A stretch of DNA of 64,000 bases from Rothia nasisuis (GTDB taxonomy: Bacteria; Actinomycetota; Actinomycetes; Actinomycetales; Micrococcaceae): the NCBI RefSeq assembly GCF_928381405.1, contig NZ_CAKMSB010000003.1:124001-188000 (forward strand), in the 5' to 3' direction. Each line of letters starts with the position of its first letter. Within the stretch, counting starts at the first letter, position 1. The position numbers and the translations under genes are program-made. Shown in pieces: positions 1 to 64,000 of this stretch. The notes below the pieces were generated by a model. It ran no database searches. It was not told where the DNA came from and saw nothing but the letters and a program-made list of their open reading frames with translations.

Positions 1-812
1 AGAGCACCATCACCAGCCTCAACGACCCCGACAAAATCGCTGAGGACGCCGCCGCGGCAGGGGGTGAGCACATGGTCGCCTTCGCCGCCGGTTCCGGTAT
101 CACCCCCATCATCGCCATCGCCCGCACCGTGCTCAAAGCCAGCCCCACCAGCACCTTTGACCTGGTCTACGCCAACAAGTCCGCCATGGACGTCATGTTC
201 GCCGAAGAAATCGGCGACCTCAAGGACCGCTACCCCACCCGCTTCGCCGTGCACCACGTGCTCTCCCGCGAACAGCGCATCAACCCGCTCATGAGCGGCC
301 GTATTGATGATGAGAAGCTCAACGCTATCCTGAATCACGTCATCCAGGTCGATAAAACCGATGAGTGGTTCCTCTGCGGCCCCTTCGAACTGGTGCAACT
401 GACCCGCGATACCCTGGCCGAACGTGGCGTCCGCGAGGACGACGTGCGCTTCGAACTCTTCACCACCGGCAAGCCTGAAACCCCCGCAGGCCAGCAGGGC
501 CGGGCCGTCCAAGCCGACCCCTCCGGGGCCAACTACGCTATCTCTTTCAACCTGGACAGCACCTCCTCCTCCGTTGAATCCCCCATCTCAGCCAACGAGA
601 CCATTCTCAACGCCGCCCTGCGCGTGCGCGCCGATGTGCCCTTCGCCTGCGCCGGTGGCGTCTGCGGAACCTGCCGCGCCAAGGTGGTCTCGGGCGACGT
701 AAAGATGGAGGAAAACTACGCCCTGGAGAAGGACGAGGTCGATTCCGGCTACATTCTCACCTGCCAGACCCGCCCCTGCTCCGATGCTGTGACCGTGGAC
801 TTCGACGCCTAG
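1..812 (+). CDS. paaE: Phenylacetyl-CoA epoxidase reductase subunit PaaE (5' truncated by window)
   Basis: This is the C-terminal part of a ferredoxin-NADP reductase-type electron-transfer subunit that feeds electrons to the PaaABC diiron epoxidase. The frame is open from base 3, so the first ATG at 72 is internal. The visible part begins in the NAD-binding half (FAAGSGITPIIAI, a typical reductase motif) and contains the later CGPFELV-type segment. It ends in a plant-type 2Fe-2S ferredoxin domain with CAGGVCGTC and a distal Cys in LTCQTRP, giving the C-x4-C-x2-C...C ligand set. The stop overlaps the ribosome-binding site of the next gene, so the two are almost certainly cotranscribed. Another reductase of the same family is possible, but the domain order and the hydratase neighbour favour PaaE. 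Confidence 0.85.
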   Translation, partial: STITSLNDPDKIAEDAAAAGGEHMVAFAAGSGITPIIAIARTVLKASPTSTFDLVYANKSAMDVMFAEEIGDLKDRYPTRFAVHHVLSREQRINPLMSGRIDDEKLNAILNHVIQVDKTDEWFLCGPFELVQLTRDTLAERGVREDDVRFELFTTGKPETPAGQQGRAVQADPSGANYAISFNLDSTSSSVESPISANETILNAALRVRADVPFACAGGVCGTCRAKVVSGDVKMEENYALEKDEVDSGYILTCQTRPCSDAVTVDFDA

Positions 813-825
813 GAGGGGAAAAGCC

Positions 826-1596
826 GTGATTGATCTGACCATTGAGGGCGCTGTTGCCGAGGTGGTGCTGAACGCCCCCGAAAAGATGAACGCCGTCAAC
901 GAGGCCGCCCTGGCCGAGCTCTCTGCCGCCTACGACCAGGCAGCTGCGGCGGGCGTCCGCGCCCTGCTTCTGCGCGGGGAGGGGCGAGGCTTCTGCGCCG
1001 GGCGGGATATTGCCGGGCTGGTGCCTGCCGAGGACGACGCCTACGGCTACCTGGCTGGCAAGGTGACCCCGCTCTTGAAGAAGATGAGCGCTTTCCCTGC
1101 ACCGACATTCGCGGCGGTGCAGGGCCCCTGCCTGGGTGTGGGCCTGGGCCTGGCCATTGCTACGGACGTGGTTTATGTGGCTGAGAACGCTAAGATCGGC
1201 TCCCCCTTTGCCAACCTGGGCGCCACTCTGGATTCCGGTGGGCACGCCCTCTTTGTAGAGCGGCTGGGTGCCCACCGGGCTCTGGATTTGATTTATACCG
1301 CTGACCTGATTTCTGGGGCCGAGGCTGTGGCTGCGGGCCTCTTTAGCCGGGCTATTCCCGCCGAGGAGCTTTTGGACTTTACCCGCGAGAAGGTGGCCAG
1401 GGTGGCTGCCGGGGCGACCGGTGCTTTTGTGGCCTCTAAGCAGCTGGTAGCCCAGGTGCGCGACGCCCGGGTAGGCCTTTGGGAGTCGGTTGAGGCCGAA
1501 AACAAGACCCAGGGTGAGCTCTGCTCCTCTGAGGACTACGCCGAAGGCTTCGCAGCTTTCACAGAGAAGCGGAAGCCGGTGTTTCGGGGCAAATAA
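826..1596 (+). CDS. Enoyl-CoA hydratase/isomerase, PaaG-like
   Basis: A 256-residue crotonase-fold protein. The GTG start is preceded by AGGAGGGG, which overlaps the paaE stop codon, so translation is probably coupled. The oxyanion-hole motif FCAGRDIAGL (about residues 62-71) and the second-helix motif GPCLGVGLGLA are clear. The active-site segment reads LDSGGHALF, with an acidic residue where PaaG-type ring 1,2-epoxyphenylacetyl-CoA isomerases keep their single catalytic Asp. I therefore lean towards PaaG over a generic two-Glu hydratase. It would act right after the epoxidase, isomerising the epoxide to the oxepin-CoA. PaaF-like hydratase activity cannot be excluded from sequence alone. Confidence 0.8.
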   Translation: MIDLTIEGAVAEVVLNAPEKMNAVNEAALAELSAAYDQAAAAGVRALLLRGEGRGFCAGRDIAGLVPAEDDAYGYLAGKVTPLLKKMSAFPAPTFAAVQGPCLGVGLGLAIATDVVYVAENAKIGSPFANLGATLDSGGHALFVERLGAHRALDLIYTADLISGAEAVAAGLFSRAIPAEELLDFTREKVARVAAGATGAFVASKQLVAQVRDARVGLWESVEAENKTQGELCSSEDYAEGFAAFTEKRKPVFRGK

Positions 1597-1662
1597 GTGC
1601 TGGCAAATCTCCATTCTGGTGCTGGCAAATCTCCATTCCGGTGCTGGCAAATCTCCATTCTG
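1597..1662. repeat. Three tandem 22-bp repeats upstream of DUF4143 ATPase
   Basis: The unit GTGCTGGCAAATCTCCATTC plus two bases occurs at 1597, 1619 and 1641 with a single C/T difference. A truncated fourth unit (GTGCT) starts at 1663. The array begins at the base after the hydratase stop and ends 16 bases before the ATPase ATG. It therefore covers any promoter for that gene. It looks like an operator or iteron array. Confidence 0.85.
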
Positions 1663-1678
1663 GTGCTAACCTGAAGGC

Positions 1679-2917
1679 ATGAACACACCCTTCCCACGCC
1701 ATCTTGAACCCCTATGCCGGGAAATTCTAGAAGACACTCCTGTACTTGTTATCCAGGGGGCTAGGCAGGTTGGCAAATCAACCCTGGCTCAACAGTTAGC
1801 GGGCGAGGACGCCGTCATCGTCACCCTAGATGATGCGGCCCAACGGGAATTTGCCTCAGCCGACCCAGTGCGTTTTCTTCAACAGGCTGGTAGTGGAACC
1901 CTCATCATCGACGAGCTCCAAAGAGTCCCGGAACTCACTCTCCAAATCAAAGCAGAGGTTGACAGTAATAGAAGGCCCGGGCGCTTCATCGTTACAGGTT
2001 CCTCCAACCTGCTGCGTACCAGGGGTTCCAGTGACTCTTTAGCTGGCAGGCAAGAATCCGTTGTACTGCGCCCCTTTAGCGTGGGCGAGCAACTACAACT
2101 CCCACCAGAAGACTTTGCAACCTGGATTTTGGGGGGAGGCCATGCCCCTGTTCAGGCAGATGACCCTGCCCTATACGTTGTAGCTGGCGGCTACCCTATT
2201 CCCCTCCAACGAACCAGCAATCGTAGCCGGGCGTCCTGGTTCGCCCACTACGCAGAAGCCTTAGCCACCCACGATGCGGCAGAAATTGAAGCGGGAAACT
2301 TCTCTGAGCACCTACTCTCACTGATTTCCTACCTGGCCGCCCACGGCGCCCAGGAGCTGGTAAAACGTCGCATAGCGCAACATCTGAGCATCAGTGAGAC
2401 AACGGTGAGCAAATACCTTGACCTGCTGGCTCGCATGTACCTGCTAGAAGAGCTCCCTGCATGGGGCCTTAATTACGGTTCCCGCGTTGTGAGGCGCCCC
2501 AGAGTAGGGCTAGTGGATACCGGCCTGGCTGCCTCACTGACCGGGTTCAGCGAAGACAAGGCTGCGACGGTTGGCGGCAGAGAACATTACGGCGCCCTTC
2601 TAGAACAGTTTGTTGCCAGCGAACTGCTCAAGCAGAGAGAGTGGAGTGAAACCAGCTACCGGCTCTACCACTTTAGGGAACGGGAGCAGGAGGTGGATGC
2701 TGTACTTGAACTCAACGATGGGCGGCTCATACTCCTTGAGGTGAAAAGTCGATCCGTTGCAGGTAGGCAACAGGCCAAGCATCTTTATGCTCTTAAAGAG
2801 CGCTTAGGTGACAGGGTTGCGGCAGCGGTAGTTCTTTACACCGGTGACCTTGCTTTCTCCCTAGAACCCTGGTTGCAGGTACTCCCTGTATCGGCGCTCT
2901 GGAGACACCCCAGGTAA
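1679..2917 (+). CDS. AAA ATPase with DUF4143 (PD-(D/E)XK-like) domain
   Basis: A 412-residue protein of the ATPase-AAA_14/DUF4143 family, whose physiological role is largely unknown. The N-terminal ATPase has a Walker A motif (GARQVGKST, near residue 27), a Walker B motif (TLIIDELQRVPEL) and a sensor-like FIVTGSSN. A winged-helix-like segment (KRRIAQHLSISETTVSKYL) sits in the middle. The C-terminal part carries a nuclease-fold signature (EVDAVLE...LLEVKS). Base composition is poorer in GC than the flanking catabolic genes, which suggests acquisition. It is an isolated gene with its own repeat array upstream and a hairpin downstream. A second family member lies at 56740-58014. Confidence 0.85.
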   Translation: MNTPFPRHLEPLCREILEDTPVLVIQGARQVGKSTLAQQLAGEDAVIVTLDDAAQREFASADPVRFLQQAGSGTLIIDELQRVPELTLQIKAEVDSNRRPGRFIVTGSSNLLRTRGSSDSLAGRQESVVLRPFSVGEQLQLPPEDFATWILGGGHAPVQADDPALYVVAGGYPIPLQRTSNRSRASWFAHYAEALATHDAAEIEAGNFSEHLLSLISYLAAHGAQELVKRRIAQHLSISETTVSKYLDLLARMYLLEELPAWGLNYGSRVVRRPRVGLVDTGLAASLTGFSEDKAATVGGREHYGALLEQFVASELLKQREWSETSYRLYHFREREQEVDAVLELNDGRLILLEVKSRSVAGRQQAKHLYALKERLGDRVAAAVVLYTGDLAFSLEPWLQVLPVSALWRHPR

Positions 2918-3034
2918 CTGGAGTAGCAGCCCCGGCAGGGCAGAGCTCTTGATTGCAGCACACCTGCAAATGTTGTCATAAGTCTGACTTGGTTGCATAT
3001 AGAAGAACAAATGAAGTATACCTGGGAAAGAGAC

Positions 3035-3063
3035 CTAGGGAAGAAGGCTACCTTCTTCCCTAG
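3035..3063. terminator. Hairpin between convergent genes
   Basis: A perfect 13-bp stem (CTAGGGAAGAAGG paired with CCTTCTTCCCTAG) with a 3-base loop lies between the converging ATPase and hpaI. It is followed by AATTTCCCTTTTC on the plus strand. It probably serves as the terminator for one or both genes. Confidence 0.7.
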
Positions 3064-3086
3064 AATTTCCCTTTTCAGGCAGGAGC

Positions 3087-3893
3087 CTAGTAGCCCACAT
3101 CCTGGCTCCACTCACCGCCACCGGCGATGAAGCGGGTAGCCAGCTTCTTCGACTCCAGGGCTAGCAGCTGCACGTCGGCAGCCACCAGAATAAAATCAGC
3201 ACCGGCAGCCAGGTAGTCCTCAGCCTGAGCCGGGTCAAAGGCGTTCACGCCCACCTTCACCCCGGCGGCCCGGGCCACCTCGATCACCCGCTTCACAGCC
3301 TCCACCACCTGCGGGTGATTCTGCTGGCCCAGCAACCCCATAGAGGCCGCCAAATCTGAGGGGCCAACAAAAACCCCAGCCAGGCCGTCCACCGCGCAAA
3401 TCTCTTCAGCATTAGCCACGGCCACCGCAGACTCAATCTGCACAAAAAGCGAAATATACTTCTCAGCCTCGGTCAGGTAGCCGGGCACCCCGCCCCAGCG
3501 GGCTGAGCGGGACAGGGCAGAACCCACCCCGCGCACCCCGGCAGGCGGGTAACGGGTAGCAGCCACGGCGTCCTGCACCATGCCAGCATTATCAACCATG
3601 GGAATGAGCAGGTTCTGGGCACCGGCGTCCAAGAACTGCTTGATAGCAACCACATCCAGGGAGGGCAGGCGCACCACGGTCTGCACCGGGTAGGCGGCCG
3701 CCACCTGCAGAAGCTGCTGCACAGTCTCCAGGCTGACAACCCCGTGCTCACCATCAATCAGCAACCAGTCCAGGCCGGAACCCGCACAAATTTCAGCGGC
3801 CACCGGCGAGCCCGAGCAAACCCACATGCCCACCGCCGGGCGGCCCAGCTCCCGCAAGGTATCGGCAAAGGGAGGCTCTAGACGAAGCGACAC
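3087..3893 (-). CDS. hpaI: 4-hydroxy-2-oxoheptanedioate aldolase HpaI
   Basis: A class II HpcH/HpaI-family aldolase that splits 4-hydroxy-2-oxoheptanedioate into pyruvate and succinate semialdehyde, the last step of the homoprotocatechuate meta-cleavage pathway. Seen motifs are LLIDGEHG (metal and substrate region), VRLPS, YPPAGVRGVG, FVQIES and VFVGPSDLAASMG, all typical of HpaI. I chose the GTG at 3893 (269 residues, the usual length) because GGGGGCGG precedes it and the family-like sequence starts there. A longer frame to 3950 would add 19 non-conserved residues. The start overlaps the end of hpaH by 16 bases, indicating coupling. Other HpcH/HpaI aldolases look alike, but the operon context decides. 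Confidence 0.9.
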   Translation of the reverse strand: MSLRLEPPFADTLRELGRPAVGMWVCSGSPVAAEICAGSGLDWLLIDGEHGVVSLETVQQLLQVAAAYPVQTVVRLPSLDVVAIKQFLDAGAQNLLIPMVDNAGMVQDAVAATRYPPAGVRGVGSALSRSARWGGVPGYLTEAEKYISLFVQIESAVAVANAEEICAVDGLAGVFVGPSDLAASMGLLGQQNHPQVVEAVKRVIEVARAAGVKVGVNAFDPAQAEDYLAAGADFILVAADVQLLALESKKLATRFIAGGGEWSQDVGY

Positions 3894-4663
3894 GTTACCG
3901 CCCCCAAGTCCCCATAATCGGCGTGGACGGTATCGCCCGGGTGAACCCACATGGGCTTGGTGAAAGACCCGGCCAGGATTATCTCACCAGCTTTAAGGGA
4001 GTCCCCGTGGGCAGCCAGCTTCTTGGCCAGCCAGGCAACACCGTTGGCCGGGTGGTTGAGGACGGCGGCAGCCACCCCGGTATCTTCAATCTGCTCATTG
4101 CGGTAGAGCAGGGCTGAGACCCATCGCAGATCAACGGAGGCCGGGTCCACCGGGTTGCCTCCGTAGACCATGGCTCCTAGGGCTGCGTTGTCGCTGATTG
4201 TATCGACGATGGTGCGGCCCTCCATCTCAATGCGAGAGCTGAGAATCTCCAGGGCCGGAACCACATATTCGGTAGCCCGCAAGACGTCGAAGACGGTGAC
4301 GTTGGGGCCGGTCAGGTCGTCTTTGAGCACGAAAGCCAGCTCAACTTCAATACGCACATTGGAGTAGAGCCCGTGCTCGATGACCGAGCCGTTTTCGTAG
4401 ACCTGGTCGGCGAAGATCGCCCCGTAGTCGGGTTCAGTGATGCCGGTGGCCTCTTGCATGACCTTGGAGGTCAGCCCGATTTTACGGCCGATTAGACGGC
4501 GGCCGACGGCCTCACCCCGGGCCCGCCACATGTTCTGTACCGCGTAAGAGTCTTCAACGGTCATGTCGGGGTAGGTGGCGGTCAGGCGCGGAATCATGGT
4601 GCGCTTGGCCTCGGCCTCGGCCAAGTCATCGGCAATTTTGGTGAGCTGTTCTTGAGTGAGCAT
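3878..4663 (-). CDS. hpaH: 2-oxo-hept-4-ene-1,7-dioate hydratase HpaH
   Basis: A 261-residue hydratase of the MhpD/HpaH group within the fumarylacetoacetate hydrolase superfamily. It adds water to 2-oxohept-4-ene-1,7-dioate to give the HpaI substrate. The [11 protein letters not shown] segment, the acidic metal-binding pattern around [10 protein letters not shown] (Glu residues) and PALEIL, and the C-terminal [20 protein letters not shown] match the family. It lies between hpaD and hpaI in one minus-strand operon. A large stem-loop element (4687-4798) fills most of the gap to hpaD and ends 23 bases before this ATG, so expression could be tuned separately. Confidence 0.9.
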
Positions 4664-4686
4664 AGCTAGCTTTCAATACTGCGGGA

Positions 4687-4798
4687 GGTGCTTGAGGGAT
4701 ATGCTCGCCGCCGACTGGCTGGGTCTGGCGTGAATTGGGGCGAGCGCCCCGCGCGAGGCCCAAGAGGGTCAGTCGGCTAGAGCATATCCCGAAGCACC
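4687..4798 (-). repeat. Intercistronic structured element, copy 1 (hpaD-hpaH gap)
   Basis: A long interrupted inverted repeat almost fills the hpaD-hpaH gap. Paired segments are GGTGCTT (4687-4693) with AAGCACC (4792-4798), GGGATATGCTC (4696-4706) with GAGCATATCCC (4780-4790), and GCCGACTG (4710-4717) with CAGTCGGC (4770-4777). An apical GGGGCG/CGCCCC hairpin (4737-4750) lies inside. The core from 4717 (GGCTGGGTCTGGC, then TGAAT, GCGAGCGC, GCGCGAG) recurs at 61471 inside a second element with differently sequenced arms. The strand follows the operon. The function is unknown: intercistronic RNA structure or mobile palindromic repeat. Confidence 0.7.
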
Positions 4799-4818
4799 GA
4801 ACTTATGTATTTCAGTCT

Positions 4819-5925
4819 TTACAGCTGGTGGCCCAGCTTGTATTCGCCCTTCTTCCAGTCGGGCATGTCTTCTTCGCCTGCGCGGGTGTAGGAGAAGCCG
4901 TCGGCACCGATGGTTTGTTCCATCTCGGAGTCGTCGGTGCGCTCGGTGAGGGGTACCAGGTTGCCGTCGAGGTCGAGGACGCGGGAGGCGTCGGTGTACC
5001 AGGAGGGTACGACGGGGGTGCCCCACCAGTCGCGGCGCTGGTTGTCGTGGACGTCCCAGGTGACGCGGGGGTTGTCGGGGTCGCCGGTGTAGTAGTCCTG
5101 GGTGTAGATCTCGACGCGGTGGCCGTCGGGGTCGCGCAGGTAGAGGTAGTAGGCGTTGGAGACGCCGTGGCGGCCTGGGCCGCGTTCGATGTGGTCGGAA
5201 AGACGCAGGGCGCCGAGCTTGTCGCAGATGGCAATGATGTTGTGCTTTTCGTGGGTGGCGAAGGCGACGTGGTGCATGCGGGGGCCGTCGCCGCCGGTCA
5301 TAGCGGTGTCGTGGACGGTGGGCTTGCGGCGCATCCAGGCGGCGTAGGAGGTGCCGGCTTCGTCCTGAATGTCTTCGGTGACGCGGAAGCCCAGGTCTTC
5401 CATGTAGCCGATAGCCTTAGGGACGTCGGGGGTGACCTGGTTGAAGTGGTCAAGGCGGACGAGGGCGCCGGGGATGTGAAGTTCGTAGCGCCAGGCCAGG
5501 CGTTCGACGTGCTCTACCTCGTAGAAGAATTCGTAGGGGAAGCCCAGGGGATCAAGCACGCGCACGGAGTCGCCCAGGCCCTTGACGAAGCCGTCCTTCT
5601 TGCGGCGCACCTGGCAGCCGCGGGCGGTGTAGAACTTTTCTGCCCTGTCGAGGTCTTCGGGGGTGCGGACGCGGTAGGAGAAGGCGGCGACGGCGGGGGT
5701 GTCGCCCTTGCGCAGAATCAGGTTGTGGTGGATGAATTCTTCCAGGGAGCGCAGGTAGATGGTGTTGTCGTCTTCTTCGGTGACGACCAGGCCGAGCACG
5801 TCGACGTAGAAGTTGCGGGAGCGTTCGAGGTCGGTGACGACCAGTTCCATAGAGGCGCAGCGGACGATGTCGGGGGCGTTTTCGTCGGGGACGATAACGG
5901 GGTAGTCAACAAAGGTAGGTGACAT
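4819..5925 (-). CDS. hpaD: Homoprotocatechuate 2,3-dioxygenase HpaD
   Basis: A type I extradiol dioxygenase of 368 residues that opens the ring of 3,4-dihydroxyphenylacetate to 5-carboxymethyl-2-hydroxymuconate semialdehyde. Two vicinal-oxygen-chelate modules are visible (about residues 20-140 and 150-290). The metal ligands are His160 (RLDHFN), His219 (MHHVAF) and Glu272 (HRVEIY), each five positions later than the well-studied Brevibacterium enzyme. The C-terminal extension with WDVHDNQRRDWWGTPVVP is characteristic of that subfamily. It is the central gene of the hpa operon, 77 bp downstream of hpaE. Confidence 0.95.
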   Translation of the reverse strand: MSPTFVDYPVIVPDENAPDIVRCASMELVVTDLERSRNFYVDVLGLVVTEEDDNTIYLRSLEEFIHHNLILRKGDTPAVAAFSYRVRTPEDLDRAEKFYTARGCQVRRKKDGFVKGLGDSVRVLDPLGFPYEFFYEVEHVERLAWRYELHIPGALVRLDHFNQVTPDVPKAIGYMEDLGFRVTEDIQDEAGTSYAAWMRRKPTVHDTAMTGGDGPRMHHVAFATHEKHNIIAICDKLGALRLSDHIERGPGRHGVSNAYYLYLRDPDGHRVEIYTQDYYTGDPDNPRVTWDVHDNQRRDWWGTPVVPSWYTDASRVLDLDGNLVPLTERTDDSEMEQTIGADGFSYTRAGEEDMPDWKKGEYKLGHQL

Positions 5926-6002
5926 GGGTTTTGCTTTCTTGGGTGGGGCGGACGCGGGGAGGCTACGGTGCGCACCCGGCGGCCGCGGAGGTGGGGCGGG
6001 TG

Positions 6003-7511
6003 TTAGTCGGCCTTGCCGAAGACGGGGTTGTGGACTTCGCCGAGGTTGATGTGGACGGCCTGCTGGTCGGTGTAGAAGTCGATGGAGCGGTAGCCGCCTT
6101 CGTGGCCCAGGCCGGAGGCTTTGACACCGCCGAAGGGGGTACGCAGGTCACGGACGTTGTTGGAGTTGAGCCAGACCATACCTGCTTCAACGGCCTGGGA
6201 GAAGTTATGGGCGCGTTGCAGGTTGGAGGTCCAGATGTAGGCGGCCAGGCCGTACTTGGTGTTGTTGGCCAACTCTAGGGCTTCTTCGTCGGTGTCGAAG
6301 GGGGTGATGGCAACGACGGGGCCGAAGATTTCTTCCTGGAAGATGCGGGCCTCGGGGGCGACGTCGGCGAAGACGGTGGGCAGGACGAAGTTGCCCTCGG
6401 GGAAGTCGGCGGGGCGTTCGCCGCCTGCGACCAGGCGGGCTTCGGTCTTGCCGATTTCTACGTAGGACATGACCTTGTCATAGTGTTCGGGGTGGACCAG
6501 GGCGCCGACTTCGGTTGCGGGGTCTGCGGGCAGGCCGACCTTGACGCGCTTGGCCTGGGCGGCGTAGCGTTCGACGAATTCGTCGTAGATGCTGCGCTGG
6601 ACCAGGATGCGGGAGCCTGCGGTGCAGCGTTCGCCGTTGAGGGAGAATACGCCGAAGATGGTGGCGTTGATGGCGGTTTCGAGGTCGGCGTCTTCGAAGA
6701 CGACGGCCGGGGACTTGCCGCCCAGTTCCATGGAGAGGCCCTTGAGGTAGGGGGCTGCGTTGGCGAAGATGATTTGCCCGGTTGTGGATTCGCCGGTGAA
6801 GGAGATGAGGGGGGCCTCGGGGTGCTTGACCAGGGCGTCACCTGCGGTTTCGCCGAAGCCGTTGACCAGGTTGAAGACGCCGGCCGGTAGGCCTGCTTCT
6901 TCGAAGATTCCGGCCCAGAGGGAGGCGGAGAGGGGGGTGAATTCGGCGGGCTTGAGCACGACCGTGTTGCCGGTGGCCAGGGCCGGGGCCAGCTTCCAGG
7001 ATTCCAGCATGAAGGGGGTGTTCCAGGGGGTGATCAGGCCGGCAACGCCGATGGGCTTGCGGTTGACGTAGTTGACCTGGCGGCCGGGGACCTTGAAGGC
7101 GTCGTCGGTCTGGGCGACGATGAGGTCTGCGAAGAAGCGGAAGTTTTCAGCGGCACGGCGGGCCTGGCCCTTGGCCTGGGTGATGGGCAAGCCGGAGTCG
7201 AAGGATTCCATCTGGGCGAGGGCGTCCTCACGGGATTCGACGATGTCGGCGATCTTCATGAGCACGCGGGCGCGTTCGCGGGGGAGCATGCGGGGCCAGG
7301 GGCCTTCGGTGAAGGCGGTGCGGGCGGCCGCTACAGCCGCTTCAATGTCTTCCTTCTTGCCCGAGGCAGCCTGGATATAGGGCTGGTTGGTGACGGGGTC
7401 CAGCACCTCGAAGGTTTCGCCGTCAATGGAGTCAACAAAGGCACCGTTAATGTAGTGCTGGATGCGCTCAGGCAGGCCTTCGGGTTTAGCCGTGGTGAGA
7501 GTGGTGGTCAT
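6003..7511 (-). CDS. hpaE: 5-carboxymethyl-2-hydroxymuconate semialdehyde dehydrogenase HpaE
   Basis: An NAD-dependent aldehyde dehydrogenase of 502 residues that oxidises the HpaD ring-cleavage product. Seen are the coenzyme segment TPWNTPFMLESWKLAPAL, the SFTGESTTGQ motif, the general base Glu in SMELGGKSP and the catalytic Cys in NGERCTAGSR, plus the usual C-terminal FGGVKASGLGHEGG. The NGERC version of the active-site motif is typical of HpaE and HMSD-type dehydrogenases. It sits between the GntR regulator and hpaD. Assignment to this substrate rests on context together with the motif. Confidence 0.9.
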   Translation of the reverse strand: MTTTLTTAKPEGLPERIQHYINGAFVDSIDGETFEVLDPVTNQPYIQAASGKKEDIEAAVAAARTAFTEGPWPRMLPRERARVLMKIADIVESREDALAQMESFDSGLPITQAKGQARRAAENFRFFADLIVAQTDDAFKVPGRQVNYVNRKPIGVAGLITPWNTPFMLESWKLAPALATGNTVVLKPAEFTPLSASLWAGIFEEAGLPAGVFNLVNGFGETAGDALVKHPEAPLISFTGESTTGQIIFANAAPYLKGLSMELGGKSPAVVFEDADLETAINATIFGVFSLNGERCTAGSRILVQRSIYDEFVERYAAQAKRVKVGLPADPATEVGALVHPEHYDKVMSYVEIGKTEARLVAGGERPADFPEGNFVLPTVFADVAPEARIFQEEIFGPVVAITPFDTDEEALELANNTKYGLAAYIWTSNLQRAHNFSQAVEAGMVWLNSNNVRDLRTPFGGVKASGLGHEGGYRSIDFYTDQQAVHINLGEVHNPVFGKAD

Positions 7512-7529
7512 GGAGAAACTCCTTTGCTG

Positions 7530-8207
7530 CTAAGAAGAGCTGTCGCTTATTTTTTTGCTGGCTAGGTAGCTTGAGAGGGTGGCCTTGCGGTGGTTGCGGG
7601 CTGCGGTTTCTATCTCCTGCTCGCTAGCCCCCGTTTCAATCAGTCTGATAATGCCGGTGTGCTCGGCCACCGATTCAGCAGCGCGACCGGGCACAAAAGA
7701 GAAGGTTGATTCGCGCAGGTTACCCAGGCGGGTCCATTCGGCTTCGACAAGTTCCAGTAGCCGGTCGTTGGGGCAGGCCGAGCACAGTTTCTGGTGAAGG
7801 CGGTGGTTAATCTCGGTGAAGGCCTTAGGGTCAAAGTCCTCAAGCAGGGCCTCAAGCTGGGCGTTGAGATCTTTGGCCTCCTGGAGGTCTTCGCTCGTGA
7901 GGTAGGGGGCAGATTTTGAGGTTGCGGCACCCTCCAAGAGGCCTAGGCACTGCATACTCTGGGTGTAGGCGGACTCATCAACCATGGCCACCTTGGCGCC
8001 GACGTTACGTTCAAAGGTGGCGAGCCCTTCAGCTTCTAGGCGGCGGATGGCCTCTCGGACGGGTACAACCGACATGTCGAGATCAGTAGCCAAGGTTGAA
8101 AGGGTCAGCCGGTGGCCGGGGGCCAATTCTCGGGAGATGATTTTTTCTCGAATCCACTGGTAGGCAGATTCCGCTTTCGATACAGCGGGGGGCTCGGTGC
8201 TGGTCAC
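7530..8207 (-). CDS. GntR/FCD-family regulator of the hpa cluster
   Basis: A 225-residue GntR regulator. The N-terminal winged helix (YQWIREKIISRELAPGHRL followed by LATDLDMSVVPVREAIRRLEAEGL) precedes an all-helical FCD ligand domain. That domain has the metal or ligand histidines in INHRLHQKL, AEHTGI and NHRKAT. I prefer the GTG at 8207, which has GAGGGGAG seven bases upstream, over the TTG at 8222. The gene begins within 20 bases of the hpaG stop, so it belongs to the operon and may autoregulate. Likely effectors are a hydroxyphenylacetate or an open-ring intermediate (inference). Candidate operators are the ATCGTATAT sites at 9779 and 9984. Confidence 0.85.
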   Translation of the reverse strand: MTSTEPPAVSKAESAYQWIREKIISRELAPGHRLTLSTLATDLDMSVVPVREAIRRLEAEGLATFERNVGAKVAMVDESAYTQSMQCLGLLEGAATSKSAPYLTSEDLQEAKDLNAQLEALLEDFDPKAFTEINHRLHQKLCSACPNDRLLELVEAEWTRLGNLRESTFSFVPGRAAESVAEHTGIIRLIETGASEQEIETAARNHRKATLSSYLASKKISDSSS

Positions 8208-8222
8208 GGTTGCTCCCCTCAA

Positions 8223-9740
8223 CTAGGGCTGGGCGGGCGGATTGGCCGCCCGCCAGGTAGCATACTTGTCTTTCCAGGCGCCGACTGGCGGGAAGAGCCC
8301 GTCCACGGGGTGCCCCGCAGCAACCTGCTCGGCGACCCAGGCGTCCTCGTGTTCTTTGTCGTAGGCGGCCTGGGCAACCTCGGCTGCGAGGGCCGGGGGA
8401 ATGACGATGGCGCCGTCGTCATCACCGACGATAATGTCACCGGGCAACACGGTGGCGTTGCCGCAGGCCACAGCGACGTCGACTTCCCAGGGCACGTGCT
8501 TGCGCCCCAGAACAGCCGGGTGGGGGCCCTGGGTGAAGACGGGTAGGCCAATGTCCTTGACGGCCGCGTAGTCCCGTACCCCGCCGTCGGTAATGACGCC
8601 GGCGGCTCCCCGGTGCTTGGCACGCAGGGCCAGAATATCGCCCAGGGTGCCAGAACCTGATTCCCCCCGGGCTTCAATGACGATGATTTCACCCTCGCGC
8701 ACCTCGTCGAAGCAGCGTTTTTGGGCGTTGTAGCCACCGCCGTGGGCTTTGAAGAGGTCTTCGCGGTTGGGCACGAAGCGCAGGGTCTTGGCGGTACCCA
8801 CGACCTTGGTACCCGGGGTCTGGGGGTAGACGCCCTCGATGACCACGTTGTTGAGGCCGCGGGCGCGGAGCTGGGCTGAGAGCCCGGCGGTGGGCACGGC
8901 CTGTAGAAGGCGGCGTAGCTCGTCAGTGAGGACGGGGCCCTCACCGGCTTGCTCGCTAGAGGTGGTTTCGCGGGAGGGCAGGCCCGCAGCCTCGCGGGAG
9001 CCCCAGGCTTCTTCGATCTGCTTCTCGTCCACGGCGGGCAGGGTGCCGAGGGCCTCATCGAAGCCGCCTTCACCTGCGGTGACGCGGGTGACGAGGCGGC
9101 CGGAAGTGGGCGTACCGGGGGTGGTGGGTGCATCTACTTCCACCTCAACCACGTCACCGGGAACAACCACAGAAGAACCTGCCGGGGTGCCTGTCAGAAT
9201 GACGTCACCGGTTTCGAGGGTCATGTGCTGGGAGAGGTCAGCAACGAACTGTGACAGTGGGAAAATCATGTGGTCTTCGGCGGTGTCGTCCTGCTGGACT
9301 AGCTGGCCGTTGACCCAGGTACGCACCCGCAGCTGGTCTTCGGTGACCGTGCGGGCGTCGATGAGTGCTGGGCCCAGCGGGGTGTAGCCATCCCGCCCCT
9401 TAGAGCGCAGGTTAGAGCCCTTATCTGCCGGGCGGTAGTCGTAGATACCCAGGTCGTTAGCGGCGGTCACGTAGGCGACGTGATTCCAGGCTTCGTCGAG
9501 GGGGACTCTGCGGGCCGGGGTGCCGATAACCAGGGCAATCTCCCCTTCAAAGGCGAGGAGTTCGGTGCCCTCGGGGCGCTCTACTGTGGCCCCGGAGCCA
9601 GCGAGTGAGCTGGTGGTCTTGAGGAAGTAGGAGGGTGCGGAGGGGCGGCGGCCGCGCTGGGCTGCGCGCGATTCGTAGGCCACGTGCACGGCAATGATTT
9701 TTCCGGGGGTCACGGGCACAGGGGCGGACTGTTCTGCCAT
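8223..9740 (-). CDS. hpaG: HpaG-like fusion: FAH-family isomerase/decarboxylase plus RraA-like domain
   Basis: First gene of the hpa operon, 505 residues from the ATG at 9740, which has AAGGAGG upstream. The frame stays open to 9845, but the extra 35 residues are unlike the family. The N-terminal half is a fumarylacetoacetate-hydrolase domain (FEGEIALVIG, NDLGIYDYR, DGYTPLGPAL, GDVILTGTPAG). A linker follows, then an RraA/dimethylmenaquinone-methyltransferase-like domain (GDILALRAKHRGAAGVITDG, then GGVRD, and PGDIIVGDDDGAIVIP). Classical HpaG is two FAH repeats that decarboxylate and isomerise the CHM intermediate. RraA-fold proteins include aldolases and oxaloacetate decarboxylases. I infer that the C-terminal domain supplies the decarboxylation or isomerisation step. 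Confidence 0.85.
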   Translation of the reverse strand: MAEQSAPVPVTPGKIIAVHVAYESRAAQRGRRPSAPSYFLKTTSSLAGSGATVERPEGTELLAFEGEIALVIGTPARRVPLDEAWNHVAYVTAANDLGIYDYRPADKGSNLRSKGRDGYTPLGPALIDARTVTEDQLRVRTWVNGQLVQQDDTAEDHMIFPLSQFVADLSQHMTLETGDVILTGTPAGSSVVVPGDVVEVEVDAPTTPGTPTSGRLVTRVTAGEGGFDEALGTLPAVDEKQIEEAWGSREAAGLPSRETTSSEQAGEGPVLTDELRRLLQAVPTAGLSAQLRARGLNNVVIEGVYPQTPGTKVVGTAKTLRFVPNREDLFKAHGGGYNAQKRCFDEVREGEIIVIEARGESGSGTLGDILALRAKHRGAAGVITDGGVRDYAAVKDIGLPVFTQGPHPAVLGRKHVPWEVDVAVACGNATVLPGDIIVGDDDGAIVIPPALAAEVAQAAYDKEHEDAWVAEQVAAGHPVDGLFPPVGAWKDKYATWRAANPPAQP

Positions 9741-9778
9741 TGGGGTCTCCTCCTTGGACTCTGGGAGCATCACCAGGA

Positions 9779-9790
9779 ATCGTATATCAT
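9779..9790 (-). promoter_or_regulatory. Candidate GntR operator upstream of hpaG
   Basis: The sequence ATCGTATATCAT lies 39 bases before the hpaG ATG. Read on the minus strand it places TATACG as a possible -10, with TTACTT 18 bases upstream as -35. Its twin ATCGTATATGAT is at 9984-9995. The matched pair in a divergent region next to a GntR gene suggests a shared operator (inference). Confidence 0.5.
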
Positions 9791-9857
9791 TTTTACACAC
9801 TAGCAAGTAACCCACATCACAGCAATAGGCTGGGTGGAAAAACATAGAAAGACCACC

Positions 9858-10004
9858 ATGCCCACAGATATCACCACCCTCATCAGCACCGAGGCTATGA
9901 CCGAACTAGCCATTGACCCCGCTGCCCGGCTGGCAGACGTACAGCCCGGCGCGCTAACCGCAACCCTTGTCACTAATTTCAGTATCGTATATGATTCAGG
10001 ATAA
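9858..10004 (+). other. Short open frame of 48 codons, unclear
   Basis: An ATG frame with plausible codon usage encodes a 48-residue peptide beginning MPTDITTLISTEAMTELAID and ending in FSIVYDSG. A weak GAAAGA precedes it. The end of the frame overlaps the promoter and operator of the monooxygenase, so any coding role conflicts with that regulation. I do not recognise the peptide. It may be a remnant of a deleted gene, a leader peptide or chance. Confidence 0.25.
9967..9995 (+). promoter_or_regulatory. Promoter with overlapping operator for the flavin monooxygenase
   Basis: TTGTCA (9967-9972) and TATGAT (9990-9995) are spaced by 17 bases, close to the sigma-70-type consensus. The -10 lies inside the ATCGTATATGAT site (9984-9995). 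A repressor bound there would block the polymerase. Confidence 0.6.
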
Positions 10005-10063
10005 GTGTTACCCGTCACATACCTGCCGGGGTGCGGAGCCGCACCCACCCACCAAGGAGCACC

Positions 10064-11953
10064 ATGCATTTCCATCACAACGGCTACGTTTCCCGTGACC
10101 CCCGCATCGAAGAGCCCGCCGGTTACGGCATAAACCGAGCCCCTGAGCTGCCCGACACCATGGACGTGCTCATCGTCGGTTCCGGCCCCGCCGGTATGAT
10201 TGCCGCCGCCCAGCTCTCCCAGTTTCCACACGTCAACACTCGTATTATCGAACGTCGAGCTGGCCGACTCGAACTCGGCCAGGCTGATGGCATTCAGGCC
10301 CGCTCCGTCGAAACCTTCCAGGCCTTCCGCTTTGCCGAAGAAATCACCCGCGAGGCCTACCACATCACCGAGATGAGCTTCTGGAAGCCCGACCCCGAAA
10401 ACCCGCGCAATATCGTCCGCACCGCCCGCCCAGCGGACGACCCCCACAAGATCAGCGAATTCCCCCACCTCATCGTCAACCAGGCCCGCGTGCTCGACTA
10501 CTTTGCCGACTTCGCCCGCAACTCAGCCGGAAAAATCACCCCCGACTACGGCGTCGAATTTCTGGGGCTAACCATGGACGAGAGCCAGGACTACCCGATT
10601 GAAGTCACCGTGCGCTACACTGCCGGTGAGCGCGAAGGTGAAGAACGCACCGTGCGCACCAAGTACCTGGTCGGTTGCGATGGCGCCCGCTCCGCCGTGC
10701 GCAAGTCCATCGGCCGCACCCTCTCAGGGGACGCCGCCAACCACGCCTGGGGCGTCATGGACGTGGTCGTTTCCACCGACTTTCCCGACTGGCGCATGAA
10801 GTGCGCCATCAACTCCACCCAGGGCTCCATCCTGCACATTCCGCGCGAAGGCGGCCACCTGGCCCGCATCTATGTTGACCTGGGCGAAGTGCCCGTGGGC
10901 GATAACCACGCCGTGCGCTCAACCCCCATCGAAAACATCATCGACCGCGCCAACTCCATCTACCACCCCTACTCCATCCAGGTGAAAGACGTAGCCTGGC
11001 ACTCGGTCTACGAGGTAGGCCACCGCCTTACCGACCACTTCGATAACATTGACACCGAGGCCCGTGGCAGCCGCACCCCCCGCGTCTTCATCACCGGGGA
11101 CGCCTGCCACACCCACTCCGCCAAGGCCGGGCAGGGCATGAACGTCTCCATGCAAGACGGCTTCAATATCGCCTGGAAGCTAGGGCACGTGCTGGACGGC
11201 CGCGCCCCCGCATCCCTGCTTGATACCTACTCGAGCGAACGGCAGGAAATAGCAAAGAACCTGATTGATTTCGATAAAGAGTGGTCATCGCTCATGGCCG
11301 CCAAACCCGAGGACCTACCCAGCCCCGAGTACCTGGAAGAGTTCTACGTGAAGACCGCCGAGTTCCCGGCCGGCTTTATGACCGAGTACAAGCCCTCTAT
11401 GCTGACCGGTGGCACCGAGCACCAGCACCTAGCTACAGGTTTCCCAGTGGGCAAGCGCTTCCGCTCTGCCCGCGTCAACCGCCGCGAAAACGCCTACCCC
11501 CGCCACCTGGGCCACGAGGCTGCGGCCGATGGCCGCTACCGACTCTACGTGTTTGCAGACGCCGCCCACCCGGCGTCCGCAGATTCAAAGGTGCGGGCAC
11601 TGAGCGACTTTTTGATTGAGAACCCCGAGTCTCCTTTTGTGAAATTCCGCCCCGCTGACGAAGATTTTGATTGCCGCATTGTGCCGCTGGTGATCTACCA
11701 GCAGCTACACACCGAGTTTGAAACCACCGACGCCCCAGCCGCCTTCCGACCCCTGGTAGGCAAGTTCGGCCTCGAATACTGGGAACACATCTACAGTGTT
11801 CTGCCCGATGAAGATATCTTTGCTGAGCGCGGGCTCAGCCGCGACGGAGTCCTAGTGGTAGTACGCCCCGACCAGTATGTGGGCGCTGTACTGCCCCTGG
11901 CTGATCACACAGGTTTAGCAGACTACTTCAAGGGGGTGTTTCGCGAACCCTGA
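10064..11953 (+). CDS. Single-component flavin aromatic monooxygenase (phenol 2-/3-hydroxybenzoate 4-monooxygenase family)
   Basis: A 629-residue FAD hydroxylase, started at the ATG with AAGGAG six bases upstream. The frame extends to 10031 but without a good site. The N-terminal Rossmann motif is VLIVGSGPAGMIAAAQL. The DG motif appears as YLVGCDGARSAVRKSIG and the FAD-ribityl GD motif as FITGDACHTHSAKAGQGMN. A C-terminal thioredoxin-like dimerisation domain follows (from about residue 450). The family hydroxylates phenols ortho to the OH. No two-component HpaBC is visible, so this enzyme probably makes homoprotocatechuate from 3- or 4-hydroxyphenylacetate (inference from the divergent hpa operon). 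Confidence 0.8.
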   Translation: MHFHHNGYVSRDPRIEEPAGYGINRAPELPDTMDVLIVGSGPAGMIAAAQLSQFPHVNTRIIERRAGRLELGQADGIQARSVETFQAFRFAEEITREAYHITEMSFWKPDPENPRNIVRTARPADDPHKISEFPHLIVNQARVLDYFADFARNSAGKITPDYGVEFLGLTMDESQDYPIEVTVRYTAGEREGEERTVRTKYLVGCDGARSAVRKSIGRTLSGDAANHAWGVMDVVVSTDFPDWRMKCAINSTQGSILHIPREGGHLARIYVDLGEVPVGDNHAVRSTPIENIIDRANSIYHPYSIQVKDVAWHSVYEVGHRLTDHFDNIDTEARGSRTPRVFITGDACHTHSAKAGQGMNVSMQDGFNIAWKLGHVLDGRAPASLLDTYSSERQEIAKNLIDFDKEWSSLMAAKPEDLPSPEYLEEFYVKTAEFPAGFMTEYKPSMLTGGTEHQHLATGFPVGKRFRSARVNRRENAYPRHLGHEAAADGRYRLYVFADAAHPASADSKVRALSDFLIENPESPFVKFRPADEDFDCRIVPLVIYQQLHTEFETTDAPAAFRPLVGKFGLEYWEHIYSVLPDEDIFAERGLSRDGVLVVVRPDQYVGAVLPLADHTGLADYFKGVFREP

Positions 11954-11978
11954 GACCTCCTCAAAAGACCGCACCCTC

Positions 11979-12011
11979 GGCGCCCCAGGCTCACTGCGAA
12001 CCTGGGGCGCC
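11979..12011 (+). terminator. Terminator-like hairpin after the monooxygenase
   Basis: An 11-bp perfect stem (GGCGCCCCAGG with CCTGGGGCGCC) with an 11-base loop lies 26 bases after the stop. It is followed by AGATTACTTTTAAAT. The T run is weak. Confidence 0.6.
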
Positions 12012-12204
12012 AGATTACTTTTAAATAAGCTTCATACTGTGAAATAACTCCTTATGCCTCAATATGTGAGTGCACACACATCATATCTAACTGCACTCTC
12101 ATGCAAATACTTTTATATCAACTGTGAGTAGAATAATCTTCACCGCATATCAAAATATCCGGTGTTCCCCACCCCATCGAACGCCTTAGCACTGGAGGAC
12201 TACC

Positions 12205-13542
12205 ATGGCAAGAAAAGTCATTATCATCGGGGCTGGGTTCGCGGGCCTCGTTGCTGCAAGAGAACTACAGACCCTCGGTCATACTACAGAAATCTTCGAG
12301 GCACGAAACCGCATTGGCGGTCGCGCCTGGACCGATAATCGACTGGGCGTTCCACTCGAAATGGGGGCAACCTGGGTTCACTGGATGCAGCCTAATATAT
12401 GGAATGAAATTACACGTTACGGGCAAACAATATACCCATCACCCTACACAGAAAAGGCCTATTGGGTCACCGAAAATAGGGTGATATCAGGGACGGAAGC
12501 AGAAATTGATGAAAAGATTTCACGCCCCATGTACAAAATATTTGAAAATTCCAAAGAATTCTTTCCTAATCCACATGATCCGCTCAAAATTTTAGATCCG
12601 GGCTTTCCTGACCACGACAATTTACGTGAAAAATTTAGAACGGCAGATCACACCTCTCCGCTAGATTTGCTGCGCACCGGGGAATTCACCCAAGAGGAAA
12701 TCGATCTCTGTGATGCCTACTGGTCCGCAGGTTTCATCGGTGACCCCGACAGGGGCTCCTCCCTCATGCCAAAACAATGGGCAGCACTATCGCATCACAA
12801 CCTTCCTCTCATGGATGACATCACTCTGCGCTGGAAACTCACTAACGGCATGCGGGGCCTCTACGAAAACATCGCTCAGGATCTTACCTGCCCCATTCAT
12901 CTTTCAACGCCTATCACCAGGGTAGAACACCACGAATCCGGTGTAACGGTCTTTCTAGAAACCGGGGAGTCCCACCGGGCTGACGCCGTCATCATAACCG
13001 TTCCGGTCGGCGCCCTGGGGCATATCGACTTCACCCCAGCCCTACCTGCCCCCATGAATACGGTGATAGAAGAAAAATGGAACTCAACCGGGTGTAAGGC
13101 CTGGATTAAGGTTAAAGGCCACCACAATATCTTTGCCTACGCACCTCGACCGGCCAAACTGACCATGATTCGTTCGGAGCTTTTTCTCGACGACAACACC
13201 ACCATTCTGGTTGGTTTCGGTCCGCAACATGAAGCTATGGACGTCACCAACCTTCACGATGCGCAGGAGGCCATTAACCGGTGGCGACCAGACCTTGAGG
13301 TACTTGACTGCACCGGTCACGACTGGGTGGCCGACAAGTGGAGCGGACAGGCCTGGGCGACCCTGCGTAAAGGCCAGTTCATTGAGGGGTGGAGTGCATT
13401 TGCTAACACCTCCACCCGCTTGTACTTTGCAGGCTCTGACTATGCCAAAGGCTGGCGCGGTGTAGTTGTTGAAGGTGCCCTCGAGACGGGAGTCGCTACG
13501 GCTCGGCGAGTTCACAACGAACTATCTGCAACCGACAGCTAA
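12205..13542 (+). CDS. Flavin-containing amine oxidase
   Basis: A 445-residue FAD amine oxidase with GGAGG nine bases before its ATG. The dinucleotide-binding motif VIIIGAGFAGLVAARELQ and EARNRIGGRAWT open the protein. MGATWVHWMQP lines the substrate pocket, and YFAGSDYAKGWRGVVVEGAL is the C-terminal FAD site. The enzyme oxidises a primary amine to an aldehyde with H2O2 and ammonia. Tyramine, dopamine or phenethylamine would connect it to the hpa genes (inference); putrescine is an alternative. The sequence is richer in A and T than the hpa genes, suggesting separate acquisition together with the next permease and regulator. Confidence 0.8.
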   Translation: MARKVIIIGAGFAGLVAARELQTLGHTTEIFEARNRIGGRAWTDNRLGVPLEMGATWVHWMQPNIWNEITRYGQTIYPSPYTEKAYWVTENRVISGTEAEIDEKISRPMYKIFENSKEFFPNPHDPLKILDPGFPDHDNLREKFRTADHTSPLDLLRTGEFTQEEIDLCDAYWSAGFIGDPDRGSSLMPKQWAALSHHNLPLMDDITLRWKLTNGMRGLYENIAQDLTCPIHLSTPITRVEHHESGVTVFLETGESHRADAVIITVPVGALGHIDFTPALPAPMNTVIEEKWNSTGCKAWIKVKGHHNIFAYAPRPAKLTMIRSELFLDDNTTILVGFGPQHEAMDVTNLHDAQEAINRWRPDLEVLDCTGHDWVADKWSGQAWATLRKGQFIEGWSAFANTSTRLYFAGSDYAKGWRGVVVEGALETGVATARRVHNELSATDS

Positions 13543-13554
13543 GAACCTTTCTCT

Positions 13555-13641
13555 AGCAGGTGTGCCCAGGCACACCTGCTCTATAAAACTTATTCGAAAG
13601 GGGCCCAGCTCCCCAGGCTTGTACCGCATACAAGCCTGGGG
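13555..13641 (+). terminator. Two consecutive hairpins between amine oxidase and permease
   Basis: Hairpin one pairs AGCAGGTGTGC with GCACACCTGCT (13555-13580). Hairpin two pairs CCCCAGGCTTGTA with TACAAGCCTGGGG around a 5-base loop (13611-13641). Neither is followed by a strong T run, so they may attenuate or stabilise an amine oxidase-permease transcript and not end it. Confidence 0.5.
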
Positions 13642-13717
13642 ATTAGGGACAAAGAGACTTACGAACAAGCCTCCATCTTCACCCCTTAATATTCAATATT
13701 CAAAGAAGAGAATAGCT

Positions 13718-15160
13718 ATGTCTGATCGCGTCTCACGCCCCTCCCCTGGCAAACTTTCAACCACGTCACTCGTCCTGATGATTATCGCAGCGTCAGCGCC
13801 GCTCACCGTCCTTGCTGGCGGTGTAACCACCAACTATGCTGTCTCCGGACTGATAGGGGTACCCTTCACCTACCTGGTTCTCGGAATCATCCTGCTCATA
13901 TTTGTTGGCGGCTACGCCATCATGAGCACCAAAATCCAAAACTCAGGAGCCTTCTACGCGTATGTCACGGCAGGCCTGGGCCCACGGCAGGGAATCGCCT
14001 CAGCAATCTTGGCCCTCATCTCTTACAACATGATGCAGATAGGCCTTTACGGAATCTTTGGTTTCTCCGTCTCTACAACCCTCAACTCACTCACCGGGGT
14101 CAGTCTTCCCTGGTGGCTGTGCGCTTTGGTGGGCTGGGCCTTTGTTGGGCTCCTAGGCGCGAGATCTATTGATTTATCGGCTAAAGTGCTCGGCACCCTC
14201 GTCCTCCTAGAATTTGTTGTTGTGATAGGGGTGAGTGTCTTCTCACTGTTCGTAGCACCAGAAGGGATTAGTAGTACCTCTTTACGCCCGTCCGAGTTCT
14301 TCGTTCCCGGCATAGGCGTGCTCTTAGCTTTTGGGTTTGCTGCCTTCATGGGGTTTGAATCGGGCGCTATCTATTCTGAGGAGACCGTCAACCCTCACAC
14401 AACCGTAGCCCGCGCAACCTACATAGCGGTTACAATTATCTCTCTTTTCTACATGCTCTCCTCGTGGGCTTGGACCATGGGGGTTGGCCCCAGCGTCATA
14501 ATTGAGCAATCGGGTGAATACGGCCCTGACCTACTCTTTGTCTGGCTGGGAGGCTTCTCTACCCTGATAGCGAATACGGTCAACGCCCTCTTCGTTACTA
14601 GCCTTGTAGCAGCACTTTTGGCCTTTCACAACGCTTCTGCCAGATACTTCCTCGCGCTAGGCAGAACCCAGGTAATCCCTCGCTTCTTTGCGCGGAGTAA
14701 TCAGGCTCAAGTTCCCCTAGGGGGCTCCCTCGCGCAGAGCTCCCTGGCTCTTATCGTCATAGGAATCTTTGCCATAGCCGGTAGCAATTCAGAACTGGGG
14801 GAACTATTCCCGGTCATCACTCTTTTCACGTGGTTCACTAACGCTGCAGCATTTGGGCTGGTCTTTCTGCTGGGCATCACCTCGGTAGCTATGTTGGTGT
14901 GGTTCAACAAACAGAGTGAGCGTTACAATCTGTGGGTGCGGGCGATAGCCCCGTTTCTTTCAGCTGTTTTCTTTGCGCTCATCGCTGTTCTGGTTCTCTG
15001 GAATTTTGATCTCATGATTGGGGCTGAAAGTTTCTCCCCATTAGTGGTTATTATGCCGGGAATAATCATTGCTTCTGGGGTGGGCGGCCTTATCTGGGGG
15101 CATATCTTGGGCAGGCGAAACTCCGATATTTATCGGCACTTTGAAACAAACACCTTCTAG
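13718..15160 (+). CDS. APC-superfamily amino acid/amine permease
   Basis: A 480-residue membrane transporter with about 12 hydrophobic segments. It starts at the ATG preceded by AAGAAGAG; an upstream extension of the same frame overlaps the amine oxidase and is not credible. The first helix region (MIIAASAPLTVLAGG) and the MGFESGAIYSEE segment are typical APC features. The gene follows the amine oxidase by 175 bp with hairpins between. By position it imports the amine that the oxidase uses. Substrate identity cannot be read from the sequence. Confidence 0.8.
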   Translation: MSDRVSRPSPGKLSTTSLVLMIIAASAPLTVLAGGVTTNYAVSGLIGVPFTYLVLGIILLIFVGGYAIMSTKIQNSGAFYAYVTAGLGPRQGIASAILALISYNMMQIGLYGIFGFSVSTTLNSLTGVSLPWWLCALVGWAFVGLLGARSIDLSAKVLGTLVLLEFVVVIGVSVFSLFVAPEGISSTSLRPSEFFVPGIGVLLAFGFAAFMGFESGAIYSEETVNPHTTVARATYIAVTIISLFYMLSSWAWTMGVGPSVIIEQSGEYGPDLLFVWLGGFSTLIANTVNALFVTSLVAALLAFHNASARYFLALGRTQVIPRFFARSNQAQVPLGGSLAQSSLALIVIGIFAIAGSNSELGELFPVITLFTWFTNAAAFGLVFLLGITSVAMLVWFNKQSERYNLWVRAIAPFLSAVFFALIAVLVLWNFDLMIGAESFSPLVVIMPGIIIASGVGGLIWGHILGRRNSDIYRHFETNTF

Positions 15161-15306
15161 GGGAACTTGCGTAAGCCCAACGGCCCATGGCCTCAAGGCC
15201 CTATTTATGTGCTTCTAGGGGTTGGCACCTTTTCGCTGTGACCGCACTGGGCACCTTCTTCGAAGAAGGCAACCCCGCCGAAAACACAGGTAAGCCTGGG
15301 CAGGGG

Positions 15307-15882
15307 CTAGGTTTTTACCAACCCTCGCACTATGCCCTCAAGGAGAACTTCAAATTTCTCCAGCTCTTGACCTTGGTCCCCAAACTGGCAGTCAGTGATA
15401 CCCAAAAGGGCCGCACCATGAACCGCCGCCCAGAGAGCCCACACAACCTGCCAGGAATCTGGTGCCTTCAGCTTCCCCTGAATCTGAAGTCTCTGCACCG
15501 CAGTCGCCAGGGGTTCAATTGGTTCCCGGTCTGCCTCCTGAGACTTAAAATGACCTCCAAACATAACGCCATAGAGAGCAGGGTTCCCTAGAGCCCACCC
15601 ATAATAAGCACGCCCCAATTCCTTGAGGTCTGCTACAGCATCTTCACTTACCTCTACCTCGCGCTGGGCACGTACAAAAGAGTTGCGGGCCTCAATAGAG
15701 ACTGCCCTAAGCAAATCATCCCGCTTTCCAACAAGGGAATAAATAACCGTGGTGGATACTCCAGCGCGAGCAGCAACCGCACGAAGAGAGAGATGGCTCA
15801 AACCCTCATCCACAATAATCTGCGCGGCTGCCATGATGATTTTTTGATGGTACTCGGCTCCATACACAGTAGGTCTTGACAC
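15307..15882 (-). CDS. TetR/AcrR-family regulator
   Basis: A 191-residue TetR protein with the usual N-terminal helix-turn-helix (ALRAVAARAGVSTTVIY-like segment, about residues 27-50) and a C-terminal ligand domain containing YYGWALGNPALYGVMFGG. That pattern is of the WHG/TetR_C_33 type. It converges with the permease and diverges from the DUF4188 gene. A 15-bp palindrome (15908-15922) lies between the two starts, so it probably represses itself and the DUF4188 gene. Confidence 0.85.
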   Translation of the reverse strand: MSRPTVYGAEYHQKIIMAAAQIIVDEGLSHLSLRAVAARAGVSTTVIYSLVGKRDDLLRAVSIEARNSFVRAQREVEVSEDAVADLKELGRAYYGWALGNPALYGVMFGGHFKSQEADREPIEPLATAVQRLQIQGKLKAPDSWQVVWALWAAVHGAALLGITDCQFGDQGQELEKFEVLLEGIVRGLVKT

Positions 15883-15907
15883 CCCATAAGGTTATCACTA
15901 GCCTTTT

Positions 15908-15922
15908 AATAACACTGTTATT
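15908..15922. promoter_or_regulatory. Palindromic TetR operator candidate
   Basis: AATAACA-C-TGTTATT is a perfect 7+7 palindrome in the 68-bp gap between divergent starts. TetR regulators commonly bind such sites. The assignment to the neighbouring TetR is inference. Confidence 0.6.
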
Positions 15923-15950
15923 TAATCACTGCCTGCACCTAGGAGAAACC

Positions 15951-16433
15951 ATGCAAGGGCTCAATTTGGGGCGTTTCACCTCATCAAACTCACAAGACGT
16001 GACCGTATTTATGCTGGGGTTGCGCATCAATTCAATCATGCGCCCAGACGCCTATCTACCGGTAATGAAAGCCTATCTGAACATGGTGAAATATCTAGAA
16101 AACCACCCCGAAACGGGCTTTCTAGGGCAAGAAACCTGGCTCAAACGCACCACAGTCTCTATACAGTACTGGGAAAGCCCTCAAGCACTACAGGACTTTG
16201 CCTCCAACAGCTCTGCACCTCACATGCAGGCCTGGCGGAATTTTGCTCAACAAGCCAGCCCCCACGTGGGGCTCTGGCACGAAACCTATCAGGTTCCAGC
16301 AACTGCCAGGGAATGTATCTACTTCAATATGCCAGCCTTTGGCCTAGGCAAAGCGAGAGGGCTTGAGGCAATAGGCAAAGAAACCGCAACCGCCAAGCGT
16401 CGAATGTCGCGCTGGAAAAACCCTAACAAATAG
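15951..16433 (+). CDS. DUF4188 / monooxygenase af470-like protein
   Basis: A 160-residue protein starting at the ATG with AGGAG five bases upstream; the longer frame to 15876 runs through the operator. It has the family's pattern: VFMLGLRINSIMRPDAY near the start, ETWLKRTTVSIQYWES in the middle, HMQAWRNF and VGLWHETYQV towards the end. These ferredoxin-like-fold proteins are annotated as putative monooxygenases or aldoxime-dehydratase relatives, with unclear function. It is divergently paired with a TetR regulator and probably induced by that regulator's ligand. Confidence 0.7.
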   Translation: MQGLNLGRFTSSNSQDVTVFMLGLRINSIMRPDAYLPVMKAYLNMVKYLENHPETGFLGQETWLKRTTVSIQYWESPQALQDFASNSSAPHMQAWRNFAQQASPHVGLWHETYQVPATARECIYFNMPAFGLGKARGLEAIGKETATAKRRMSRWKNPNK

Positions 16434-16441
16434 GCATTTTT

Positions 16442-16873
16442 CTAGTCAGCCTGCGAAGAGCTAGTTTTCCCTTGCTGCTCACCTGCGTTGGCCTGGTCAA
16501 TACGCTTGGCCAGGCGCTCCTTCTCTTCAGCCTCACGCCGCTTAGCCTCAGTTTCTCGGCGGGCCTTAGCCTCAGCGTAGAGTTTGGCAGAAGACCGATT
16601 AATGCCCGTACCCTCACCCAACGACTCGTCGTTAGGCTTCTCCACCAGAATTAGGGTGGCGCACATGACCAGAGTGACCACGAAAACGGCACCCGCAACA
16701 GTCAGGGCCAGCACAAAGTTAGGGGTGTTGTTGGTGCCGCCGGTCGCAAAAATAACAATGCCTAAAAAGGCGACCAGGGCCAGCACAACCGCAATAACCA
16801 GCGAGCCACGCACCTGGGCTTTAAATCCGCGCTGGGGTGAATCACTCTTCTGAGCCACGAAATTTTCCTCCAT
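16442..16873 (-). CDS. Small two-helix membrane protein with charged C-terminal tail
   Basis: A 143-residue protein when started at the ATG at 16873 (GGAGCG upstream). The longer frame to 16963 runs over the end of the next gene. Two hydrophobic helices (about residues 25-45 and 55-78) are followed by a hydrophilic, Arg/Lys/Glu-rich, probably helical tail (KARRETEAKRREAEEKERLA). I do not assign a function. It ends 9 bases past the converging DUF4188 stop and follows another membrane gene by 73 bp, so they may form an operon. Confidence 0.7.
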   Translation of the reverse strand: MEENFVAQKSDSPQRGFKAQVRGSLVIAVVLALVAFLGIVIFATGGTNNTPNFVLALTVAGAVFVVTLVMCATLILVEKPNDESLGEGTGINRSSAKLYAEAKARRETEAKRREAEEKERLAKRIDQANAGEQQGKTSSSQAD

Positions 16874-16946
16874 GAATATACGCTCCCACCAGTCTACGGG
16901 GTCTAGCCAAGTTTTACCGGGCCGCCACCATCTGGCTCCGCAGCAC

Positions 16947-17558
16947 CTAGCGACCGTGGGCAACCCCGCGCAAGGTCAAAGCCCCCACCACCAAAAAAAT
17001 ACCGGCCACCAGGGCACCACCACCGGCGGTTCCCATAATCGCCTTGTCACCAATCTCAGATACTACGGGCAGGGCCGCCGCCGAGAGCGTCACAATGGCT
17101 CCTTCTAGCTGCCAGTCCCGTGCCACTGGGTTACTAGCCTTAGTGCGCATACCGGCCAGTAGTTTGAGCACGCCAGTCAAACCCAGCACACAAGCAGCAA
17201 TCAGGGTCAGCCAGAACTCCCCACGCGGGGCAACAAAAGTTAGCACACCGCCAGCAGCCTGAACCAGGGCGATCGAGGTAAAGGCCTGGGCTGTGCTGGC
17301 GTCGCCTACCCGGCGTAGGGTTTGGGCAGTCAGGTACGACGCCCCCGCGTAGCCCAGCATGTAGAGCCCCAGCATGACGGTGATGACGCCCAGGTTCGGC
17401 TCCTGCCAAAAAACCGTGGTGAGACCAAAGGCCAGAAAGACCAGGGCATGCACCAGTGTAGGGCGAACCAGGGCACCCGCTAGCTGCGGGTCAAGAGAGC
17501 CAGAAGAGGGGGCGCTACCGCCCTCAGTTGCGTGTGTGTGCTGGGAATCAAAAGTCAC
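16947..17558 (-). CDS. Multi-pass membrane protein, HdeD/DUF308-like
   Basis: A 203-residue protein from a GTG start with about six hydrophobic segments after a short polar N-terminus (residues 1-30). The arrangement of three paired helices (ALVFLAFGLTTVFW, LGLYMLGYAGASYL, AALPVV...) resembles the short-membrane-protein DUF308 group. No catalytic motif is visible. It lies upstream of the small membrane protein at 16442 on the same strand. Function unknown. Confidence 0.65.
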   Translation of the reverse strand: MTFDSQHTHATEGGSAPSSGSLDPQLAGALVRPTLVHALVFLAFGLTTVFWQEPNLGVITVMLGLYMLGYAGASYLTAQTLRRVGDASTAQAFTSIALVQAAGGVLTFVAPRGEFWLTLIAACVLGLTGVLKLLAGMRTKASNPVARDWQLEGAIVTLSAAALPVVSEIGDKAIMGTAGGGALVAGIFLVVGALTLRGVAHGR

Positions 17559-17673
17559 CCCACCAGTTTAACGGTGCAAACTGGGAGCGTGCTCAGAGGT
17601 TACAAACGGGCAGAAAGGAACCCTGGCGCGATGGGCTGTAAGCGCCGCAGCCTCCACGCACAGAAACGACTTG

Positions 17674-19245
17674 TCAGCCACCCCACGCCGTCAGGACGCC
17701 GCGCAAAAGCGCCAGCCCAGCGCCAAGTTGACGGTCACCCACCCCGCCGAAGCCCACCACCAACCCGTAGAGGGGGGAGGCGCCCTGCATGGCTTGACCC
17801 ATGTGCGATCGTGACGACCAGTAGTTGCCCAGAGGCGCAACGAGCACACCGGTAGCTGCTGCCCGGGCAACCAGGGTCTCTTCGGTCAAGTCGTCTGCAG
17901 CGGGCAGGTGGAGCACTGCGTGCAGGCCTCCATCCATAGGCAGGGCCCTCACTCCATTCACATCGGCCAAAGCTTCGATAACCTGCTCCCGGCGCCCCCT
18001 GTATACACGGCGCATCCGGGCAGTGTGGCGTCGCACCCCGCCGGCAGCCAGAAAGGAGGTCATGGCATCCTGCACCAGCGTAGACACAGGGTTGCCCAGG
18101 TCAGAGCGCAATTCGAGCAGGTCTTCTCGGAGGTGGCTAGGTACCAGCAGATAACCCAGAGCAAGGCCAGGTGCCAGCATCTTGGCAAAGGATCCCAGAG
18201 TTATCACCCGGTCAGACCCCCACCGAGAGGGGTGCAGCTGCGCGCCTCCGGGCAAAGAAGGCCGATCAAGTGAGGCCAGGGCGGGCAGAGGGTCACCGGT
18301 GTAGCGTAGCTCTGAGTCATAGTCGTCCTCAACAATCAAGGCTCCGTGTTCACGGGCCCAGGCCAGCAGTTCGAGGCGGCGAGCCACCGGCATGGAGGCT
18401 CCCAGCGGGTACTGGTGGCTGGGAGCTACGAGGACGAGGTCAGGCTGCCGGTCACCACCGGGCAGGCAGGAAGGGTCAAGACCGTCAGCATCAACCGGTA
18501 TCGGTAGAATTTCATGCCCAAAGGTAAGGGGGATACGATGCAGGGAGGGGTAGCCGGGGTCTTCCACAGCGATGCGTAACGGCCGGTTGCGCACACGGCG
18601 GCGCAGGGCGGTGAGCACGAGGCGGAATCCATCGCGGGCACCGGCAGTCACGAGCAGGTCGTCCGGGTCACACAGTACCGAACGCACCAGACGTAGGTGT
18701 TCCACCAGCTGAGAGCGCAGTTGGGGCGACCCTGCGGCGGGGTAGCTGGTTCCGGGGCTAGCTGCCGCCGCACGCCAGGCTGACCGCCAGGTGGCCGATG
18801 CCAGCAAGGCCGTATTCGGGGAGCCGGGGCGCAAATCGAGCGGGGCCTGGGTGGTTTCAGCAGGAGTCGGCTGGCTAGTCACCAGGACACCCCGGCCCAC
18901 CTGGGCCTGCCGAGCAGGTAAAAGTTCGAGTGCGGCGGGTGATCTAGCCCCCGGGCTGCCGGGCGTCATCGCCCTAAAACTCAGGCTGTCAGCCACCCGG
19001 GTGCCACCCTTCCCGGTCACAAGGTAGCCCTCCCCCACCAGCTGCTCATAGGCAAAAACAACCGTTCCACGTGAAACGTTGAGCCGCTCACTCAGAGCCC
19101 GAGTCGATGGGAGCGAATCACCCGCCACCAAAAAACCACCCACAATGAGTGACCGTACCTGTTCAGCAAGCTGAGAGGGCAGTGATCCCGGGGCAGAACG
19201 CGATACACTCACCGGCAACTGGTCAAACCGAGAATACCCCGCCAT
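17674..19245 (-). CDS. pdxR: MocR-family regulator, candidate PdxR
   Basis: A 523-residue fusion of a GntR winged helix (PSTRALSERLNVSRGTVVFAY, residues about 38-60) with a fold-type I aminotransferase domain. The PLP-lysine region reads TLGSFAKMLAPGLALGYL and the cofactor Asp/Tyr region reads VEDDYDSELRY. GGAGGAGGG precedes the ATG. MocR proteins of this type activate pdxST when PLP is low. Here pdxS lies 2.4 kb away beyond a glycosidase gene rather than directly divergent. Boxes resembling PdxR sites occur in front of pdxS. Regulation of another pathway is the alternative. Confidence 0.7.
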   Translation of the reverse strand: MAGYSRFDQLPVSVSRSAPGSLPSQLAEQVRSLIVGGFLVAGDSLPSTRALSERLNVSRGTVVFAYEQLVGEGYLVTGKGGTRVADSLSFRAMTPGSPGARSPAALELLPARQAQVGRGVLVTSQPTPAETTQAPLDLRPGSPNTALLASATWRSAWRAAAASPGTSYPAAGSPQLRSQLVEHLRLVRSVLCDPDDLLVTAGARDGFRLVLTALRRRVRNRPLRIAVEDPGYPSLHRIPLTFGHEILPIPVDADGLDPSCLPGGDRQPDLVLVAPSHQYPLGASMPVARRLELLAWAREHGALIVEDDYDSELRYTGDPLPALASLDRPSLPGGAQLHPSRWGSDRVITLGSFAKMLAPGLALGYLLVPSHLREDLLELRSDLGNPVSTLVQDAMTSFLAAGGVRRHTARMRRVYRGRREQVIEALADVNGVRALPMDGGLHAVLHLPAADDLTEETLVARAAATGVLVAPLGNYWSSRSHMGQAMQGASPLYGLVVGFGGVGDRQLGAGLALLRGVLTAWGG

Positions 19246-19564
19246 TCATGCCCTCCTCCATAGATAGGGAATACCCATATAAACCTTCCACCGATACTAG
19301 CCCAAGCTCGGGCGTTTCTGTTGAGCACCGGCGTCCCTGCGCACTCAAAAGGCAGGCACCCGCCACCCCACGAGGGTAGCGGGCACCTGCCTCAAGAAAG
19401 CGAACTACCGGGGCTTTACACCCTAGCTCTAGCTTGCTACTTCTATTGAGAAGCTACTTTTAAAGGTTGATTCAAAATGGCCAGGCACCCCAGGCTGACA
19501 GCGAAGCCACTGGGCTACATTGAGCGCAAGCCTGGGAGCCCGGGGCTTTTGAATAAGCCTCTTC
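19246..19564. other. Gap between GH16 gene and MocR gene
   Basis: This 319-bp stretch holds the promoter side of the MocR gene (TTTATATGGG and GTATTCC runs near 19265-19290 on the minus strand, no clear consensus) and the GH16 terminator at 19351-19391. Nothing else was recognised. Confidence 0.5.
19351..19391 (-). terminator. Terminator for the GH16 gene
   Basis: On the minus strand GGCAGGTGCCCGC pairs with GCGGGTGCCTGCC apart from two internal mismatches, and TTTTGAG follows immediately. It lies about 170 bp after the GH16 stop. Confidence 0.65.
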
Positions 19565-21016
19565 TTAGCCCACGTATTCCCATACGCGCACATAGTCGAC
19601 CTCAATGGCACAGTCACGGGTAGACCCGGCAAGACCGCCCCAGTAGGCATTACCGGCCTGCATGCACAAGCGAATGTTGAACTTCTCGCCGCTCGGTAGG
19701 GCAGCCCGGTAACGAGGATCCTCTGACGAGACAAACAGATACTCGATTCCGTCAAAGAAGAACCTGATACCCGCCGGAGTTTTCTCAACAGCCCAGGTGT
19801 GGTACTCGGTGGCAAGGTTCTGACCGAGCACGGGAATCAGAGCGTTCTTCTTAGCCTTGTTACCCTGCTCCTGACCGTAGTGCACGGTGCCTTCAGAGCG
19901 GTTGGAGATATCAATCTTCTGCTTACCTGAGGCATAGCCGTAAGACTCGGAGATGTCGATTTCACCGAGGAAGGCGGTGTTATCAGGGCGCATCCAGATA
20001 CCTCCCCAGGCGCCAATATGTTCGGGCGTTGAGGCGGGTTGCTTGGCGCGGTACTCCAGGCGGAAGCTCTCGGCAGAGAACTTACCCACGGTATCGATGT
20101 ACCCGGTAGCCCAGTCACGCCGTTTACCGTCACCGTAGGTCACGGGAGCGGCGAGCTTCTTGAGCCAAATCTTGGTGGAGGAATCACCCATGGTCACAGC
20201 CTCCTTGAGGATGACGCCGGAGTCGAAACCAACGTAGGACTTGTCACGCACACGCCATTTGGTGCTGTCGAGAGCACCGCCGCTGAAGTCATCTTCGAAG
20301 ATGAGCCTGCCCCAGCCTGCCGCGGTGGTGCCCCCACGGTGCTCTCCCCAGTGATCAGACTTGGCTTTTTCAAGCCGAATCACGTGGGTGCTGGGCACAG
20401 CTCGACCAGCGTAGACGCTGGCACCGGTACCGATGCCCTGCGGGGTTGCGCTAAAGGGCACCTGGTTATCGTTGACGACCAGGCTTTCGGCGGCACCGCC
20501 GGCAACGATGACTTGGGCAACCAGTCGGGTTGCGCGCACGGAAAGAGCCAGTTCATAGGAGAAGGAGCTGGTAGGTGCAGTTGCCGCGAGCACCCGCTGC
20601 CCCAACAGGACGGTACGCCGATCCATCACTCGCTCGATATGCAGGGTCATGGCACCGGTGAAATCGATGGATAGCATCGCGGTGTAGTAGTCGCGGCTGT
20701 TCCCGGTGCGCCGTGCAATAACACGGGTGTATATGGTGCCAGCCGTGGGGCGCGCAGTGGTGTAGGTTGCCTCAACCAGGGCATCTGAGTGATTGGTGCC
20801 CAAGGGAGTAAAGGAGCGGGCATCAGTGAAGGCCTGGGTGAAAGGTGAGGTATACGCGATATCAGGGAGGCGGGTAAAACGCAGAATACCTGAGTTCTGG
20901 CCCTCACCATTGAGTACGACGCCGGTATTGGCGTGCGCTGTCTGTGTGGACAACGCGGTGGCAATGCCGGTTGCTGCGGTCAGCGACAGAAAGTTGCGAC
21001 GGGATACAGAAAGCAT
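19565..21016 (-). CDS. Tat-exported glycoside hydrolase family 16 protein
   Basis: A 483-residue secreted protein. The N-terminus MLSVSRRNFLSLTAATGIA carries a twin-arginine signal (SRRNFLS) ending near THAA/AHAN around residue 30. An N-terminal beta-rich domain (residues about 35-220) looks like a carbohydrate-binding or laminin-G-like module. The C-terminal half is a GH16 catalytic domain with FEDDFSGGALDSTKW at its start and the retaining active-site motif GEIDISE, where the two Glu residues act as nucleophile and acid/base. Beta-glucans or galactans are likely substrates. It is monocistronic, between pdxR and pdxS. The upstream region has an ATCGTATATG-like site (21036). Confidence 0.85.
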   Translation of the reverse strand: MLSVSRRNFLSLTAATGIATALSTQTAHANTGVVLNGEGQNSGILRFTRLPDIAYTSPFTQAFTDARSFTPLGTNHSDALVEATYTTARPTAGTIYTRVIARRTGNSRDYYTAMLSIDFTGAMTLHIERVMDRRTVLLGQRVLAATAPTSSFSYELALSVRATRLVAQVIVAGGAAESLVVNDNQVPFSATPQGIGTGASVYAGRAVPSTHVIRLEKAKSDHWGEHRGGTTAAGWGRLIFEDDFSGGALDSTKWRVRDKSYVGFDSGVILKEAVTMGDSSTKIWLKKLAAPVTYGDGKRRDWATGYIDTVGKFSAESFRLEYRAKQPASTPEHIGAWGGIWMRPDNTAFLGEIDISESYGYASGKQKIDISNRSEGTVHYGQEQGNKAKKNALIPVLGQNLATEYHTWAVEKTPAGIRFFFDGIEYLFVSSEDPRYRAALPSGEKFNIRLCMQAGNAYWGGLAGSTRDCAIEVDYVRVWEYVG

Positions 21017-21269
21017 AGTTTGGGGTCTCTTTCATATCGTATATGTGTGGAGTTGGAGTGCTCTTGGGGAGAGCTGGGGTAGTGAGAGATTCTTAGCGAA
21101 TCTCAATGGCGAGCCCTGGGGAGGGTTCAATTGACTCCTATGTGGAGTCTATGTGTTTTTGAGCTGCCCCTTTGCACTTCGATTGAAAACTTTATAGGAC
21201 TTTTGGGGGACAAAATAACGAAATAGGGGACAAGTCCGCAACTTTCTCCGTCAACCAAATCAATTGCAC

Positions 21270-21304
21270 TTGTCAGATGCTATCTGACAAATTTTTATTT
21301 TTTT
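21270..21304 (+). terminator. Orphan intrinsic terminator
   Basis: A 9-bp perfect stem (TTGTCAGAT with ATCTGACAA) with a 3-base loop is followed by ATTTTTATTTTTTTC. This is a textbook intrinsic terminator on the plus strand. No plus-strand gene is present upstream within the gap. Confidence 0.8.
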
Positions 21305-21631
21305 CGTAAAACTTTCGTAAAGAAGGGCTGAGTGCTCACTCCTGCCTCAAACAGCCCATTTTTCAAACTTTTGTCCCCACTTTGACCGGCAAAAATCAGG
21401 TTTTGGGAGGCACAGATGGTGGCAGGCCGCAACCCCCTGGCTTAGACCCAGTGAGAGCGGAGAAGGCAGTCGCAGTATCTACCGAGGCTAGGCCAAACAC
21501 GGGGTTCCCCGTAGAGATTAGGGTGTGGGGGCCACCCAAATCCCTCCCTGGCTTTGTCCACTCATTTGCGAGCATCGCAACACGCCCTGACGCTCTCAGC
21601 AGAAATCATTACCCCGTTTGAAGTAACAGTA

Positions 21632-21674
21632 TGGTCTAAAAAATTTATTAGAAACTGGCTCTATTCTTAGACCA
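21632..21674 (+). promoter_or_regulatory. pdxS promoter with inverted TGGTCTA boxes
   Basis: TGGTCTA (21632-21638) and its inverse TAGACCA (21668-21674) flank a -10-like TATTCT (21662-21667). No -35 consensus lies at the proper distance, which fits an activator-dependent promoter. The boxes share TGG(T)CTA with the PdxR motif described in Corynebacterium. Confidence 0.6.
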
Positions 21675-21697
21675 GCCGTGAAGGCACAGTAGAAAAC

Positions 21698-22609
21698 ATG
21701 ACCGAAACTAACACCACAGAAACCACCGGATCCCCCCTCGTCAAGCGCGGCCTGGCCGACATGCTCAAGGGCGGCGTCATCATGGACGTCGTCACTCCCG
21801 AACAGGCCAAAATCGCTGAGGACGCCGGGGCCGTGGCCGTCATGGCACTTGAGCGGGTGCCAGCTGACATCCGCGCCCAGGGCGGTGTGGCCCGCATGAG
21901 CGACCCTGACATGATTGGGGGAATCATTGACGCCGTCTCCATTCCCGTTATGGCCAAGGCTCGCATCGGCCACTTCGTTGAGGCCCAGATTCTTGAACAC
22001 CTCACGGTGGATTACATCGACGAATCCGAGGTACTTTCTCCCGCTGATTACGTCAATCACATCGACAAGCACACCTTTAAGGTGCCCTTTGTCTGCGGCG
22101 CTACCAACCTGGGTGAGGCCCTGCGCCGTATCACCGAGGGCGCTGCCATGATCCGCTCCAAGGGTGAGGCTGGCACCGGCGATGTCTCTGAGGCCACCAA
22201 GCATATTCGAACCATCAAGACCCAGATTGCCGAGCTGCAGGCCCTGCAGGCCACCGCCCCCGATTTGCTCTACGTTAAGGCCAAGGAACTTGCCGCCCCC
22301 TACGAGCTGGTGCGCGAGGTGGCTGAGACCGGCAAGCTGCCCGTCGTCCTTTTCACCGCCGGCGGCGTGGCGACCCCGGCGGATGCTGCCATGATGATGC
22401 AGTTGGGTGCGGACGGTGTCTTCGTTGGCTCTGGCATTTTCAAGTCGGGTAACCCCGAGGCCCGTGCCAGGGCTATCGTTAAGGCGACCGCCTTCTACAA
22501 TGACCCGGCTGCTGTTGCGGATGCCTCTCGCGGTTTGGGCGAGGCAATGGTGGGTATCAATGTGGCAGATTTGCCCGCCCCGCACCGCCTGGCGGAGCGT
22601 GGCTGGTAG
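21698..22609 (+). CDS. pdxS: Pyridoxal 5'-phosphate synthase subunit PdxS
   Basis: The 303-residue (beta/alpha)8 synthase subunit makes PLP from ribose 5-phosphate, glyceraldehyde 3-phosphate and ammonia supplied by PdxT. The catalytic lysines are Lys87 (VMAKARIGH) and Lys155 (IRSKGEAGT), and Asp30 (IMDVV) is present. These lie six positions after the Bacillus equivalents. The signature [20 protein letters not shown]-type phosphate loop is intact. Its promoter has candidate PdxR boxes, and a 23-base leader with a weak ribosome-binding site precedes the ATG. The partner pdxT follows after an unusual 303-bp spacer. Confidence 0.97.
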
Positions 22610-22649
22610 TGAATTTTCCGAGCGAGCGAGGAAATAAAAATTCACTACC
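22605..22649 (+). other. Stem-loop overlapping the pdxS stop codon
   Basis: GGTAGTGAATTTT (22605-22617) pairs perfectly with AAAATTCACTACC (22637-22649) around a 19-base loop. The 5' arm contains the pdxS TAG stop. It could protect the upstream message or act as a partial terminator, although no T run follows the second arm. Confidence 0.6.
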
Positions 22650-22652
22650 AGC

Positions 22653-22891
22653 GCCGAGCATAGCGTAGCGGCGAGGCGAGGAGCGGGCGAGCGTAGCGAG
22701 CTCCTTCCGCCCCCAGGCGAATCAAAAAATCATTTTTACCGCCGAGCATAGCGTAGCGGCGAGGCGAAGACAGGGCGAGCGCAGCGAGCACCTCCTCGCC
22801 CCCCCAGGCGAATCAAAAAATCATTTTTACCGCCGAGCATAGCGTAGCGGCGAGGCGAGGAGCGGGCGAGCGCAGCGAGCGCCTCTTCACC
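22653..22891. repeat. Tandem ~88-91-bp repeat between pdxS and pdxT (2.7 copies)
   Basis: Two full units (22653-22740 and 22741-22831) and a partial third (22832-22891) share GCCGAGCATAGCGTAGCGGC, then GAGGCGA, a variant of GGGCGAGCGCAGCGAGC, a C-rich run, and AGGCGAATCAAAAAATCATT followed by TTTACC. The third unit stops at the pdxT ribosome-binding site. Each unit contains short inverted motifs (GCCG...CGGC, and AAAAAATCATTTTT). Nothing in it is coding. Confidence 0.85.
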
Positions 22892-22912
22892 TCATGAAAG
22901 GATGGGATTCTC

Positions 22913-23545
22913 ATGAATACACAGCGTGTGGGCGTCCTTGCCCTGCAGGGTGGGGTCGCCGAGCACGCCGCCCTGCTGGAGGAGCTGGGGGCGCAGGTGG
23001 TTTTGGTCAAGCGCCCTGAGCAGTTAGAAAATCTAGATGCCCTGGTGCTTCCCGGTGGGGAATCCACGACCATTGACCGGTTGACCAGGATATTTGGCCT
23101 ACGGCAGCCCCTGATTGAGGCTATTGCGGGTGGCCTGCCTACCCTGGGCACCTGCGCCGGGCTGATTCTTCTGGCCCGAGACATTGAGGACCCGGCAGCT
23201 GGCCAGCAGACCCTGGGCCTGCTTGATGTGACCGTTCGTCGCAACGCCTTTGGCTCCCAGGTGGATTCGGTTGAGACTGAGCTGACCTGGGGGGATGCCG
23301 GTACGGGCGGTGCTGGGCGTGAGACGAGTGCAGGCAGGCAGGTGCCGGTTAAGGCCGCCTTTATTCGTGCCCCTATTGTCACCCGGGTAGGGGCGGACGT
23401 CACCGTCCTGGCCCGTCACGCCGGGCAGGTTGTCGGGGTGCAGCAGGGCCACCTGCTGGGTGTCTCTTTTCACCCGGAGCTCACCGGCGACACCACCGTG
23501 CACCGAGCCCTGCTGGACCTGGCTAGCCGGGCGGGGGCGTCCTAG
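22913..23545 (+). CDS. pdxT: Pyridoxal 5'-phosphate synthase glutaminase subunit PdxT
   Basis: A 210-residue class I glutamine amidotransferase that hydrolyses glutamine and channels ammonia into PdxS. The catalytic Cys is in TLGTCAGLILLA, and the His/Glu pair is in GVSFHPELTGD. The N-terminal VGVLALQGGVAEH and LVLPGGEST motifs are diagnostic of PdxT. GAAAGGATGGG lies before the ATG. The stop overlaps the stop of the converging TPM gene by three bases, leaving no room for a dedicated terminator. Confidence 0.96.
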   Translation: MNTQRVGVLALQGGVAEHAALLEELGAQVVLVKRPEQLENLDALVLPGGESTTIDRLTRIFGLRQPLIEAIAGGLPTLGTCAGLILLARDIEDPAAGQQTLGLLDVTVRRNAFGSQVDSVETELTWGDAGTGGAGRETSAGRQVPVKAAFIRAPIVTRVGADVTVLARHAGQVVGVQQGHLLGVSFHPELTGDTTVHRALLDLASRAGAS

Positions 23546-24570
23546 AAGCGTCCGCCTCCCCCGCCGCCGCTAAAGCCCCCGCCGCCACCGAAGGAGGAGC
23601 CGCCCGAGAAGCCACCGAAGGAGGAGCCACCCCCTGACGCTCCCGAATTTTCTGGCACATGGTTGCTACCCGAGTAGAGGTGGGGCATGGTCGCATAGAG
23701 GGGCAACCAGGCGTTAAAGGTGGGGGCGTAGCGGGTGTAGGTGTCCTTGGTTTCCGTTTCCTGCTCGGCCAGCTCAGCCTCCCGCTGGTCGGGGTCGACC
23801 GGGGCGGTGCGGTTGGCGTAGCGGTATTTGATGTAGTCACGGCGCATATCGTCGGGAATGCTCAGGCCGGGGTTTTCTTCCTTGGCCCGGCGCATCTCGT
23901 CCTCGGCTGACCGCTTGACCTTGCGGTAGTCGCGGAGAACCCACCCAACAATAATGGCGGCAATGGCACCTAGAGTGCCCAGAACGACCCAGAGAATCAG
24001 GTTGCTATCGGCGCTCTCGCTTTCTGCCGCCGTGTAGACCTCGTCGATAGTAGCCTCAAGCCCGGCGGCGTAGTTGCCGTCGGTCAGGTAGGGGCCCAGG
24101 GTGTCGTTGGCGATGGTCTCCGCCTCGGAGTCGCTGATGTATTCACCCGCTCCGTCTGCTACAGCGATGAAGGTTTCGCGGCCCTGCATGTCAATGACCA
24201 GTACAGCGCCGTTGTCTTTACCCTGGTCGCCGACGCCCCAGGCCTTGCCCAGGTCGGTGGCGTAGTCGGGCAGGTCAGTTAGGCTCTGGTCGGTGGTGTA
24301 GATAGCGAAGCGGGCGCGGTCGGTGCCGCGGTTTTTCTGGTCGATGAGGTCGTTGAGGCTGTTCTCTTCGGCGTCGGTGAGCAGGTTAGCGTCGTCCCGA
24401 ATATTGCCGGAGGCCGGCGGGGCGGGCGCCTCTGCTGCTTGGGCTGGGGCAAAGGTGAGGGGTGCGAGGGTGAGGACGCCCGCCGCAACCAGCGCGGGCA
24501 GGGCAACGAACCTGCCAAGTGGTTTTCCGCTCCGGTTCTGGCGGCTTTGGGTATCGGCCTGGTGAGTCAC
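23542..24570 (-). CDS. TPM-domain secreted/membrane protein with glycine-rich tail
   Basis: A 342-residue protein from a GTG start with AAAGGA upstream. A signal peptide ends near APAQAAEA (about residue 46). The TPM (YgcG-type) domain follows from about residue 56 (IRDDANLLTDAEENSLNDLI). A transmembrane helix lies near residue 195 (LILWVVLGTLGAIAAIIVGW), then a charged cytosolic stretch, and the end is GGGFSGGGGGGRF. The family is linked to envelope maintenance or to photosystem repair in other phyla. The exact role is unknown here. Confidence 0.8.
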   Translation of the reverse strand: MTHQADTQSRQNRSGKPLGRFVALPALVAAGVLTLAPLTFAPAQAAEAPAPPASGNIRDDANLLTDAEENSLNDLIDQKNRGTDRARFAIYTTDQSLTDLPDYATDLGKAWGVGDQGKDNGAVLVIDMQGRETFIAVADGAGEYISDSEAETIANDTLGPYLTDGNYAAGLEATIDEVYTAAESESADSNLILWVVLGTLGAIAAIIVGWVLRDYRKVKRSAEDEMRRAKEENPGLSIPDDMRRDYIKYRYANRTAPVDPDQREAELAEQETETKDTYTRYAPTFNAWLPLYATMPHLYSGSNHVPENSGASGGGSSFGGFSGGSSFGGGGGFSGGGGGGRF

Positions 24571-24676
24571 GGTTGCGTCCTTTCTGGCGTCGGGTAGCAG
24601 GCGTCTTTACCTGCTCTCACCGCCAGCGTAGCAAGCCTGCTGATAAAAGGCCTCCCCCGGCAGAATGAGTTACGGC

Positions 24677-26155
24677 CTAGAAGGTCCCCAGCCCCGTTGC
24701 CTCCTGGGTGCGATAGACCAGGGTTTGCAGGGCAGGTTTGAGGACGCCGCCGCCTGCCTTAGCCTCATAGGGCAGGGTAAAGGTGGCTTCGGCCCCCTCT
24801 ACCGGTTCGTTATTCCAGATGAGGGACCAGTAGGCGGCAAACTCCTGAGCCAGGGCAGAATCACCCGCAGCCCGCACCCGCAGACTGGTTTCTAGGTTGT
24901 AATTACAAATATTGCGGCGAGTAAAATTACCCGATCCGCTCACAAGCTCAAAGCCACCCGCATCAGCATGCGCCGCCGGGTCACGGAACACCGCCAGGTA
25001 CTTGGGGTGAAACTGTTCGCCATCTGTGGCGTACCAGCGCACCTGCACGCCTGCGTCCATAAGTTCTCGCGCAACGGGCAACGCAGGCAGGCCGGTTTTC
25101 TTGCGGCCAAAAGCGTCAATATTGAGGTCAAGCACCACCTGCACCGACACCCCGCGAGTCACGGCGGCCTTGAGCCCGGCGATAACAGCTCGCTCTGCCA
25201 GGTAGAACATGCCCAGGCAGACCCTATCTCCTGCGTCAGCACCGGCCAGCATCTCCAGCACCGCATCGCGAATACCGCCCTCGGTCACCAGCTGCACCTC
25301 AGCCTCACTCTCCGAGCCCAAAGAAACCTCAGCAGCCCTGAGCCCCCGTAGGTCACGGGCAAGGTCGGGGGCAGAAAAGTCAAGTACGGCCAGTTCGCTG
25401 GCCAGCAGATCAGCCACCACAGGCCCAGTAACCCGCAGGCCCAGGTTGGAGTTGGGTGCAGAGGCGTCATGCGGGTTGGCTGAGCTGACCACGGCCTCAG
25501 ACTCAGACAGGGCCACCTTGCGGTGGTTGGCCTTGAAGTTGAAGAGGCGGGCATAGGCATTGGGCGAGACGCGCGGCCCACCGGGAGCTAGAGCATTAGG
25601 CAGGACGGCAGGCAGCTGCGGCAGGTGGCCCAAAAGCGCCCGGTAGACACCGGAGTAGGCGGGGTTGGAGTCACGCAGGGCCTCCAGCCTGGTTTCAACC
25701 ACCTGCACCCCGGCGGCCCGCAGCTGCTCTAGGTGGGGTAGGGAGTAGCTACCGTAGAAGGTATTGATGGGGTCGGTGATGAGCACAATGGGCATGCCGG
25801 GGGCAGCTGCCCGTTTGGCCAGGAGGGCATCAGTGAGGCGCTGTGAGAGGGCCGGGTAGGTGCTACCTCCAGAGCGGTCATAGTCGCTGTTGAAGAGGAA
25901 CATGTCGAGCATTAAGAAACTCTCAGCCCGCTCAATCACCCCCTCAACCGCCCTAAAAATCTGCTGGTTAGTCTGGCTTTCACTACCAGCGCGATAGGTG
26001 AGGTCAGCCAGCAGCTCCACCTGCCCGCCTCGCCAGAGGCCGGCAACACTCAGGCCAGTTGGCAGGGGCTTGTAGCGGTGGTAGAGGGCGGACGCCGCCG
26101 CGGCAGCACCGCAGGCCAGGCCAGCGAGAGCAAGGGGACGAAAGGGTCTATTCAT
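24677..26155 (-). CDS. Phospholipase D-like / cardiolipin-synthase-like protein
   Basis: A 492-residue protein with an N-terminal signal or anchor helix (residues 6-25) and two HKD motifs. The first is His211-Lys213 (ANHRKVALSE) and the second His383-Lys385 (QFHPKYLAVF, then GSGNFTRRNI). Both copies are needed for the PLD fold and are intact. Cardiolipin synthase, phospholipase and PLD-type nuclease activities are all possible. Membrane anchoring favours lipid substrates. Its start diverges from the TetR-YhgE pair, with a TetR operator in between that could also affect it. Confidence 0.75.
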   Translation of the reverse strand: MNRPFRPLALAGLACGAAAAASALYHRYKPLPTGLSVAGLWRGGQVELLADLTYRAGSESQTNQQIFRAVEGVIERAESFLMLDMFLFNSDYDRSGGSTYPALSQRLTDALLAKRAAAPGMPIVLITDPINTFYGSYSLPHLEQLRAAGVQVVETRLEALRDSNPAYSGVYRALLGHLPQLPAVLPNALAPGGPRVSPNAYARLFNFKANHRKVALSESEAVVSSANPHDASAPNSNLGLRVTGPVVADLLASELAVLDFSAPDLARDLRGLRAAEVSLGSESEAEVQLVTEGGIRDAVLEMLAGADAGDRVCLGMFYLAERAVIAGLKAAVTRGVSVQVVLDLNIDAFGRKKTGLPALPVARELMDAGVQVRWYATDGEQFHPKYLAVFRDPAAHADAGGFELVSGSGNFTRRNICNYNLETSLRVRAAGDSALAQEFAAYWSLIWNNEPVEGAEATFTLPYEAKAGGGVLKPALQTLVYRTQEATGLGTF

Positions 26156-26217
26156 GCTCCCAATCTACCTAGAAGGCCTATCTTTTAGCTCACACACTCG
26201 CCACTTGCCAATATTCT

Positions 26218-26244
26218 TTACAGGTGTAAAGTTTACATCTGTAA
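26218..26244. promoter_or_regulatory. 27-bp palindromic TetR operator
   Basis: TTACAGGTGTAAA-G-TTTACATCTGTAA is a palindrome with one mismatch per arm pair. It lies 26 bases before the TetR ATG and 62 bases from the PLD start. Its position between divergent genes supports autoregulation and possible control of both directions. Confidence 0.75.
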
Positions 26245-26270
26245 GAAAAACTGCCAATCGAGGACGCACC

Positions 26271-26867
26271 ATGACCCCCACCGCAGAAGAGACCCGCGCC
26301 GCCGACCCGCGTCCGGCCCGCTCCCGCGCCGCCCTCATCGAGGCCGCCACCAAGGCCCTCACCGCCAGTAACCCCGGCAATCTCAGCATCACCGTGCTCG
26401 TCAAGGCGGCGGAGATCAGCCGCCCCACCTTCTATCAGCACTTCACCGACCTGCACGAACTCATCCACACCGCAGCCCTCACCAAGCTCAGCGCCGCCTT
26501 CGATACCCTAGCTCCTGCCGACCCCGGCGAGTCTGTTGCGGTCTTCACCAGCGAGGTCAGCACCAACCTGCTCAAGCAGCTACAGGCCGATGCCATCTTC
26601 TACCGCAGGGTGCTGGCGATTTCAGGCAACTCCTCCCTGGTCACCGAACTCATCGGCTTCCTCAGCCACCGTTTCCTCAGCCGCCCGGCTGTCACCGAAC
26701 GCTTCACAGCCAAAACCCCCAGCCTGACCAGCGACTACGCCCAGTTCGTTGCTGCCGGAGTCGCCTGGCTCGCCGTGCGCTGGCTGGCCACCGACTTCAC
26801 CGGCGAGCACACCGCAGAAGCCACCGGCGAGCGCCTGGCCCAGATGATGCAGGCAGCTCTCTCCTAG
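26271..26867 (+). CDS. TetR-family regulator of YhgE/Pip gene
   Basis: A 198-residue TetR protein, started at the ATG with GAGGA upstream since the longer frame crosses the operator. The helix-turn-helix region is ITVLVKAAEISRPTFYQHF (about residues 42-60), followed by a divergent all-helical ligand domain. It is 52 bp upstream of the YhgE/Pip gene, the usual order for TetR-Pip pairs, where the pump-like membrane protein is derepressed by an envelope or drug stress signal. Confidence 0.85.
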   Translation: MTPTAEETRAADPRPARSRAALIEAATKALTASNPGNLSITVLVKAAEISRPTFYQHFTDLHELIHTAALTKLSAAFDTLAPADPGESVAVFTSEVSTNLLKQLQADAIFYRRVLAISGNSSLVTELIGFLSHRFLSRPAVTERFTAKTPSLTSDYAQFVAAGVAWLAVRWLATDFTGEHTAEATGERLAQMMQAALS

Positions 26868-26919
26868 CCCGCCCCTTATACTTTTACTACCCCTACACCC
26901 TGAAAGCAGGTGGAATCCC

Positions 26920-29505
26920 GTGCCGTCAACGCGCGCTAAACGCCCCAAGCTCCACGACCGGTTCAGCCCCATGAAGTACCTGGTGCTACTGGCCATCATC
27001 ATCATCCCCTCGATTTACTCGGGTATTTTGACCTGGGCAAACTATGACCCTACGGGCACGATTGATGCTGTTCCGGCGGCGATTGTGAATGAGGACGCCC
27101 CGGCCACCACCGCAAGCGGCGACACCCTTAACCTGGGGCGGCAGCTGACCGATGAGCTGCTGAGCAACGACAGCTCGCAGAACTTTGACTGGTCAACCAT
27201 GGGCGCTGATGAGGCCCGGGCCAAACTCGAAAACGGTGAAATTCAGGCGGTGCTGACCATTCCCGCCGACTTCTCAGCCAACGTGGCCTCGGTATCTGAA
27301 AATGACGCCGCAACAGCTCAGACCGCTAAGCTCACCATTACCACCAATGACGGCTCCAACATTATCTCGGGCAATATCGCCAGCTCCCTGGGCACAGCGG
27401 TCACCGATGCTCTAGCCAGCCAGGTTTCCACCGAGTATCTCAACAATATCTACGCAGGTTTCACCGATATTCACGATTCTTTGGGGCAGGCTGCGGATGG
27501 GGCCAGCCAACTCGCTAACGGTTCCGCCAGTGCCCAGGAAGGCTCCGACCAGCTGGTCGTGGGCCTGACCGACCTCAAGTCCGGCAGTAGCGAGTTGAGC
27601 TCGGGTGCGAGCACTCTTGCGGACGGGGCCACCCAGGTCAAGAGCGGTGCAGGTGAGCTGGCATCCGGCTCTGCTTCTCTAGCCGACGGGGCTAGCCAGG
27701 TGAACGACGGCGCTAGCTCTCTGGCGTCCGGGGCCACCGACCTAAACAGCGGGGCAACCTCCCTGGCGTCCGGCGCTGATAGCGCTGCCAGCGGCGCAGC
27801 CTCCCTCTCAGACGGCCTGAGCCAGATTAACTCTGAGGTATCTGCCCTGCCCGAGCAAATCCCTGCCCTGACCGAGGGCATGGGCTCACTGGCGTCCGGT
27901 GCGGACGGCCTTGCCAGCGGGGCCCAGAATCTTGAGGACGCCGCAGGGCAGCTGGCCAGCGGGGCCACCACCCTGTCGGACGGAGCGGATGCCGCCCTTA
28001 CCGGGGCCCAGACCCTAGCCGACGGGGCAGGGCAGCTGCACACTGCCACGGGCACCCTGACCTCCGGGGCGAGTGACCTGGCTACTAGCTCCCAGGCCCT
28101 TGTTGATAACTGGGGCCTGCTGACCGATGAGCAGAAGCTTGCTGCCCTACAGCAACTCAACGCGGGGGTGTCTGACCTGGCAGGCGGGGCCAGCGCGGTA
28201 GATACAGCCGCCGGGCAGCTCTCGGCGGGGGCAGACACCCTGGTCGGCGACAACTCGAGCGGCCTGACCAAGCTCTCGGCGGGGGCGTCCGACCTCGAGG
28301 GCGGGGCCAGCCAACTGGCCAGCGGCACAACCTCTCTTTCTGACGGGGCAGATACCCTGAGCCAGGGGGCCTCCACTCTCGACAGTAAGGTGAGTACCCT
28401 CTCCACAGGTTTGAGCTCCCTGGTGACCGCTATCTCCCAGGCTAATGACGGGGCCGCTTCGCTCGCATCAGGCACCGGTGAACTGGCCAGCGGGGCGAAC
28501 ACCCTGGCCGAAGGTACCGGCACACTCTCATCGGGCGCGTCCAGCCTGGCTGAGGGCACCAGCTCCTTGGCCAGTGGGTCAGCCACCCTCAATGACGGGG
28601 CCCAGACCCTAGCCGAGGGCACTAGCAGCCTGAGTGATGGGGCAAGCAGCCTAGCTGGCGGGGCTGCAACCCTCGATGAGGGGGCTTCCTCAGCCGTGGA
28701 CGGGGCCTCTTCCCTGGCCAGCGGTCTGAACAACCTAGAGGACGGCAGCAGCCAGCTGGCGACCTCCCTGGGGGATGCCGTGGGGCAGGTCCCCAGCTAC
28801 ACCACCGACCAGGCCAGCGAACTCAGCGCGGTGACCAGCGACCCCGTGACTGTTGAGAAGACCCGCCTGAACGAGGTACCCACCTACGGTCACGGCCTGG
28901 CCCCCTACTTCATGACCCTGGGCCTGTGGGTTGGCGCGATTGCCTACTTCATGATGTACCCGGCCATCTCCAGCAAGTTCGCCCGCGGCGGCCACTCCGG
29001 CCTGCGCACCCTGCGCGGGGCCCTGGTGCCGGTACTCCTGATAGGTGTTCTTCAGGGCGCGGTCATGTCCCTTATTCTCCACTCCTGGGTGGGCATTGAA
29101 GAGGTCAACTTCTGGGGCCTGACCGGCTTTGCCATCCTGACCTCCATCACCTTCCTAGCCATTAACCAGGCTCTCATCGCCCTGCTGGATGCCCCCGGCC
29201 GCTTCATTGCCCTGATTCTGACCGTGGTTCAGATTGGCGCGGCGGGCGGCACCTATCCGATTGAGACCGCCCCTGCCTTCCTACAGGTTATCCACCCCTG
29301 GCTGCCGCTGACCCACGCCCTGGAAGCCTTCCGCTCCCTCATCGCCGGCGGTTCTATCGGCCTAACCTCGGGTACCGTCTGGCTGCTGGGCTGGATCACC
29401 CTGGCTATTGCGGGCACTGCCCTGAGCATCTGGATCCGCCACCGCCGCGAAGACAGGGCCGAAACTGAGCGCCAGGCTCGCCGCAGCGCCCTGGCGAGTG
29501 CCTAA
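26920..29505 (+). CDS. YhgE/Pip membrane protein (ABC-2-type transporter-like) with long heptad repeat
   Basis: An 861-residue membrane protein from a GTG start. One N-terminal helix (KYLVLLAIIIIPSIYSGILT, about residues 20-40) is followed by the Pip extracytoplasmic segment (AIVNED...). A very long Ala/Ser/Gly repeat of about seven residues (pattern L-x-x-G-A-x-x, for instance LASGATDLNSGATSLASGA) covers residues about 187-620 and should form an extended coiled or beta-like stalk. The C-terminus has five helices (GLWVGAIAYFMMYP through LGWITLAIAGTALSIWI) of ABC-2 type. Relatives are phage-infection protein and mycobacterial or ESX-related exporters. Its role is probably export or envelope stress. 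Confidence 0.85.
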   Translation: MPSTRAKRPKLHDRFSPMKYLVLLAIIIIPSIYSGILTWANYDPTGTIDAVPAAIVNEDAPATTASGDTLNLGRQLTDELLSNDSSQNFDWSTMGADEARAKLENGEIQAVLTIPADFSANVASVSENDAATAQTAKLTITTNDGSNIISGNIASSLGTAVTDALASQVSTEYLNNIYAGFTDIHDSLGQAADGASQLANGSASAQEGSDQLVVGLTDLKSGSSELSSGASTLADGATQVKSGAGELASGSASLADGASQVNDGASSLASGATDLNSGATSLASGADSAASGAASLSDGLSQINSEVSALPEQIPALTEGMGSLASGADGLASGAQNLEDAAGQLASGATTLSDGADAALTGAQTLADGAGQLHTATGTLTSGASDLATSSQALVDNWGLLTDEQKLAALQQLNAGVSDLAGGASAVDTAAGQLSAGADTLVGDNSSGLTKLSAGASDLEGGASQLASGTTSLSDGADTLSQGASTLDSKVSTLSTGLSSLVTAISQANDGAASLASGTGELASGANTLAEGTGTLSSGASSLAEGTSSLASGSATLNDGAQTLAEGTSSLSDGASSLAGGAATLDEGASSAVDGASSLASGLNNLEDGSSQLATSLGDAVGQVPSYTTDQASELSAVTSDPVTVEKTRLNEVPTYGHGLAPYFMTLGLWVGAIAYFMMYPAISSKFARGGHSGLRTLRGALVPVLLIGVLQGAVMSLILHSWVGIEEVNFWGLTGFAILTSITFLAINQALIALLDAPGRFIALILTVVQIGAAGGTYPIETAPAFLQVIHPWLPLTHALEAFRSLIAGGSIGLTSGTVWLLGWITLAIAGTALSIWIRHRREDRAETERQARRSALASA

Positions 29506-29601
29506 GTGGTACCCGGCCCCAACCGCCCCTGTAAGATGGGGTTGGAGTCGCCGTATCGGGCGGCCCATTAACACACCCGCCCGCCGACGTAAGAGAGCAT
29601 T

Positions 29602-30066
29602 ATGGGTTTTTTCGATTCCGTGCAACCGGTAGTTGCCGCCGCTCCTCCGGCCAGCCAGGAGCGCCTGTTTGAAGCCCTGCGACGACTCGAACTTAACTAC
29701 ACGGTTGATGAATTCGATACGCCCATTGCCCACTATGATCACGGGTACCTGCTCTACATGCTGGCCGATGATCAGCTGACGGTTCGGGCCACCTTTCACG
29801 GGTCTATGCCTACCGAGGCTCTGCCGCACCTGAGCATGTTTGCCCACCAGTGGAACCAGTTCCGCCCCTACCTGGCTGCCTTCCCCGTAGTGCTGGGAGA
29901 AGAAGGGCAAGAGTTCGCGCTCCTTACCTCTGAGCAGACTTACCCGCTGGCCGCTGGCGCTACCGATGAGCAACTCGATTTGATGTTGCGCGGGGCAACC
30001 GAGGCAGCACTGGAGCTTTTCAGCGAAATCGCTAACACCTTTGGACCCACAGAATCCGGGGAGTAG
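29602..30066 (+). CDS. YbjN-domain protein
   Basis: A 154-residue cytosolic protein with the YbjN/CesT-like chaperone fold pattern. A short N-terminal helix and LRRLELNYTVDEFDTPIAHY (near residues 28-47) lead to a central strand-rich segment, a helix-rich middle (LSMFAHQWNQFRPYL) and a C-terminal helix. YbjN proteins act as chaperone-like or sensory modulators. It is 4 bases upstream of the Hsp90-like gene, whose ribosome-binding site overlaps its end. The two are therefore cotranscribed, and a shared proteostasis role is plausible. Confidence 0.7.
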   Translation: MGFFDSVQPVVAAAPPASQERLFEALRRLELNYTVDEFDTPIAHYDHGYLLYMLADDQLTVRATFHGSMPTEALPHLSMFAHQWNQFRPYLAAFPVVLGEEGQEFALLTSEQTYPLAAGATDEQLDLMLRGATEAALELFSEIANTFGPTESGE

Positions 30067-30070
30067 ACAC

Positions 30071-31942
30071 ATGTCAAAGCGGTTTAAGGTAGATTTAGGT
30101 GGCCTGGTTGAGCTGCTCTCTAAGAACCTGTATTCGGGCCCGCAAGTTTACCTGCGTGAGGCTATCCAAAACGGGGTTGACGCGATTACCGCCCGCCGGG
30201 AGCTTGACGCAGACGCCCCGGCGCGCGTGCTCCTGGACCCCTGGGAGGACGGTACCGGTATCACCATCACCGATACCGGCATCGGCCTCACTTCCGAGCA
30301 GGCTGAGGAATTTTTGGCAACCATTGGCCGCACCTCGAAGCGCGATGAGGTACTCAACGAAGGCCGGGCGGAGTACCTGGGCCAGTTCGGTATCGGCCTG
30401 CTGGCCTGTTTCTTGATTGCTGACCAAATTGAGGTCACCTCGCTGAGCGCCCTACCGGGCTCTAGCCCGGTGCGCTGGCTGGGCCACGCCAACGGCACCT
30501 TTGAAGTCGCCCCGCTGGAACAGGGCAGGCAGGACGCCGGTGGGCAGGACGGAGCCAACCAGCAGGCCCGTACCGACCTGCACCAAAGCGAAGTGCCGGT
30601 CGGCACCACTATTCGCCTCAGGGCCCGCCGCGACGCGGAGCACTGGGTAGCTGAGGAAACCATCATCACCCTAGCCAGTGACTACGCCGACTTGCTCCCG
30701 GTGGATGTCTCTGTCATGGTGAGCGCCGCTGGCCGTCGCGTGCCCCGCCGCATTTCGCACCTGGCGCTACCGTGGGCGCCCAGCGGTGGGCGCAACCAGC
30801 ACGAACGGGCCCTTGCCCTGGCCACCTATGCTGATAAGACCCTGGGGGTGGCCCCGCTGGCCACCATTGACCTAGACGTTCCCGCCACCGGCACCACCGG
30901 TGTGGCCTATGTGCTGCCGCAGGCTGTGGCGCCGGGCTCGGGCCGCCACCGCGTCTACGTAAAAAATATGCTGGTCAGCTCCAAAGAAGACACCCTGCTC
31001 CCCGACTGGGCTTTCTTTGTGCGGGCCGTGGTGAACTCCGAGTCGCTCACACCCACGGCCTCGCGTGAGCAGTTGCGTGAAGACGAGATTCTACTACTGA
31101 CCCGCGAGGCTATCGGTGAACAGCTCAAGACCTGGATTACTGAGACCCTGGCTGAGACTTCACCCCTGCAAGCCCGGTTTGTGGAGACCCACTCCCTGGC
31201 CCTGCGCGCTGTGGCTCTAGCTAGTGATGACATGCTCGACGTGGTCGCCCGCTCCCTGCCCTTTGAGACTACTGGAGGCCTGGCTACCCTGGCCGATGTA
31301 GTCGAACAGGCCGGGCAGGTTCTTTATACCCCCACCACCGAGGCCTACCGCCGCGTGGCCCCGGTTGCCCGCGCCCAGGGCCTGTGGGTGGTCAACGGCG
31401 GCTACGTTTATGACGCTGACCTGCTCGCCAAGCTGGCCGCGCGACCGGGCTGGCAGGTCTCTGAGCTGACCAGTAAGGACGTGAGCCAAACCCTCGCCCC
31501 GGTCTCTATGGAGCGGGAGTTTGACCTGCTCACTGCTCTGGAGCGGGCCCGAGCCGTCCTAGAAGCTCAGGACTGTGGAGTGGTGCTGAGAGAGTTCGAC
31601 CCGGCCGAGGTTCCTGCCGTACTCTTGCGCGATGCGGACGCCGAGCGCGCCCGCGACATCCAACAGGAGGCCATGGACGCCGATGGCGCCCTCGCCGGCC
31701 TGCTCGGTTCCTTCGCGGGAGAGCAGACCGAGCCGACCCGCACCCTGGTTCTGAACGACACCAATGACAATGTACGCAGACTCCTGCAGCAACCCCACCA
31801 CGCCTCCTTCGAGCCGGGCCTAACCACCCTCTACCTATCGGCTCTCATGCTAGCTGGCGAGGGCCTACACGGGGCAGAGACCCGCCTGCTCAGTAGCAGC
31901 CTAGCCCAGCTACTTGAGGCTGCCCTTCGAACCGACTACTAG
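30071..31942 (+). CDS. Hsp90-family (HtpG-like) ATPase
   Basis: A 623-residue GHKL ATPase, started at the ATG with GGGGAG eight bases upstream. The Bergerat ATP-binding motifs are present: REAIQNGVDAITAR (with the Asn), DTGIGLT, GRTSKR and GQFGIGLLACFLIAD. A middle domain follows (GRHRVYVKNMLVSSKEDTLL, then TASREQLRED). The C-terminal region has little similarity to HtpG dimerisation domains. It is in an operon with YbjN upstream and a TPR protein 21 bp downstream, a combination that resembles the eukaryotic pairing of Hsp90 with TPR co-chaperones. Confidence 0.85.
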   Translation: MSKRFKVDLGGLVELLSKNLYSGPQVYLREAIQNGVDAITARRELDADAPARVLLDPWEDGTGITITDTGIGLTSEQAEEFLATIGRTSKRDEVLNEGRAEYLGQFGIGLLACFLIADQIEVTSLSALPGSSPVRWLGHANGTFEVAPLEQGRQDAGGQDGANQQARTDLHQSEVPVGTTIRLRARRDAEHWVAEETIITLASDYADLLPVDVSVMVSAAGRRVPRRISHLALPWAPSGGRNQHERALALATYADKTLGVAPLATIDLDVPATGTTGVAYVLPQAVAPGSGRHRVYVKNMLVSSKEDTLLPDWAFFVRAVVNSESLTPTASREQLREDEILLLTREAIGEQLKTWITETLAETSPLQARFVETHSLALRAVALASDDMLDVVARSLPFETTGGLATLADVVEQAGQVLYTPTTEAYRRVAPVARAQGLWVVNGGYVYDADLLAKLAARPGWQVSELTSKDVSQTLAPVSMEREFDLLTALERARAVLEAQDCGVVLREFDPAEVPAVLLRDADAERARDIQQEAMDADGALAGLLGSFAGEQTEPTRTLVLNDTNDNVRRLLQQPHHASFEPGLTTLYLSALMLAGEGLHGAETRLLSSSLAQLLEAALRTDY

Positions 31943-31963
31943 CTAACGACCAGGGAGAATACC

Positions 31964-33757
31964 GTGTGGTCCCTTGACGAAACCAAACGCAAAATTGACC
32001 GGGTTCGCAGCCTTCCCTACGGTAGCGCCCGTACCGCTGCCGCCGAGCATGTAGCCCGCACGGTTGAGAAAGAAGGGCCTGCCCCAGCCCTGCCCCTGGC
32101 CTACCTGGCCCAGGTTGAGGCCTACGTGTTTGGGCAGCCGACCCCGGCGTCCTTTGCGGTATTCTCCAAGCTACTGCGCCTGTGGGACACCCACCCCGAG
32201 TATTTTGATGAAGGAACCACCGGCATCCTTTTCTGGCAGTTCAAATGGATTGTGGGTGACCTGACCGCCTACCCGCAGATTTCTCAGGCTCAGGCGCGTG
32301 AGCTGCTCGATGAGATGCGCAAGCGCTACCGGCTGGCAGGTCTGGGTGAATCGGCACCTGACCGGGCTGAATACATGTGGGCCGCACACCTGGGTTGCGA
32401 TGACGAGGCCGAAGAGTGGCGGGCGGCCTGGCTGGCGCACGGAGAGGACGAGATGGACTGCAGCTCCTGCCGGCACGGTGGGATTCTACGGGATTATGTG
32501 GCCGATCAAGAATACGAACGGGCCATTGAGATGGGCGCTCCCACTGAAGATCTCTGCAACCGCGAACCTGCGGCCTCGCACCGGCAGCTGGCCCGGGCCT
32601 ACCTCCACCTGGGTGACGGCGAGGCCGCTGGGCGGCACCTGCTGCGCGCCCAGGCGACCCGAAAGGACTACGACCCGGACGACCTGGGCCTTGAATTTGA
32701 GATTCTAGCCCGCGGCGGGCTGCTGGCCGAAGCCTTTCAACTGCTGGTTGACCACGGTAAACGGGCTCTAGCCCTGAGCGGAGACCCCGGTGATAACCGC
32801 AACTTTCTGCACTACCTGGTTGCGGGGCTGGCCTGGGCTGTGCCCCGGCACGGGGATATGCCGACCGGGATGCGTCCGGCTGAGAACGGCCGGCCTCGCG
32901 CCACCCTGCGTGAGCTCTACGACTGGGCACTGGCCGAGGCGAGGCCGTTAGCGCAGGCCTTTGACCGCCGCGCCGAGAACACCCGCTTTACTGAAAACCT
33001 GAGGGAGGCAGCTGAGGCCCCTGCCCTAGCGCAACTACTGCTGCCTACCCTGGGGAGGGGGTCGGCACCTGGAAGCAGGCCACACCCCGCGCAGAGCGTC
33101 CTGACTAGGGGCGAGATAGAAACGGACGGTCAGACCGGGCCCGTTGGATTCACACCCGGCGAGTCAGCCGGGCCGCGTGACCGGGCTGAGGCTCTACTGG
33201 CAGCCGGCGACCACGCCGGAGCCTTTGAGACCCTGCATGCGGCAGGTGCAGCTCCTGGCCTGCTTGTAGAAACCCTGCGGCTCTGGTGTCTGGTGGCTGA
33301 AAAGACCGGTGGATTAGCGGATCTGCTGGGCCCCGCCGCTACCGCTGTGGAACGAGCCGAGCGGGCTCTGGCCCCTGAAAGGCAGAGCCAGGGGGCCGAA
33401 CCAGGCCGCACAGACCTGCTGGTCTTTCTGCTCGCCCGGGAGCTGCAGGCCCGCCTGATGGCAGTCACCAGCCCGGCGGGGCAGGGCGCCGCTGATACGG
33501 TCAGCGGCGTGGTTGAGGCCTACTCGGAGTCCGGCTTTGCCCGGCGGGCGGCGACCCTGCGCCTGTTTGAGGGTGAACTGGCCAGCGAACGCGGGCAGGC
33601 TACCCCTGCCATAGAGGCTTTTTTGGCGGCACGGCAGATGTTTGCGGACGCCGGTCTGCAAGATTCTGCCGCTAGCGCCTTGGAGGCTGCGGTGGAGCTA
33701 CTCCAGGCCACCGGCCAGGCTGCCCGCGCTGAGGCCCTGGTAGCGGAGAGTCTCTAG
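31964..33757 (+). CDS. Large TPR-like protein coupled to Hsp90-like gene
   Basis: A 597-residue protein from a GTG start with CAGGGA upstream. It is built of helical repeats of tetratricopeptide type, clearest at RQLARAYLHLGDGEAAGRHL, RAEALLAAGDHAGAFETLHA and near the end (FLAARQMFADAGLQDSAASA). A CSSCRH motif near residue 165 could bind metal. No catalytic domain is seen. It is the last gene of the YbjN-Hsp90-TPR operon. Binding to the Hsp90-like protein is inference from the pairing, because the Hsp90 lacks an obvious C-terminal EEVD-type tail. Confidence 0.65.
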   Translation: MWSLDETKRKIDRVRSLPYGSARTAAAEHVARTVEKEGPAPALPLAYLAQVEAYVFGQPTPASFAVFSKLLRLWDTHPEYFDEGTTGILFWQFKWIVGDLTAYPQISQAQARELLDEMRKRYRLAGLGESAPDRAEYMWAAHLGCDDEAEEWRAAWLAHGEDEMDCSSCRHGGILRDYVADQEYERAIEMGAPTEDLCNREPAASHRQLARAYLHLGDGEAAGRHLLRAQATRKDYDPDDLGLEFEILARGGLLAEAFQLLVDHGKRALALSGDPGDNRNFLHYLVAGLAWAVPRHGDMPTGMRPAENGRPRATLRELYDWALAEARPLAQAFDRRAENTRFTENLREAAEAPALAQLLLPTLGRGSAPGSRPHPAQSVLTRGEIETDGQTGPVGFTPGESAGPRDRAEALLAAGDHAGAFETLHAAGAAPGLLVETLRLWCLVAEKTGGLADLLGPAATAVERAERALAPERQSQGAEPGRTDLLVFLLARELQARLMAVTSPAGQGAADTVSGVVEAYSESGFARRAATLRLFEGELASERGQATPAIEAFLAARQMFADAGLQDSAASALEAAVELLQATGQAARAEALVAESL

Positions 33758-33772
33758 GTGCTGGCAAGGCAA

Positions 33773-34513
33773 CTACTGTGCAGCTGTCCTATGGTGTAAG
33801 AAGCCGCGAATCAAAGATGCAGTACCCCTGACATGGGAGCGCATCTGTTCCTCCGCTGATTCTGGATCGCCCGCCATAATGGCGTGGGCAATGGCGGCAT
33901 GCTGCTCTTTAGAATGGGTGATGTTCGTGTCTATTAGGGGGAATACGTCGAGACACTCGTTGAGCATGGCTCGCATTTCAACTACGCCTTTCGCCAATCT
34001 TGAAATGCCCGTGAGCTGCGCGAGGTAAAGATGGAACCTGGAATCATAGAAGCGGTATAGGTGCTCGGGGGCCTCATTGACCTCTTTGAGGCGAGCCAGC
34101 AACCCAGCGCGTTGCTCAGCAGAGAGCGGCTGGCGGGCCGCCTCCTGAGCGATGGCTGATTCCAAGACTTCACGGTACCGGAGCAGATCCTCCAGGTCTG
34201 TGAAGTCAATTTTTTTCTCCCCCCAGGTAGCGGGGGCCGCGGGCAACACGAAGGCCCCGCCGTAACGCCCCCTGCGAACCTCGATACACCCTGTTTTTTG
34301 CAGCTCAATGATGGCTTCCCGTACCGCGCTCCGAGAGACTCCCAGAATTTCCGTGAGTTCTCGTTCACTAGGGAGCTTTCCCTGCGGTGGTACGAGGCCC
34401 GCACTGATGAGTGACAGAATCTTTTCCACAGTTTCTTCAAACACATTGCCGCTTTTGACGGGTGTAACGAGTTCTGCGAGTCGGCCAGGGGAGAAAAGTG
34501 CTGGAGTGCTCAT
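33773..34513 (-). CDS. GntR/FCD-family regulator of the gamma-glutamylation cluster
   Basis: A 246-residue GntR protein from the ATG at 34513. The frame runs on to 34558 but would invade the divergent promoter region. The winged helix is LPSERELTEILGVSRSAVRE (about residues 46-65), followed by an FCD domain with ligand histidines in SRFHLYLAQ, KEQHAAIAHAI and MRSHVRG. It is divergent from the ethanolamine-permease-like gene and probably represses the five-gene cluster 34652-40363, with the amine or its gamma-glutamyl derivative as ligand (inference). Confidence 0.85.
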   Translation of the reverse strand: MSTPALFSPGRLAELVTPVKSGNVFEETVEKILSLISAGLVPPQGKLPSERELTEILGVSRSAVREAIIELQKTGCIEVRRGRYGGAFVLPAAPATWGEKKIDFTDLEDLLRYREVLESAIAQEAARQPLSAEQRAGLLARLKEVNEAPEHLYRFYDSRFHLYLAQLTGISRLAKGVVEMRAMLNECLDVFPLIDTNITHSKEQHAAIAHAIMAGDPESAEEQMRSHVRGTASLIRGFLHHRTAAQ

Positions 34514-34586
34514 GTACTCAGCATATCTGTAAATTCTCAGTAAACCCCCTTGACCCAAATCTGTGAACCAGGTTACGCTTTGCCTA

Positions 34587-34598
34587 AATCAATTGATT
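34587..34598. promoter_or_regulatory. Palindrome in the divergent GntR-permease region
   Basis: AATCAATTGATT is a perfect 12-bp palindrome in the 138-bp gap between GntR and the permease gene. It is a candidate operator. The adjacent TTATCAGACCATTGAT may also contribute. No clean -10/-35 pair was identified. Confidence 0.35.
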
Positions 34599-34651
34599 AT
34601 TATCAGACCATTGATTCCTCTGGGATCCACTCTACGAAGGGCCTGGTTTCG

Positions 34652-36067
34652 ATGAAAGAAATTGAAGCTGATAGCCACTATCTCCAACGCAGGCAACTCA
34701 AGAGAGGGGCAGCCGGCTGGATTCTACTTGCCGGGCTCGGCGTATCTTACGTCATTTCAGGTGACTTCTCCGGCTGGAACCTCGGGCTCGCCGAAGGCGG
34801 CTGGGGTGGCCTTCTTATCGCATTTATACTGATGGGAGTCATGTATATCTGCATGGTTCTTGGCCTGGCAGAGCTGAGCTCCGCCATCCCAACAGCTGGC
34901 GCCGGGTACGGATTCGCCCGGAGGGCCATGGGGCCCCTCGGCGGCTACGCCACCGGTATCGCGGTACTCATTGAATATGCGGTCGCCCCAGCTGCAATCG
35001 TCACTTTTATTGGGGGCTATCTCCAAGCTCTTGGTCTCTCAGAAAGCATCCCCCTCCCCCTCGTATATTTGGTCTGTTATCTAATCTTTATTGGGATTCA
35101 CCTATGGGGTGTAGGCGAAGCACTTAAACTGATGTTTGCCATCACCGCTGTCGCCGTCATAGCTCTCTTAGCTTTCATTCTTGGAGCCCTGCCACACTTC
35201 TCGGTCAACAACCTTTTTGACATAGAACAGCAGAGCAAGGCTGTGGGGGCCTTCCTCCCCTTCGGTATCACAGGAGCCCTAGGCGCCCTCGTCTTTGGTA
35301 TCTGGTTCTTCCTAGCGGTTGAGGGCGTGCCGCTAGCTGCGGAAGAGGCAGAGAACCCCGCCCGTGACGTCCCCCGGGGCATTATCACCTCAATCATTGT
35401 TCTCGTCTTCTTTGGTGCCGCCGTGCTACTGCTAGCTCCCGGCATCGCGGGGGCGTCTCTCATGAGCACGTCAGATAACCCCCTACCCGAAGCCCTCCGC
35501 ACGGTGTATGGGCAAGACAGTAAACTAGCCGCCTTCGTCAACATCGCCGGCCTCTTTGGCCTCATCGCCAGCTTCTTCTCCATTGTTTACGGCTACTCGC
35601 GCCAGCTCTTCGCGCTCTCACGGGCAGGCTACCTACCTAAATTCATGTCTCTGACAGGGTCACGCAAAACACCCTACGTGGCCCTGCTCATCCCCGGCAC
35701 CATTGGGTATCTACTCGCAGCCTGGCTCCAGGACGGCTCCCTGTTAATCAATATTGCGGTTTTTGGAGCCGCAGTATCCTACCTGCTCCTCAACCTCTCT
35801 CACATACTCCTCCGCATCAAGGAACCCGAGATGCCCCGAGCATACAAGACCCCCGGCGGTGTAGTCACCACGGGCATTGCACTAGCCCTATCGGCAGTCG
35901 CTATTGTTTCTACCTTCCTCGTAGACATGGTTGCCGCAGGCCTGGCAGCGCTGGTCTTCATAGGGTTCCTTCTCCACTTCATGCTCTACTCCAGAAACCA
36001 CCTCGTGGCCAATGCCCCCGAAGAAGAACTAGCTCTGCTCTCCGCAGCAGAATCTGAACTCAAATAA
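34652..36067 (+). CDS. APC permease, ethanolamine-permease (EAT) like
   Basis: A 471-residue membrane transporter when started at the ATG at 34652. Its predecessor in the frame at 34550 would overlap the promoter. About 12 hydrophobic segments are seen. The first (GAAGWILLAGLGVSYVISGD) and the WFFLAVEGVPLAAEEAENPA motif resemble ethanolamine permeases. It is the first gene of the cluster and 33 bp before the glutamine-synthetase-like gene. By function it would import the amine to be gamma-glutamylated. Putrescine-type permeases are close relatives, so specificity is not certain. Confidence 0.75.
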   Translation: MKEIEADSHYLQRRQLKRGAAGWILLAGLGVSYVISGDFSGWNLGLAEGGWGGLLIAFILMGVMYICMVLGLAELSSAIPTAGAGYGFARRAMGPLGGYATGIAVLIEYAVAPAAIVTFIGGYLQALGLSESIPLPLVYLVCYLIFIGIHLWGVGEALKLMFAITAVAVIALLAFILGALPHFSVNNLFDIEQQSKAVGAFLPFGITGALGALVFGIWFFLAVEGVPLAAEEAENPARDVPRGIITSIIVLVFFGAAVLLLAPGIAGASLMSTSDNPLPEALRTVYGQDSKLAAFVNIAGLFGLIASFFSIVYGYSRQLFALSRAGYLPKFMSLTGSRKTPYVALLIPGTIGYLLAAWLQDGSLLINIAVFGAAVSYLLLNLSHILLRIKEPEMPRAYKTPGGVVTTGIALALSAVAIVSTFLVDMVAAGLAALVFIGFLLHFMLYSRNHLVANAPEEELALLSAAESELK

Positions 36068-36100
36068 TATTTCTACCCTTATCAAGAACGGGGAAGTCCC

Positions 36101-37486
36101 ATGACACTAGCATCCGCCTACACTGAATACCGAGATGGCTTTCTCACCCTAGAAGAGCTGAAGACACTCCATAAGAGCGGTGACATCGACACCGTTATCG
36201 TCGCGGTCGTCGACATGCAGGGCCGCCTACAGGGAAAACGGCTGACCAGCGAGTTTTTTCTAGACGGTATCTACGAACACGGAACAGAGTCATGCAACTA
36301 CCTGCTGGCTGTAGACGTTGAAATGAACACGGTGCCCGGCTTCAAGATATCCTCGTGGGAAAACGGGTACGGCGACCTAGAGATGCGCCCCGATATGCGC
36401 ACCCTGCGCAAGGTCGCGTGGCTAGAACGCACCGCCATGGTTTATTGTGACTTCTTCACGACAAACGGCCAGCCCGTTCAAGAGTCTCCCCGTCAGATGC
36501 TCATCACTCAACTGGAACGACTTGAAAGACTGGGCCTCAAAGCCTACGTTGGCACCGAACTTGAATTCATCATGTTTGACGACACCTACGAAGAAGCACA
36601 GAAAGCCGGGTACAGCAACCTCACCCCCTCCAACCTGTACAACGTCGACTACTCCCTCCTGGGAACCACCAAGGTGGAACCGTTACTCCAAGACATCCGC
36701 ACCAAGATGGTCAGCTCCGGAATGTACTGTGAGGGCGCTAAGGGTGAGTGCAATTATGGGCAACACGAAATCACCTTCCGCTACCAGGACGCGCTACAAA
36801 GCTGCGACAACCACGCCCTCTACAAGAACGGCGCTAAAGAAATTGCCGCTCAACACGGTAAATCAATCACCTTCATGGCCAAGTACAACCAGCAAGAAGG
36901 CAGCTCCTGCCATATCCACCTCAGCTTCCGCACCCTGGAGGACGAGCCCGTCCTCGCCGGCGATAGAGAACACGGGTTTAGCACGATGATGGAGCACTTC
37001 ATTGCGGGCCAGCTGAACTGCATCGAAGATTTCACCTACTTCTTCGCCCCCAACATCAACTCCTACAAACGCTTCGTGGAAGGCAGCTTCGCCCCCACCG
37101 CAATCGCCTGGGGCATCGACAACCGCACCTGCGCTGTGCGAGTAGTCGGCCACGGCCCGGGGCTACGAATTGAAAACCGGGTGGGCGGCGCAGACCTCAA
37201 CCCCTACCTAGCGGTTGCCGCCATGATTGCAGCCGGCATCTACGGCATAGAAAACAAACTCGAGATGCCTGACAAGATGCCCGGCAACGCCTACACCTCC
37301 GACGCCCAACGGCTACCAACCACCCTGGCAGCAGCCCGCGAAAAGCTCATCAGCTCCCAGCTCGTCCTAGACGTGTTCGGGCCTGACGTCGTTGAGCACT
37401 ACGCGCATGCCGCCCAAGTAGAAATTGAGGCCTACAACTCAACCGTCACCGACTGGGAAAGGATTCGTGGTTTTGAACGCCTCTAA
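36101..37486 (+). CDS. Gamma-glutamyl-amine (ethanolamide or polyamine) synthetase, GlnA4/PuuA-like
   Basis: A 461-residue glutamine-synthetase-fold ligase, similar in length to PuuA. It joins glutamate to an amine with ATP. Metal and substrate motifs are GTELEFIMFD, the EGAKGECNYGQHEITFR Glu pair, NQQEGSSCHIHLSF (His) and ENRVGGADLNPYLAV. The ammonia-channel and adenylylation features of true GlnA are missing. Actinobacterial relatives make gamma-glutamylethanolamide (GlnA4) or gamma-glutamylpolyamines (GlnA3). The permease and regulator context favours ethanolamine. It overlaps the start of the next gene by about 20 bases. Confidence 0.8.
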   Translation: MTLASAYTEYRDGFLTLEELKTLHKSGDIDTVIVAVVDMQGRLQGKRLTSEFFLDGIYEHGTESCNYLLAVDVEMNTVPGFKISSWENGYGDLEMRPDMRTLRKVAWLERTAMVYCDFFTTNGQPVQESPRQMLITQLERLERLGLKAYVGTELEFIMFDDTYEEAQKAGYSNLTPSNLYNVDYSLLGTTKVEPLLQDIRTKMVSSGMYCEGAKGECNYGQHEITFRYQDALQSCDNHALYKNGAKEIAAQHGKSITFMAKYNQQEGSSCHIHLSFRTLEDEPVLAGDREHGFSTMMEHFIAGQLNCIEDFTYFFAPNINSYKRFVEGSFAPTAIAWGIDNRTCAVRVVGHGPGLRIENRVGGADLNPYLAVAAMIAAGIYGIENKLEMPDKMPGNAYTSDAQRLPTTLAAAREKLISSQLVLDVFGPDVVEHYAHAAQVEIEAYNSTVTDWERIRGFERL

Positions 37487-38183
37487 ACCGATTGTTGGAA
37501 TTACCACCTACCTGCAGGAGGCCCGGTGGGGAGTCTGGGAAGATGAGGCCACGCTACTTCCTATCGACTACGCCCGGGAAGTAGCCGCAGCAGGGGCCTA
37601 CCCCGTGCTCCTCCCCCCTATCGGAACCGACGTCAGCATCCTCGACCGCTTGGACGGGCTCCTTGTTGCCGGGGGAACCGACGTGAACCCGGCCCTCTAC
37701 GGCGCCGACCAGCACGCAACGACCCTCTACCAGGAAGACCGAGACACCCACGATACCCTGCTCACCAGGGCAGCTCTCACCCGGGGCCTTCCCCTGCTCG
37801 CCATCTGCCGAGGCATGCAGGTTCTCAATACGGCCCTGGGCGGGACTCTGCACCAGCACATACCCGAGCTACTGGGGCATGACCGCTACCGACCCGAGCC
37901 CGGAGTGTACGGCCAGGTAAACCTCACCATATCGCCTGGCACCCTACTAGCAGATATCCTGGGAGAGGCCGCATCGGCCCCCTGCTACCACCACCAGGCA
38001 GTCGACCGGGTAGCCCCCGGCCTCAAGCCCACCGCCACCAGCCCCGAAGGTCTAGTTGAGGCCCTTGAGCTCGCGGACGATTCCCCCTACACCGGCTGGG
38101 TCCTGGCCGTGCAGTGGCACCCGGAACACAACCCCGATGACCGCAGAATCATTGATGCCTTCATCAATCATCTTCAGAAATAG
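37467..38183 (+). CDS. Class I amidotransferase-type gamma-glutamyl hydrolase (PuuD-like)
   Basis: About 239 residues from the GTG at 37467. A TTG at 37473 is better spaced from AAAGGA and would shorten it by two residues. The nucleophile Cys is in LLAICRGMQVLN, and the His/Glu pair is in VLAVQWHPEHN. PuuD-type enzymes remove the gamma-glutamyl group from a carboxylated intermediate. In an ethanolamine route the product would be glycine plus glutamate. In a putrescine route it would be GABA plus glutamate. It is cotranscribed with the ligase (overlap) and the dehydrogenase (9 bp downstream). Confidence 0.8.
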   Translation: MVLNASKPIVGITTYLQEARWGVWEDEATLLPIDYAREVAAAGAYPVLLPPIGTDVSILDRLDGLLVAGGTDVNPALYGADQHATTLYQEDRDTHDTLLTRAALTRGLPLLAICRGMQVLNTALGGTLHQHIPELLGHDRYRPEPGVYGQVNLTISPGTLLADILGEAASAPCYHHQAVDRVAPGLKPTATSPEGLVEALELADDSPYTGWVLAVQWHPEHNPDDRRIIDAFINHLQK

Positions 38184-38192
38184 AGAAACCGT

Positions 38193-39548
38193 ATGTCTGT
38201 GACACAACTCTTCAACCCCTCCAACGGCCAGCTCATCCGGGAGATCCCCCAGACCTCTGCTGAACAGACCGGGGACGCCATCGAGCAGGCAGCAGCAGCA
38301 CAGCCGGGCTGGGCAGCCACCGACCCTGCCCACAAGGCTGCGGTGCTCAGAGAATTTGCCCGGCTCGTTCACGAACACCGGCAGGAGCTAGCAGATTTAG
38401 AAGTCCTCAACTCCGGCCACACCATCTCTAACGCCCTGTGGGAGGCTGACAACGTCCACAACGTGCTGAACTACTACGCAGCCGCACCCGAGCGCCTCTT
38501 TGGCCGGCAGATCCCCGTTCCCGGCGGTATCAACATCACCTACAAGGAGCCACTAGGGGTTGTGGGCGTCATCGTCCCCTGGAACTTCCCTATGCCCATC
38601 GCCGGGTGGGGGTTCGCGCCCGCCCTCGCCGCAGGAAACGCAGTCGTACTCAAACCCGCCGAAGTAACACCGCTCACCGCCCTCCGCCTCGCTGAGCTAG
38701 GCCTCCAGGCAGGCCTACCCGAGGGTCTTTTCACGGTTTTACCGGGGCGGGGCTCCGTTGTTGGTGAAACCATGCTCACCCACCCCCTGGTGCGTAAGAT
38801 TGTTTTCACCGGATCCACCGACGTCGGCAAGCACGTTCTTGCAACCTGCGCACAGACCATCAAACGCACCACCCTAGAGCTAGGTGGCAAGAACGCTAAC
38901 ATCGTCTTTGCCGACGCCGATATTGAGAAAGCCGCCCACGCAGCCCCCGGGGGTGTCTTTGACAACTCCGGCCAGGACTGTTGCTCACGCTCACGCCTAC
39001 TCGTCCAAAAGGACATCTACGACGAGTTCATGGGGCACTTTGAAACCGCCGTTCAACGGTTTAGGGTGGGCGACCCCCAAGACACCTCCACCGACATGGG
39101 CCCACTCATCACGGCCTCCCACGCCGACTCCGTACGCCGCTATATTGAAGCTGCTTCGGTGTCATTCACCGGCTCCTGCCCCACCGGTCCCGGGAACTGG
39201 GTGGCCCCCACGGTCCTCACCCCGGACTCGATTGATACAGCCGACTTCAACGAAGAAATCTTCGGCCCGGTCGTTTCCGTCGTCCCCTTCAGCACCGAAG
39301 AAGAGGCCATTGCAATCGCCAATAATACTGAATACGGTCTTTCCGGCTCTCTCTGGACGGGGTCTCTTGACCGGGCGATTCGCGCCAGCCGCGCCATCGA
39401 AACCGGCAACCTCTCGGTCAACTCCCATGCATCGGTGCGCTACTGGACTCCCTTCGGAGGCTTTAAGCAGTCGGGCCTCGGGCGGGAGCTTGGCCCTGAC
39501 GCAGTAGACGCATTCACCGAAACCAAAAACGTTTTCTACTCCGCATAA
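38193..39548 (+). CDS. NAD-dependent aldehyde dehydrogenase (PuuC-like step)
   Basis: A 451-residue aldehyde dehydrogenase, about 25-40 residues shorter than most. Motifs present are IVPWNFPMPIAGWGFAPAL, KIVFTGSTDVGK, the general base in LELGGKNANI, the catalytic Cys in FDNSGQDCCSRSRLL and the C-terminal FGGFKQSGLGRELG. It would oxidise the aldehyde made from the gamma-glutamylated amine (gamma-glutamyl-glycinal or a similar compound). The shorter length is spread over loops with no obvious missing motif. Position between the hydrolase and the SDR supports one operon. Confidence 0.8.
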   Translation: MSVTQLFNPSNGQLIREIPQTSAEQTGDAIEQAAAAQPGWAATDPAHKAAVLREFARLVHEHRQELADLEVLNSGHTISNALWEADNVHNVLNYYAAAPERLFGRQIPVPGGINITYKEPLGVVGVIVPWNFPMPIAGWGFAPALAAGNAVVLKPAEVTPLTALRLAELGLQAGLPEGLFTVLPGRGSVVGETMLTHPLVRKIVFTGSTDVGKHVLATCAQTIKRTTLELGGKNANIVFADADIEKAAHAAPGGVFDNSGQDCCSRSRLLVQKDIYDEFMGHFETAVQRFRVGDPQDTSTDMGPLITASHADSVRRYIEAASVSFTGSCPTGPGNWVAPTVLTPDSIDTADFNEEIFGPVVSVVPFSTEEEAIAIANNTEYGLSGSLWTGSLDRAIRASRAIETGNLSVNSHASVRYWTPFGGFKQSGLGRELGPDAVDAFTETKNVFYSA

Positions 39549-39580
39549 GCACAACCACTATTTCAGAAAGGGACTTCTTC

Positions 39581-40363
39581 ATGCCCAAGGAACTCATCTC
39601 TAACCGCCTTGAAGAAAAGGTCGTCGTGATTACCGGCGGCGCTTCAGGCATCGGCCTCGCAACCGCCCGGCGCGTTGCCCTGGAAAAGGGTATTCCCGTT
39701 ATCGCTGATCTTGATGACGTCAAGGGCCCTCAGCTCGCTGAAGAGCTCGGCGGGCTGTTCGTCAAGACCAACGTGGCGGACGAAGAATCTGTTAAGAACC
39801 TCTTCAAGACTGTGCATGATGCCTACGGCCGCATCGACGTTGCTTTCAACAATGCAGGTATCTCACCCGCCGATGACAACTCTATTCTCACCACCGGCAT
39901 TGATGCCTGGCGTAAGGTGCAGGAGGTCAACCTGACCAGCGTCTACTACTGCTGTAAGTACGCCCTGGAATACATGGTTGAGCAAAAGTCGGGCTCCATC
40001 ATCAACACCGCCTCCTTTGTGGCTCTCATGGGCGCAGCTACTTCTCAGATTTCCTACTCCGCGTCCAAGGGAGGGGTACTGTCTATGAGCCGGGAACTCG
40101 GCGTCCAGTTCGCCAAGGACGGCATCCGCGTCAATGCCCTCTGCCCTGGGCCGGTGAACACCCCCCTGCTCCAGGAACTCTTTGCCAAAGATCCGGTAGC
40201 TGCGGCCCGTCGCCTGGTGCACGTGCCCCGCGGCAGCTTCGCCGAACCCGAGGAAATCGCTGCTGCCGTAGCCTTCCTGGCAAGCGATGACTCATCATTT
40301 GTTAACGCCACTGCCTTCAACGTAGACGGTGGCATTACTGCCGCCTACGTCACCCCCGAGTAA
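39581..40363 (+). CDS. Short-chain dehydrogenase/reductase
   Basis: A 260-residue classical SDR. It has the NAD(P)-binding TGGASGIGLA, NNAGIS, the catalytic Ser/Tyr/Lys in IINTASF...YSASKGG, and the PGPVNTPLL segment. It is the last gene of the amine cluster, 32 bp after the aldehyde dehydrogenase, with a terminator downstream. In the gamma-glutamyl-amine scheme it could oxidise the alcohol of gamma-glutamylethanolamide to the aldehyde used by the dehydrogenase. This is inference; the alternative is a general 3-oxoacyl-type reductase. Confidence 0.75.
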   Translation: MPKELISNRLEEKVVVITGGASGIGLATARRVALEKGIPVIADLDDVKGPQLAEELGGLFVKTNVADEESVKNLFKTVHDAYGRIDVAFNNAGISPADDNSILTTGIDAWRKVQEVNLTSVYYCCKYALEYMVEQKSGSIINTASFVALMGAATSQISYSASKGGVLSMSRELGVQFAKDGIRVNALCPGPVNTPLLQELFAKDPVAAARRLVHVPRGSFAEPEEIAAAVAFLASDDSSFVNATAFNVDGGITAAYVTPE

Positions 40364-40386
40364 ACCGCTCACTCACCAGGTAGGTT

Positions 40387-40420
40387 GGCGGGGCGCAGGC
40401 CTTATCTGTGCCCCGCCTTT
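40387..40420 (+). terminator. Intrinsic terminator of the amine cluster
   Basis: A 12-bp stem (GGCGGGGCGCAG with CTGTGCCCCGCC, one weak pair) has a 7-base loop and TTTCTCT after it. It lies 24 bases past the SDR stop. Confidence 0.75.
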
Positions 40421-40447
40421 CTCTGCTCTCACGAACGCGGAGCTGTT

Positions 40448-41896
40448 CTAGCGCACCCACACACCGGTGCGAGCCCGCCGCCAGAGAGTAAAAGCGCGAG
40501 CGCCCATGTACCAGAGGGCGTAGGCGCACCAGAGCAACAGGTAGGCGGTAGTTGCGGACGCAGGGTGGGCTGCCTCCTGCCACCAGATATAAAGCCCACC
40601 CAGCACCGGCAGGTAGGCAACCAGGGTGAAGAGACCAGCCAAGCCCAGGTAGCGCACGTCCTGGGCGCCAATGAGCACGCCGTCCAGAATAAAGACGTAA
40701 GCGGCCAAAGGTTGCCCTATACCCAGCACCAGCAGAGAGAGCGCAAAGAGCCGTTGCACCTCAGGGTCTGAGGTGAACACCCAGGCCAGGCCAAAGCCCA
40801 CCGCCGGGCAGGCCAGTGCTGTGACCAGACCAAAACCCACGCTCCACCGCACCAGGCGGTTTTTCAGCCGCACAACGGCGTCCTGCCCCTCCCGGGTTGC
40901 CAGGTTCTGGGCGCCCATCTCCTTACCCAGCAGGGCCTGGGCGGCAATGGCCAGTGAGTCCAGGGCGAAGGCCAGCAGGTTGAAGAAAGCCATGGTCAGC
41001 TGGTAGGCGGCCAGGTTCTTCTCGCCCTGGGCGGTCACTACAAAGACGGTCGTCAGCAGGGCAATGCGCAGGGCCGCAGCCCGCACCATCAGCCAGCCGC
41101 CCACCCTAAAGACGGCCAGTAGCCCGGCGGCATCCGGCAACCAGCTAGCGGATGCCCCTGTTTTTGCCGAAAATCCCACCCTAGGCGCCGCTTTCGGCAA
41201 AAACAGGGGCATTCGAGCAGAAGCACCACCTCCTGCCCGCGCCACGACGGCGGCGGTCAGGGCCAGAGCCATGCCCCACTGCACGGCAGCGGTTGCCACC
41301 GCCGACCCGGCCACACCCCAGCCGACCGGGTAGACCAGGGCCCAGCTGAGTGGCACGTTCACCGCCGCGCCCAGGGTGGCAACGTAGAGCGGAGTTTTGG
41401 CGTCCTGAAAACCGCGCAGGGCCCCGGTGGCCGCGAGAACCAGCAGCATACCGGGTAAGCCAACCAGCGAGGGCAGCAGGTAGGCGCGGGCGTGAATCAG
41501 GACGTCCCCGCCTGCACCCAGCGCACGCAACAGGAGGTCAGCGGAGGCAGCCAGCAGCAGAGCGAAGAGAATCCCTAGACCAGCGGCAACCCAGAGGCCG
41601 TTGCGGGCGGCAGCAAGGGCACGGGCAGCATCCCCGGCACCGACCGCCCGGGCTACTGCGGGAGTAGTCGAGTAGGCCAGAAAAACCATAAAACCCACCA
41701 GGGTTTGCACCACCGTGGATCCCAAGGTCAGACCGGCCAGCGGGCCACTACCCAGGTGCCCCACGATTGCCGAGTCAGCCAGGACCAGCAGTGGCTCAGC
41801 AATGAGGGCTCCGAAGGCGGGAACGGCCAGAGCCAGAATCTGGCGGTTAAGAGAAGTAGCGGGGCGGTCAGAGGTTCTAGGAGGCATGCTCACCAC
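40448..41896 (-). CDS. MATE-family (DinF-like) exporter with internal inverted repeat
   Basis: A 482-residue multidrug or toxic-compound extrusion protein with 12 hydrophobic segments. Opening motifs are LALAVPAFGALIAEPLLVLADSAIVGHLG and GFQDAKTPLYVATLGAAVNV. The GTG at 41896 or the ATG at 41887 may be the true start. A central hydrophilic loop (residues about 225-250, sequence ARMPLFLPKAAPRVGFSAKT) is encoded by a perfect 21-bp inverted repeat at 41152-41212. This looks like an in-frame insertion between helices and is unlike other MATE loops. The substrate is unknown. Confidence 0.85.
   Translation of the reverse strand: MVSMPPRTSDRPATSLNRQILALAVPAFGALIAEPLLVLADSAIVGHLGSGPLAGLTLGSTVVQTLVGFMVFLAYSTTPAVARAVGAGDAARALAAARNGLWVAAGLGILFALLLAASADLLLRALGAGGDVLIHARAYLLPSLVGLPGMLLVLAATGALRGFQDAKTPLYVATLGAAVNVPLSWALVYPVGWGVAGSAVATAAVQWGMALALTAAVVARAGGGASARMPLFLPKAAPRVGFSAKTGASASWLPDAAGLLAVFRVGGWLMVRAAALRIALLTTVFVVTAQGEKNLAAYQLTMAFFNLLAFALDSLAIAAQALLGKEMGAQNLATREGQDAVVRLKNRLVRWSVGFGLVTALACPAVGFGLAWVFTSDPEVQRLFALSLLVLGIGQPLAAYVFILDGVLIGAQDVRYLGLAGLFTLVAYLPVLGGLYIWWQEAAHPASATTAYLLLWCAYALWYMGARAFTLWRRARTGVWVR
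41152..41212. repeat. Perfect 21-bp inverted repeat inside the MATE gene
   Basis: ATGCCCCTGTTTTTGCCGAAA (41152-41172) and its exact complement (41192-41212) flank a 19-base spacer. The whole lies in frame within a cytoplasmic-loop region of the MATE protein. Such a palindrome is unlikely in coding sequence by chance and resembles a small mobile palindromic element. Confidence 0.8.
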
Positions 41897-42040
41897 CCTA
41901 CCGCGCAGAGGAAGGGCAGGTCTTCTCTCCCCTCGAATGCCGCTATAAGTTCCCTGTGCATGAAGTTAAGAACAGGCTGATGACGTTTGCAACTACCTTC
42001 ACGGAGCCGGGCCCTAGGTGCTTGGGGCTCATGCCGAGGG

Positions 42041-42910
42041 CTAGTTGGCCTGGGCTTCAGCTTCAGCCACATCGGCCTCACTGACGTCGTGACCGGTGTA
42101 AAGCTTGAACTGCTCAGCAGCCTGCAAGGCAATGACTTCGCCGCCGGTGATAACCTCTTTGCCAGCGGCCCGGCCCGCACGAATCAGCGGGGTTTCAACG
42201 GGCATGGCGACCACATCAAAGACCGTCTGGGCAGCCTCGATAGTGGGGAGCGGGTAGGCCAGAGCATCAACCTCGGGGCCACCTTCCATGCCGATAGGGG
42301 TGACGTTGACCAGCACAGGGGCGGCCAGCTCCCCTACCTCTGGCGCCCAGGTGTAACCGTAACGCTCGGCCAGGGCCCGGCCGGTTTCTTCGTTACGGGC
42401 GATGATGGTACCGCTACGGAATCCGGCATCGTAGAAAGCCCCGGCCACCGCCGCAGCCATACCACCTGAACCGCGCAGCAGGAAGGGCAGGGCCGGGTCA
42501 ACCCGGTGGCTAGCCAGCAGGGAGGCCACTGCAATCACGTCGGTGTTGTAGGCCTTAAGGTAGCCGTCGGTGTTCACGATGGTGTTGACCGCACCGATCA
42601 CCGACGCGGAGTGATCCATCTCGTTGACCAGGGGAATCACGGCCTGTTTAAAGGGCATGGAGACCGAGCAGCCGCGAATACCCAGGGCCCGTACACCACC
42701 GATAGCCGCCTCAATATCGTTGGTGGTCATAGCTTTATAGAGAAAGTCCAGGCCAAACTTTTCATAGAGGTAGTTGTGGAATTTAATGCCGTGGTTAGAG
42801 GGGCGGGCCGATAGAGAGATGCAGACGGTGGTGTCACGGTTGAGGGGCGGGCGGCCAGCAACCTCCCGGGTGTGGTTAGCGGATGCCAATGCAGTGGGTG
42901 AGGTGGTCAT
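42041..42910 (-). CDS. Shikimate dehydrogenase-like (AroE/YdiB family) protein
   Basis: A 289-residue NAD(P)-dependent dehydrogenase of the AroE family. The substrate region CISLSARPSNHGIKFHNYLY replaces the usual SLSP form. SMPFKQAVIP carries the conserved Lys, AYNTDVIAV carries the Asp, and the nucleotide loop is LLRGSGGMAAAVAG. The altered substrate motif argues against a housekeeping AroE and favours a shikimate or quinate paralogue in catabolism. It is 144 bp upstream of the MATE gene on the same strand. Confidence 0.75.
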   Translation of the reverse strand: MTTSPTALASANHTREVAGRPPLNRDTTVCISLSARPSNHGIKFHNYLYEKFGLDFLYKAMTTNDIEAAIGGVRALGIRGCSVSMPFKQAVIPLVNEMDHSASVIGAVNTIVNTDGYLKAYNTDVIAVASLLASHRVDPALPFLLRGSGGMAAAVAGAFYDAGFRSGTIIARNEETGRALAERYGYTWAPEVGELAAPVLVNVTPIGMEGGPEVDALAYPLPTIEAAQTVFDVVAMPVETPLIRAGRAAGKEVITGGEVIALQAAEQFKLYTGHDVSEADVAEAEAQAN

Positions 42911-43027
42911 AGCGTGTTTTCCTGGGTTTAGCTCCCCGCCGGAAGCCTCGGTAGGGCAAACCGGCCTAACCCTTTCAACCCTATCACCGGCGTCCGCGTA
43001 AGCTGTGTTCTGGCTCCTCTGGGCCAG

Positions 43028-43609
43028 CTAGGGTCGCCTCATAATGTAGGTTTTGCGCCCGGCAAACTCATCGGTGTGGGCAATAGTGAAGCCCTCCTTG
43101 GTGTAAAAGCGGATTGCACGGACGTTAGTGGTCAGCACCTCAAGCTCGGCGGGGCCGGGGTCGAGCACATCAGCCATCAGGGCCTGCGCCACCCCGGTGC
43201 CAAAAGCCTCGGGGAGCAGGTAGAGCATCTCAAGTTTCTGCACGTCATAGGGCATCTGGGAGGCGAAGGCCAGCCCCAGCAGACAACCGATTTCAGGGTC
43301 GGGGCAGGGGGTTGACCCCGCAGTTGGCCGAGGTGTTTCAAGGCTGGGGAGAGACTCATACTCGGGGAGCCTGACCGCAACCAGGGCGCGGCGGCGCTGA
43401 CCCAGCTGAGCCTGGGCGTCCTGCCCGCTACCACCGGTGGACTCTAGCCACTCGGCAAAACCGGTAGCGCGGGCCTCTAGTTGCTCTTCCTGCTTGGCGA
43501 ACATTTGGGAGGTGAAAGTGCCGGTGTAGGCCTTCCGCCACGAGACTATACGCAGTCTCTCCCACGCTAGGGCCTCATTGGGCCTGGGTGGGCGAACCTC
43601 AAAATTCAT
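43028..43609 (-). CDS. GNAT acetyltransferase 1
   Basis: A 193-residue GNAT protein from the ATG at 43609, which has AGGAG six bases upstream; the longer frame to 43669 is less likely. The acyl-CoA fold is recognised from YLLPEAFGTGVAQALMADVL (motif A, with GTG) and AIRFYTKEGFTIAH near the end. The substrate is unknown. It precedes the shikimate dehydrogenase-like gene on the same strand. Confidence 0.75.
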   Translation of the reverse strand: MNFEVRPPRPNEALAWERLRIVSWRKAYTGTFTSQMFAKQEEQLEARATGFAEWLESTGGSGQDAQAQLGQRRRALVAVRLPEYESLPSLETPRPTAGSTPCPDPEIGCLLGLAFASQMPYDVQKLEMLYLLPEAFGTGVAQALMADVLDPGPAELEVLTTNVRAIRFYTKEGFTIAHTDEFAGRKTYIMRRP

Positions 43610-43700
43610 GAATTCTCCTAGCGCCCGGCCGTGGCGAGTGATGCTGGGGGCTGGCGGGCGTAGAGACATACTACCGCGTCAAGCCCACATACCTGGCAGT

Positions 43701-44222
43701 TTAAAGGGGCAGGTAGAAGATGTAATCGTGGCCGACTACGGTCTCAGTCAACCGGAAGACCCGCTCCCCCACCCGCTTAAAACCCATTTTTTCGTAGAAT
43801 TTTTGGGCGCGGACGTTCTCGCGGTGGGTTCCCAGGTGCAGGCCGTCCTTACCGTCAGCGCGGGCGTCCTCAATGACCCGGCTCATCAGTTCCTGAGCCA
43901 GGCCGGTTCCGCGGGCCTCCTCACTCAGGTAGAACTTGCTGAGGTAGGCGGCGCTACCGGGTACCTCTGCCGGCTGCTCGGCCTCATGGTCAATGCCGGT
44001 GTAGGCGATTATCTCGCCCTGGGTGTTGAGGGCGATGGTGAAGGCGTAGGCCCCGGTGGCAATGTGGCGAGCCAGGGATGCCTCGTCAAGGTTTGTGGCG
44101 ATGAACTCTGCTACTGCGGCGCGGGGCACCGTGGCGGGGGCGGCATCGGGAAAGTAGGTGCCGGCGAAGTCTGAGAGGGCGGCGGCATCAGTCAGGGTTG
44201 CGGGTCGGATGATGACGGTCAC
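43701..44222 (-). CDS. GNAT acetyltransferase 2
   Basis: A 173-residue GNAT protein from a GTG start just two bases after the stop of the S4 protein, so it is translationally linked to it. The motif A region is FYLSEEARGTGLAQELMSRV, followed by GTHRENVRAQKFYEKMGFKRVG. It is similar in layout to the neighbour at 43028 but too divergent to be a recent duplicate. The substrate is unknown. Confidence 0.8.
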   Translation of the reverse strand: MTVIIRPATLTDAAALSDFAGTYFPDAAPATVPRAAVAEFIATNLDEASLARHIATGAYAFTIALNTQGEIIAYTGIDHEAEQPAEVPGSAAYLSKFYLSEEARGTGLAQELMSRVIEDARADGKDGLHLGTHRENVRAQKFYEKMGFKRVGERVFRLTETVVGHDYIFYLPL

Positions 44223-44224
44223 GC

Positions 44225-44650
44225 TTATTCCTTTTCGTAGCCACGTAGCCTGTTGAGGGCGCGGCGTTCGGTTTTGGTGGGGCGGCCGCTGCCGCGCTCA
44301 CGCTTGGGCAGGACGCCGCTGGTGAGGTAGGCAGGCTTGGGGGCGGAGATGTCGTTGTAGCAGGTCACTGCCAGGGGCGCACCGACCCGCTTGGCGATAG
44401 TTTTCTGTACGACCAGGATTCGCTCCCAGCCGGGGTAGCGCACGGTGACGGTATCGCCGGGCTTGACCTTTTGCGAGGGCTTGGTGTGTTCTCCGTTCAG
44501 GCGCACATGCGCGGCCTTGACCTCGGTGGAGGCCAGCGATCGGGTCTTGAAGACGCGCACGGCCCAGAGCCAGACGTCGATACGCACCGGGGGCTGGGGT
44601 TCCACCGGGCCAAGGGTCTCTGCTAGCTGGTTGGCACTGGGTGAAGTCAT
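44225..44650 (-). CDS. S4-domain RNA-binding protein, Hsp15-like
   Basis: A 141-residue protein with an N-terminal S4 domain (RIDVWLWAVRVFKTRSLAST, residues about 22-41, then HVRLNGEHTKPSQKVKPGD). A basic C-terminal tail follows (KRERGSGRPTKTERRALNRL). Hsp15 relatives bind stalled large ribosomal subunits. It is followed by the GNAT gene with a 2-base gap, so they form an operon. Confidence 0.85.
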   Translation of the reverse strand: MTSPSANQLAETLGPVEPQPPVRIDVWLWAVRVFKTRSLASTEVKAAHVRLNGEHTKPSQKVKPGDTVTVRYPGWERILVVQKTIAKRVGAPLAVTCYNDISAPKPAYLTSGVLPKRERGSGRPTKTERRALNRLRGYEKE

Positions 44651-44697
44651 GTTTCTAGGCTACCCAATGAGCGGGTGAAGCACTTACCCGCGCGAGC

Positions 44698-44754
44698 GTG
44701 CGTCATATCGCTGAGCGTGCAGTAGTCGTGCGCACTCTCGGCGATATGACGCAC
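44698..44754. repeat. Inverted repeat between divergent genes
   Basis: GTGCGTCATATCGC (44698-44711) and GCGATATGACGCAC (44741-44754) form a perfect 14-bp pair. Outer bases continue the pairing with two mismatches (GCGA at each end), around a 29-base centre. It separates the S4 gene from the sucrase-like gene and could be a regulatory site or a dispersed palindromic repeat. Confidence 0.6.
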
Positions 44755-44791
44755 TTTCGCTGCCCGTCGGGTTCCGTCCTGCCGTACACTT

Positions 44792-45748
44792 GTGCCCATG
44801 ACTACCCCTGTTGCGCCTGCCGTTCCTGCTGATTCCTGTTCCCTACCGGTTGACGAGAACCTACCGGGTACCGCCGCCTGCGAGCGTATCTGGATTCTGC
44901 TGGAGTACCCCGGCGGCTGGGGGCGCGACATTCTCGACGGCACCACCTTCGGCACCGATCTTTCTTTAGTCCTCAAAGAGAAGATGGCGCAGGTAGGTGC
45001 CCGTCTGCTCCTGGTTAGGCAGCCTGGCCGTGAGGGCCAGAAGGTTAAGGACGCTGGGGCTCGCCGCCGTGCCTTCATTGCGGTGACCGGGGGTAAGGGT
45101 TTTTCTGGGGCCAAACTTTATTCTTTTGAGGTGCGCGGTGCAGATGACCTGCTCGCTCTCCCCCTCGAAACCCCAGAGAATATACCCGGCGCGGTTCTTT
45201 CGTCTGAAACCTTGACCCTGTTCTGCACCCATTCCAAGCGTGACCGCTGCTGTGCGGTGCGTGGCCGACCTATTGCCTCTTTCGTGTCAGAACAGCTGGC
45301 TGACGGTAGCGTCTGGGAGTGCTCTCATACCGGCGGGCACCGCTTCGCCCCGGTGGCTATCAGCCTACCAACCGGCTACACCTACGGGCGGCTGACCTTC
45401 TCTAGTGCTCTGGCGGTGGCTGAGGCTGCCCGTGGCAACCGCGTGGAGCTGACCGGCCTGCGCGGGCGTTCGGCCCACTCTCCGGTTGAACAAGTGGCGG
45501 AGGCTGCGGTACGGCGGGTTCTTGCGGACGCCGGTGAGCAGGTGAGCCCCGACCACCTTAGCCCCAGCGAAATGACCGCCACCGAACCCGACCTGTACGC
45601 CGCTCGTATAGTTCACCGCGACGGGCGAGCCTGGGTGGTGACCGCCCGCCGCACCAAGCTACCGCCGCGCCCGGCGTCCTGCGGTAAGGAGCCAGGCCCG
45701 GCTTTCAGCTGGGAGGTCGTCAGCCTGCGCCCGGGGACGGCAGCCTAA
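44792..45748 (+). CDS. Sucrase/ferredoxin-like (thioredoxin-like Fe-S) protein
   Basis: A protein of about 318 residues (GTG at 44792 or ATG at 44798) of the sucraseferredoxin family. The signature segments are TLFCTHSKRDRCCAVRGRPI (near residues 142-161) and WECSHTGGHRFAPVAI (about 177-192). Their Cys and His residues probably bind a [2Fe-2S] cluster, as in the fungal Apd1 relatives. The physiological role is uncertain: iron homeostasis or redox. It is alone, divergent from the S4 gene. Confidence 0.8.
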   Translation: MPMTTPVAPAVPADSCSLPVDENLPGTAACERIWILLEYPGGWGRDILDGTTFGTDLSLVLKEKMAQVGARLLLVRQPGREGQKVKDAGARRRAFIAVTGGKGFSGAKLYSFEVRGADDLLALPLETPENIPGAVLSSETLTLFCTHSKRDRCCAVRGRPIASFVSEQLADGSVWECSHTGGHRFAPVAISLPTGYTYGRLTFSSALAVAEAARGNRVELTGLRGRSAHSPVEQVAEAAVRRVLADAGEQVSPDHLSPSEMTATEPDLYAARIVHRDGRAWVVTARRTKLPPRPASCGKEPGPAFSWEVVSLRPGTAA

Positions 45749-45802
45749 CCCTTTTACCTCATCACCCAGGCATCGCCCTGTTTCAGGGGCAAATCTCAAT
45801 TT

Positions 45803-46549
45803 TTAGACCACGCCGCTAGCGCCCAGCAGAGAGCCCACACCGAAGGTCACGGCCAGGGCCAGGGCACCGCCGACTACCACGCGCACAGCGGCCTTGCCAT
45901 AGTGTGGGGATCCGCCCCACTTGGCGCCCAAGGTGCCGGTAATAGCCAGGGCGATGAGCACACCGGCGAAGGTCACCGGAATGCGGGTGGACTCGGGGAA
46001 GAGCAAAATCAGCAGGGTGGGTAGCAGGGCTCCCACCAGGAAGGCACCGGCGGAGGCAAAGGCAGCGGACCAGGGTGAGGGGATGTCCTCATCGTCGATA
46101 CCCAGCTCAAAGTGCAGGTGGGTCTTGAGGGCGTTCTTCTCGGTCATTTCAATGGCTGCCTTGCGGGCAGTTTCGGGGGAGATACCGCGCTCTTCAAGGA
46201 TTTCGGTCAGCTCATCGAGCTCGTGCTCAGGCAGCTCGCGTAGCTCGGCCTTTTCCTTGGCGATCAGGGCCTCCTGGCTGTCCACCTGGGAGGAAACCGA
46301 GACATATTCGCCCAGGGCCATTGAGATGGCACCACCGACCACGGCGGCTGCGGCAGCCACGCCGATTGCAGAGGTACTGGTGGTTGCACCGGCAACACCC
46401 ACCACGGTGGCGGCCACAGAGACAATGCCGTCATTAGCGCCCAGAACAGCAGCACGCAGGCGGTTGAGCTTCTCCTGGTAGGCTCCGCCCATATCGTGGG
46501 CCTCGCCGGCGTGGGGGGCGGGGGCCGCCTCAGCAGGTTGATTCATCAT
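45803..46549 (-). CDS. VIT1/CCC1-family transporter
   Basis: A 248-residue membrane protein of the vacuolar iron transporter family. The first helices carry RAAVLGANDGIVSVAATVVG and GAISMALGEYVSVSSQVDSQ, which contain the conserved Asp, Met and Glu metal-path residues. A cytoplasmic helix pair (KEKAELRELPEHELDELTEI to IEMTEKNALKTHLHFE) is Glu/His-rich, as in plant VIT1. Three more helices follow. It probably moves Fe(II) or Mn(II) out of the cytosol. Confidence 0.85.
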   Translation of the reverse strand: MMNQPAEAAPAPHAGEAHDMGGAYQEKLNRLRAAVLGANDGIVSVAATVVGVAGATTSTSAIGVAAAAAVVGGAISMALGEYVSVSSQVDSQEALIAKEKAELRELPEHELDELTEILEERGISPETARKAAIEMTEKNALKTHLHFELGIDDEDIPSPWSAAFASAGAFLVGALLPTLLILLFPESTRIPVTFAGVLIALAITGTLGAKWGGSPHYGKAAVRVVVGGALALAVTFGVGSLLGASGVV

Positions 46550-46645
46550 GTCTATCAGCCTAGACCCCCGCCCGGAGTGCCACCAGCGAGTGTGCAGTCA
46601 CCGCAGGCTCGGCCCCGCTTAACCGGCAGGTGAGGTGGCCCTGGC

Positions 46646-49381
46646 CTAACCCCGCTGAGCCTCCTTGCGTTCCTTCGCGTAGATGAGCGGCTTAGCTGCC
46701 TCAATGATGAAGAAGACCACCAGCCCCAGGCTCAAGGACATCAGGTAGGAGCGCGCCGGTAGCGAGGTTGATTCAAAGAGATTCTGCATGAAGGGTAGGT
46801 AGATAAAGCCCAATTGCAGGGCCACCAGAATTCCAACCACAAGCCAGGCCACCCTGTTATTGAAGAGCACAGTGGTACGCATGGCTGTGTTCTGCAGGGC
46901 CTTGACGTTGAAGAGGTAGAAGGCCTGGGCGACCACCAGCACGGTGGTTGCCTGGGTGCGAGCTACCTCGGTCGAGAAGCCCTGGTTCAGTAGCACATAG
47001 AAGGAGCCCATGGTAGCAGCTGCAATGAGTAGCGAGGCCAGAGCGATCTGCACGATATGCGAGGCGCGCACAATGGAGTGCGACGGATTCTGCGGGGGCC
47101 TACTCATGACGTTATCTTCAGCGGGTTCAAAAGCGTAGGCGAAGGCCAGGGTCACAGCGGTTACCGTATTGACCCAGAGAATCTGCAGGGGTGAGAGCGG
47201 GAGCATCCAACCAGCCAGGATAGCAACCAGCATCACCAGTGACTGGGCCCCGTTGGTCACCAGCAGAAAGACCAGGGCCTTGCGCAGGTTGTCGTAGATA
47301 CGGCGGCCTTCTTCAACCGCAGTTTTGATGGTGGCGAAGTTGTCGTCGGCAAGCACCACTTCGGCTGACTCTTTGGTGACCTCGGTACCCTTGATGCCCA
47401 TGGCAACACCCACGTCAGCACGGCGCAGGGCAGGGGCGTCGTTCACGCCGTCACCCGTCATAGCGACGATCTCGCCCTGGCCCTGCATGGCCTTGACCAG
47501 GCGCAGCTTGTGTTCAGGGCTGGTTCGGGCAAAGACGTTATGACGGCGGGCTAGCTCGGCTAGCTCGCTCTCGCTGGCCGTTTCAATCTGGGCTCCGGTC
47601 ACGGCCCCGGCACCGTCGTCAATGCCCATCTGGCGGGCGATGGCCGTAGCCGTTCCGGCGTGGTCGCCGGTAATCATTTTGACGGTAATACCCGCCCTGT
47701 GGCAGGCCTCGATGGCGTCAATTGCTTCGGGGCGCGGCGGGTCAACGATGCCTGCTAAGCCCACAAAAATGAGGTCATCTACTGAGTCTAGGGGCAGTTC
47801 GGTGGCATCCTGCGGGCTGGCAGGGCGGTAGGCGGCAGCCAGTAGACGTAGCCCCTGGTCAGAGAGCTCGTCAACTGCCCTCTCCCAGCGGGTAGCGTCG
47901 AGCGGCTCAGTTCCGGTCTCGGTGAGCTGGGTGTTAGAACGGGCCAGCAGGACGTCCGGGGCCCCCTTGACGAAGACAGCCGGCGAGCCGCTCCCGACGT
48001 CCGCAACCGTGGTGGCCATGAACTTGTAGTCGGAGCTAAAGGGGAGGGTTGCGGTGCGCCGGTAGTCGTCGGCGTCCACGCCCAGTTTAAGAGAGAAGGT
48101 TTTGACTGCGCCTTCGGTGGGTTCACCGGCGATCTTCCAGAGGCCTTCTTCTTCAAAGACATCGGTTTCGTTGGCTACACCCATGATGCGGCCCAGGGTC
48201 GCGACGGTGGCACCGGGTTCTACAGCCTGGCTGGTGGCAGCCTTCCCGGCAGGGCGAATGGAGCCTACCGGCTCGTAGCCGTTTCCCTCAACCTCAAAGC
48301 TGCCAGCGGTGGTGACGGCGCGGGTTACGGTCATTTCGTTCTTGGTTAGGGTGCCGGTCTTGTCTGAGCTAATGACGGTCACGGAGCCCAGGGTCTGCAC
48401 CGAGGGGAGCTTGCGGGTGATCGCCTTCTTCTGGGCCAGGGTTTGCACGCCCAGCGCCAGGGTAATAGTAATCAGAGCGGGCAGGCCTTCGGGTATAGCT
48501 GCTACCGCAAAACCAACCGCTCCCATCACAGCTTCGACCAGGGCGGTGCCGTAGGCAAAGTAGTCAATCAGCCCAAGGAGCACGGCTGCGACCATCACGC
48601 CGATAGCCAGCCATTTGGTGAAGGCTGAGATTTGGCGGGTTAGCGGGGTTTCAAGGGAGTCCACCTCGCTCATCATGGTGTTGATATGGCCGATTTGGGT
48701 GTTTTGGCCGGTGGCTACGACTAGGCCGCGGGCTGACCCGGAGCTGACCAGGGTGCCCGAGAACAGCATGGAGGTGCGGTCGCCGAGACCGGCCTCACGG
48801 TCAACGGGGTGCGTGGCTTTTTCAGCGGGCACAGATTCGCCGGTTAGGGCTGATTCTTCGGCGGCTAAGTTGGCGGCGTCAAGAATACGGATGTCGGCGG
48901 GGATTTTGTCACCGGCTGCCAGGCGTACCAGGTCACCGGGCACTAGCTGGTCGGCATCGATATTCTCCCAGGCCCCGCTCCTGCGCACCGAGGCCGTGGA
49001 GGAGAGCATGTTTTTGATGCCGTCGAGAGCTGCCTCAGATTTTCCCTCTTGAATGTAGCCGATAATCGCGTTGGCAATGACGACGGCCAAAATCACGAAG
49101 GTGTCGATCCACTCCCCTAAAAAGGCAGTAAGCACCGCAGAGCCCAGGAGCACATAGATCATGATGTCTTGGAACTGGCGCATGAAGCGCACCAGGTTGC
49201 TGTCTTTTTTGGGCTCGGGGAGCCTGTTGGGCCCATAGGTGGTCAGGCGCTCGGAAACGTGGGCACTGTCAAGGCCGGTCTCGGGGTTGACCGCGAGCTC
49301 CTGGGCGACCTGCTCGGCGCTCAGAGCGTGGGCGGTACTTTCTAGCGGTGGGGCGCCGTGAGCGCCAGCGGTAGTAGCCAT
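46646..49381 (-). CDS. P2-type cation ATPase (Ca2+-ATPase-like)
   Basis: A 911-residue P-type ATPase. Elements in order are the N-terminal cation-ATPase segment, TGESVPAEK, the membrane motif [18 protein letters not shown], the phosphorylation site [13 protein letters not shown], the KGAPD nucleotide motif, [12 protein letters not shown] and six C-terminal helices. The PEGLP motif and the type II layout fit Ca2+ or similar divalent-cation pumps, with Mn2+ possible. It follows a TetR gene by 81 bp on the same strand, so it may be controlled by it. Actual ion specificity is not fixed. Confidence 0.85.
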
Positions 49382-49462
49382 GATCCTTTTTCTGGTGGTT
49401 TTGTTGGGCTGTGGGCTAGGGCCTACCGTTCTGGCAAGGCACCAGCAGATGGGCAGAGAGGC

Positions 49463-50053
49463 TTAACCGGGGAGCATGGTTGCTAGCTCCTTGAGAAAGG
49501 CCTGCCGGTCGAGAGTTGGGTCGATGGTTGAGCGCAGAGCAAAGCCGTGGACGAGGGTGAGTACCTTATTTGCCGCAGTCAACGCATAGTCGCGGCTACC
49601 GGTACCGGCCGGAGCGTGAGCGTCCGCCCAGGCCTGGAGCTGGTCTGCGAGCGCGGCGAGCAGACGCAGCAGGGCGTCTGCGACGACGCCGTCAACCTCC
49701 CCGCCGGAGCACATTTCGGGCCAGAGCTTCACCAGTATTGCAGGGCGTGAGCTCACTATGGCGCCTGCGGCGATAAGGTCGAAAATCTGGCGGGGGGTGA
49801 CCGGGGCGTCCGCCCGCTTGGAAACGGCGCGTATAGCTTCTTCAAGAAAGCTGACGTTGAGGTCGATGGCGGCTCGCAGAATTTCTTCTTTGCTGGAGAA
49901 GTGGGAGTAGATGGAGCCGCTGGACATGCCCGATTCTTTGATGACGTCTGCCATGGAGATGGCCGCGTAGCCCCTTCTGGCGAAGCAGGCGGTGGCTGCT
50001 TCAACGATTTGTGACCGGCGGGCGAGGCGGGTCTCTTCGGTCAGTCGAGGCAT
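49463..50053 (-). CDS. TetR-family regulator upstream of the P-type ATPase
   Basis: A 196-residue TetR protein, started at the ATG at 50053. The helix-turn-helix region is AAISMADVIKESGMSSGSIYSHF (about residues 27-49, residues quoted in part). A well-spaced TTGTCA/TATTCT promoter ends only six bases before this ATG, so the message is probably leaderless. Three AAACAGAAT repeats overlap the promoter, which suggests autorepression. Its target is likely itself plus the downstream ATPase, and perhaps the hydrolase upstream. Confidence 0.8.
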   Translation of the reverse strand: MPRLTEETRLARRSQIVEAATACFARRGYAAISMADVIKESGMSSGSIYSHFSSKEEILRAAIDLNVSFLEEAIRAVSKRADAPVTPRQIFDLIAAGAIVSSRPAILVKLWPEMCSGGEVDGVVADALLRLLAALADQLQAWADAHAPAGTGSRDYALTAANKVLTLVHGFALRSTIDPTLDRQAFLKELATMLPG

Positions 50054-50055
50054 GT

Positions 50056-50141
50056 AAACAGAATAGCAAAGCTGTTTTAAGTTGACAAACAGAATGTTCA
50101 ATCTTTTATTCTGGGTTGGGCGCACATTAAATATTCTGTTT
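50056..50141 (-). promoter_or_regulatory. Leaderless TetR promoter with three AAACAGAAT operators
   Basis: Copies of AAACAGAAT lie at 50056-50064 and 50087-50095 in direct orientation and at 50133-50141 inverted. On the minus strand TTGTCA (50083-50088) and TATTCT (50060-50065) are spaced by 17 bases, and the ATG begins six bases later. Two operator copies cover the -10 and -35. Confidence 0.65.
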
Positions 50142-50171
50142 GTAGCTGAGTTCCTGGCCCGAGGGGAGCAG

Positions 50172-51170
50172 TTAGTGGGCAGGAAGGGCGCTCACAAAGT
50201 CACTTAGGGCCGCGTAGGCGTCTGCGCGGGCGGGCTCGGGTGAGAGGAAAACGTCGTGGGTGGCACCGTCAATGACGCGGCTGGTGACGTTCTTACCCAA
50301 CACCAGGGCCCAGCGGCGAATGCTCCACACGTTGAGTATGGCATCGAAGTCATGGCGGTCGCCGGGGGCTTTTAGCCTCTCCGAACGAGCTGAGGTCAAC
50401 ACCAACACGGGAGCTTTAATATCGAGCCCACCCTGCAACTGCCGGTGGGCCCGGCGCACAGCAGCCAACCAGCCTGCGTAGATGGGCGGGAAGTTGAGGG
50501 TCTTCCAGTCGGTGTTAAACTCCCAGCTACCTGCATGGTCGGCGTGCAGGGAGCGGGCGTAGGGGTCGGGTGCAGACTTCTGGACGATGGTGCGCGGCTT
50601 GAGGCGGGCCAAAGAGGCGATTGAGCCGCTTGCGGCAACCCGCACCAGGGGGTTATTGAAGTGGTCCAGCCAGGGTGAGTTAAGGACGAGGGCGGCCAGT
50701 TCGGGCGGGGCAGTGCGGCCAGCCCAGAGGGAGGCGATGAGCCCGCCGGTGGAGTGGGCCACGAGGATGACCTGCCGATGGCCGTCGCGGCCGGTGATGA
50801 GCTGCCAGGCGGCAGTGAGGTCTTCGAAGTAGTCGTCAAGGCTTTCGGTGTAGAAGGGGGTTTGCCCGGGCCGCAGGGAGCGGCCGTACTTGCGCAGGTC
50901 AAGGGCGTAGAAGTCATAGCCGCGCTCGGACCACCAGTCGCCGAGGTCCTTTTGGAAGAAGTAGTCCACAAAGCCGTGCAGGTAGAGCACAGCAGGCTGG
51001 GTTGCCCCGCGCTCTCCCTGGGCGGACGCCGGTGGGCGGGGCGCGGCGCCCTGACCGCTAGTGCTGGCGGGACGGTGGACCAGGGTGGCGACGAGAGGGC
51101 CTTCGGAGTCCCTGCCCAGGTCGATAGTTTCGGCGGTGTAGGGGGAACCAAGAATGTCTGGCTGTGTCAT
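50172..51170 (-). CDS. Alpha/beta hydrolase
   Basis: A 332-residue protein from the ATG at 51170 (the frame continues to 51194 without a better start). The fold is shown by VLYLHGFVDYFF (oxyanion region), the nucleophile elbow LVAHSTGGLIASL (Ser) and the late catalytic His in GATHDVFLS. Substrates may be lysophospholipids or monoacylglycerols, judged from the general monoglyceride-lipase-like layout. It is 118 bp from the TetR gene and shares its upstream side with the antitoxin gene. Confidence 0.8.
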   Translation of the reverse strand: MTQPDILGSPYTAETIDLGRDSEGPLVATLVHRPASTSGQGAAPRPPASAQGERGATQPAVLYLHGFVDYFFQKDLGDWWSERGYDFYALDLRKYGRSLRPGQTPFYTESLDDYFEDLTAAWQLITGRDGHRQVILVAHSTGGLIASLWAGRTAPPELAALVLNSPWLDHFNNPLVRVAASGSIASLARLKPRTIVQKSAPDPYARSLHADHAGSWEFNTDWKTLNFPPIYAGWLAAVRRAHRQLQGGLDIKAPVLVLTSARSERLKAPGDRHDFDAILNVWSIRRWALVLGKNVTSRVIDGATHDVFLSPEPARADAYAALSDFVSALPAH

Positions 51171-51198
51171 ACAATCCACTATACTCTCGCACACATTT

Positions 51199-51209
51199 TC
51201 GTATTACGA
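51199..51209. promoter_or_regulatory. Palindrome in front of the antitoxin gene
   Basis: TCGTA-T-TACGA is a perfect 11-bp palindrome seven bases before the antitoxin ATG and 28 bases from the hydrolase ATG. CopG/RelB-type antitoxins commonly repress their own promoters at such sites. Confidence 0.45.
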
Positions 51210-51216
51210 TATTTAT

Positions 51217-51468
51217 ATGGAAACTATCAACGGCACCCCGGTAACAGAAGAACAGATTCAAGCCTGGGCAGACGAGGCTGAAAAAGGTTACTCCGTAGAC
51301 CGCTTTAAAAAACGCGGCCGCCCAAGCCTCGGGGGCGCTCCTGCATCGGTTATTCCCGTCCGCATGGAGGAGGAGCTCCTTGCGGCCCTTTTGCATAAGG
51401 CTAAGGTTGAGCATCTTAACCGTTCAGAAGCTATCCGCGCCGCTGTCCAGGCCTGGGTTGATGCATGA
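51217..51468 (+). CDS. Ribbon-helix-helix (CopG/RelB-like) antitoxin
   Basis: An 83-residue protein, started at the ATG at 51217. The C-terminal half is a ribbon-helix-helix DNA-binding fold (IPVRMEEELLAALLHKAKVE then HLNRSEAIRAAVQAWVD). The N-terminal half (METINGTPVTEEQIQAWADE) resembles actinobacterial CopG antitoxins. Its stop is overlapped by an ATG (ATGA), as in toxin-antitoxin operons, but the frame that follows is broken. It may survive as an orphan DNA-binding protein. Confidence 0.75.
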   Translation: METINGTPVTEEQIQAWADEAEKGYSVDRFKKRGRPSLGGAPASVIPVRMEEELLAALLHKAKVEHLNRSEAIRAAVQAWVDA

Positions 51469-51602
51469 TTTCAGTTCACCACTCCGCTCTCAAACATGGA
51501 ATGTAGAGGCATAGATCCATTCACCGCTAACATTCTTATAGAAGTGATACCTGCAACACCCCGCAGGTATCTCATGCAAAAGACCCCTTGCTCATCTTCT
51601 TA
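51465..51602 (+). pseudogene. Remnant of the toxin partner
   Basis: The ATG at 51465 overlaps the antitoxin stop and encodes MISVHHSALKHGM before a TAG at 51504. This fragment resembles the start of small toxins with an S/A-L-K-H-G motif. A second frame from 51497 gives GIDPFTANILIEVIPATPR, which resembles their core segment. A deletion or frameshift between the two would inactivate the toxin. The resemblance is by pattern only. Confidence 0.4.
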
Positions 51603-51621
51603 GATTTAAAGGACACCACCC

Positions 51622-53277
51622 ATGACCTACACCGTCAGTGACTACCTGCTTGACCGCCTGGCTTCCCTGGGGGCCACCGATATTTTCGGTGTTCCCGGCG
51701 ACTTCAACCTGCAGTTCCTTGACCATGTGATTGCCCATAAGGACCTCACCTGGGTGGGCAACGCCAATGAGCTGAACGCCGGCTACGCGGCGGACGGCTA
51801 CGCCCGCGTGGGCGGTATTGGCGCCCTGGTCACTACCTACGGTGTGGGTGAGCTTTCAGCTATTAACGCGACGGCAGGCTCCTATGCCGAGCACGTGCCC
51901 GTCCTGCACATTGTGGGTGCCCCCTCCAAGGACGCCCAGGCCGCCCACCTGACCATGCACCACACCCTGGGGGATGGGGACTTCAGCCACTTTATCCGTA
52001 TGGCCTCTGAGGTGTCCTGCGCGGTTGCTAACCTTGAGCACGCTACCGCCACTGCCGAGATCGACCGCGCGCTGCGCGAGATGATGATCCAGAAGCGCCC
52101 CGGCTACATTCTGCTGGCGACCGACGTGGCCCGGGTTGAGGTGGCTCCGCCGTCCGGCCCTCTGGAGGTGCCCAAGGCCCTGTCCTCCCCCGGCGCTGCC
52201 GAGGCTTTCCGCACCGACCTGGCTCAGGTGCTGGCGGGCAAGCAGGCCACGGTGCTCGCTGACCTTTTGGTTCACCGCATGGGGGCCCAGGCTAACCTGA
52301 CTGAGATGCTGGAGGCAACCGGCCTGCCCTATGCCACCCTCATGTGGGGCAAGACCCTGGTGGACGAGTCCAAGCCGGCTTTTGCGGGCATTTACGCCGG
52401 GGTGGTGTCGTCCGCCCGCACCAAGGACGCCGTGGAGCAGGCACAAGCCCTGATCTGCGCGGGCGTGACCTTCACCGACACCACCACCGCAGGTTTCTCC
52501 CAGAACCTCCCCGAAAACACCGTCTTCCTGGGCGCCCAGACCGCCAAGATTGGCCGTAAGACCTACGCCCCGCTCACCCTCGATACCGCCCTGGATATTG
52601 TGCGCGAGATTGCCCGTGAGGTCGGGGCAACCCCCAAGGAGCTGCTGCCCTGGGAAGAAGAAACCCACGAAGACATCGATATGACCGCCCCGCTGACCCA
52701 GGACGTCCTCTGGTCCCTGCTCTCCCGCGAGCTGTCACCGGGCAACATTGTGGTGGCCGACCAGGGCACCTCCTTCTTCGGCATGGCCTCCCGCCGCTTC
52801 CCTGAGAACTCCATGTTCATCGGCCAGCCCCTGTGGGGTTCTATTGGCTATACCCTGCCCGCCATGCTGGGGGCCGCGATTGCCGACCGGGGCGCGCGCG
52901 GCGTCCTGCTCATTGGCGACGGCTCAGCCCAGCTGACCTTCCAGGAAATCGGCACCATGCTGGAACAGAAAATCAACCCGGTGGTGGTGCTCATTAACAA
53001 TGACGGCTACACGGTAGAGCGTGCCATTCACGGGGCCACCCAGCCCTACAATGACATCCGCCGCTACAACTGGCAGCTGATCCCGGCGGCCCTGGGGGCG
53101 ACCGAGGAGGACGTGCTCATGCTGCGCGTGACCACCGCCGCCGAGCTACTGGAGGCAACCGCCCTGACCCAGGCAACCCGCGACAAGCTGGTATTCCTAG
53201 AAATCATGATGGATAGGGACGACGTTCCCGCCCTGCTGGCCGACGTGGCCGCAGCGCTGACCCGCGCCAACTCCTAA
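51622..53277 (+). CDS. ThDP-dependent 2-keto acid (indole-/phenylpyruvate) decarboxylase
   Basis: A 551-residue pyruvate-decarboxylase-family enzyme. Motifs present are the N-terminal FGVPGDFNLQFLDHVIAHKD, the cofactor-activating Glu in GNANELNAGYAADGYARV, the HH pair in TMHHTLGDGDF and the ThDP motif GDGSAQLTFQEIGTMLE, then LINNDGYTVE. Substrates may be aromatic or branched 2-keto acids. With aromatic substrates it would produce arylacetaldehydes, which the catabolic genes of this window could use (inference). It is monocistronic between the toxin remnant and the converging persulfide gene. Confidence 0.85.
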   Translation: MTYTVSDYLLDRLASLGATDIFGVPGDFNLQFLDHVIAHKDLTWVGNANELNAGYAADGYARVGGIGALVTTYGVGELSAINATAGSYAEHVPVLHIVGAPSKDAQAAHLTMHHTLGDGDFSHFIRMASEVSCAVANLEHATATAEIDRALREMMIQKRPGYILLATDVARVEVAPPSGPLEVPKALSSPGAAEAFRTDLAQVLAGKQATVLADLLVHRMGAQANLTEMLEATGLPYATLMWGKTLVDESKPAFAGIYAGVVSSARTKDAVEQAQALICAGVTFTDTTTAGFSQNLPENTVFLGAQTAKIGRKTYAPLTLDTALDIVREIAREVGATPKELLPWEEETHEDIDMTAPLTQDVLWSLLSRELSPGNIVVADQGTSFFGMASRRFPENSMFIGQPLWGSIGYTLPAMLGAAIADRGARGVLLIGDGSAQLTFQEIGTMLEQKINPVVVLINNDGYTVERAIHGATQPYNDIRRYNWQLIPAALGATEEDVLMLRVTTAAELLEATALTQATRDKLVFLEIMMDRDDVPALLADVAAALTRANS

Positions 53278-53297
53278 AAGTAGCCACCCCACCCTGG

Positions 53298-54686
53298 CTA
53301 GTTCTGCGCTACCCAGGCGGCGTAGCTGCCTTCTAGCTCAAGCACGGTGTACCCGGCCCGGCGCAGGCCGCTGGCGACCACCGAGTTACGCACGCCGGAC
53401 TGGCAGAAGGTCAGCAGGGTCGAGCCGGGGGCGGGCAGTTCGTCAAGACGCCAGAGGGCAGAGCCGCCGGAGAGCTGCTGGGCACCGGGAATAGTGCCTG
53501 CGGCGTACTCGTTTTTAGCACGCACATCGACCAGGGCATCGCGACCGGTGGAATCCAGCTCATCCACCGTAACCAGGGGCGGGGTGAAGTTCACCAGGGG
53601 CTCAATATCGGTGGTGTAGTAGCGAACGGTGTCAATGCCCACCCGGTAGAGGGCATCGCGCAGGTTAGCTGCCTGGGCTTGGGTATCAGCCAGGACGACC
53701 AGGGGGCGGCTTTCGCGGTCGGGGTCCAGCACCCAGGCGGCGAAGTTGGAGGCCTGGGGGCCTGCCGGGACGTTCAGGGAGCCCTCTACGGTGCCGCTGT
53801 GCACGCCGTGCTGGCTGCGGGTATCGATGAAGATAACCTGGTCAGCCTCAAGTTTTTCTGCCACCTGGTCGGCGGTGAGTTCAGCGGGTTTGGGGGCTGG
53901 GTAGCCGATGAGGGCCGGGCCGAGACGGTTTTCCTTCTTCATGCGGGCGAAGTAGGCGTGGGCGTCGGGCTGGCCGTTGAGCAGTTCATCGATGAAGCCC
54001 TGCTCGTCATCATTGCGCACGTAGGGTGCCCACCAGGCGTAGGCCTTTTCGTAGCCGACGGTGCTTGAGGGGACCGCGCCAAGGGCTTTGCCGCAGGGGG
54101 ATCCTGCGCCGTGGGCGGGGTGCACCTGCACGTGATCGGGCAGGGGCACGAAGATGTTTTTGAGGCTGGCGAAGAGGTCCCGGGCGCCGGCAAAGCGGGT
54201 GTCGATACCGCCTGCGGCTTCATCGAGCAGGTCGGGTCGGCCCAGGTCGCCCACAAAGACGAAGTCGCCGGTGAGCATGTAGCCGGGGGCGTCGGCCACT
54301 GCGCCGTCGGTGATGAGGAAGGAGAGGTGCTCCGGGGTGTGGCCGGGGGTGTGCTGGGCGGTGACGGTGATTTTGCCCAGCTGGATGGTGTCACCGTGGT
54401 AGAGGCGGGTGCCGTCGAAGTCGTACTGCCAGTCGTCCCCGCCTTCGCCGGAGAGGTAGACGCTGGCGCCGGTTGCGGACGCCAGTTCACGGGTTCCTGA
54501 GAGGTAGTCGGCGTGGATGTGGGTTTCGGTAGCTGCCACAATCTTCATGTTGTTTTTGGCGGCCAGGTCGAGGTAGACCTGGATGTCGCGACGGGCGTCC
54601 ACCACGATGGCTTCGCCCTTGCGCTGGCAGCCGATGAAGTAGCTGGCCTGGGCGAGGCCTTCTTCGTAGATGCGTTCAAAGAGCAC
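53298..54686 (-). CDS. Persulfide dioxygenase-rhodanese fusion
   Basis: A 462-residue fusion. I start it at the GTG at 54686, with AAAGGA upstream, since the longer frame crosses a CstR box. The metallo-beta-lactamase part has THIHADYLSG, HTPGHTPEHLSF, TGDFVFVGDLGRPDL and HPAHGAGSPCGKAL, giving the mononuclear iron ligands of ETHE1-type enzymes that oxidise glutathione or bacillithiol/mycothiol persulfide. Two rhodanese domains follow. The first lacks the active Cys (VVLADTQAQ), and the second has it (FCQSGVRNS). It is divergent from cstR. Confidence 0.9.
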   Translation of the reverse strand: MLFERIYEEGLAQASYFIGCQRKGEAIVVDARRDIQVYLDLAAKNNMKIVAATETHIHADYLSGTRELASATGASVYLSGEGGDDWQYDFDGTRLYHGDTIQLGKITVTAQHTPGHTPEHLSFLITDGAVADAPGYMLTGDFVFVGDLGRPDLLDEAAGGIDTRFAGARDLFASLKNIFVPLPDHVQVHPAHGAGSPCGKALGAVPSSTVGYEKAYAWWAPYVRNDDEQGFIDELLNGQPDAHAYFARMKKENRLGPALIGYPAPKPAELTADQVAEKLEADQVIFIDTRSQHGVHSGTVEGSLNVPAGPQASNFAAWVLDPDRESRPLVVLADTQAQAANLRDALYRVGIDTVRYYTTDIEPLVNFTPPLVTVDELDSTGRDALVDVRAKNEYAAGTIPGAQQLSGGSALWRLDELPAPGSTLLTFCQSGVRNSVVASGLRRAGYTVLELEGSYAAWVAQN

Positions 54687-54715
54687 GGTAGGTCCTTTCG
54701 GTATCAGTCGTTTAA

Positions 54716-54735
54716 AAATACCCCTGGGGGTATTT
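54716..54735. promoter_or_regulatory. CstR box in the persulfide dioxygenase promoter
   Basis: AAATACCCCTGGGGGTATTT is a near-perfect palindrome with the CCCC/GGGG core of CsoR/CstR-family operators. It lies 30 bases before the GTG start of the persulfide dioxygenase gene. Confidence 0.8.
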
Positions 54736-54765
54736 AAAAGGTAACAGAGCCCCACCCAAAAACAA

Positions 54766-54782
54766 ACCCCCAGGGGTATACT
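54766..54782 (+). promoter_or_regulatory. CstR box overlapping the cstR -10
   Basis: ACCCCCAGGGGTAT (54766-54779) matches the other boxes, and its right end merges with a TATACT -10 (54777-54782) 31 bases before the cstR ATG. This supports autoregulation. Confidence 0.7.
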
Positions 54783-54813
54783 AGAGAAAAGTTTTTACCA
54801 GAAAGCAGGAGCC

Positions 54814-55071
54814 ATGCAACTGAACCCCGACGAGATGAAGCCCGTGATCAACCGCCTCAAGCGCGCCCAGGGGCAGCTCAACGGCATTATCCGCATGCTC
54901 GAAGAAGGCGATGACTGCCAAAAAATCGTCACCCAGCTGGCCGCCGCCTCCAAGGCGGTCGACCGCGCCAGCTTTGCCGTGGTCGCCAGTGGCCTCCAGC
55001 AGTGCCTCACCGCAGATAAGCCCGAAATGACCCCCGACCAGCTAGAGAAAATGTTCCTCTCCCTGGCCTAG
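54814..55071 (+). CDS. cstR: CstR persulfide-sensing regulator (CsoR family)
   Basis: An 85-residue CsoR-family repressor. The DUF156 core is INRLKRAQGQLNGIIRMLEE (residues 12-31). Cys35 and Cys64 are the two conserved cysteines, while the position of the copper-binding His (four before the second Cys) is Gly60. Loss of that His while keeping both Cys is the fingerprint of CstR, which senses persulfides and not copper. The flanking persulfide dioxygenase, rhodanese and TauE genes, and three boxes with a CCCC/GGGG core, agree. Confidence 0.85.
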   Translation: MQLNPDEMKPVINRLKRAQGQLNGIIRMLEEGDDCQKIVTQLAAASKAVDRASFAVVASGLQQCLTADKPEMTPDQLEKMFLSLA

Positions 55072-55093
55072 ACCCCACCCAGCACACCTCAAG

Positions 55094-55158
55094 GCCGCAC
55101 CCCGGCTCTTACCTTGCACTCTACTGGTGCTGAGGTAAAAGCCGGGGTGCGGCGTCCT
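55094..55158 (+). terminator. Terminator after cstR
   Basis: A 13-bp stem (GCCGCACCCCGGC with GCCGGGGTGCGGC) is extended by an inner TTACCT/AGGTAA pairing. GTCCTTATTTT follows on the plus strand. It lies between convergent genes and may serve both. Confidence 0.75.
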
Positions 55159-55175
55159 TATTTTAAAGCCGGGGC

Positions 55176-55778
55176 CTAGCTGGCCTGGGAGGTGCCAGCA
55201 GTAGCCAGGCGGCGCTTGGCTTCGCGCAGGGTCACGTCACCACCCCTGTTGTAGGGCAGTTTGGAGAGCGCTGTACCCATGGCGCAGGTGTTACTGACCG
55301 CTGAAAAGGTTAGGCCACCCCCAATAGCGCCTGCCAGGTACTTGGCCTTGGGGAAGATAGTGCTAGCCACTACCCCACCCAGCACCAGGGAGCCTGCAAC
55401 CAGGCGCACCTGGCGCTCAAGATCCCAGCGGGCCGGGCCCACATTCACGGACCGGTCAGCCTTCTTCCAGGCCTCCATGCCGCCGGTGAGCACACTGGTG
55501 CGGGTGACACCAGCCCCGGCCAGAAGCTTCTGGGCACGGGTGGCGCGAGCACCGGAGCGGCAGATAATAACAGCTTCATCGTCAATGAAGGCACTCAGTT
55601 CTTCGGGGTGCTTTTCAATCAGAGCCAGAGGCACATTCACACTGCCGGGAATATGGGCACCCTCGTATTCAGCTGCGGTGCGCACATCGAGCAGTAGGGC
55701 CGTATGAGAGTTTTGAATATTCTGCGCTAGCTGCTGCACCTCAAGGGTTGAGGGGAGGGCGCTTGTAGTATCTGACAT
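55176..55778 (-). CDS. Rhodanese-domain protein with membrane segment (DUF2892-like)
   Basis: A 200-residue protein from the ATG at 55778 (AAAGGA upstream). The rhodanese domain contains LLLDVRTAAEYEGAHIPGSV and the active loop IICRSGARATRA. The C-terminal part carries two hydrophobic helices (LVAGSLVLGGVVASTIF and YLAGAIGGGLTFSAV) typical of DUF2892. It lies 13 bp after the TauE gene and is part of the sulfur operon, where it could transfer sulfane sulfur at the membrane. Confidence 0.85.
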   Translation of the reverse strand: MSDTTSALPSTLEVQQLAQNIQNSHTALLLDVRTAAEYEGAHIPGSVNVPLALIEKHPEELSAFIDDEAVIICRSGARATRAQKLLAGAGVTRTSVLTGGMEAWKKADRSVNVGPARWDLERQVRLVAGSLVLGGVVASTIFPKAKYLAGAIGGGLTFSAVSNTCAMGTALSKLPYNRGGDVTLREAKRRLATAGTSQAS

Positions 55779-55791
55779 GTTTTTCCTTTCT

Positions 55792-56568
55792 TTATGCCAT
55801 GAGTTCAACAAGAGTAGTAGTTGCCATATAGGCCGCAACGAGATAGAGAAAGAGGGCGAAAGCTATCTGTAGGGCAGGCTGGGGTAGCCGCTTCCCACCC
55901 CAGGTTCCCACCAGGGTGCCGGCTATAGTAGTGGCTAGCAGGGGGGCTAGCGCCGCCCAGTCTAAGGACGGCAGGGCCCCAGCTCCCAGGGCCAGGGCAA
56001 CAAGGCTATTGATGAGGATAACCAGTAGAGAGGTTCCCACGGCGGTTGCCATACTGAGCCCCAGAATCAGGGTCAGGGCGGGGACGATAGCGAAGCCGCC
56101 ACCTACCCCGAAGAAGCCGGTCAAAAAGCCAACACCTGTAGCTGCCCCCACCAGCGCTACCCCTTGACGGAAGGCAGCGGGGCGGGAGGTGGCGTCCGCC
56201 CGGCTCACCCGCACGGAGCCCCTGCGTGCCGTGCGCACCATCAGACTGGCCACCACCAGAAGCAGGGCAGAAAAGGCCAGCAGGAGCAGGTGCCCATCGA
56301 GACCCTGAGCCAACACCCGGCCACCGTAGGCACCGGCTAAACCGAGGGCACCAAAGAGGGTGCCGCGCCGCCAGTCGAGGGAGCGGGCCTGGGTGAGGAC
56401 GCCGGTGACAGCACCGATACCCACCACAACCAGGGAGGCCAGGGTTGCCTGGGCGGGCGTAAAGCCAAAGCCGTAGACCAGCAGGGGGATGGCCAAAATA
56501 GCTCCACCCCCACCCAGGGCACCCATGAGTAACCCGACGGCTAGACCGCCTGCAAGAGCTAACAGCAC
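55792..56568 (-). CDS. TauE/SafE-family sulfite/sulfur exporter
   Basis: A 258-residue membrane protein with about eight helices. The family's repeated motif occurs at the start (LLMGALGGGGAILAIPLLV) and again in the middle (LTGFFGVGGGFAIVPALTL). It starts at a GTG with GAAAGGG upstream. A perfect CstR box lies 34 bases upstream. It probably exports sulfite or thiosulfate made by the persulfide dioxygenase. Confidence 0.85.
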   Translation of the reverse strand: MLLALAGGLAVGLLMGALGGGGAILAIPLLVYGFGFTPAQATLASLVVVGIGAVTGVLTQARSLDWRRGTLFGALGLAGAYGGRVLAQGLDGHLLLLAFSALLLVVASLMVRTARRGSVRVSRADATSRPAAFRQGVALVGAATGVGFLTGFFGVGGGFAIVPALTLILGLSMATAVGTSLLVILINSLVALALGAGALPSLDWAALAPLLATTIAGTLVGTWGGKRLPQPALQIAFALFLYLVAAYMATTTLVELMA

Positions 56569-56601
56569 CTTTACCCTTTCTCCTTCTTTACCCTAGAGAT
56601 A

Positions 56602-56617
56602 ATACCCCTAGGGGTAT
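56602..56617 (-). promoter_or_regulatory. Perfect CstR box upstream of the TauE-rhodanese operon
   Basis: ATACCCCTAGGGGTAT is a perfect 16-bp palindrome 34 bases from the TauE start. It abuts a -10-like TATTAT on the minus strand. It is the third box in this module. Confidence 0.8.
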
Positions 56618-56658
56618 ATGGAAGACAAGATGTAGGGATGGATGGTCTTATGAGTTGG

Positions 56659-56727
56659 AATTTTAGTAGTCTAGATTAGGTAATTTTGGTAGTGTAAAAG
56701 GAAGAATTTCAGCAGTGTAGAGAGTAA
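56659..56727. repeat. Three tandem 23-bp repeats upstream of the second DUF4143 ATPase
   Basis: Units start at 56659, 56682 and 56705, all beginning AATTT, followed by A/G/C-GTAGT or GCAGT and a T-A. The period is exactly 23 bases. The array ends 12 bases before the ATPase ATG and contains TAAAAT as a possible -10. It mirrors the 22-bp array in front of the first DUF4143 gene, but with a different sequence. Confidence 0.75.
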
Positions 56728-56739
56728 AATACTGGAACT

Positions 56740-58014
56740 ATGCCCTTGTCAAAAGAAAAATCACCCTACCTCCAGCGCACACTCGACCGGGAACTTTCCC
56801 TCCTGATGCCCTACGCCCCAGCTATTGCGATTGACGGCCCCAAGGGTGTTGGCAAGACAGGTACAGCCAGTCGCCATGCCGATACCATTTTTTACCTTGA
56901 CCAGGTAGAACAGCAGAACATCGCACGAGCCGACCCTACATTTACGATGGTTCCCGACGGCACCCTACTCTTCGATGAATGGCATTATGTTCCAGAAGTA
57001 TGGAACTCGGTGCGTCGCCAGGTTGATCAGGGTGCTTCACCGGGGCGTTTCTTGCTCACGGGCAGCGCCTCCCCTCGTGAGGGTGTTGATACCCACAGCG
57101 GGGCGGGGCGCATTCTGAGCCTGCGCATGCGTCCTCTGACTTACTATGAACGCTACCGTCCACACGCACCTGTGAGTCTCTCAGAGCTCCTTCTTGGAGA
57201 GGGCAACCCCATCGCGGGGCAGACGACCCAAGCGACACTTGCAGACTACTTCACCGCAATCGTCAGCAGTGGTTTCCCCGGCATTTTCCAGGCCCCGGAG
57301 CAGATTCGCAGGCGCCTACTCAATGCTTATCTCCAGCGCGTGATCGATAAAGATTTACCCGACTCAGGGTATGCAGTAAGACGCCCCGAAACCTTCCGCC
57401 GCTGGCTAACCGCCTACGCGGCGGCAAGTTCTACCAGCACAAGTTACTCTCGAATCCTCGATGCGACAACTGCCGGCGATGGCAGCCAGCCCGCCAAAAC
57501 GACCACCGCAATGTACCGGGATTTTTTGACGAAGCTGTGGCTCCTTGACCCGGTTCCGGGGTGGGTGCCGGTCAATAATGAGTTCACGAAACTCGCGGTT
57601 TCTCCTAAGCACCAGCTGGCAGACCCTGCCCTGGCAGCGCGACTTCTGGGCTTAGGGGCGCGGGGTTTAGCCACAAGCCAGGGAGCCCACATGGCAGGGC
57701 CTCTCTTCGAATCGCTGGTAACTCTGAGTGTGCGTACAGCCGCCCAGGCTGCTGAGGCTACGGTCAGCCACCTGCGCACCCCCAAGGGGGATAGAGAGGT
57801 TGACTTGATCGTTCAGGGGCCCGAAGGGCAGGTCCTAGGCATTGAAGTGAAATTGACCGCGAGCGTTACGGACGCGGACGTCCGCCACCTCCTGTGGTTG
57901 CGGGAGAAGGCAGGAAGCTCAGTAACAAATCTGGTGGAGATCACAACTGGCTCTCAGGCCTACCACCGTCAGGACGGCGTAGCGGTAGTCCCGCTGGCTC
58001 TTTTAGCTGAGTAG
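56740..58014 (+). CDS. AAA ATPase with DUF4143 domain, second copy
   Basis: A 424-residue protein with a Walker A motif (GPKGVGKTGT, near residue 33), a Walker B motif (TLLFDEWHYVPEVW) and a sensor-like FLLTGSAS. The C-terminal nuclease-like signature is REVDLIV...GIEVKLT. It is only distantly similar to the protein at 1679 (different Walker and linker sequence). It is flanked by the sulfur module and the hipBA pair, with lower GC, so this stretch looks like an accessory island. Function unknown. Confidence 0.85.
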   Translation: MPLSKEKSPYLQRTLDRELSLLMPYAPAIAIDGPKGVGKTGTASRHADTIFYLDQVEQQNIARADPTFTMVPDGTLLFDEWHYVPEVWNSVRRQVDQGASPGRFLLTGSASPREGVDTHSGAGRILSLRMRPLTYYERYRPHAPVSLSELLLGEGNPIAGQTTQATLADYFTAIVSSGFPGIFQAPEQIRRRLLNAYLQRVIDKDLPDSGYAVRRPETFRRWLTAYAAASSTSTSYSRILDATTAGDGSQPAKTTTAMYRDFLTKLWLLDPVPGWVPVNNEFTKLAVSPKHQLADPALAARLLGLGARGLATSQGAHMAGPLFESLVTLSVRTAAQAAEATVSHLRTPKGDREVDLIVQGPEGQVLGIEVKLTASVTDADVRHLLWLREKAGSSVTNLVEITTGSQAYHRQDGVAVVPLALLAE

Positions 58015-58162
58015 CAACACCCCAAAAAAACTAAACCCCACGCTTTGTCACGAGGAGCGGAGGGCGTCCACCCTGCTGAATCTTGCCAGGTACCGGGCGA
58101 GCAGGGCTGCCAAGGGCTGCGCCCAAAACCAGCAAGCCAGCTCCCCTACTAGCCCCTATGAC

Positions 58163-59473
58163 CTAGTCCCCCCGATCCAGAAGAGTCAGCGTCACATCAG
58201 ATAGGTGTTTGACCTCCGGGTACAGACGCTCAGGCAAAGCACTGTTTCCTATGGCCTTAGACTCTGCAGTGAATACAGCCTCTAATGCAACCGGCAATCT
58301 CTCTGCAATCTCCCTCACCGTGGCTACCACCCAGTCTGCCTCTATGCGCGCCGCTGCCGCAAACCTCTCCCAATGCCTACGGGAGATTTTGCCAAAGCGT
58401 CGTTCACCCCCAATAGCCATAGCAGCCTTTCTCAGCTCATCAGAAACCCCAGGAAGCCCATCGTTTTCGCTATAACCAAACTCCGAGCCTCCCGGCTCGT
58501 AGGGTAAGGCTGAGGCAACATCATAAAAAGGAGCCAAAACCAAGCGACCCCCAGGAAGGTGCATCAGCGAATAATTCTTCGCGTGGGCGTCAGGAGCACC
58601 CAACAGATAGTTGCCGATAAGTCCTTGAACGAATTTTTCAATTTCTGAATCAGCCGCCCCGTTCAGCCTTAAAACTTCAATTATTTTTAGGGCACTGGGC
58701 CCTTTATTGGATTCGTATTTATTCTGCGGGAGAGTTGAGGTTGCCTGACAGAAATCCTCCTGGTGCAGACGCATAACCTGCCCATCACCTAGACGTAAGC
58801 GATCGTAACGCCCAACAATAATCGCCGGCACTCCATCGAAAGTACGGTACTCCGTAGAGGCAACCGCTAGCCCCACTTCACCCAAGGCCTTAAGGCAGAG
58901 GTGCTCATTAAGAGCCTGGTCTTTTAAGGTATAAATACCCGGCTTAAAGATATGGGTTGTTGGTTCTGCACCTCTAGCTTCAAACCAGCCACCTTTCTCC
59001 TGTCGCAGCGCAAATTTACTCTGTGCACCTGCCAAGGACCACCGCTCCCGAGAAAGAATCCATGCCTGCCCAGGATTTGCCAGACCCCTCAAACGGTTAG
59101 CTATTGTTTCTTCATCGCAGGAAATCAAGTCACCAGTAAGGTTCAGAGAAGGGTCTTCACTTTCGGGGTCGAAAAACTGAACCGCTCCGGCGCAATCAGC
59201 ACCAATGTGTTCAAGCAAGGCAAAAGGATTCCGGGGAGAAACCCCAAACTCCCGCCCCAAGGCCTCACGTGCCCCGTAGCCTTCTGGCACAAGGCCCTCG
59301 ATAAAAGCTCTAGTCACCTTTGCTGAGTAAGGAGCTTCACGCACTGGCATAGCAACTGAGAGCTGCAACGTATCACTCACGCCAGACAAGTATTGGAAAG
59401 AAAGACTACCTGCGTCTGACTGGCTCAGAGTGCCGATTTTCTGACCATAGGAGTAGGCCACGAGTTGTTTCAT
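58163..59473 (-). CDS. hipA: HipA-family serine/threonine kinase toxin
   Basis: A 436-residue HipA-like kinase. The N-terminal HipA subdomain is followed by the ATP-binding SLAGAQSKFAL segment, the catalytic loop YLLGAPDAHAKNYSLM (Asp and Asn) and the metal-binding APFYDVASALPY. HipA kinases phosphorylate aminoacyl-tRNA synthetases, giving persistence. Its ATG overlaps the hipB stop (ATGA), so the two are coupled and HipB is upstream, as in classical hipBA. It is intact by sequence. Confidence 0.9.
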   Translation of the reverse strand: MKQLVAYSYGQKIGTLSQSDAGSLSFQYLSGVSDTLQLSVAMPVREAPYSAKVTRAFIEGLVPEGYGAREALGREFGVSPRNPFALLEHIGADCAGAVQFFDPESEDPSLNLTGDLISCDEETIANRLRGLANPGQAWILSRERWSLAGAQSKFALRQEKGGWFEARGAEPTTHIFKPGIYTLKDQALNEHLCLKALGEVGLAVASTEYRTFDGVPAIIVGRYDRLRLGDGQVMRLHQEDFCQATSTLPQNKYESNKGPSALKIIEVLRLNGAADSEIEKFVQGLIGNYLLGAPDAHAKNYSLMHLPGGRLVLAPFYDVASALPYEPGGSEFGYSENDGLPGVSDELRKAAMAIGGERRFGKISRRHWERFAAAARIEADWVVATVREIAERLPVALEAVFTAESKAIGNSALPERLYPEVKHLSDVTLTLLDRGD

Positions 59474-59835
59474 GACTTTCTACCGCCTTCGAGAGTGGCA
59501 CGCACCTCTTGTTGCAGCTTAGTCTCGCCGAAGAGGTAACTCAGTTGATCGTCCGCAGGAAACATAACATCGGGTATATCGTCTGTCGTTTTTTGAGGGC
59601 GGGGTGCCCCCTCTGCCGCAGACCAGGACAGGGTAATATCAACTCCCAGAACTTTCAACAGATCCAGGACTTTACCCAACTCTGCCCTAGGGCGTTTGCC
59701 CTGCTCGATACCACTTATCCATTCGCGTGAGACCCTAGCCCTTAAGGCAAGCTCTTGCTGAGTTAGACCAGATTTTGTGCGGGCATCATGAATAAAAGCT
59801 CCCAGATTTTTCTGATGAGTGATTTTCCGCTTCAT
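59470..59835 (-). CDS. hipB: HipB-like HTH antitoxin
   Basis: A 121-residue XRE-family protein from the ATG at 59835 with GGAGG upstream; the GTG at 59850 is less likely. The helix-turn-helix (SGLTQQELALRARVSREWIS then GIEQGKRP) lies at about residues 20-50, with a flexible tail that may lie against HipA. Two operator-like inverted repeats lie just upstream, supporting autoregulation. Confidence 0.85.
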   Translation of the reverse strand: MKRKITHQKNLGAFIHDARTKSGLTQQELALRARVSREWISGIEQGKRPRAELGKVLDLLKVLGVDITLSWSAAEGAPRPQKTTDDIPDVMFPADDQLSYLFGETKLQQEVRATLEGGRKS

Positions 59836-59870
59836 CTTTACCTCCCGCACCCCAAGAGTTATGTGTCAAT

Positions 59871-59932
59871 ACGTTCACACCACTGAATGTGAACGTACCA
59901 TCACAATACCAGATGTGAACATGCCTTCACAT
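59871..59932. promoter_or_regulatory. Two inverted-repeat operators of hipBA
   Basis: ACGTTCACA-N8-TGTGAACGT (59871-59896) and ATGTGAA-N6-TTCACAT (59913-59932) share the core TGTGAA. They lie 36 and 78 bases upstream of hipB and fit cooperative autoregulation. Confidence 0.7.
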
Positions 59933-59985
59933 GACTGAAAGGAACAGGCCCTCCCTGCCCTTCTAGACCTCCATGACATAAAGAC

Positions 59986-60015
59986 GGGGCTCACACCCCG
60001 CAGGGTGTGAGCCCC
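59986..60015 (-). terminator. Terminator of the gab operon
   Basis: A perfect 13-bp stem (GGGGCTCACACCC with GGGTGTGAGCCCC) with a 4-base loop. On the minus strand GTCTTTATGTC follows. It is 21 bases past the stop of the aldehyde dehydrogenase gene. Confidence 0.75.
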
Positions 60016-60035
60016 TGCCAGCCAGGGAACCTAGT

Positions 60036-61412
60036 TTAGCCAGCTACATAGTAGAGGCGTTTGTTGACGAATTCGTCCATGCCGTAGGGGCCGAGCTCCC
60101 TACCGTAGCCGGAGTTCTTGACACCGCCGAAGGGGATTTCAGCGCCTTCACCGGCAGGGGTGTTGACGTTGACCATACCGGCGTCAATCTGCTGGGCCAG
60201 GCGGCGGGCGCGGGCCTCGTCCTGCGAGAAGACAGCCCCACCCAGGCCGTACTGGGTATTGTTGGCCAGGTCAATAGCCTCCTCCTCACTCTCTACCCGA
60301 TAGACGGTGGCCACGGGGCCGAAGAGCTCCTGATAGTAAACCTCAGAGCCAACAGGCACATCAGTGAGGACGGCCGGGGAGAGGTAGGCGCTCTTCTCAT
60401 CCAGCAACTGGCCACCGGCTCGCAGAGTAGCACCGGCAGCTACGGCATCGTCGAGCTGCTTCTTGAGGCCTTCGGCCGCTGAGCGCGAGGAAAGGGCCAT
60501 GTAGGTGGTTTCGTCCGCCTCGGCAGGTTTGCCCGGCTTCATGGCTTCGGCCAGTTTGACCAGCTCAGCCACGAACTCGTCGTAGATATCAGCCATGACG
60601 ATCATGCGCTTGTTGGAGTTACAGGCCTGGCCGGTGTTGTACATACGGAAGCCCCAGGCGGTGGCCGCAGCTTCAGCGACGTTGTCGGTGTCGAGCACGA
60701 TGTAGGGGTCGGAGCCACCCAGTTCCAGCACGGCCTTCTTGAGGTTGCGCCCGGCAATACCGGCCACAATGGCACCGGCGCGTTCGGAGCCGGTCAGGGA
60801 GACACCCTGAATGTGGCGGTGGCCGATCATGGTCTCAATCTGGTCGTGGCTAGCAAAAACTGCCTCATAGGCACCCTCCGGTAGCCCGGCGTCCTTCATA
60901 ATCTCAGCGATGGCGAGCGCGGACTTGGGGCAGATTTCGGCGTGCTTGAGCACAATAGTGTTGCCCAGCATGAGGTTGGGGGCGGCGAAGCGGGCTACCT
61001 GGTAGTAGGGGAAGTTCCAGGGCATGATGCCCAGCAGGGCGCCCAGGGGCTTGCGCTGGATGTAGGCCTCGGAGTTCTCCGCTTCTGAGGGGATCCGCTC
61101 GTCCGCAAGGTGGTCGGCGGCGATCCCGGCGTAGTAGGCGAAGATTGCGGAGGAGAACTCGGCTTCTTCAATGCCCTCCGAGATGGGCTTACCCATTTCC
61201 TGGGAGATGATTTCGGCTAGCTCCTGCTTGCGTTCTTCGAAGAGTTCAGCGATGCGGTTCACGATGGTGGCGCGTTCTTCGACGCTGGTGGTGCGCCAGG
61301 TCAGGTAGGCGGTGTGGGCGCGGTCTACGGCGGCGGTAGCCTGCTCGTCGGTGAGGGTGTCGAAGGTTTCGAGCACCTCGCCGGTGGTGGGGTCTTCAAG
61401 TCGGTAGCTCAT
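60036..61412 (-). CDS. Succinate-semialdehyde dehydrogenase-like aldehyde dehydrogenase (GabD-like)
   Basis: A 458-residue aldehyde dehydrogenase with MPWNFPYYQVARFAAPNL, SLTGSERAGA, the general base in LELGGSDPYI, the catalytic Cys in NTGQACNSNKRM and IPFGGVKNSGYGRELG. The layout (shorter N-terminus, NTGQ motif) matches GabD1/SSADH types. It is the third gene of the gab group and is separated from gabT by the second structured element. It would oxidise succinate semialdehyde to succinate. Confidence 0.8.
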   Translation of the reverse strand: MSYRLEDPTTGEVLETFDTLTDEQATAAVDRAHTAYLTWRTTSVEERATIVNRIAELFEERKQELAEIISQEMGKPISEGIEEAEFSSAIFAYYAGIAADHLADERIPSEAENSEAYIQRKPLGALLGIMPWNFPYYQVARFAAPNLMLGNTIVLKHAEICPKSALAIAEIMKDAGLPEGAYEAVFASHDQIETMIGHRHIQGVSLTGSERAGAIVAGIAGRNLKKAVLELGGSDPYIVLDTDNVAEAAATAWGFRMYNTGQACNSNKRMIVMADIYDEFVAELVKLAEAMKPGKPAEADETTYMALSSRSAAEGLKKQLDDAVAAGATLRAGGQLLDEKSAYLSPAVLTDVPVGSEVYYQELFGPVATVYRVESEEEAIDLANNTQYGLGGAVFSQDEARARRLAQQIDAGMVNVNTPAGEGAEIPFGGVKNSGYGRELGPYGMDEFVNKRLYYVAG

Positions 61413-61441
61413 GAGTTACGTTCCTTTGCGTCTAACTAGCC

Positions 61442-61550
61442 GGGCGGGATGAGCGCCCCGGCAGTCGGCTGGCTGGGTCTGGCATGAATCGAGCGAGCGC
61501 TCTGCGCGAGCTCGAGAAGGTTAGCCGACAGAGGGGCGCTCATCCCGCCC
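61442..61550 (-). repeat. Intercistronic structured element, copy 2 (gabT-dehydrogenase gap)
   Basis: GGGCGGGATGAGCGCCCC (61442-61459) pairs perfectly with GGGGCGCTCATCCCGCCC (61533-61550). An inner pairing is GTCGGCT (61464-61470) with AGCCGAC (61523-61529). The core GGCTGGGTCTGGC, TGAAT, GCGAGCGC and GCGCGAG (61471 onwards) matches the core of copy 1 at 4717, while the arms are different in sequence but still pair. It begins 8 bases from the gabT stop and ends 29 bases before the next start. Confidence 0.7.
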
Positions 61551-61557
61551 CAGGGGT

Positions 61558-62901
61558 TTAGGCTGCGACCTTGCGGATCTCTTCCACGAAAACATCCAGG
61601 GCCTGGCCGAGGAGTTCTTCGGGCATGGTCAGCGGGGGCAGCAGGCGCACGACGTTGCCGTAGGTGCCGCAGGTGAGGATTAGGACGCCGCGTTCGGCGC
61701 AGGCCGCTGCGATATCTTTGGCGGCGGTGGCGTGGGGTTCCTTGGAGTCGGAGTCTGCCACAAATTCGACGGCGAACATGGCGCCGCGTCCGCGAATTTC
61801 ACCCACAATATCCAGCTCATCAACCAGGGGGGCCAGCTTTTCACGGGCCAGTTCTTCAATGCGGGCGGCTCGGGCGTTGAGGTCCCACTCTTCCATGGTT
61901 TCGATGGTGGCGAGGGCTGCGGCGCAGGCGACGGGGTTGCCGCCGTAGGTGCCGCCGAGGCCGCCGGGCTGGACCTTGTCGAAGAGTTCGGCGCGGCCGG
62001 TGACGGCGGAGAGGGGCATGCCGCCGGCGATGCCCTTGGCGGTGGTGATGAGGTCGGGTTCGATGCCTTCGTGGTCGGAGGCGAACCAGGTGCCGGTGCG
62101 GCAGAAGCCTGCCTGAACCTCGTCCGCGATGAAGACGATGCCCTTTTCGCGGGCCCAGGTGACCAGTTCGGGCAGGAAGCCTTCGGCGGGGACGATGAAG
62201 CCGCCTTCACCCTGGATGGGTTCGATGAGGATTGCGGCGACGTATTCCGAGCCAATCTGCTTTTCGATCATGTCGATGACGCGGGCGGCTGCTTCTTTAC
62301 CGCCGGTGTTGCCGTCACGGTAGGGGTAGCTCATGGGGGCGCGGTAGACCTCGGGGGCGAAGGGGCCGAAGCCCTTCTTGTAGGGGGCTGCCTTGGCGGT
62401 CAGGGCCATGGTGAGGTTGGTGCGGCCGTGGTAGGCGTGGTCGAAGACGACGACGGCGTTGCGCCCCGTAGCTGCGCGGGCGATTTTGACGGCGTTTTCT
62501 ACGGCTTCGGCACCGGAGTTGAAGAGCACGGTGCGCTTGTCGAAGTCGCCGGGGGTGAGCTGGTTGAGCTTCTCGGCAACGGCTACGTAGCCCTCGTAGG
62601 GGGTGACCATGAAGCAGGTGTGGGTGAAGTGGGTGGCTGCTTCACGCACGGCTTCTACGACCTTGGGAGCGGAGGCACCTACGGAGGTCACGGCGATACC
62701 GGAGCCCAGGTCGGCGAAGGAGTTGCCGTCAACGTCGACGATGACGCCGCCGTCGGCGTCCGCTGCGTAGAGGGGCAGGGTGGAGGCAACAGAGCCGGGG
62801 ATATTGCTGGCGCGGCGGGCGGCCAGTTCGGCGGATTTGGGGCCGGGAGCGGCACCGGTCAGCTTAATTTCTTGGGGTAGGCGGTAGGTGATATCGGCCA
62901 T
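61558..62901 (-). CDS. gabT: 4-aminobutyrate-2-oxoglutarate aminotransferase GabT
   Basis: A 447-residue class III aminotransferase from the ATG at 62901 (AAGGAA upstream; the longer frame to 62943 lacks a site). The PLP-binding Lys is in DLITTAKGIAGGMPLS, with FIADEVQAGFCRTG before it (Asp) and NSGAEAVENAVKIARAATGR earlier. It converts GABA and 2-oxoglutarate to succinate semialdehyde and glutamate. It is between two aldehyde dehydrogenase genes on the same strand. Confidence 0.9.
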   Translation of the reverse strand: MADITYRLPQEIKLTGAAPGPKSAELAARRASNIPGSVASTLPLYAADADGGVIVDVDGNSFADLGSGIAVTSVGASAPKVVEAVREAATHFTHTCFMVTPYEGYVAVAEKLNQLTPGDFDKRTVLFNSGAEAVENAVKIARAATGRNAVVVFDHAYHGRTNLTMALTAKAAPYKKGFGPFAPEVYRAPMSYPYRDGNTGGKEAAARVIDMIEKQIGSEYVAAILIEPIQGEGGFIVPAEGFLPELVTWAREKGIVFIADEVQAGFCRTGTWFASDHEGIEPDLITTAKGIAGGMPLSAVTGRAELFDKVQPGGLGGTYGGNPVACAAALATIETMEEWDLNARAARIEELAREKLAPLVDELDIVGEIRGRGAMFAVEFVADSDSKEPHATAAKDIAAACAERGVLILTCGTYGNVVRLLPPLTMPEELLGQALDVFVEEIRKVAA

Positions 62902-63006
62902 AAGTTCAAGTTCCTTGAGTGGTGGGTTTTTGTAACTACACAAAGTTGGGGTGTGGGCGCCCGCCCGAACCGGGTGCCGGGGCGGGCACCCGCCGGGGTT
63001 GGGGCC

Positions 63007-64000
63007 TTAGTTGGCGTAGGGGTCGCGCAGGCCGATGTACTGGATGGAGGAGTATTCGGCAATACCCTCTGCAGCGCCCTCGCGGCCCATACCGGACTGC
63101 TTGACGCCACCAAAGGGGGCTGCCGCGTTGGAGACCACACCGGCGTTGAAGCCCATGATGCCGAACTCCAGGTGGTCGCTGGCGCGGTAGAGGCGGTCGA
63201 TGGACTCGGTGAAGACGTAGGAGGCTAGGCCGTATTCGGTATCGTTGGCTAGCTCGTAGGCCTCGTATTCATCAGTGAAGGTGAGGACGGGGGCGATGGG
63301 CCCGAAAATTTCTTCGCGGGCTACGCGGGCATCGCGGGGCACGTCGACGAGTACGGTGGGCTCGAAGAAGTAGCCTGCGCCCTCCCCCTTCTTGCCTCCG
63401 GTAAGTACGCGGGCGCCCTTGGCGGTGGCGTCCTCAACCAGGGCCGCCATGGAGTCCTGGGCCTTCTGTTCAATCAGGGGGCCGCAGGTGACGCCCTCAT
63501 CAAGACCGTTGCCCAGTTTGAGGGCACCCATGGCCTCGGCGAACTTCTGGGAGAACTCTTCGGCCAGGGATTCGTGCACGATGAAGCGGTTGGCGGCGGT
63601 GCAGGCCTCACCGATGTTGCGCATTTTAGCGGCCATGGCACCGGCGACGGCCTGGTCAAGATCGGCGTCCTCAAAGACCAGGAAGGGGGCGTTGCCGCCC
63701 AGTTCCATGGAGGTGCGTAGCACGTTCTCGGAAGCTTTTTTGAGGAGCTCTTTACCGACGGGGGTGGAGCCGGTGAAGGAGACCTTACGTAGGCGGGTGT
63801 CGCTCATGATGGGCTCAGAGATAGCTGATGCTGACTTGGACGAAACCACGTTGAGCACACCCGCAGGCAGGCCAGCGTCCATCAGGGTCTGAGCGAAGTA
63901 TTGGCTGGTCAGCGGGGTGAGGCGGGCAGGCTTAAGCACCATGGTGCACCCCGCGGCAATGGCGGGGGCAACCTTGCGGGTGCCCATGGCCAGCGGGAAG
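63007..64000 (-). CDS. Succinate-semialdehyde dehydrogenase, 5' part beyond window
   Basis: At least 331 codons of an aldehyde dehydrogenase. The frame is open through the window end, and the sequence before the first internal ATG is FPLA, giving NFPLAMGTRKVAPA-like coenzyme-domain start, so the true start lies outside. Motifs are VSFTGSTPVGKELL, MELGGNAPFLVFEDAD and the catalytic Cys in NIGEACTAANRF. NIGEAC with FEDADLD is typical of GabD-type SSADHs. It is 105 bp upstream of gabT, so two SSADH-like enzymes flank the transaminase. Confidence 0.85.
   Translation of the reverse strand, partial: FPLAMGTRKVAPAIAAGCTMVLKPARLTPLTSQYFAQTLMDAGLPAGVLNVVSSKSASAISEPIMSDTRLRKVSFTGSTPVGKELLKKASENVLRTSMELGGNAPFLVFEDADLDQAVAGAMAAKMRNIGEACTAANRFIVHESLAEEFSQKFAEAMGALKLGNGLDEGVTCGPLIEQKAQDSMAALVEDATAKGARVLTGGKKGEGAGYFFEPTVLVDVPRDARVAREEIFGPIAPVLTFTDEYEAYELANDTEYGLASYVFTESIDRLYRASDHLEFGIMGFNAGVVSNAAAPFGGVKQSGMGREGAAEGIAEYSSIQYIGLRDPYAN

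Follow-up and report, generated by a model that had tools for sequence, protein, structure and literature searches.

REP and BIME sequences are small palindromic repeats that occur in dozens of copies, mostly after the ends of genes and in both orientations, and a REP carries a 5' tetranucleotide of the GTAG or GGAG type beside its conserved stem. REP palindromes and RAYT transposases are treated together in a published account (PMC2817692). Here we consider two structured elements in a window of 64,000 nucleotides (the whole stretch of DNA analysed) from Rothia nasisuis, which are copies of one repeat family with a core shared beyond chance. The copies of this family are dispersed, are present or absent between relatives, hold a covarying structure that folds best on one strand, flip their cores, and lie after gene ends; probably, we think, they form a mobile palindromic repeat whose members act as, or are tolerated as, 3'-end hairpins indifferent to orientation.

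The window copies and their family

Structured inverted repeats at 4687..4798 and 61442-61550 had been proposed in an earlier note on the window, and direct reading confirms both (Table 1). The core that they were said to share is real: the pattern CTGGCT(N)GGGNCTGGCNTGAAT has exactly two matches in the window, against 0 of 100 dinucleotide shuffles. The covariance model behind the scores of Table 1 was built from 13 training sequences, both window copies among them, and its next match in the window reaches 12.4 bits. As all four flanking genes lie on the minus strand, the core of each copy runs antisense to transcription, which agrees with the like orientation described before, as does their closeness to stop and start: by the reading frames, copy 1 begins 20 nt after a stop and ends 23 nt before a start, and copy 2 lies 7 and 29 nt away respectively. 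What the first reading missed were 26 further copies in the genome and a degenerate relative within the window, in which the left end has decayed and the right end, CTTTTGAATAAGCCTC, is intact.

Table 1. Features of the two window copies, their flanking genes and a degenerate relative
Feature	Position	Strand	Remarks
Copy 1, left outer arm P1	4687..4706	+	site-specific sequence; fold pairs it with 4780-4798
Copy 1, core and inner stem P2	4710..4777	+	P2 4710-4720/4767-4777; covariance model 76.8 bits
Copy 1, core content			one-sided conserved loop GGGTCTGGCGTGAA; apical stem with YGAGC/GCGAR motif
Copy 1, right outer arm P1'	4780..4798	+	direct reading and fold
Copy 2, left outer arm P1	61442..61459	+	fold pairs it with 61533-61550
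Copy 2, core	61464..61529	+	P2 61464-61474, P2' 61519-61529; covariance model 78.8 bits
Copy 2, right outer arm P1'	61533..61550	+	direct reading and fold
hpaH, downstream of copy 1	3878..4663	-	NCBIfam TIGR02312 above cut-off
hpaD, upstream of copy 1	4819..5925	-	NCBIfam TIGR02295 above cut-off
Succinate-semialdehyde-type dehydrogenase, downstream of copy 2	60036..61412	-	best NCBIfam NF006915, below cut-off
gabT (GABA transaminase), upstream of copy 2	61558..62943	-	NCBIfam TIGR00700 above cut-off
Degenerate, almost core-less relative of the terminal-repeat subfamily	~19463..19561	+	limits by eye

The covariance-model search for further copies, suggested at the outset, was productive: 13 blastn matches in the R. 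nasisuis genome itself (G000) became 28 copies with the model of the core, and 20 of 35 Rothia genomes carry between 1 and 73 copies each, where no more than 147 candidates were scored in any genome. The family appears to be confined to this genus, as a family-level search with stricter filters found matches in 10 of 245 genomes, Rothia in every case, and a pattern scan of named genomes returned at least 114 stretches, 113 of which are titled Rothia among the matches listed (R. nasimurium, R. amarae, R. aerolata, R. endophytica, R. terrae, Ca. R. avicola and other Rothia). One listed match in a 'Mycobacterium' MAG (L175) fell inside a predicted gene, was treated as chance and was removed from later counts; viral contigs gave no matches. 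We found no description of the repeat in the open PMC literature, a body that leaves out most subscription papers, and no Rfam match in the window, at copy 1 up to E 10, or in 20 loci. Seven further loci gave only a SAM-IV riboswitch (L385 2138-2253, minus strand) and an Actino-pnp RNA (L205 1123-1191, minus strand), which lie near family members, away from the element, and are not part of it.

The family also takes more elaborate forms. Cores occur in tandem, two or three together and 61-65 nt apart (L129 1130-1276, L122 3727-3809), and larger multi-hairpin forms with 177-265 nt between the inner arms were seen at L385, L018, L373, L350, L147 and L470; several of their hairpins repeat the YGAGC...GCGAR tip motif, and these forms too are without an Rfam match.

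Paired arms around a conserved core

In its minimal form of about 110 nt, the element runs from P1 through a linker of about 4/3 nt into P2 (11 bp), a conserved loop on one side, GGGNCTGGCRTGAA, the short apical stem P3 and a tip whose motif, read by eye, is YGAGC/GCGAR. One step of the analysis dropped 18 of 178 elements that resisted parsing. Pairing in P1 holds at about 90% over 15 positions and drops at 16-20, and it is this fall-off that we use, in place of the raw pairing length (median 26, range 2-44). In a type I alignment of 32 sequences, made up of 31 of the 33 type I copies (L167 and L395 were left out) and window copy 2, standard pairs fill 85.7% of pair cells compared with 67.7% (sd 0.9) in shuffles. 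Covariation stands at 0.515 against 0.200 in shuffles and is equalled by none of 500, on a structure that was derived from the same sequences and with two orthologs, L112 and window copy 2, among them. In P1, all 18 pairs vary on both sides, with three to six standard pair types each; P2 is largely conserved (99.4% paired), with a G-U at column 31 and a U-G at column 33 in 32 of 32 copies, while column 30 holds either G-U or G-C. The compensating changes claimed for the arms around a conserved core are upheld, and the wobble pairs fixed in P2 mean that one particular strand folds best.

Arms of the same copy belong together and arms of different copies do not, with a median pairing score of 19 within a copy and 5 for swapped arms. 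Between orthologs, 64 arm pairs have changed on both sides yet still pair, where about 14 would be expected if the sides changed independently, in a count limited to ortholog pairs of which each member matched the search pattern. Divergence within sites amounts to 21/662 positions in the head, 8/275 in the tail, 55/766 in the apical part, 130/1150 in P1 and 155/1240 outside, figures that lean low, considering that one copy had to match the pattern and that heads with more than nine changes were excluded. That the core head diverges less could mean a function in place, and is itself affected by how the copies were found. Two other estimates were discarded: an 'almost frozen' head between orthologs (18/687), where the requirement that each of the two copies match the pattern had introduced a bias, and a head divergence of 44/679, in which flipped cores were mixed in.

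How could arms be specific to each site and still complement each other? One answer would be that they arise when the element inserts, through fold-back copying of the DNA alongside, as in snap-back synthesis primed by the core hairpin, which would account for the self-complementarity just described and for two suggestive single cases (L007/L208 and L190/L135). However, the longest match between arm and flank has a mean of 6.30 nt, compared with 6.00 in controls, and inverted repeats at the junctions are not enriched (4.33 vs 4.52), so that we hold this origin to be highly improbable.

Covariation among copies is normally read as strong evidence that an RNA has a function, and the first reading of the window had indeed favoured an RNA structure selected to act in cis, in regulation or processing, within catabolic operons. 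The covariation is real, the wobble pairs are invariant on one strand, and on that core strand isolated arm mismatches are more often G-T than A-C (44 vs 23, p 0.014). On the strand that is actually transcribed at co-directional sites, however, there is no G-U preference (21 GT vs 19 AC), which speaks against selection on the RNA.

Presence, orientation and position relative to genes

Both window sites are polymorphic, and both are empty in some close relatives, which again argues against an RNA selected in place. Across 11 genomes, the hpa gap holds the same copy in five, other copies in two and no core in one, and in three the genes stand only some 9 nt apart; in G007, this gap contains two copies, one with arms resembling those of the hpa copy. 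The gab gap, likewise across 11 genomes, holds the same copy in six (two of these with an altered head), other copies in three and none in two. Elsewhere, a gene in G000 read as aspC (L013, C11) is without the stop of its relatives, so that its frame enters the element and the protein gains a C-terminal tail, and in the S2 gap beside mnmA (L312, G004) tandem GGGTTTGGGCGGT units adjoin the element and vary in copy number between genomes.

The core is also found inverted between similar arms, in four ortholog pairs by a strict rule and at six sites by a looser one, under which 31 sites have an ortholog in the same orientation; the clearest flip is L025/L038, with near-identical flanks. A larger count (114 flipped, 424 same) was not used, as it mixed different elements in one gap. 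Flipping in sister genomes argues against a strand-dependent role, as does orientation itself: at 41 distinct co-directional sites the core is sense 14 times and antisense 27 times, another count gives 14 sense and 30 antisense (p 0.02), and it is antisense at both window copies. The proposed tie to catabolic operons is not supported either, considering that many kinds of genes neighbour the copies, among them rne/rplU, leuA/recO, glyS, mnmA and aspC (read from translations). What survives of the RNA reading is therefore the structure, the core, the covarying arms and the many copies, and not a selected RNA acting between catabolic genes, which we now regard as quite unlikely; the palindromic mobile repeat, named from the start as the alternative, fits better. 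Such a repeat had been expected to show neither covariation nor strand preference, and the family answers to this in part only, with strong covariation. Nor does our preferred reading absorb everything: the antisense excess and the core-strand G-T bias both count against it.

The position of the copies points to the ends of genes. With gene contexts taken from a simple codon-usage gene finder written for this analysis, and with terminal-repeat copies excluded from distinct-site counts, the distinct sites fall into 41 co-directional, 27 convergent, three divergent and two unclear, while coreless gaps of at least 60 nt number 213, 56 and 102 for the first three types, orthologs not being collapsed among them; gap types differ between core-bearing and coreless gaps at p 1.5e-7 (Fisher, with a slightly different grouping). 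Divergent gaps are avoided by the copies. There is no replication-strand bias in three genomes (G005 21:26, G028 22:21, G003 14:12), of which the first two have records starting at dnaA, as read, and the third does not.

Gaps without a core have a native candidate for this position: of the coreless gaps, 36 of 44 convergent, 32 of 180 co-directional and two of 79 divergent ones contain a stem of at least 12 bp. Once the element is masked, a second stem of this length is present in four of 26 core-bearing convergent gaps (p 5e-8) and in two of 41 co-directional ones, against the 32 of 180 (p 0.05), in a comparison that is not length-matched; there is little room for a second stem, as a median of 45 nt is left after masking in the convergent gaps. 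In convergent gaps, moreover, the nearest stop is about 40 nt away from the edge of the core, as it is from the tip of the native hairpin. Since long second stems are rare where a core is present, the element stands in the niche of a terminator. Against a terminator role, a T-run does not clearly follow P1, with T at 16-34% over the first five positions on the core strand compared with 35-43% after native stems, and a second measurement agrees, though many stems were trimmed too early in it.

Perhaps, then, the core inserts into the loop of a native bidirectional terminator hairpin, whose stem would supply the outer arms. This would fit the drop in P1 pairing beyond position 15, with native convergent stems at a median of 16 bp, the shared distance from the nearest stop, and the co-directional, convergent and divergent counts of 41/27/3, which by eye are closer to those of native stems (32/36/2) than to those of the gaps. 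It would also fit site S6, where two genomes have an uninterrupted stem and two others a core between copies of that stem. Against it, coreless orthologs carry a stem of at least 12 bp at only four of nine convergent sites (of which two belong to a single gap) and one of 13 co-directional sites, and sequence is shared at S6 alone; the S6 case and the empty allele of S3 are equally explained as deletions between short repeats. With one in 13, there is no sign of replacement in gaps of the window type. We consider this origin rather doubtful, and neither host flanks nor native terminators are clearly supported as the source of the arms.

Mobility and comparison with known systems

A subset of the family looks mobile. 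Terminal repeats like GAGGCTTATTCA(A/T)AAG are found on ten of the copies listed (one of them on a single side only), and by eye five of these ten are flanked by 3-bp duplications (TAT, TAT, ACA, ATT and AAG). The same ends, 902-905 bp apart, flank a 257-codon gene with DDE_Tnp_4 and HTH_Tnp_4 domains; IS copies with GAGGCTTATTCA ends lie at L382 (G000:C5:106600-108000) and L383. With at most one mismatch, such IS-type ends number 106 in G000, 20 in G005 and 10 in G028, alongside 28, 47 and 43 cores respectively, so that copy number does not track the ends; perhaps there was a burst of IS in G000.

Two observations count against mobility. The window copies have no terminal repeats and no clear target duplication, and arms are not common to different sites, where plain whole-element transposition would predict that they be shared. 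As for the enzyme responsible, three candidates were set aside: a Y1 transposase (three of 35 genus genomes and three of 20 carriers; absent from G000, G003, G005, G028 and G030), a reverse transcriptase (four of 35 and two of 20) and IS110 (five of 35 and four of 20, with IS110 fragments present in G000). As each of these is absent from most carriers, the mover of the copies without terminal repeats would lie outside the enzymes tested.

We nonetheless favour a mobile palindromic repeat, in which copies would spread as non-autonomous elements, a subset of them presumably moved by an IS5-type transposase acting on the terminal inverted repeats. Once placed, the long hairpin may serve as, or be tolerated as, a 3'-end or terminator-type hairpin in either orientation, a role suggested by its occupying the spot that is taken in comparable gaps by a native stem resembling a terminator. 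For the hpa and gab copies, the best explanation is that they are accessory insertions with which close relatives dispense, and not dedicated regulatory RNAs. We could go further and imagine a new kind of mobile hairpin, whose core folds as one strand and at insertion comes to lie between arms that are new, site-specific and complementary, each about 18 bp long. The pairing of these arms would survive repeated inversion of the core, more hairpins would be nested at the tip, and the element would occupy the position of a terminator; as a whole, this is a speculative and unlikely proposal.

The implications are several. Covariation is met here in a polymorphic, flipping repeat, which therefore offers a test case of selection on RNA against the dynamics of palindromes; should the copies end transcripts, they would give this lineage a means of its own to add terminators to gene junctions and to remove them; and the origin of site-specific yet paired arms is a concrete, testable puzzle.

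Where does the Rothia repeat stand among known systems? It resembles an intrinsic (Rho-independent) terminator in being a long GC-rich hairpin at gene 3' ends, and usually the sole long stem of its convergent gap, but it carries a large conserved core in its loop and is without a clear T-run. Covarying helices and an invariant loop and wobble positions recall the structured RNAs of Rfam, in which it has no match, and its orientation to genes is not fixed. A likeness to IS5-type MITEs is seen in the subset that has terminal inverted repeats, in some cases 3-bp duplications, and an IS to match; IS ends are absent, however, from the window copies and from most others, and copy numbers do not follow those of the ends. 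There are also the REP and BIME sequences, which the repeat resembles in being small, palindromic and dispersed in non-coding gaps, mostly after gene ends and in both orientations, and from which it differs in outer arms that share no sequence between sites and in the rarity of the Y1 (RAYT) transposase in the genus and its absence from the R. nasisuis genome. With no RAYT partner found, and with window copies that are not demonstrable MITEs, our best reading is that the Rothia repeat is a kind of small mobile palindromic repeat.
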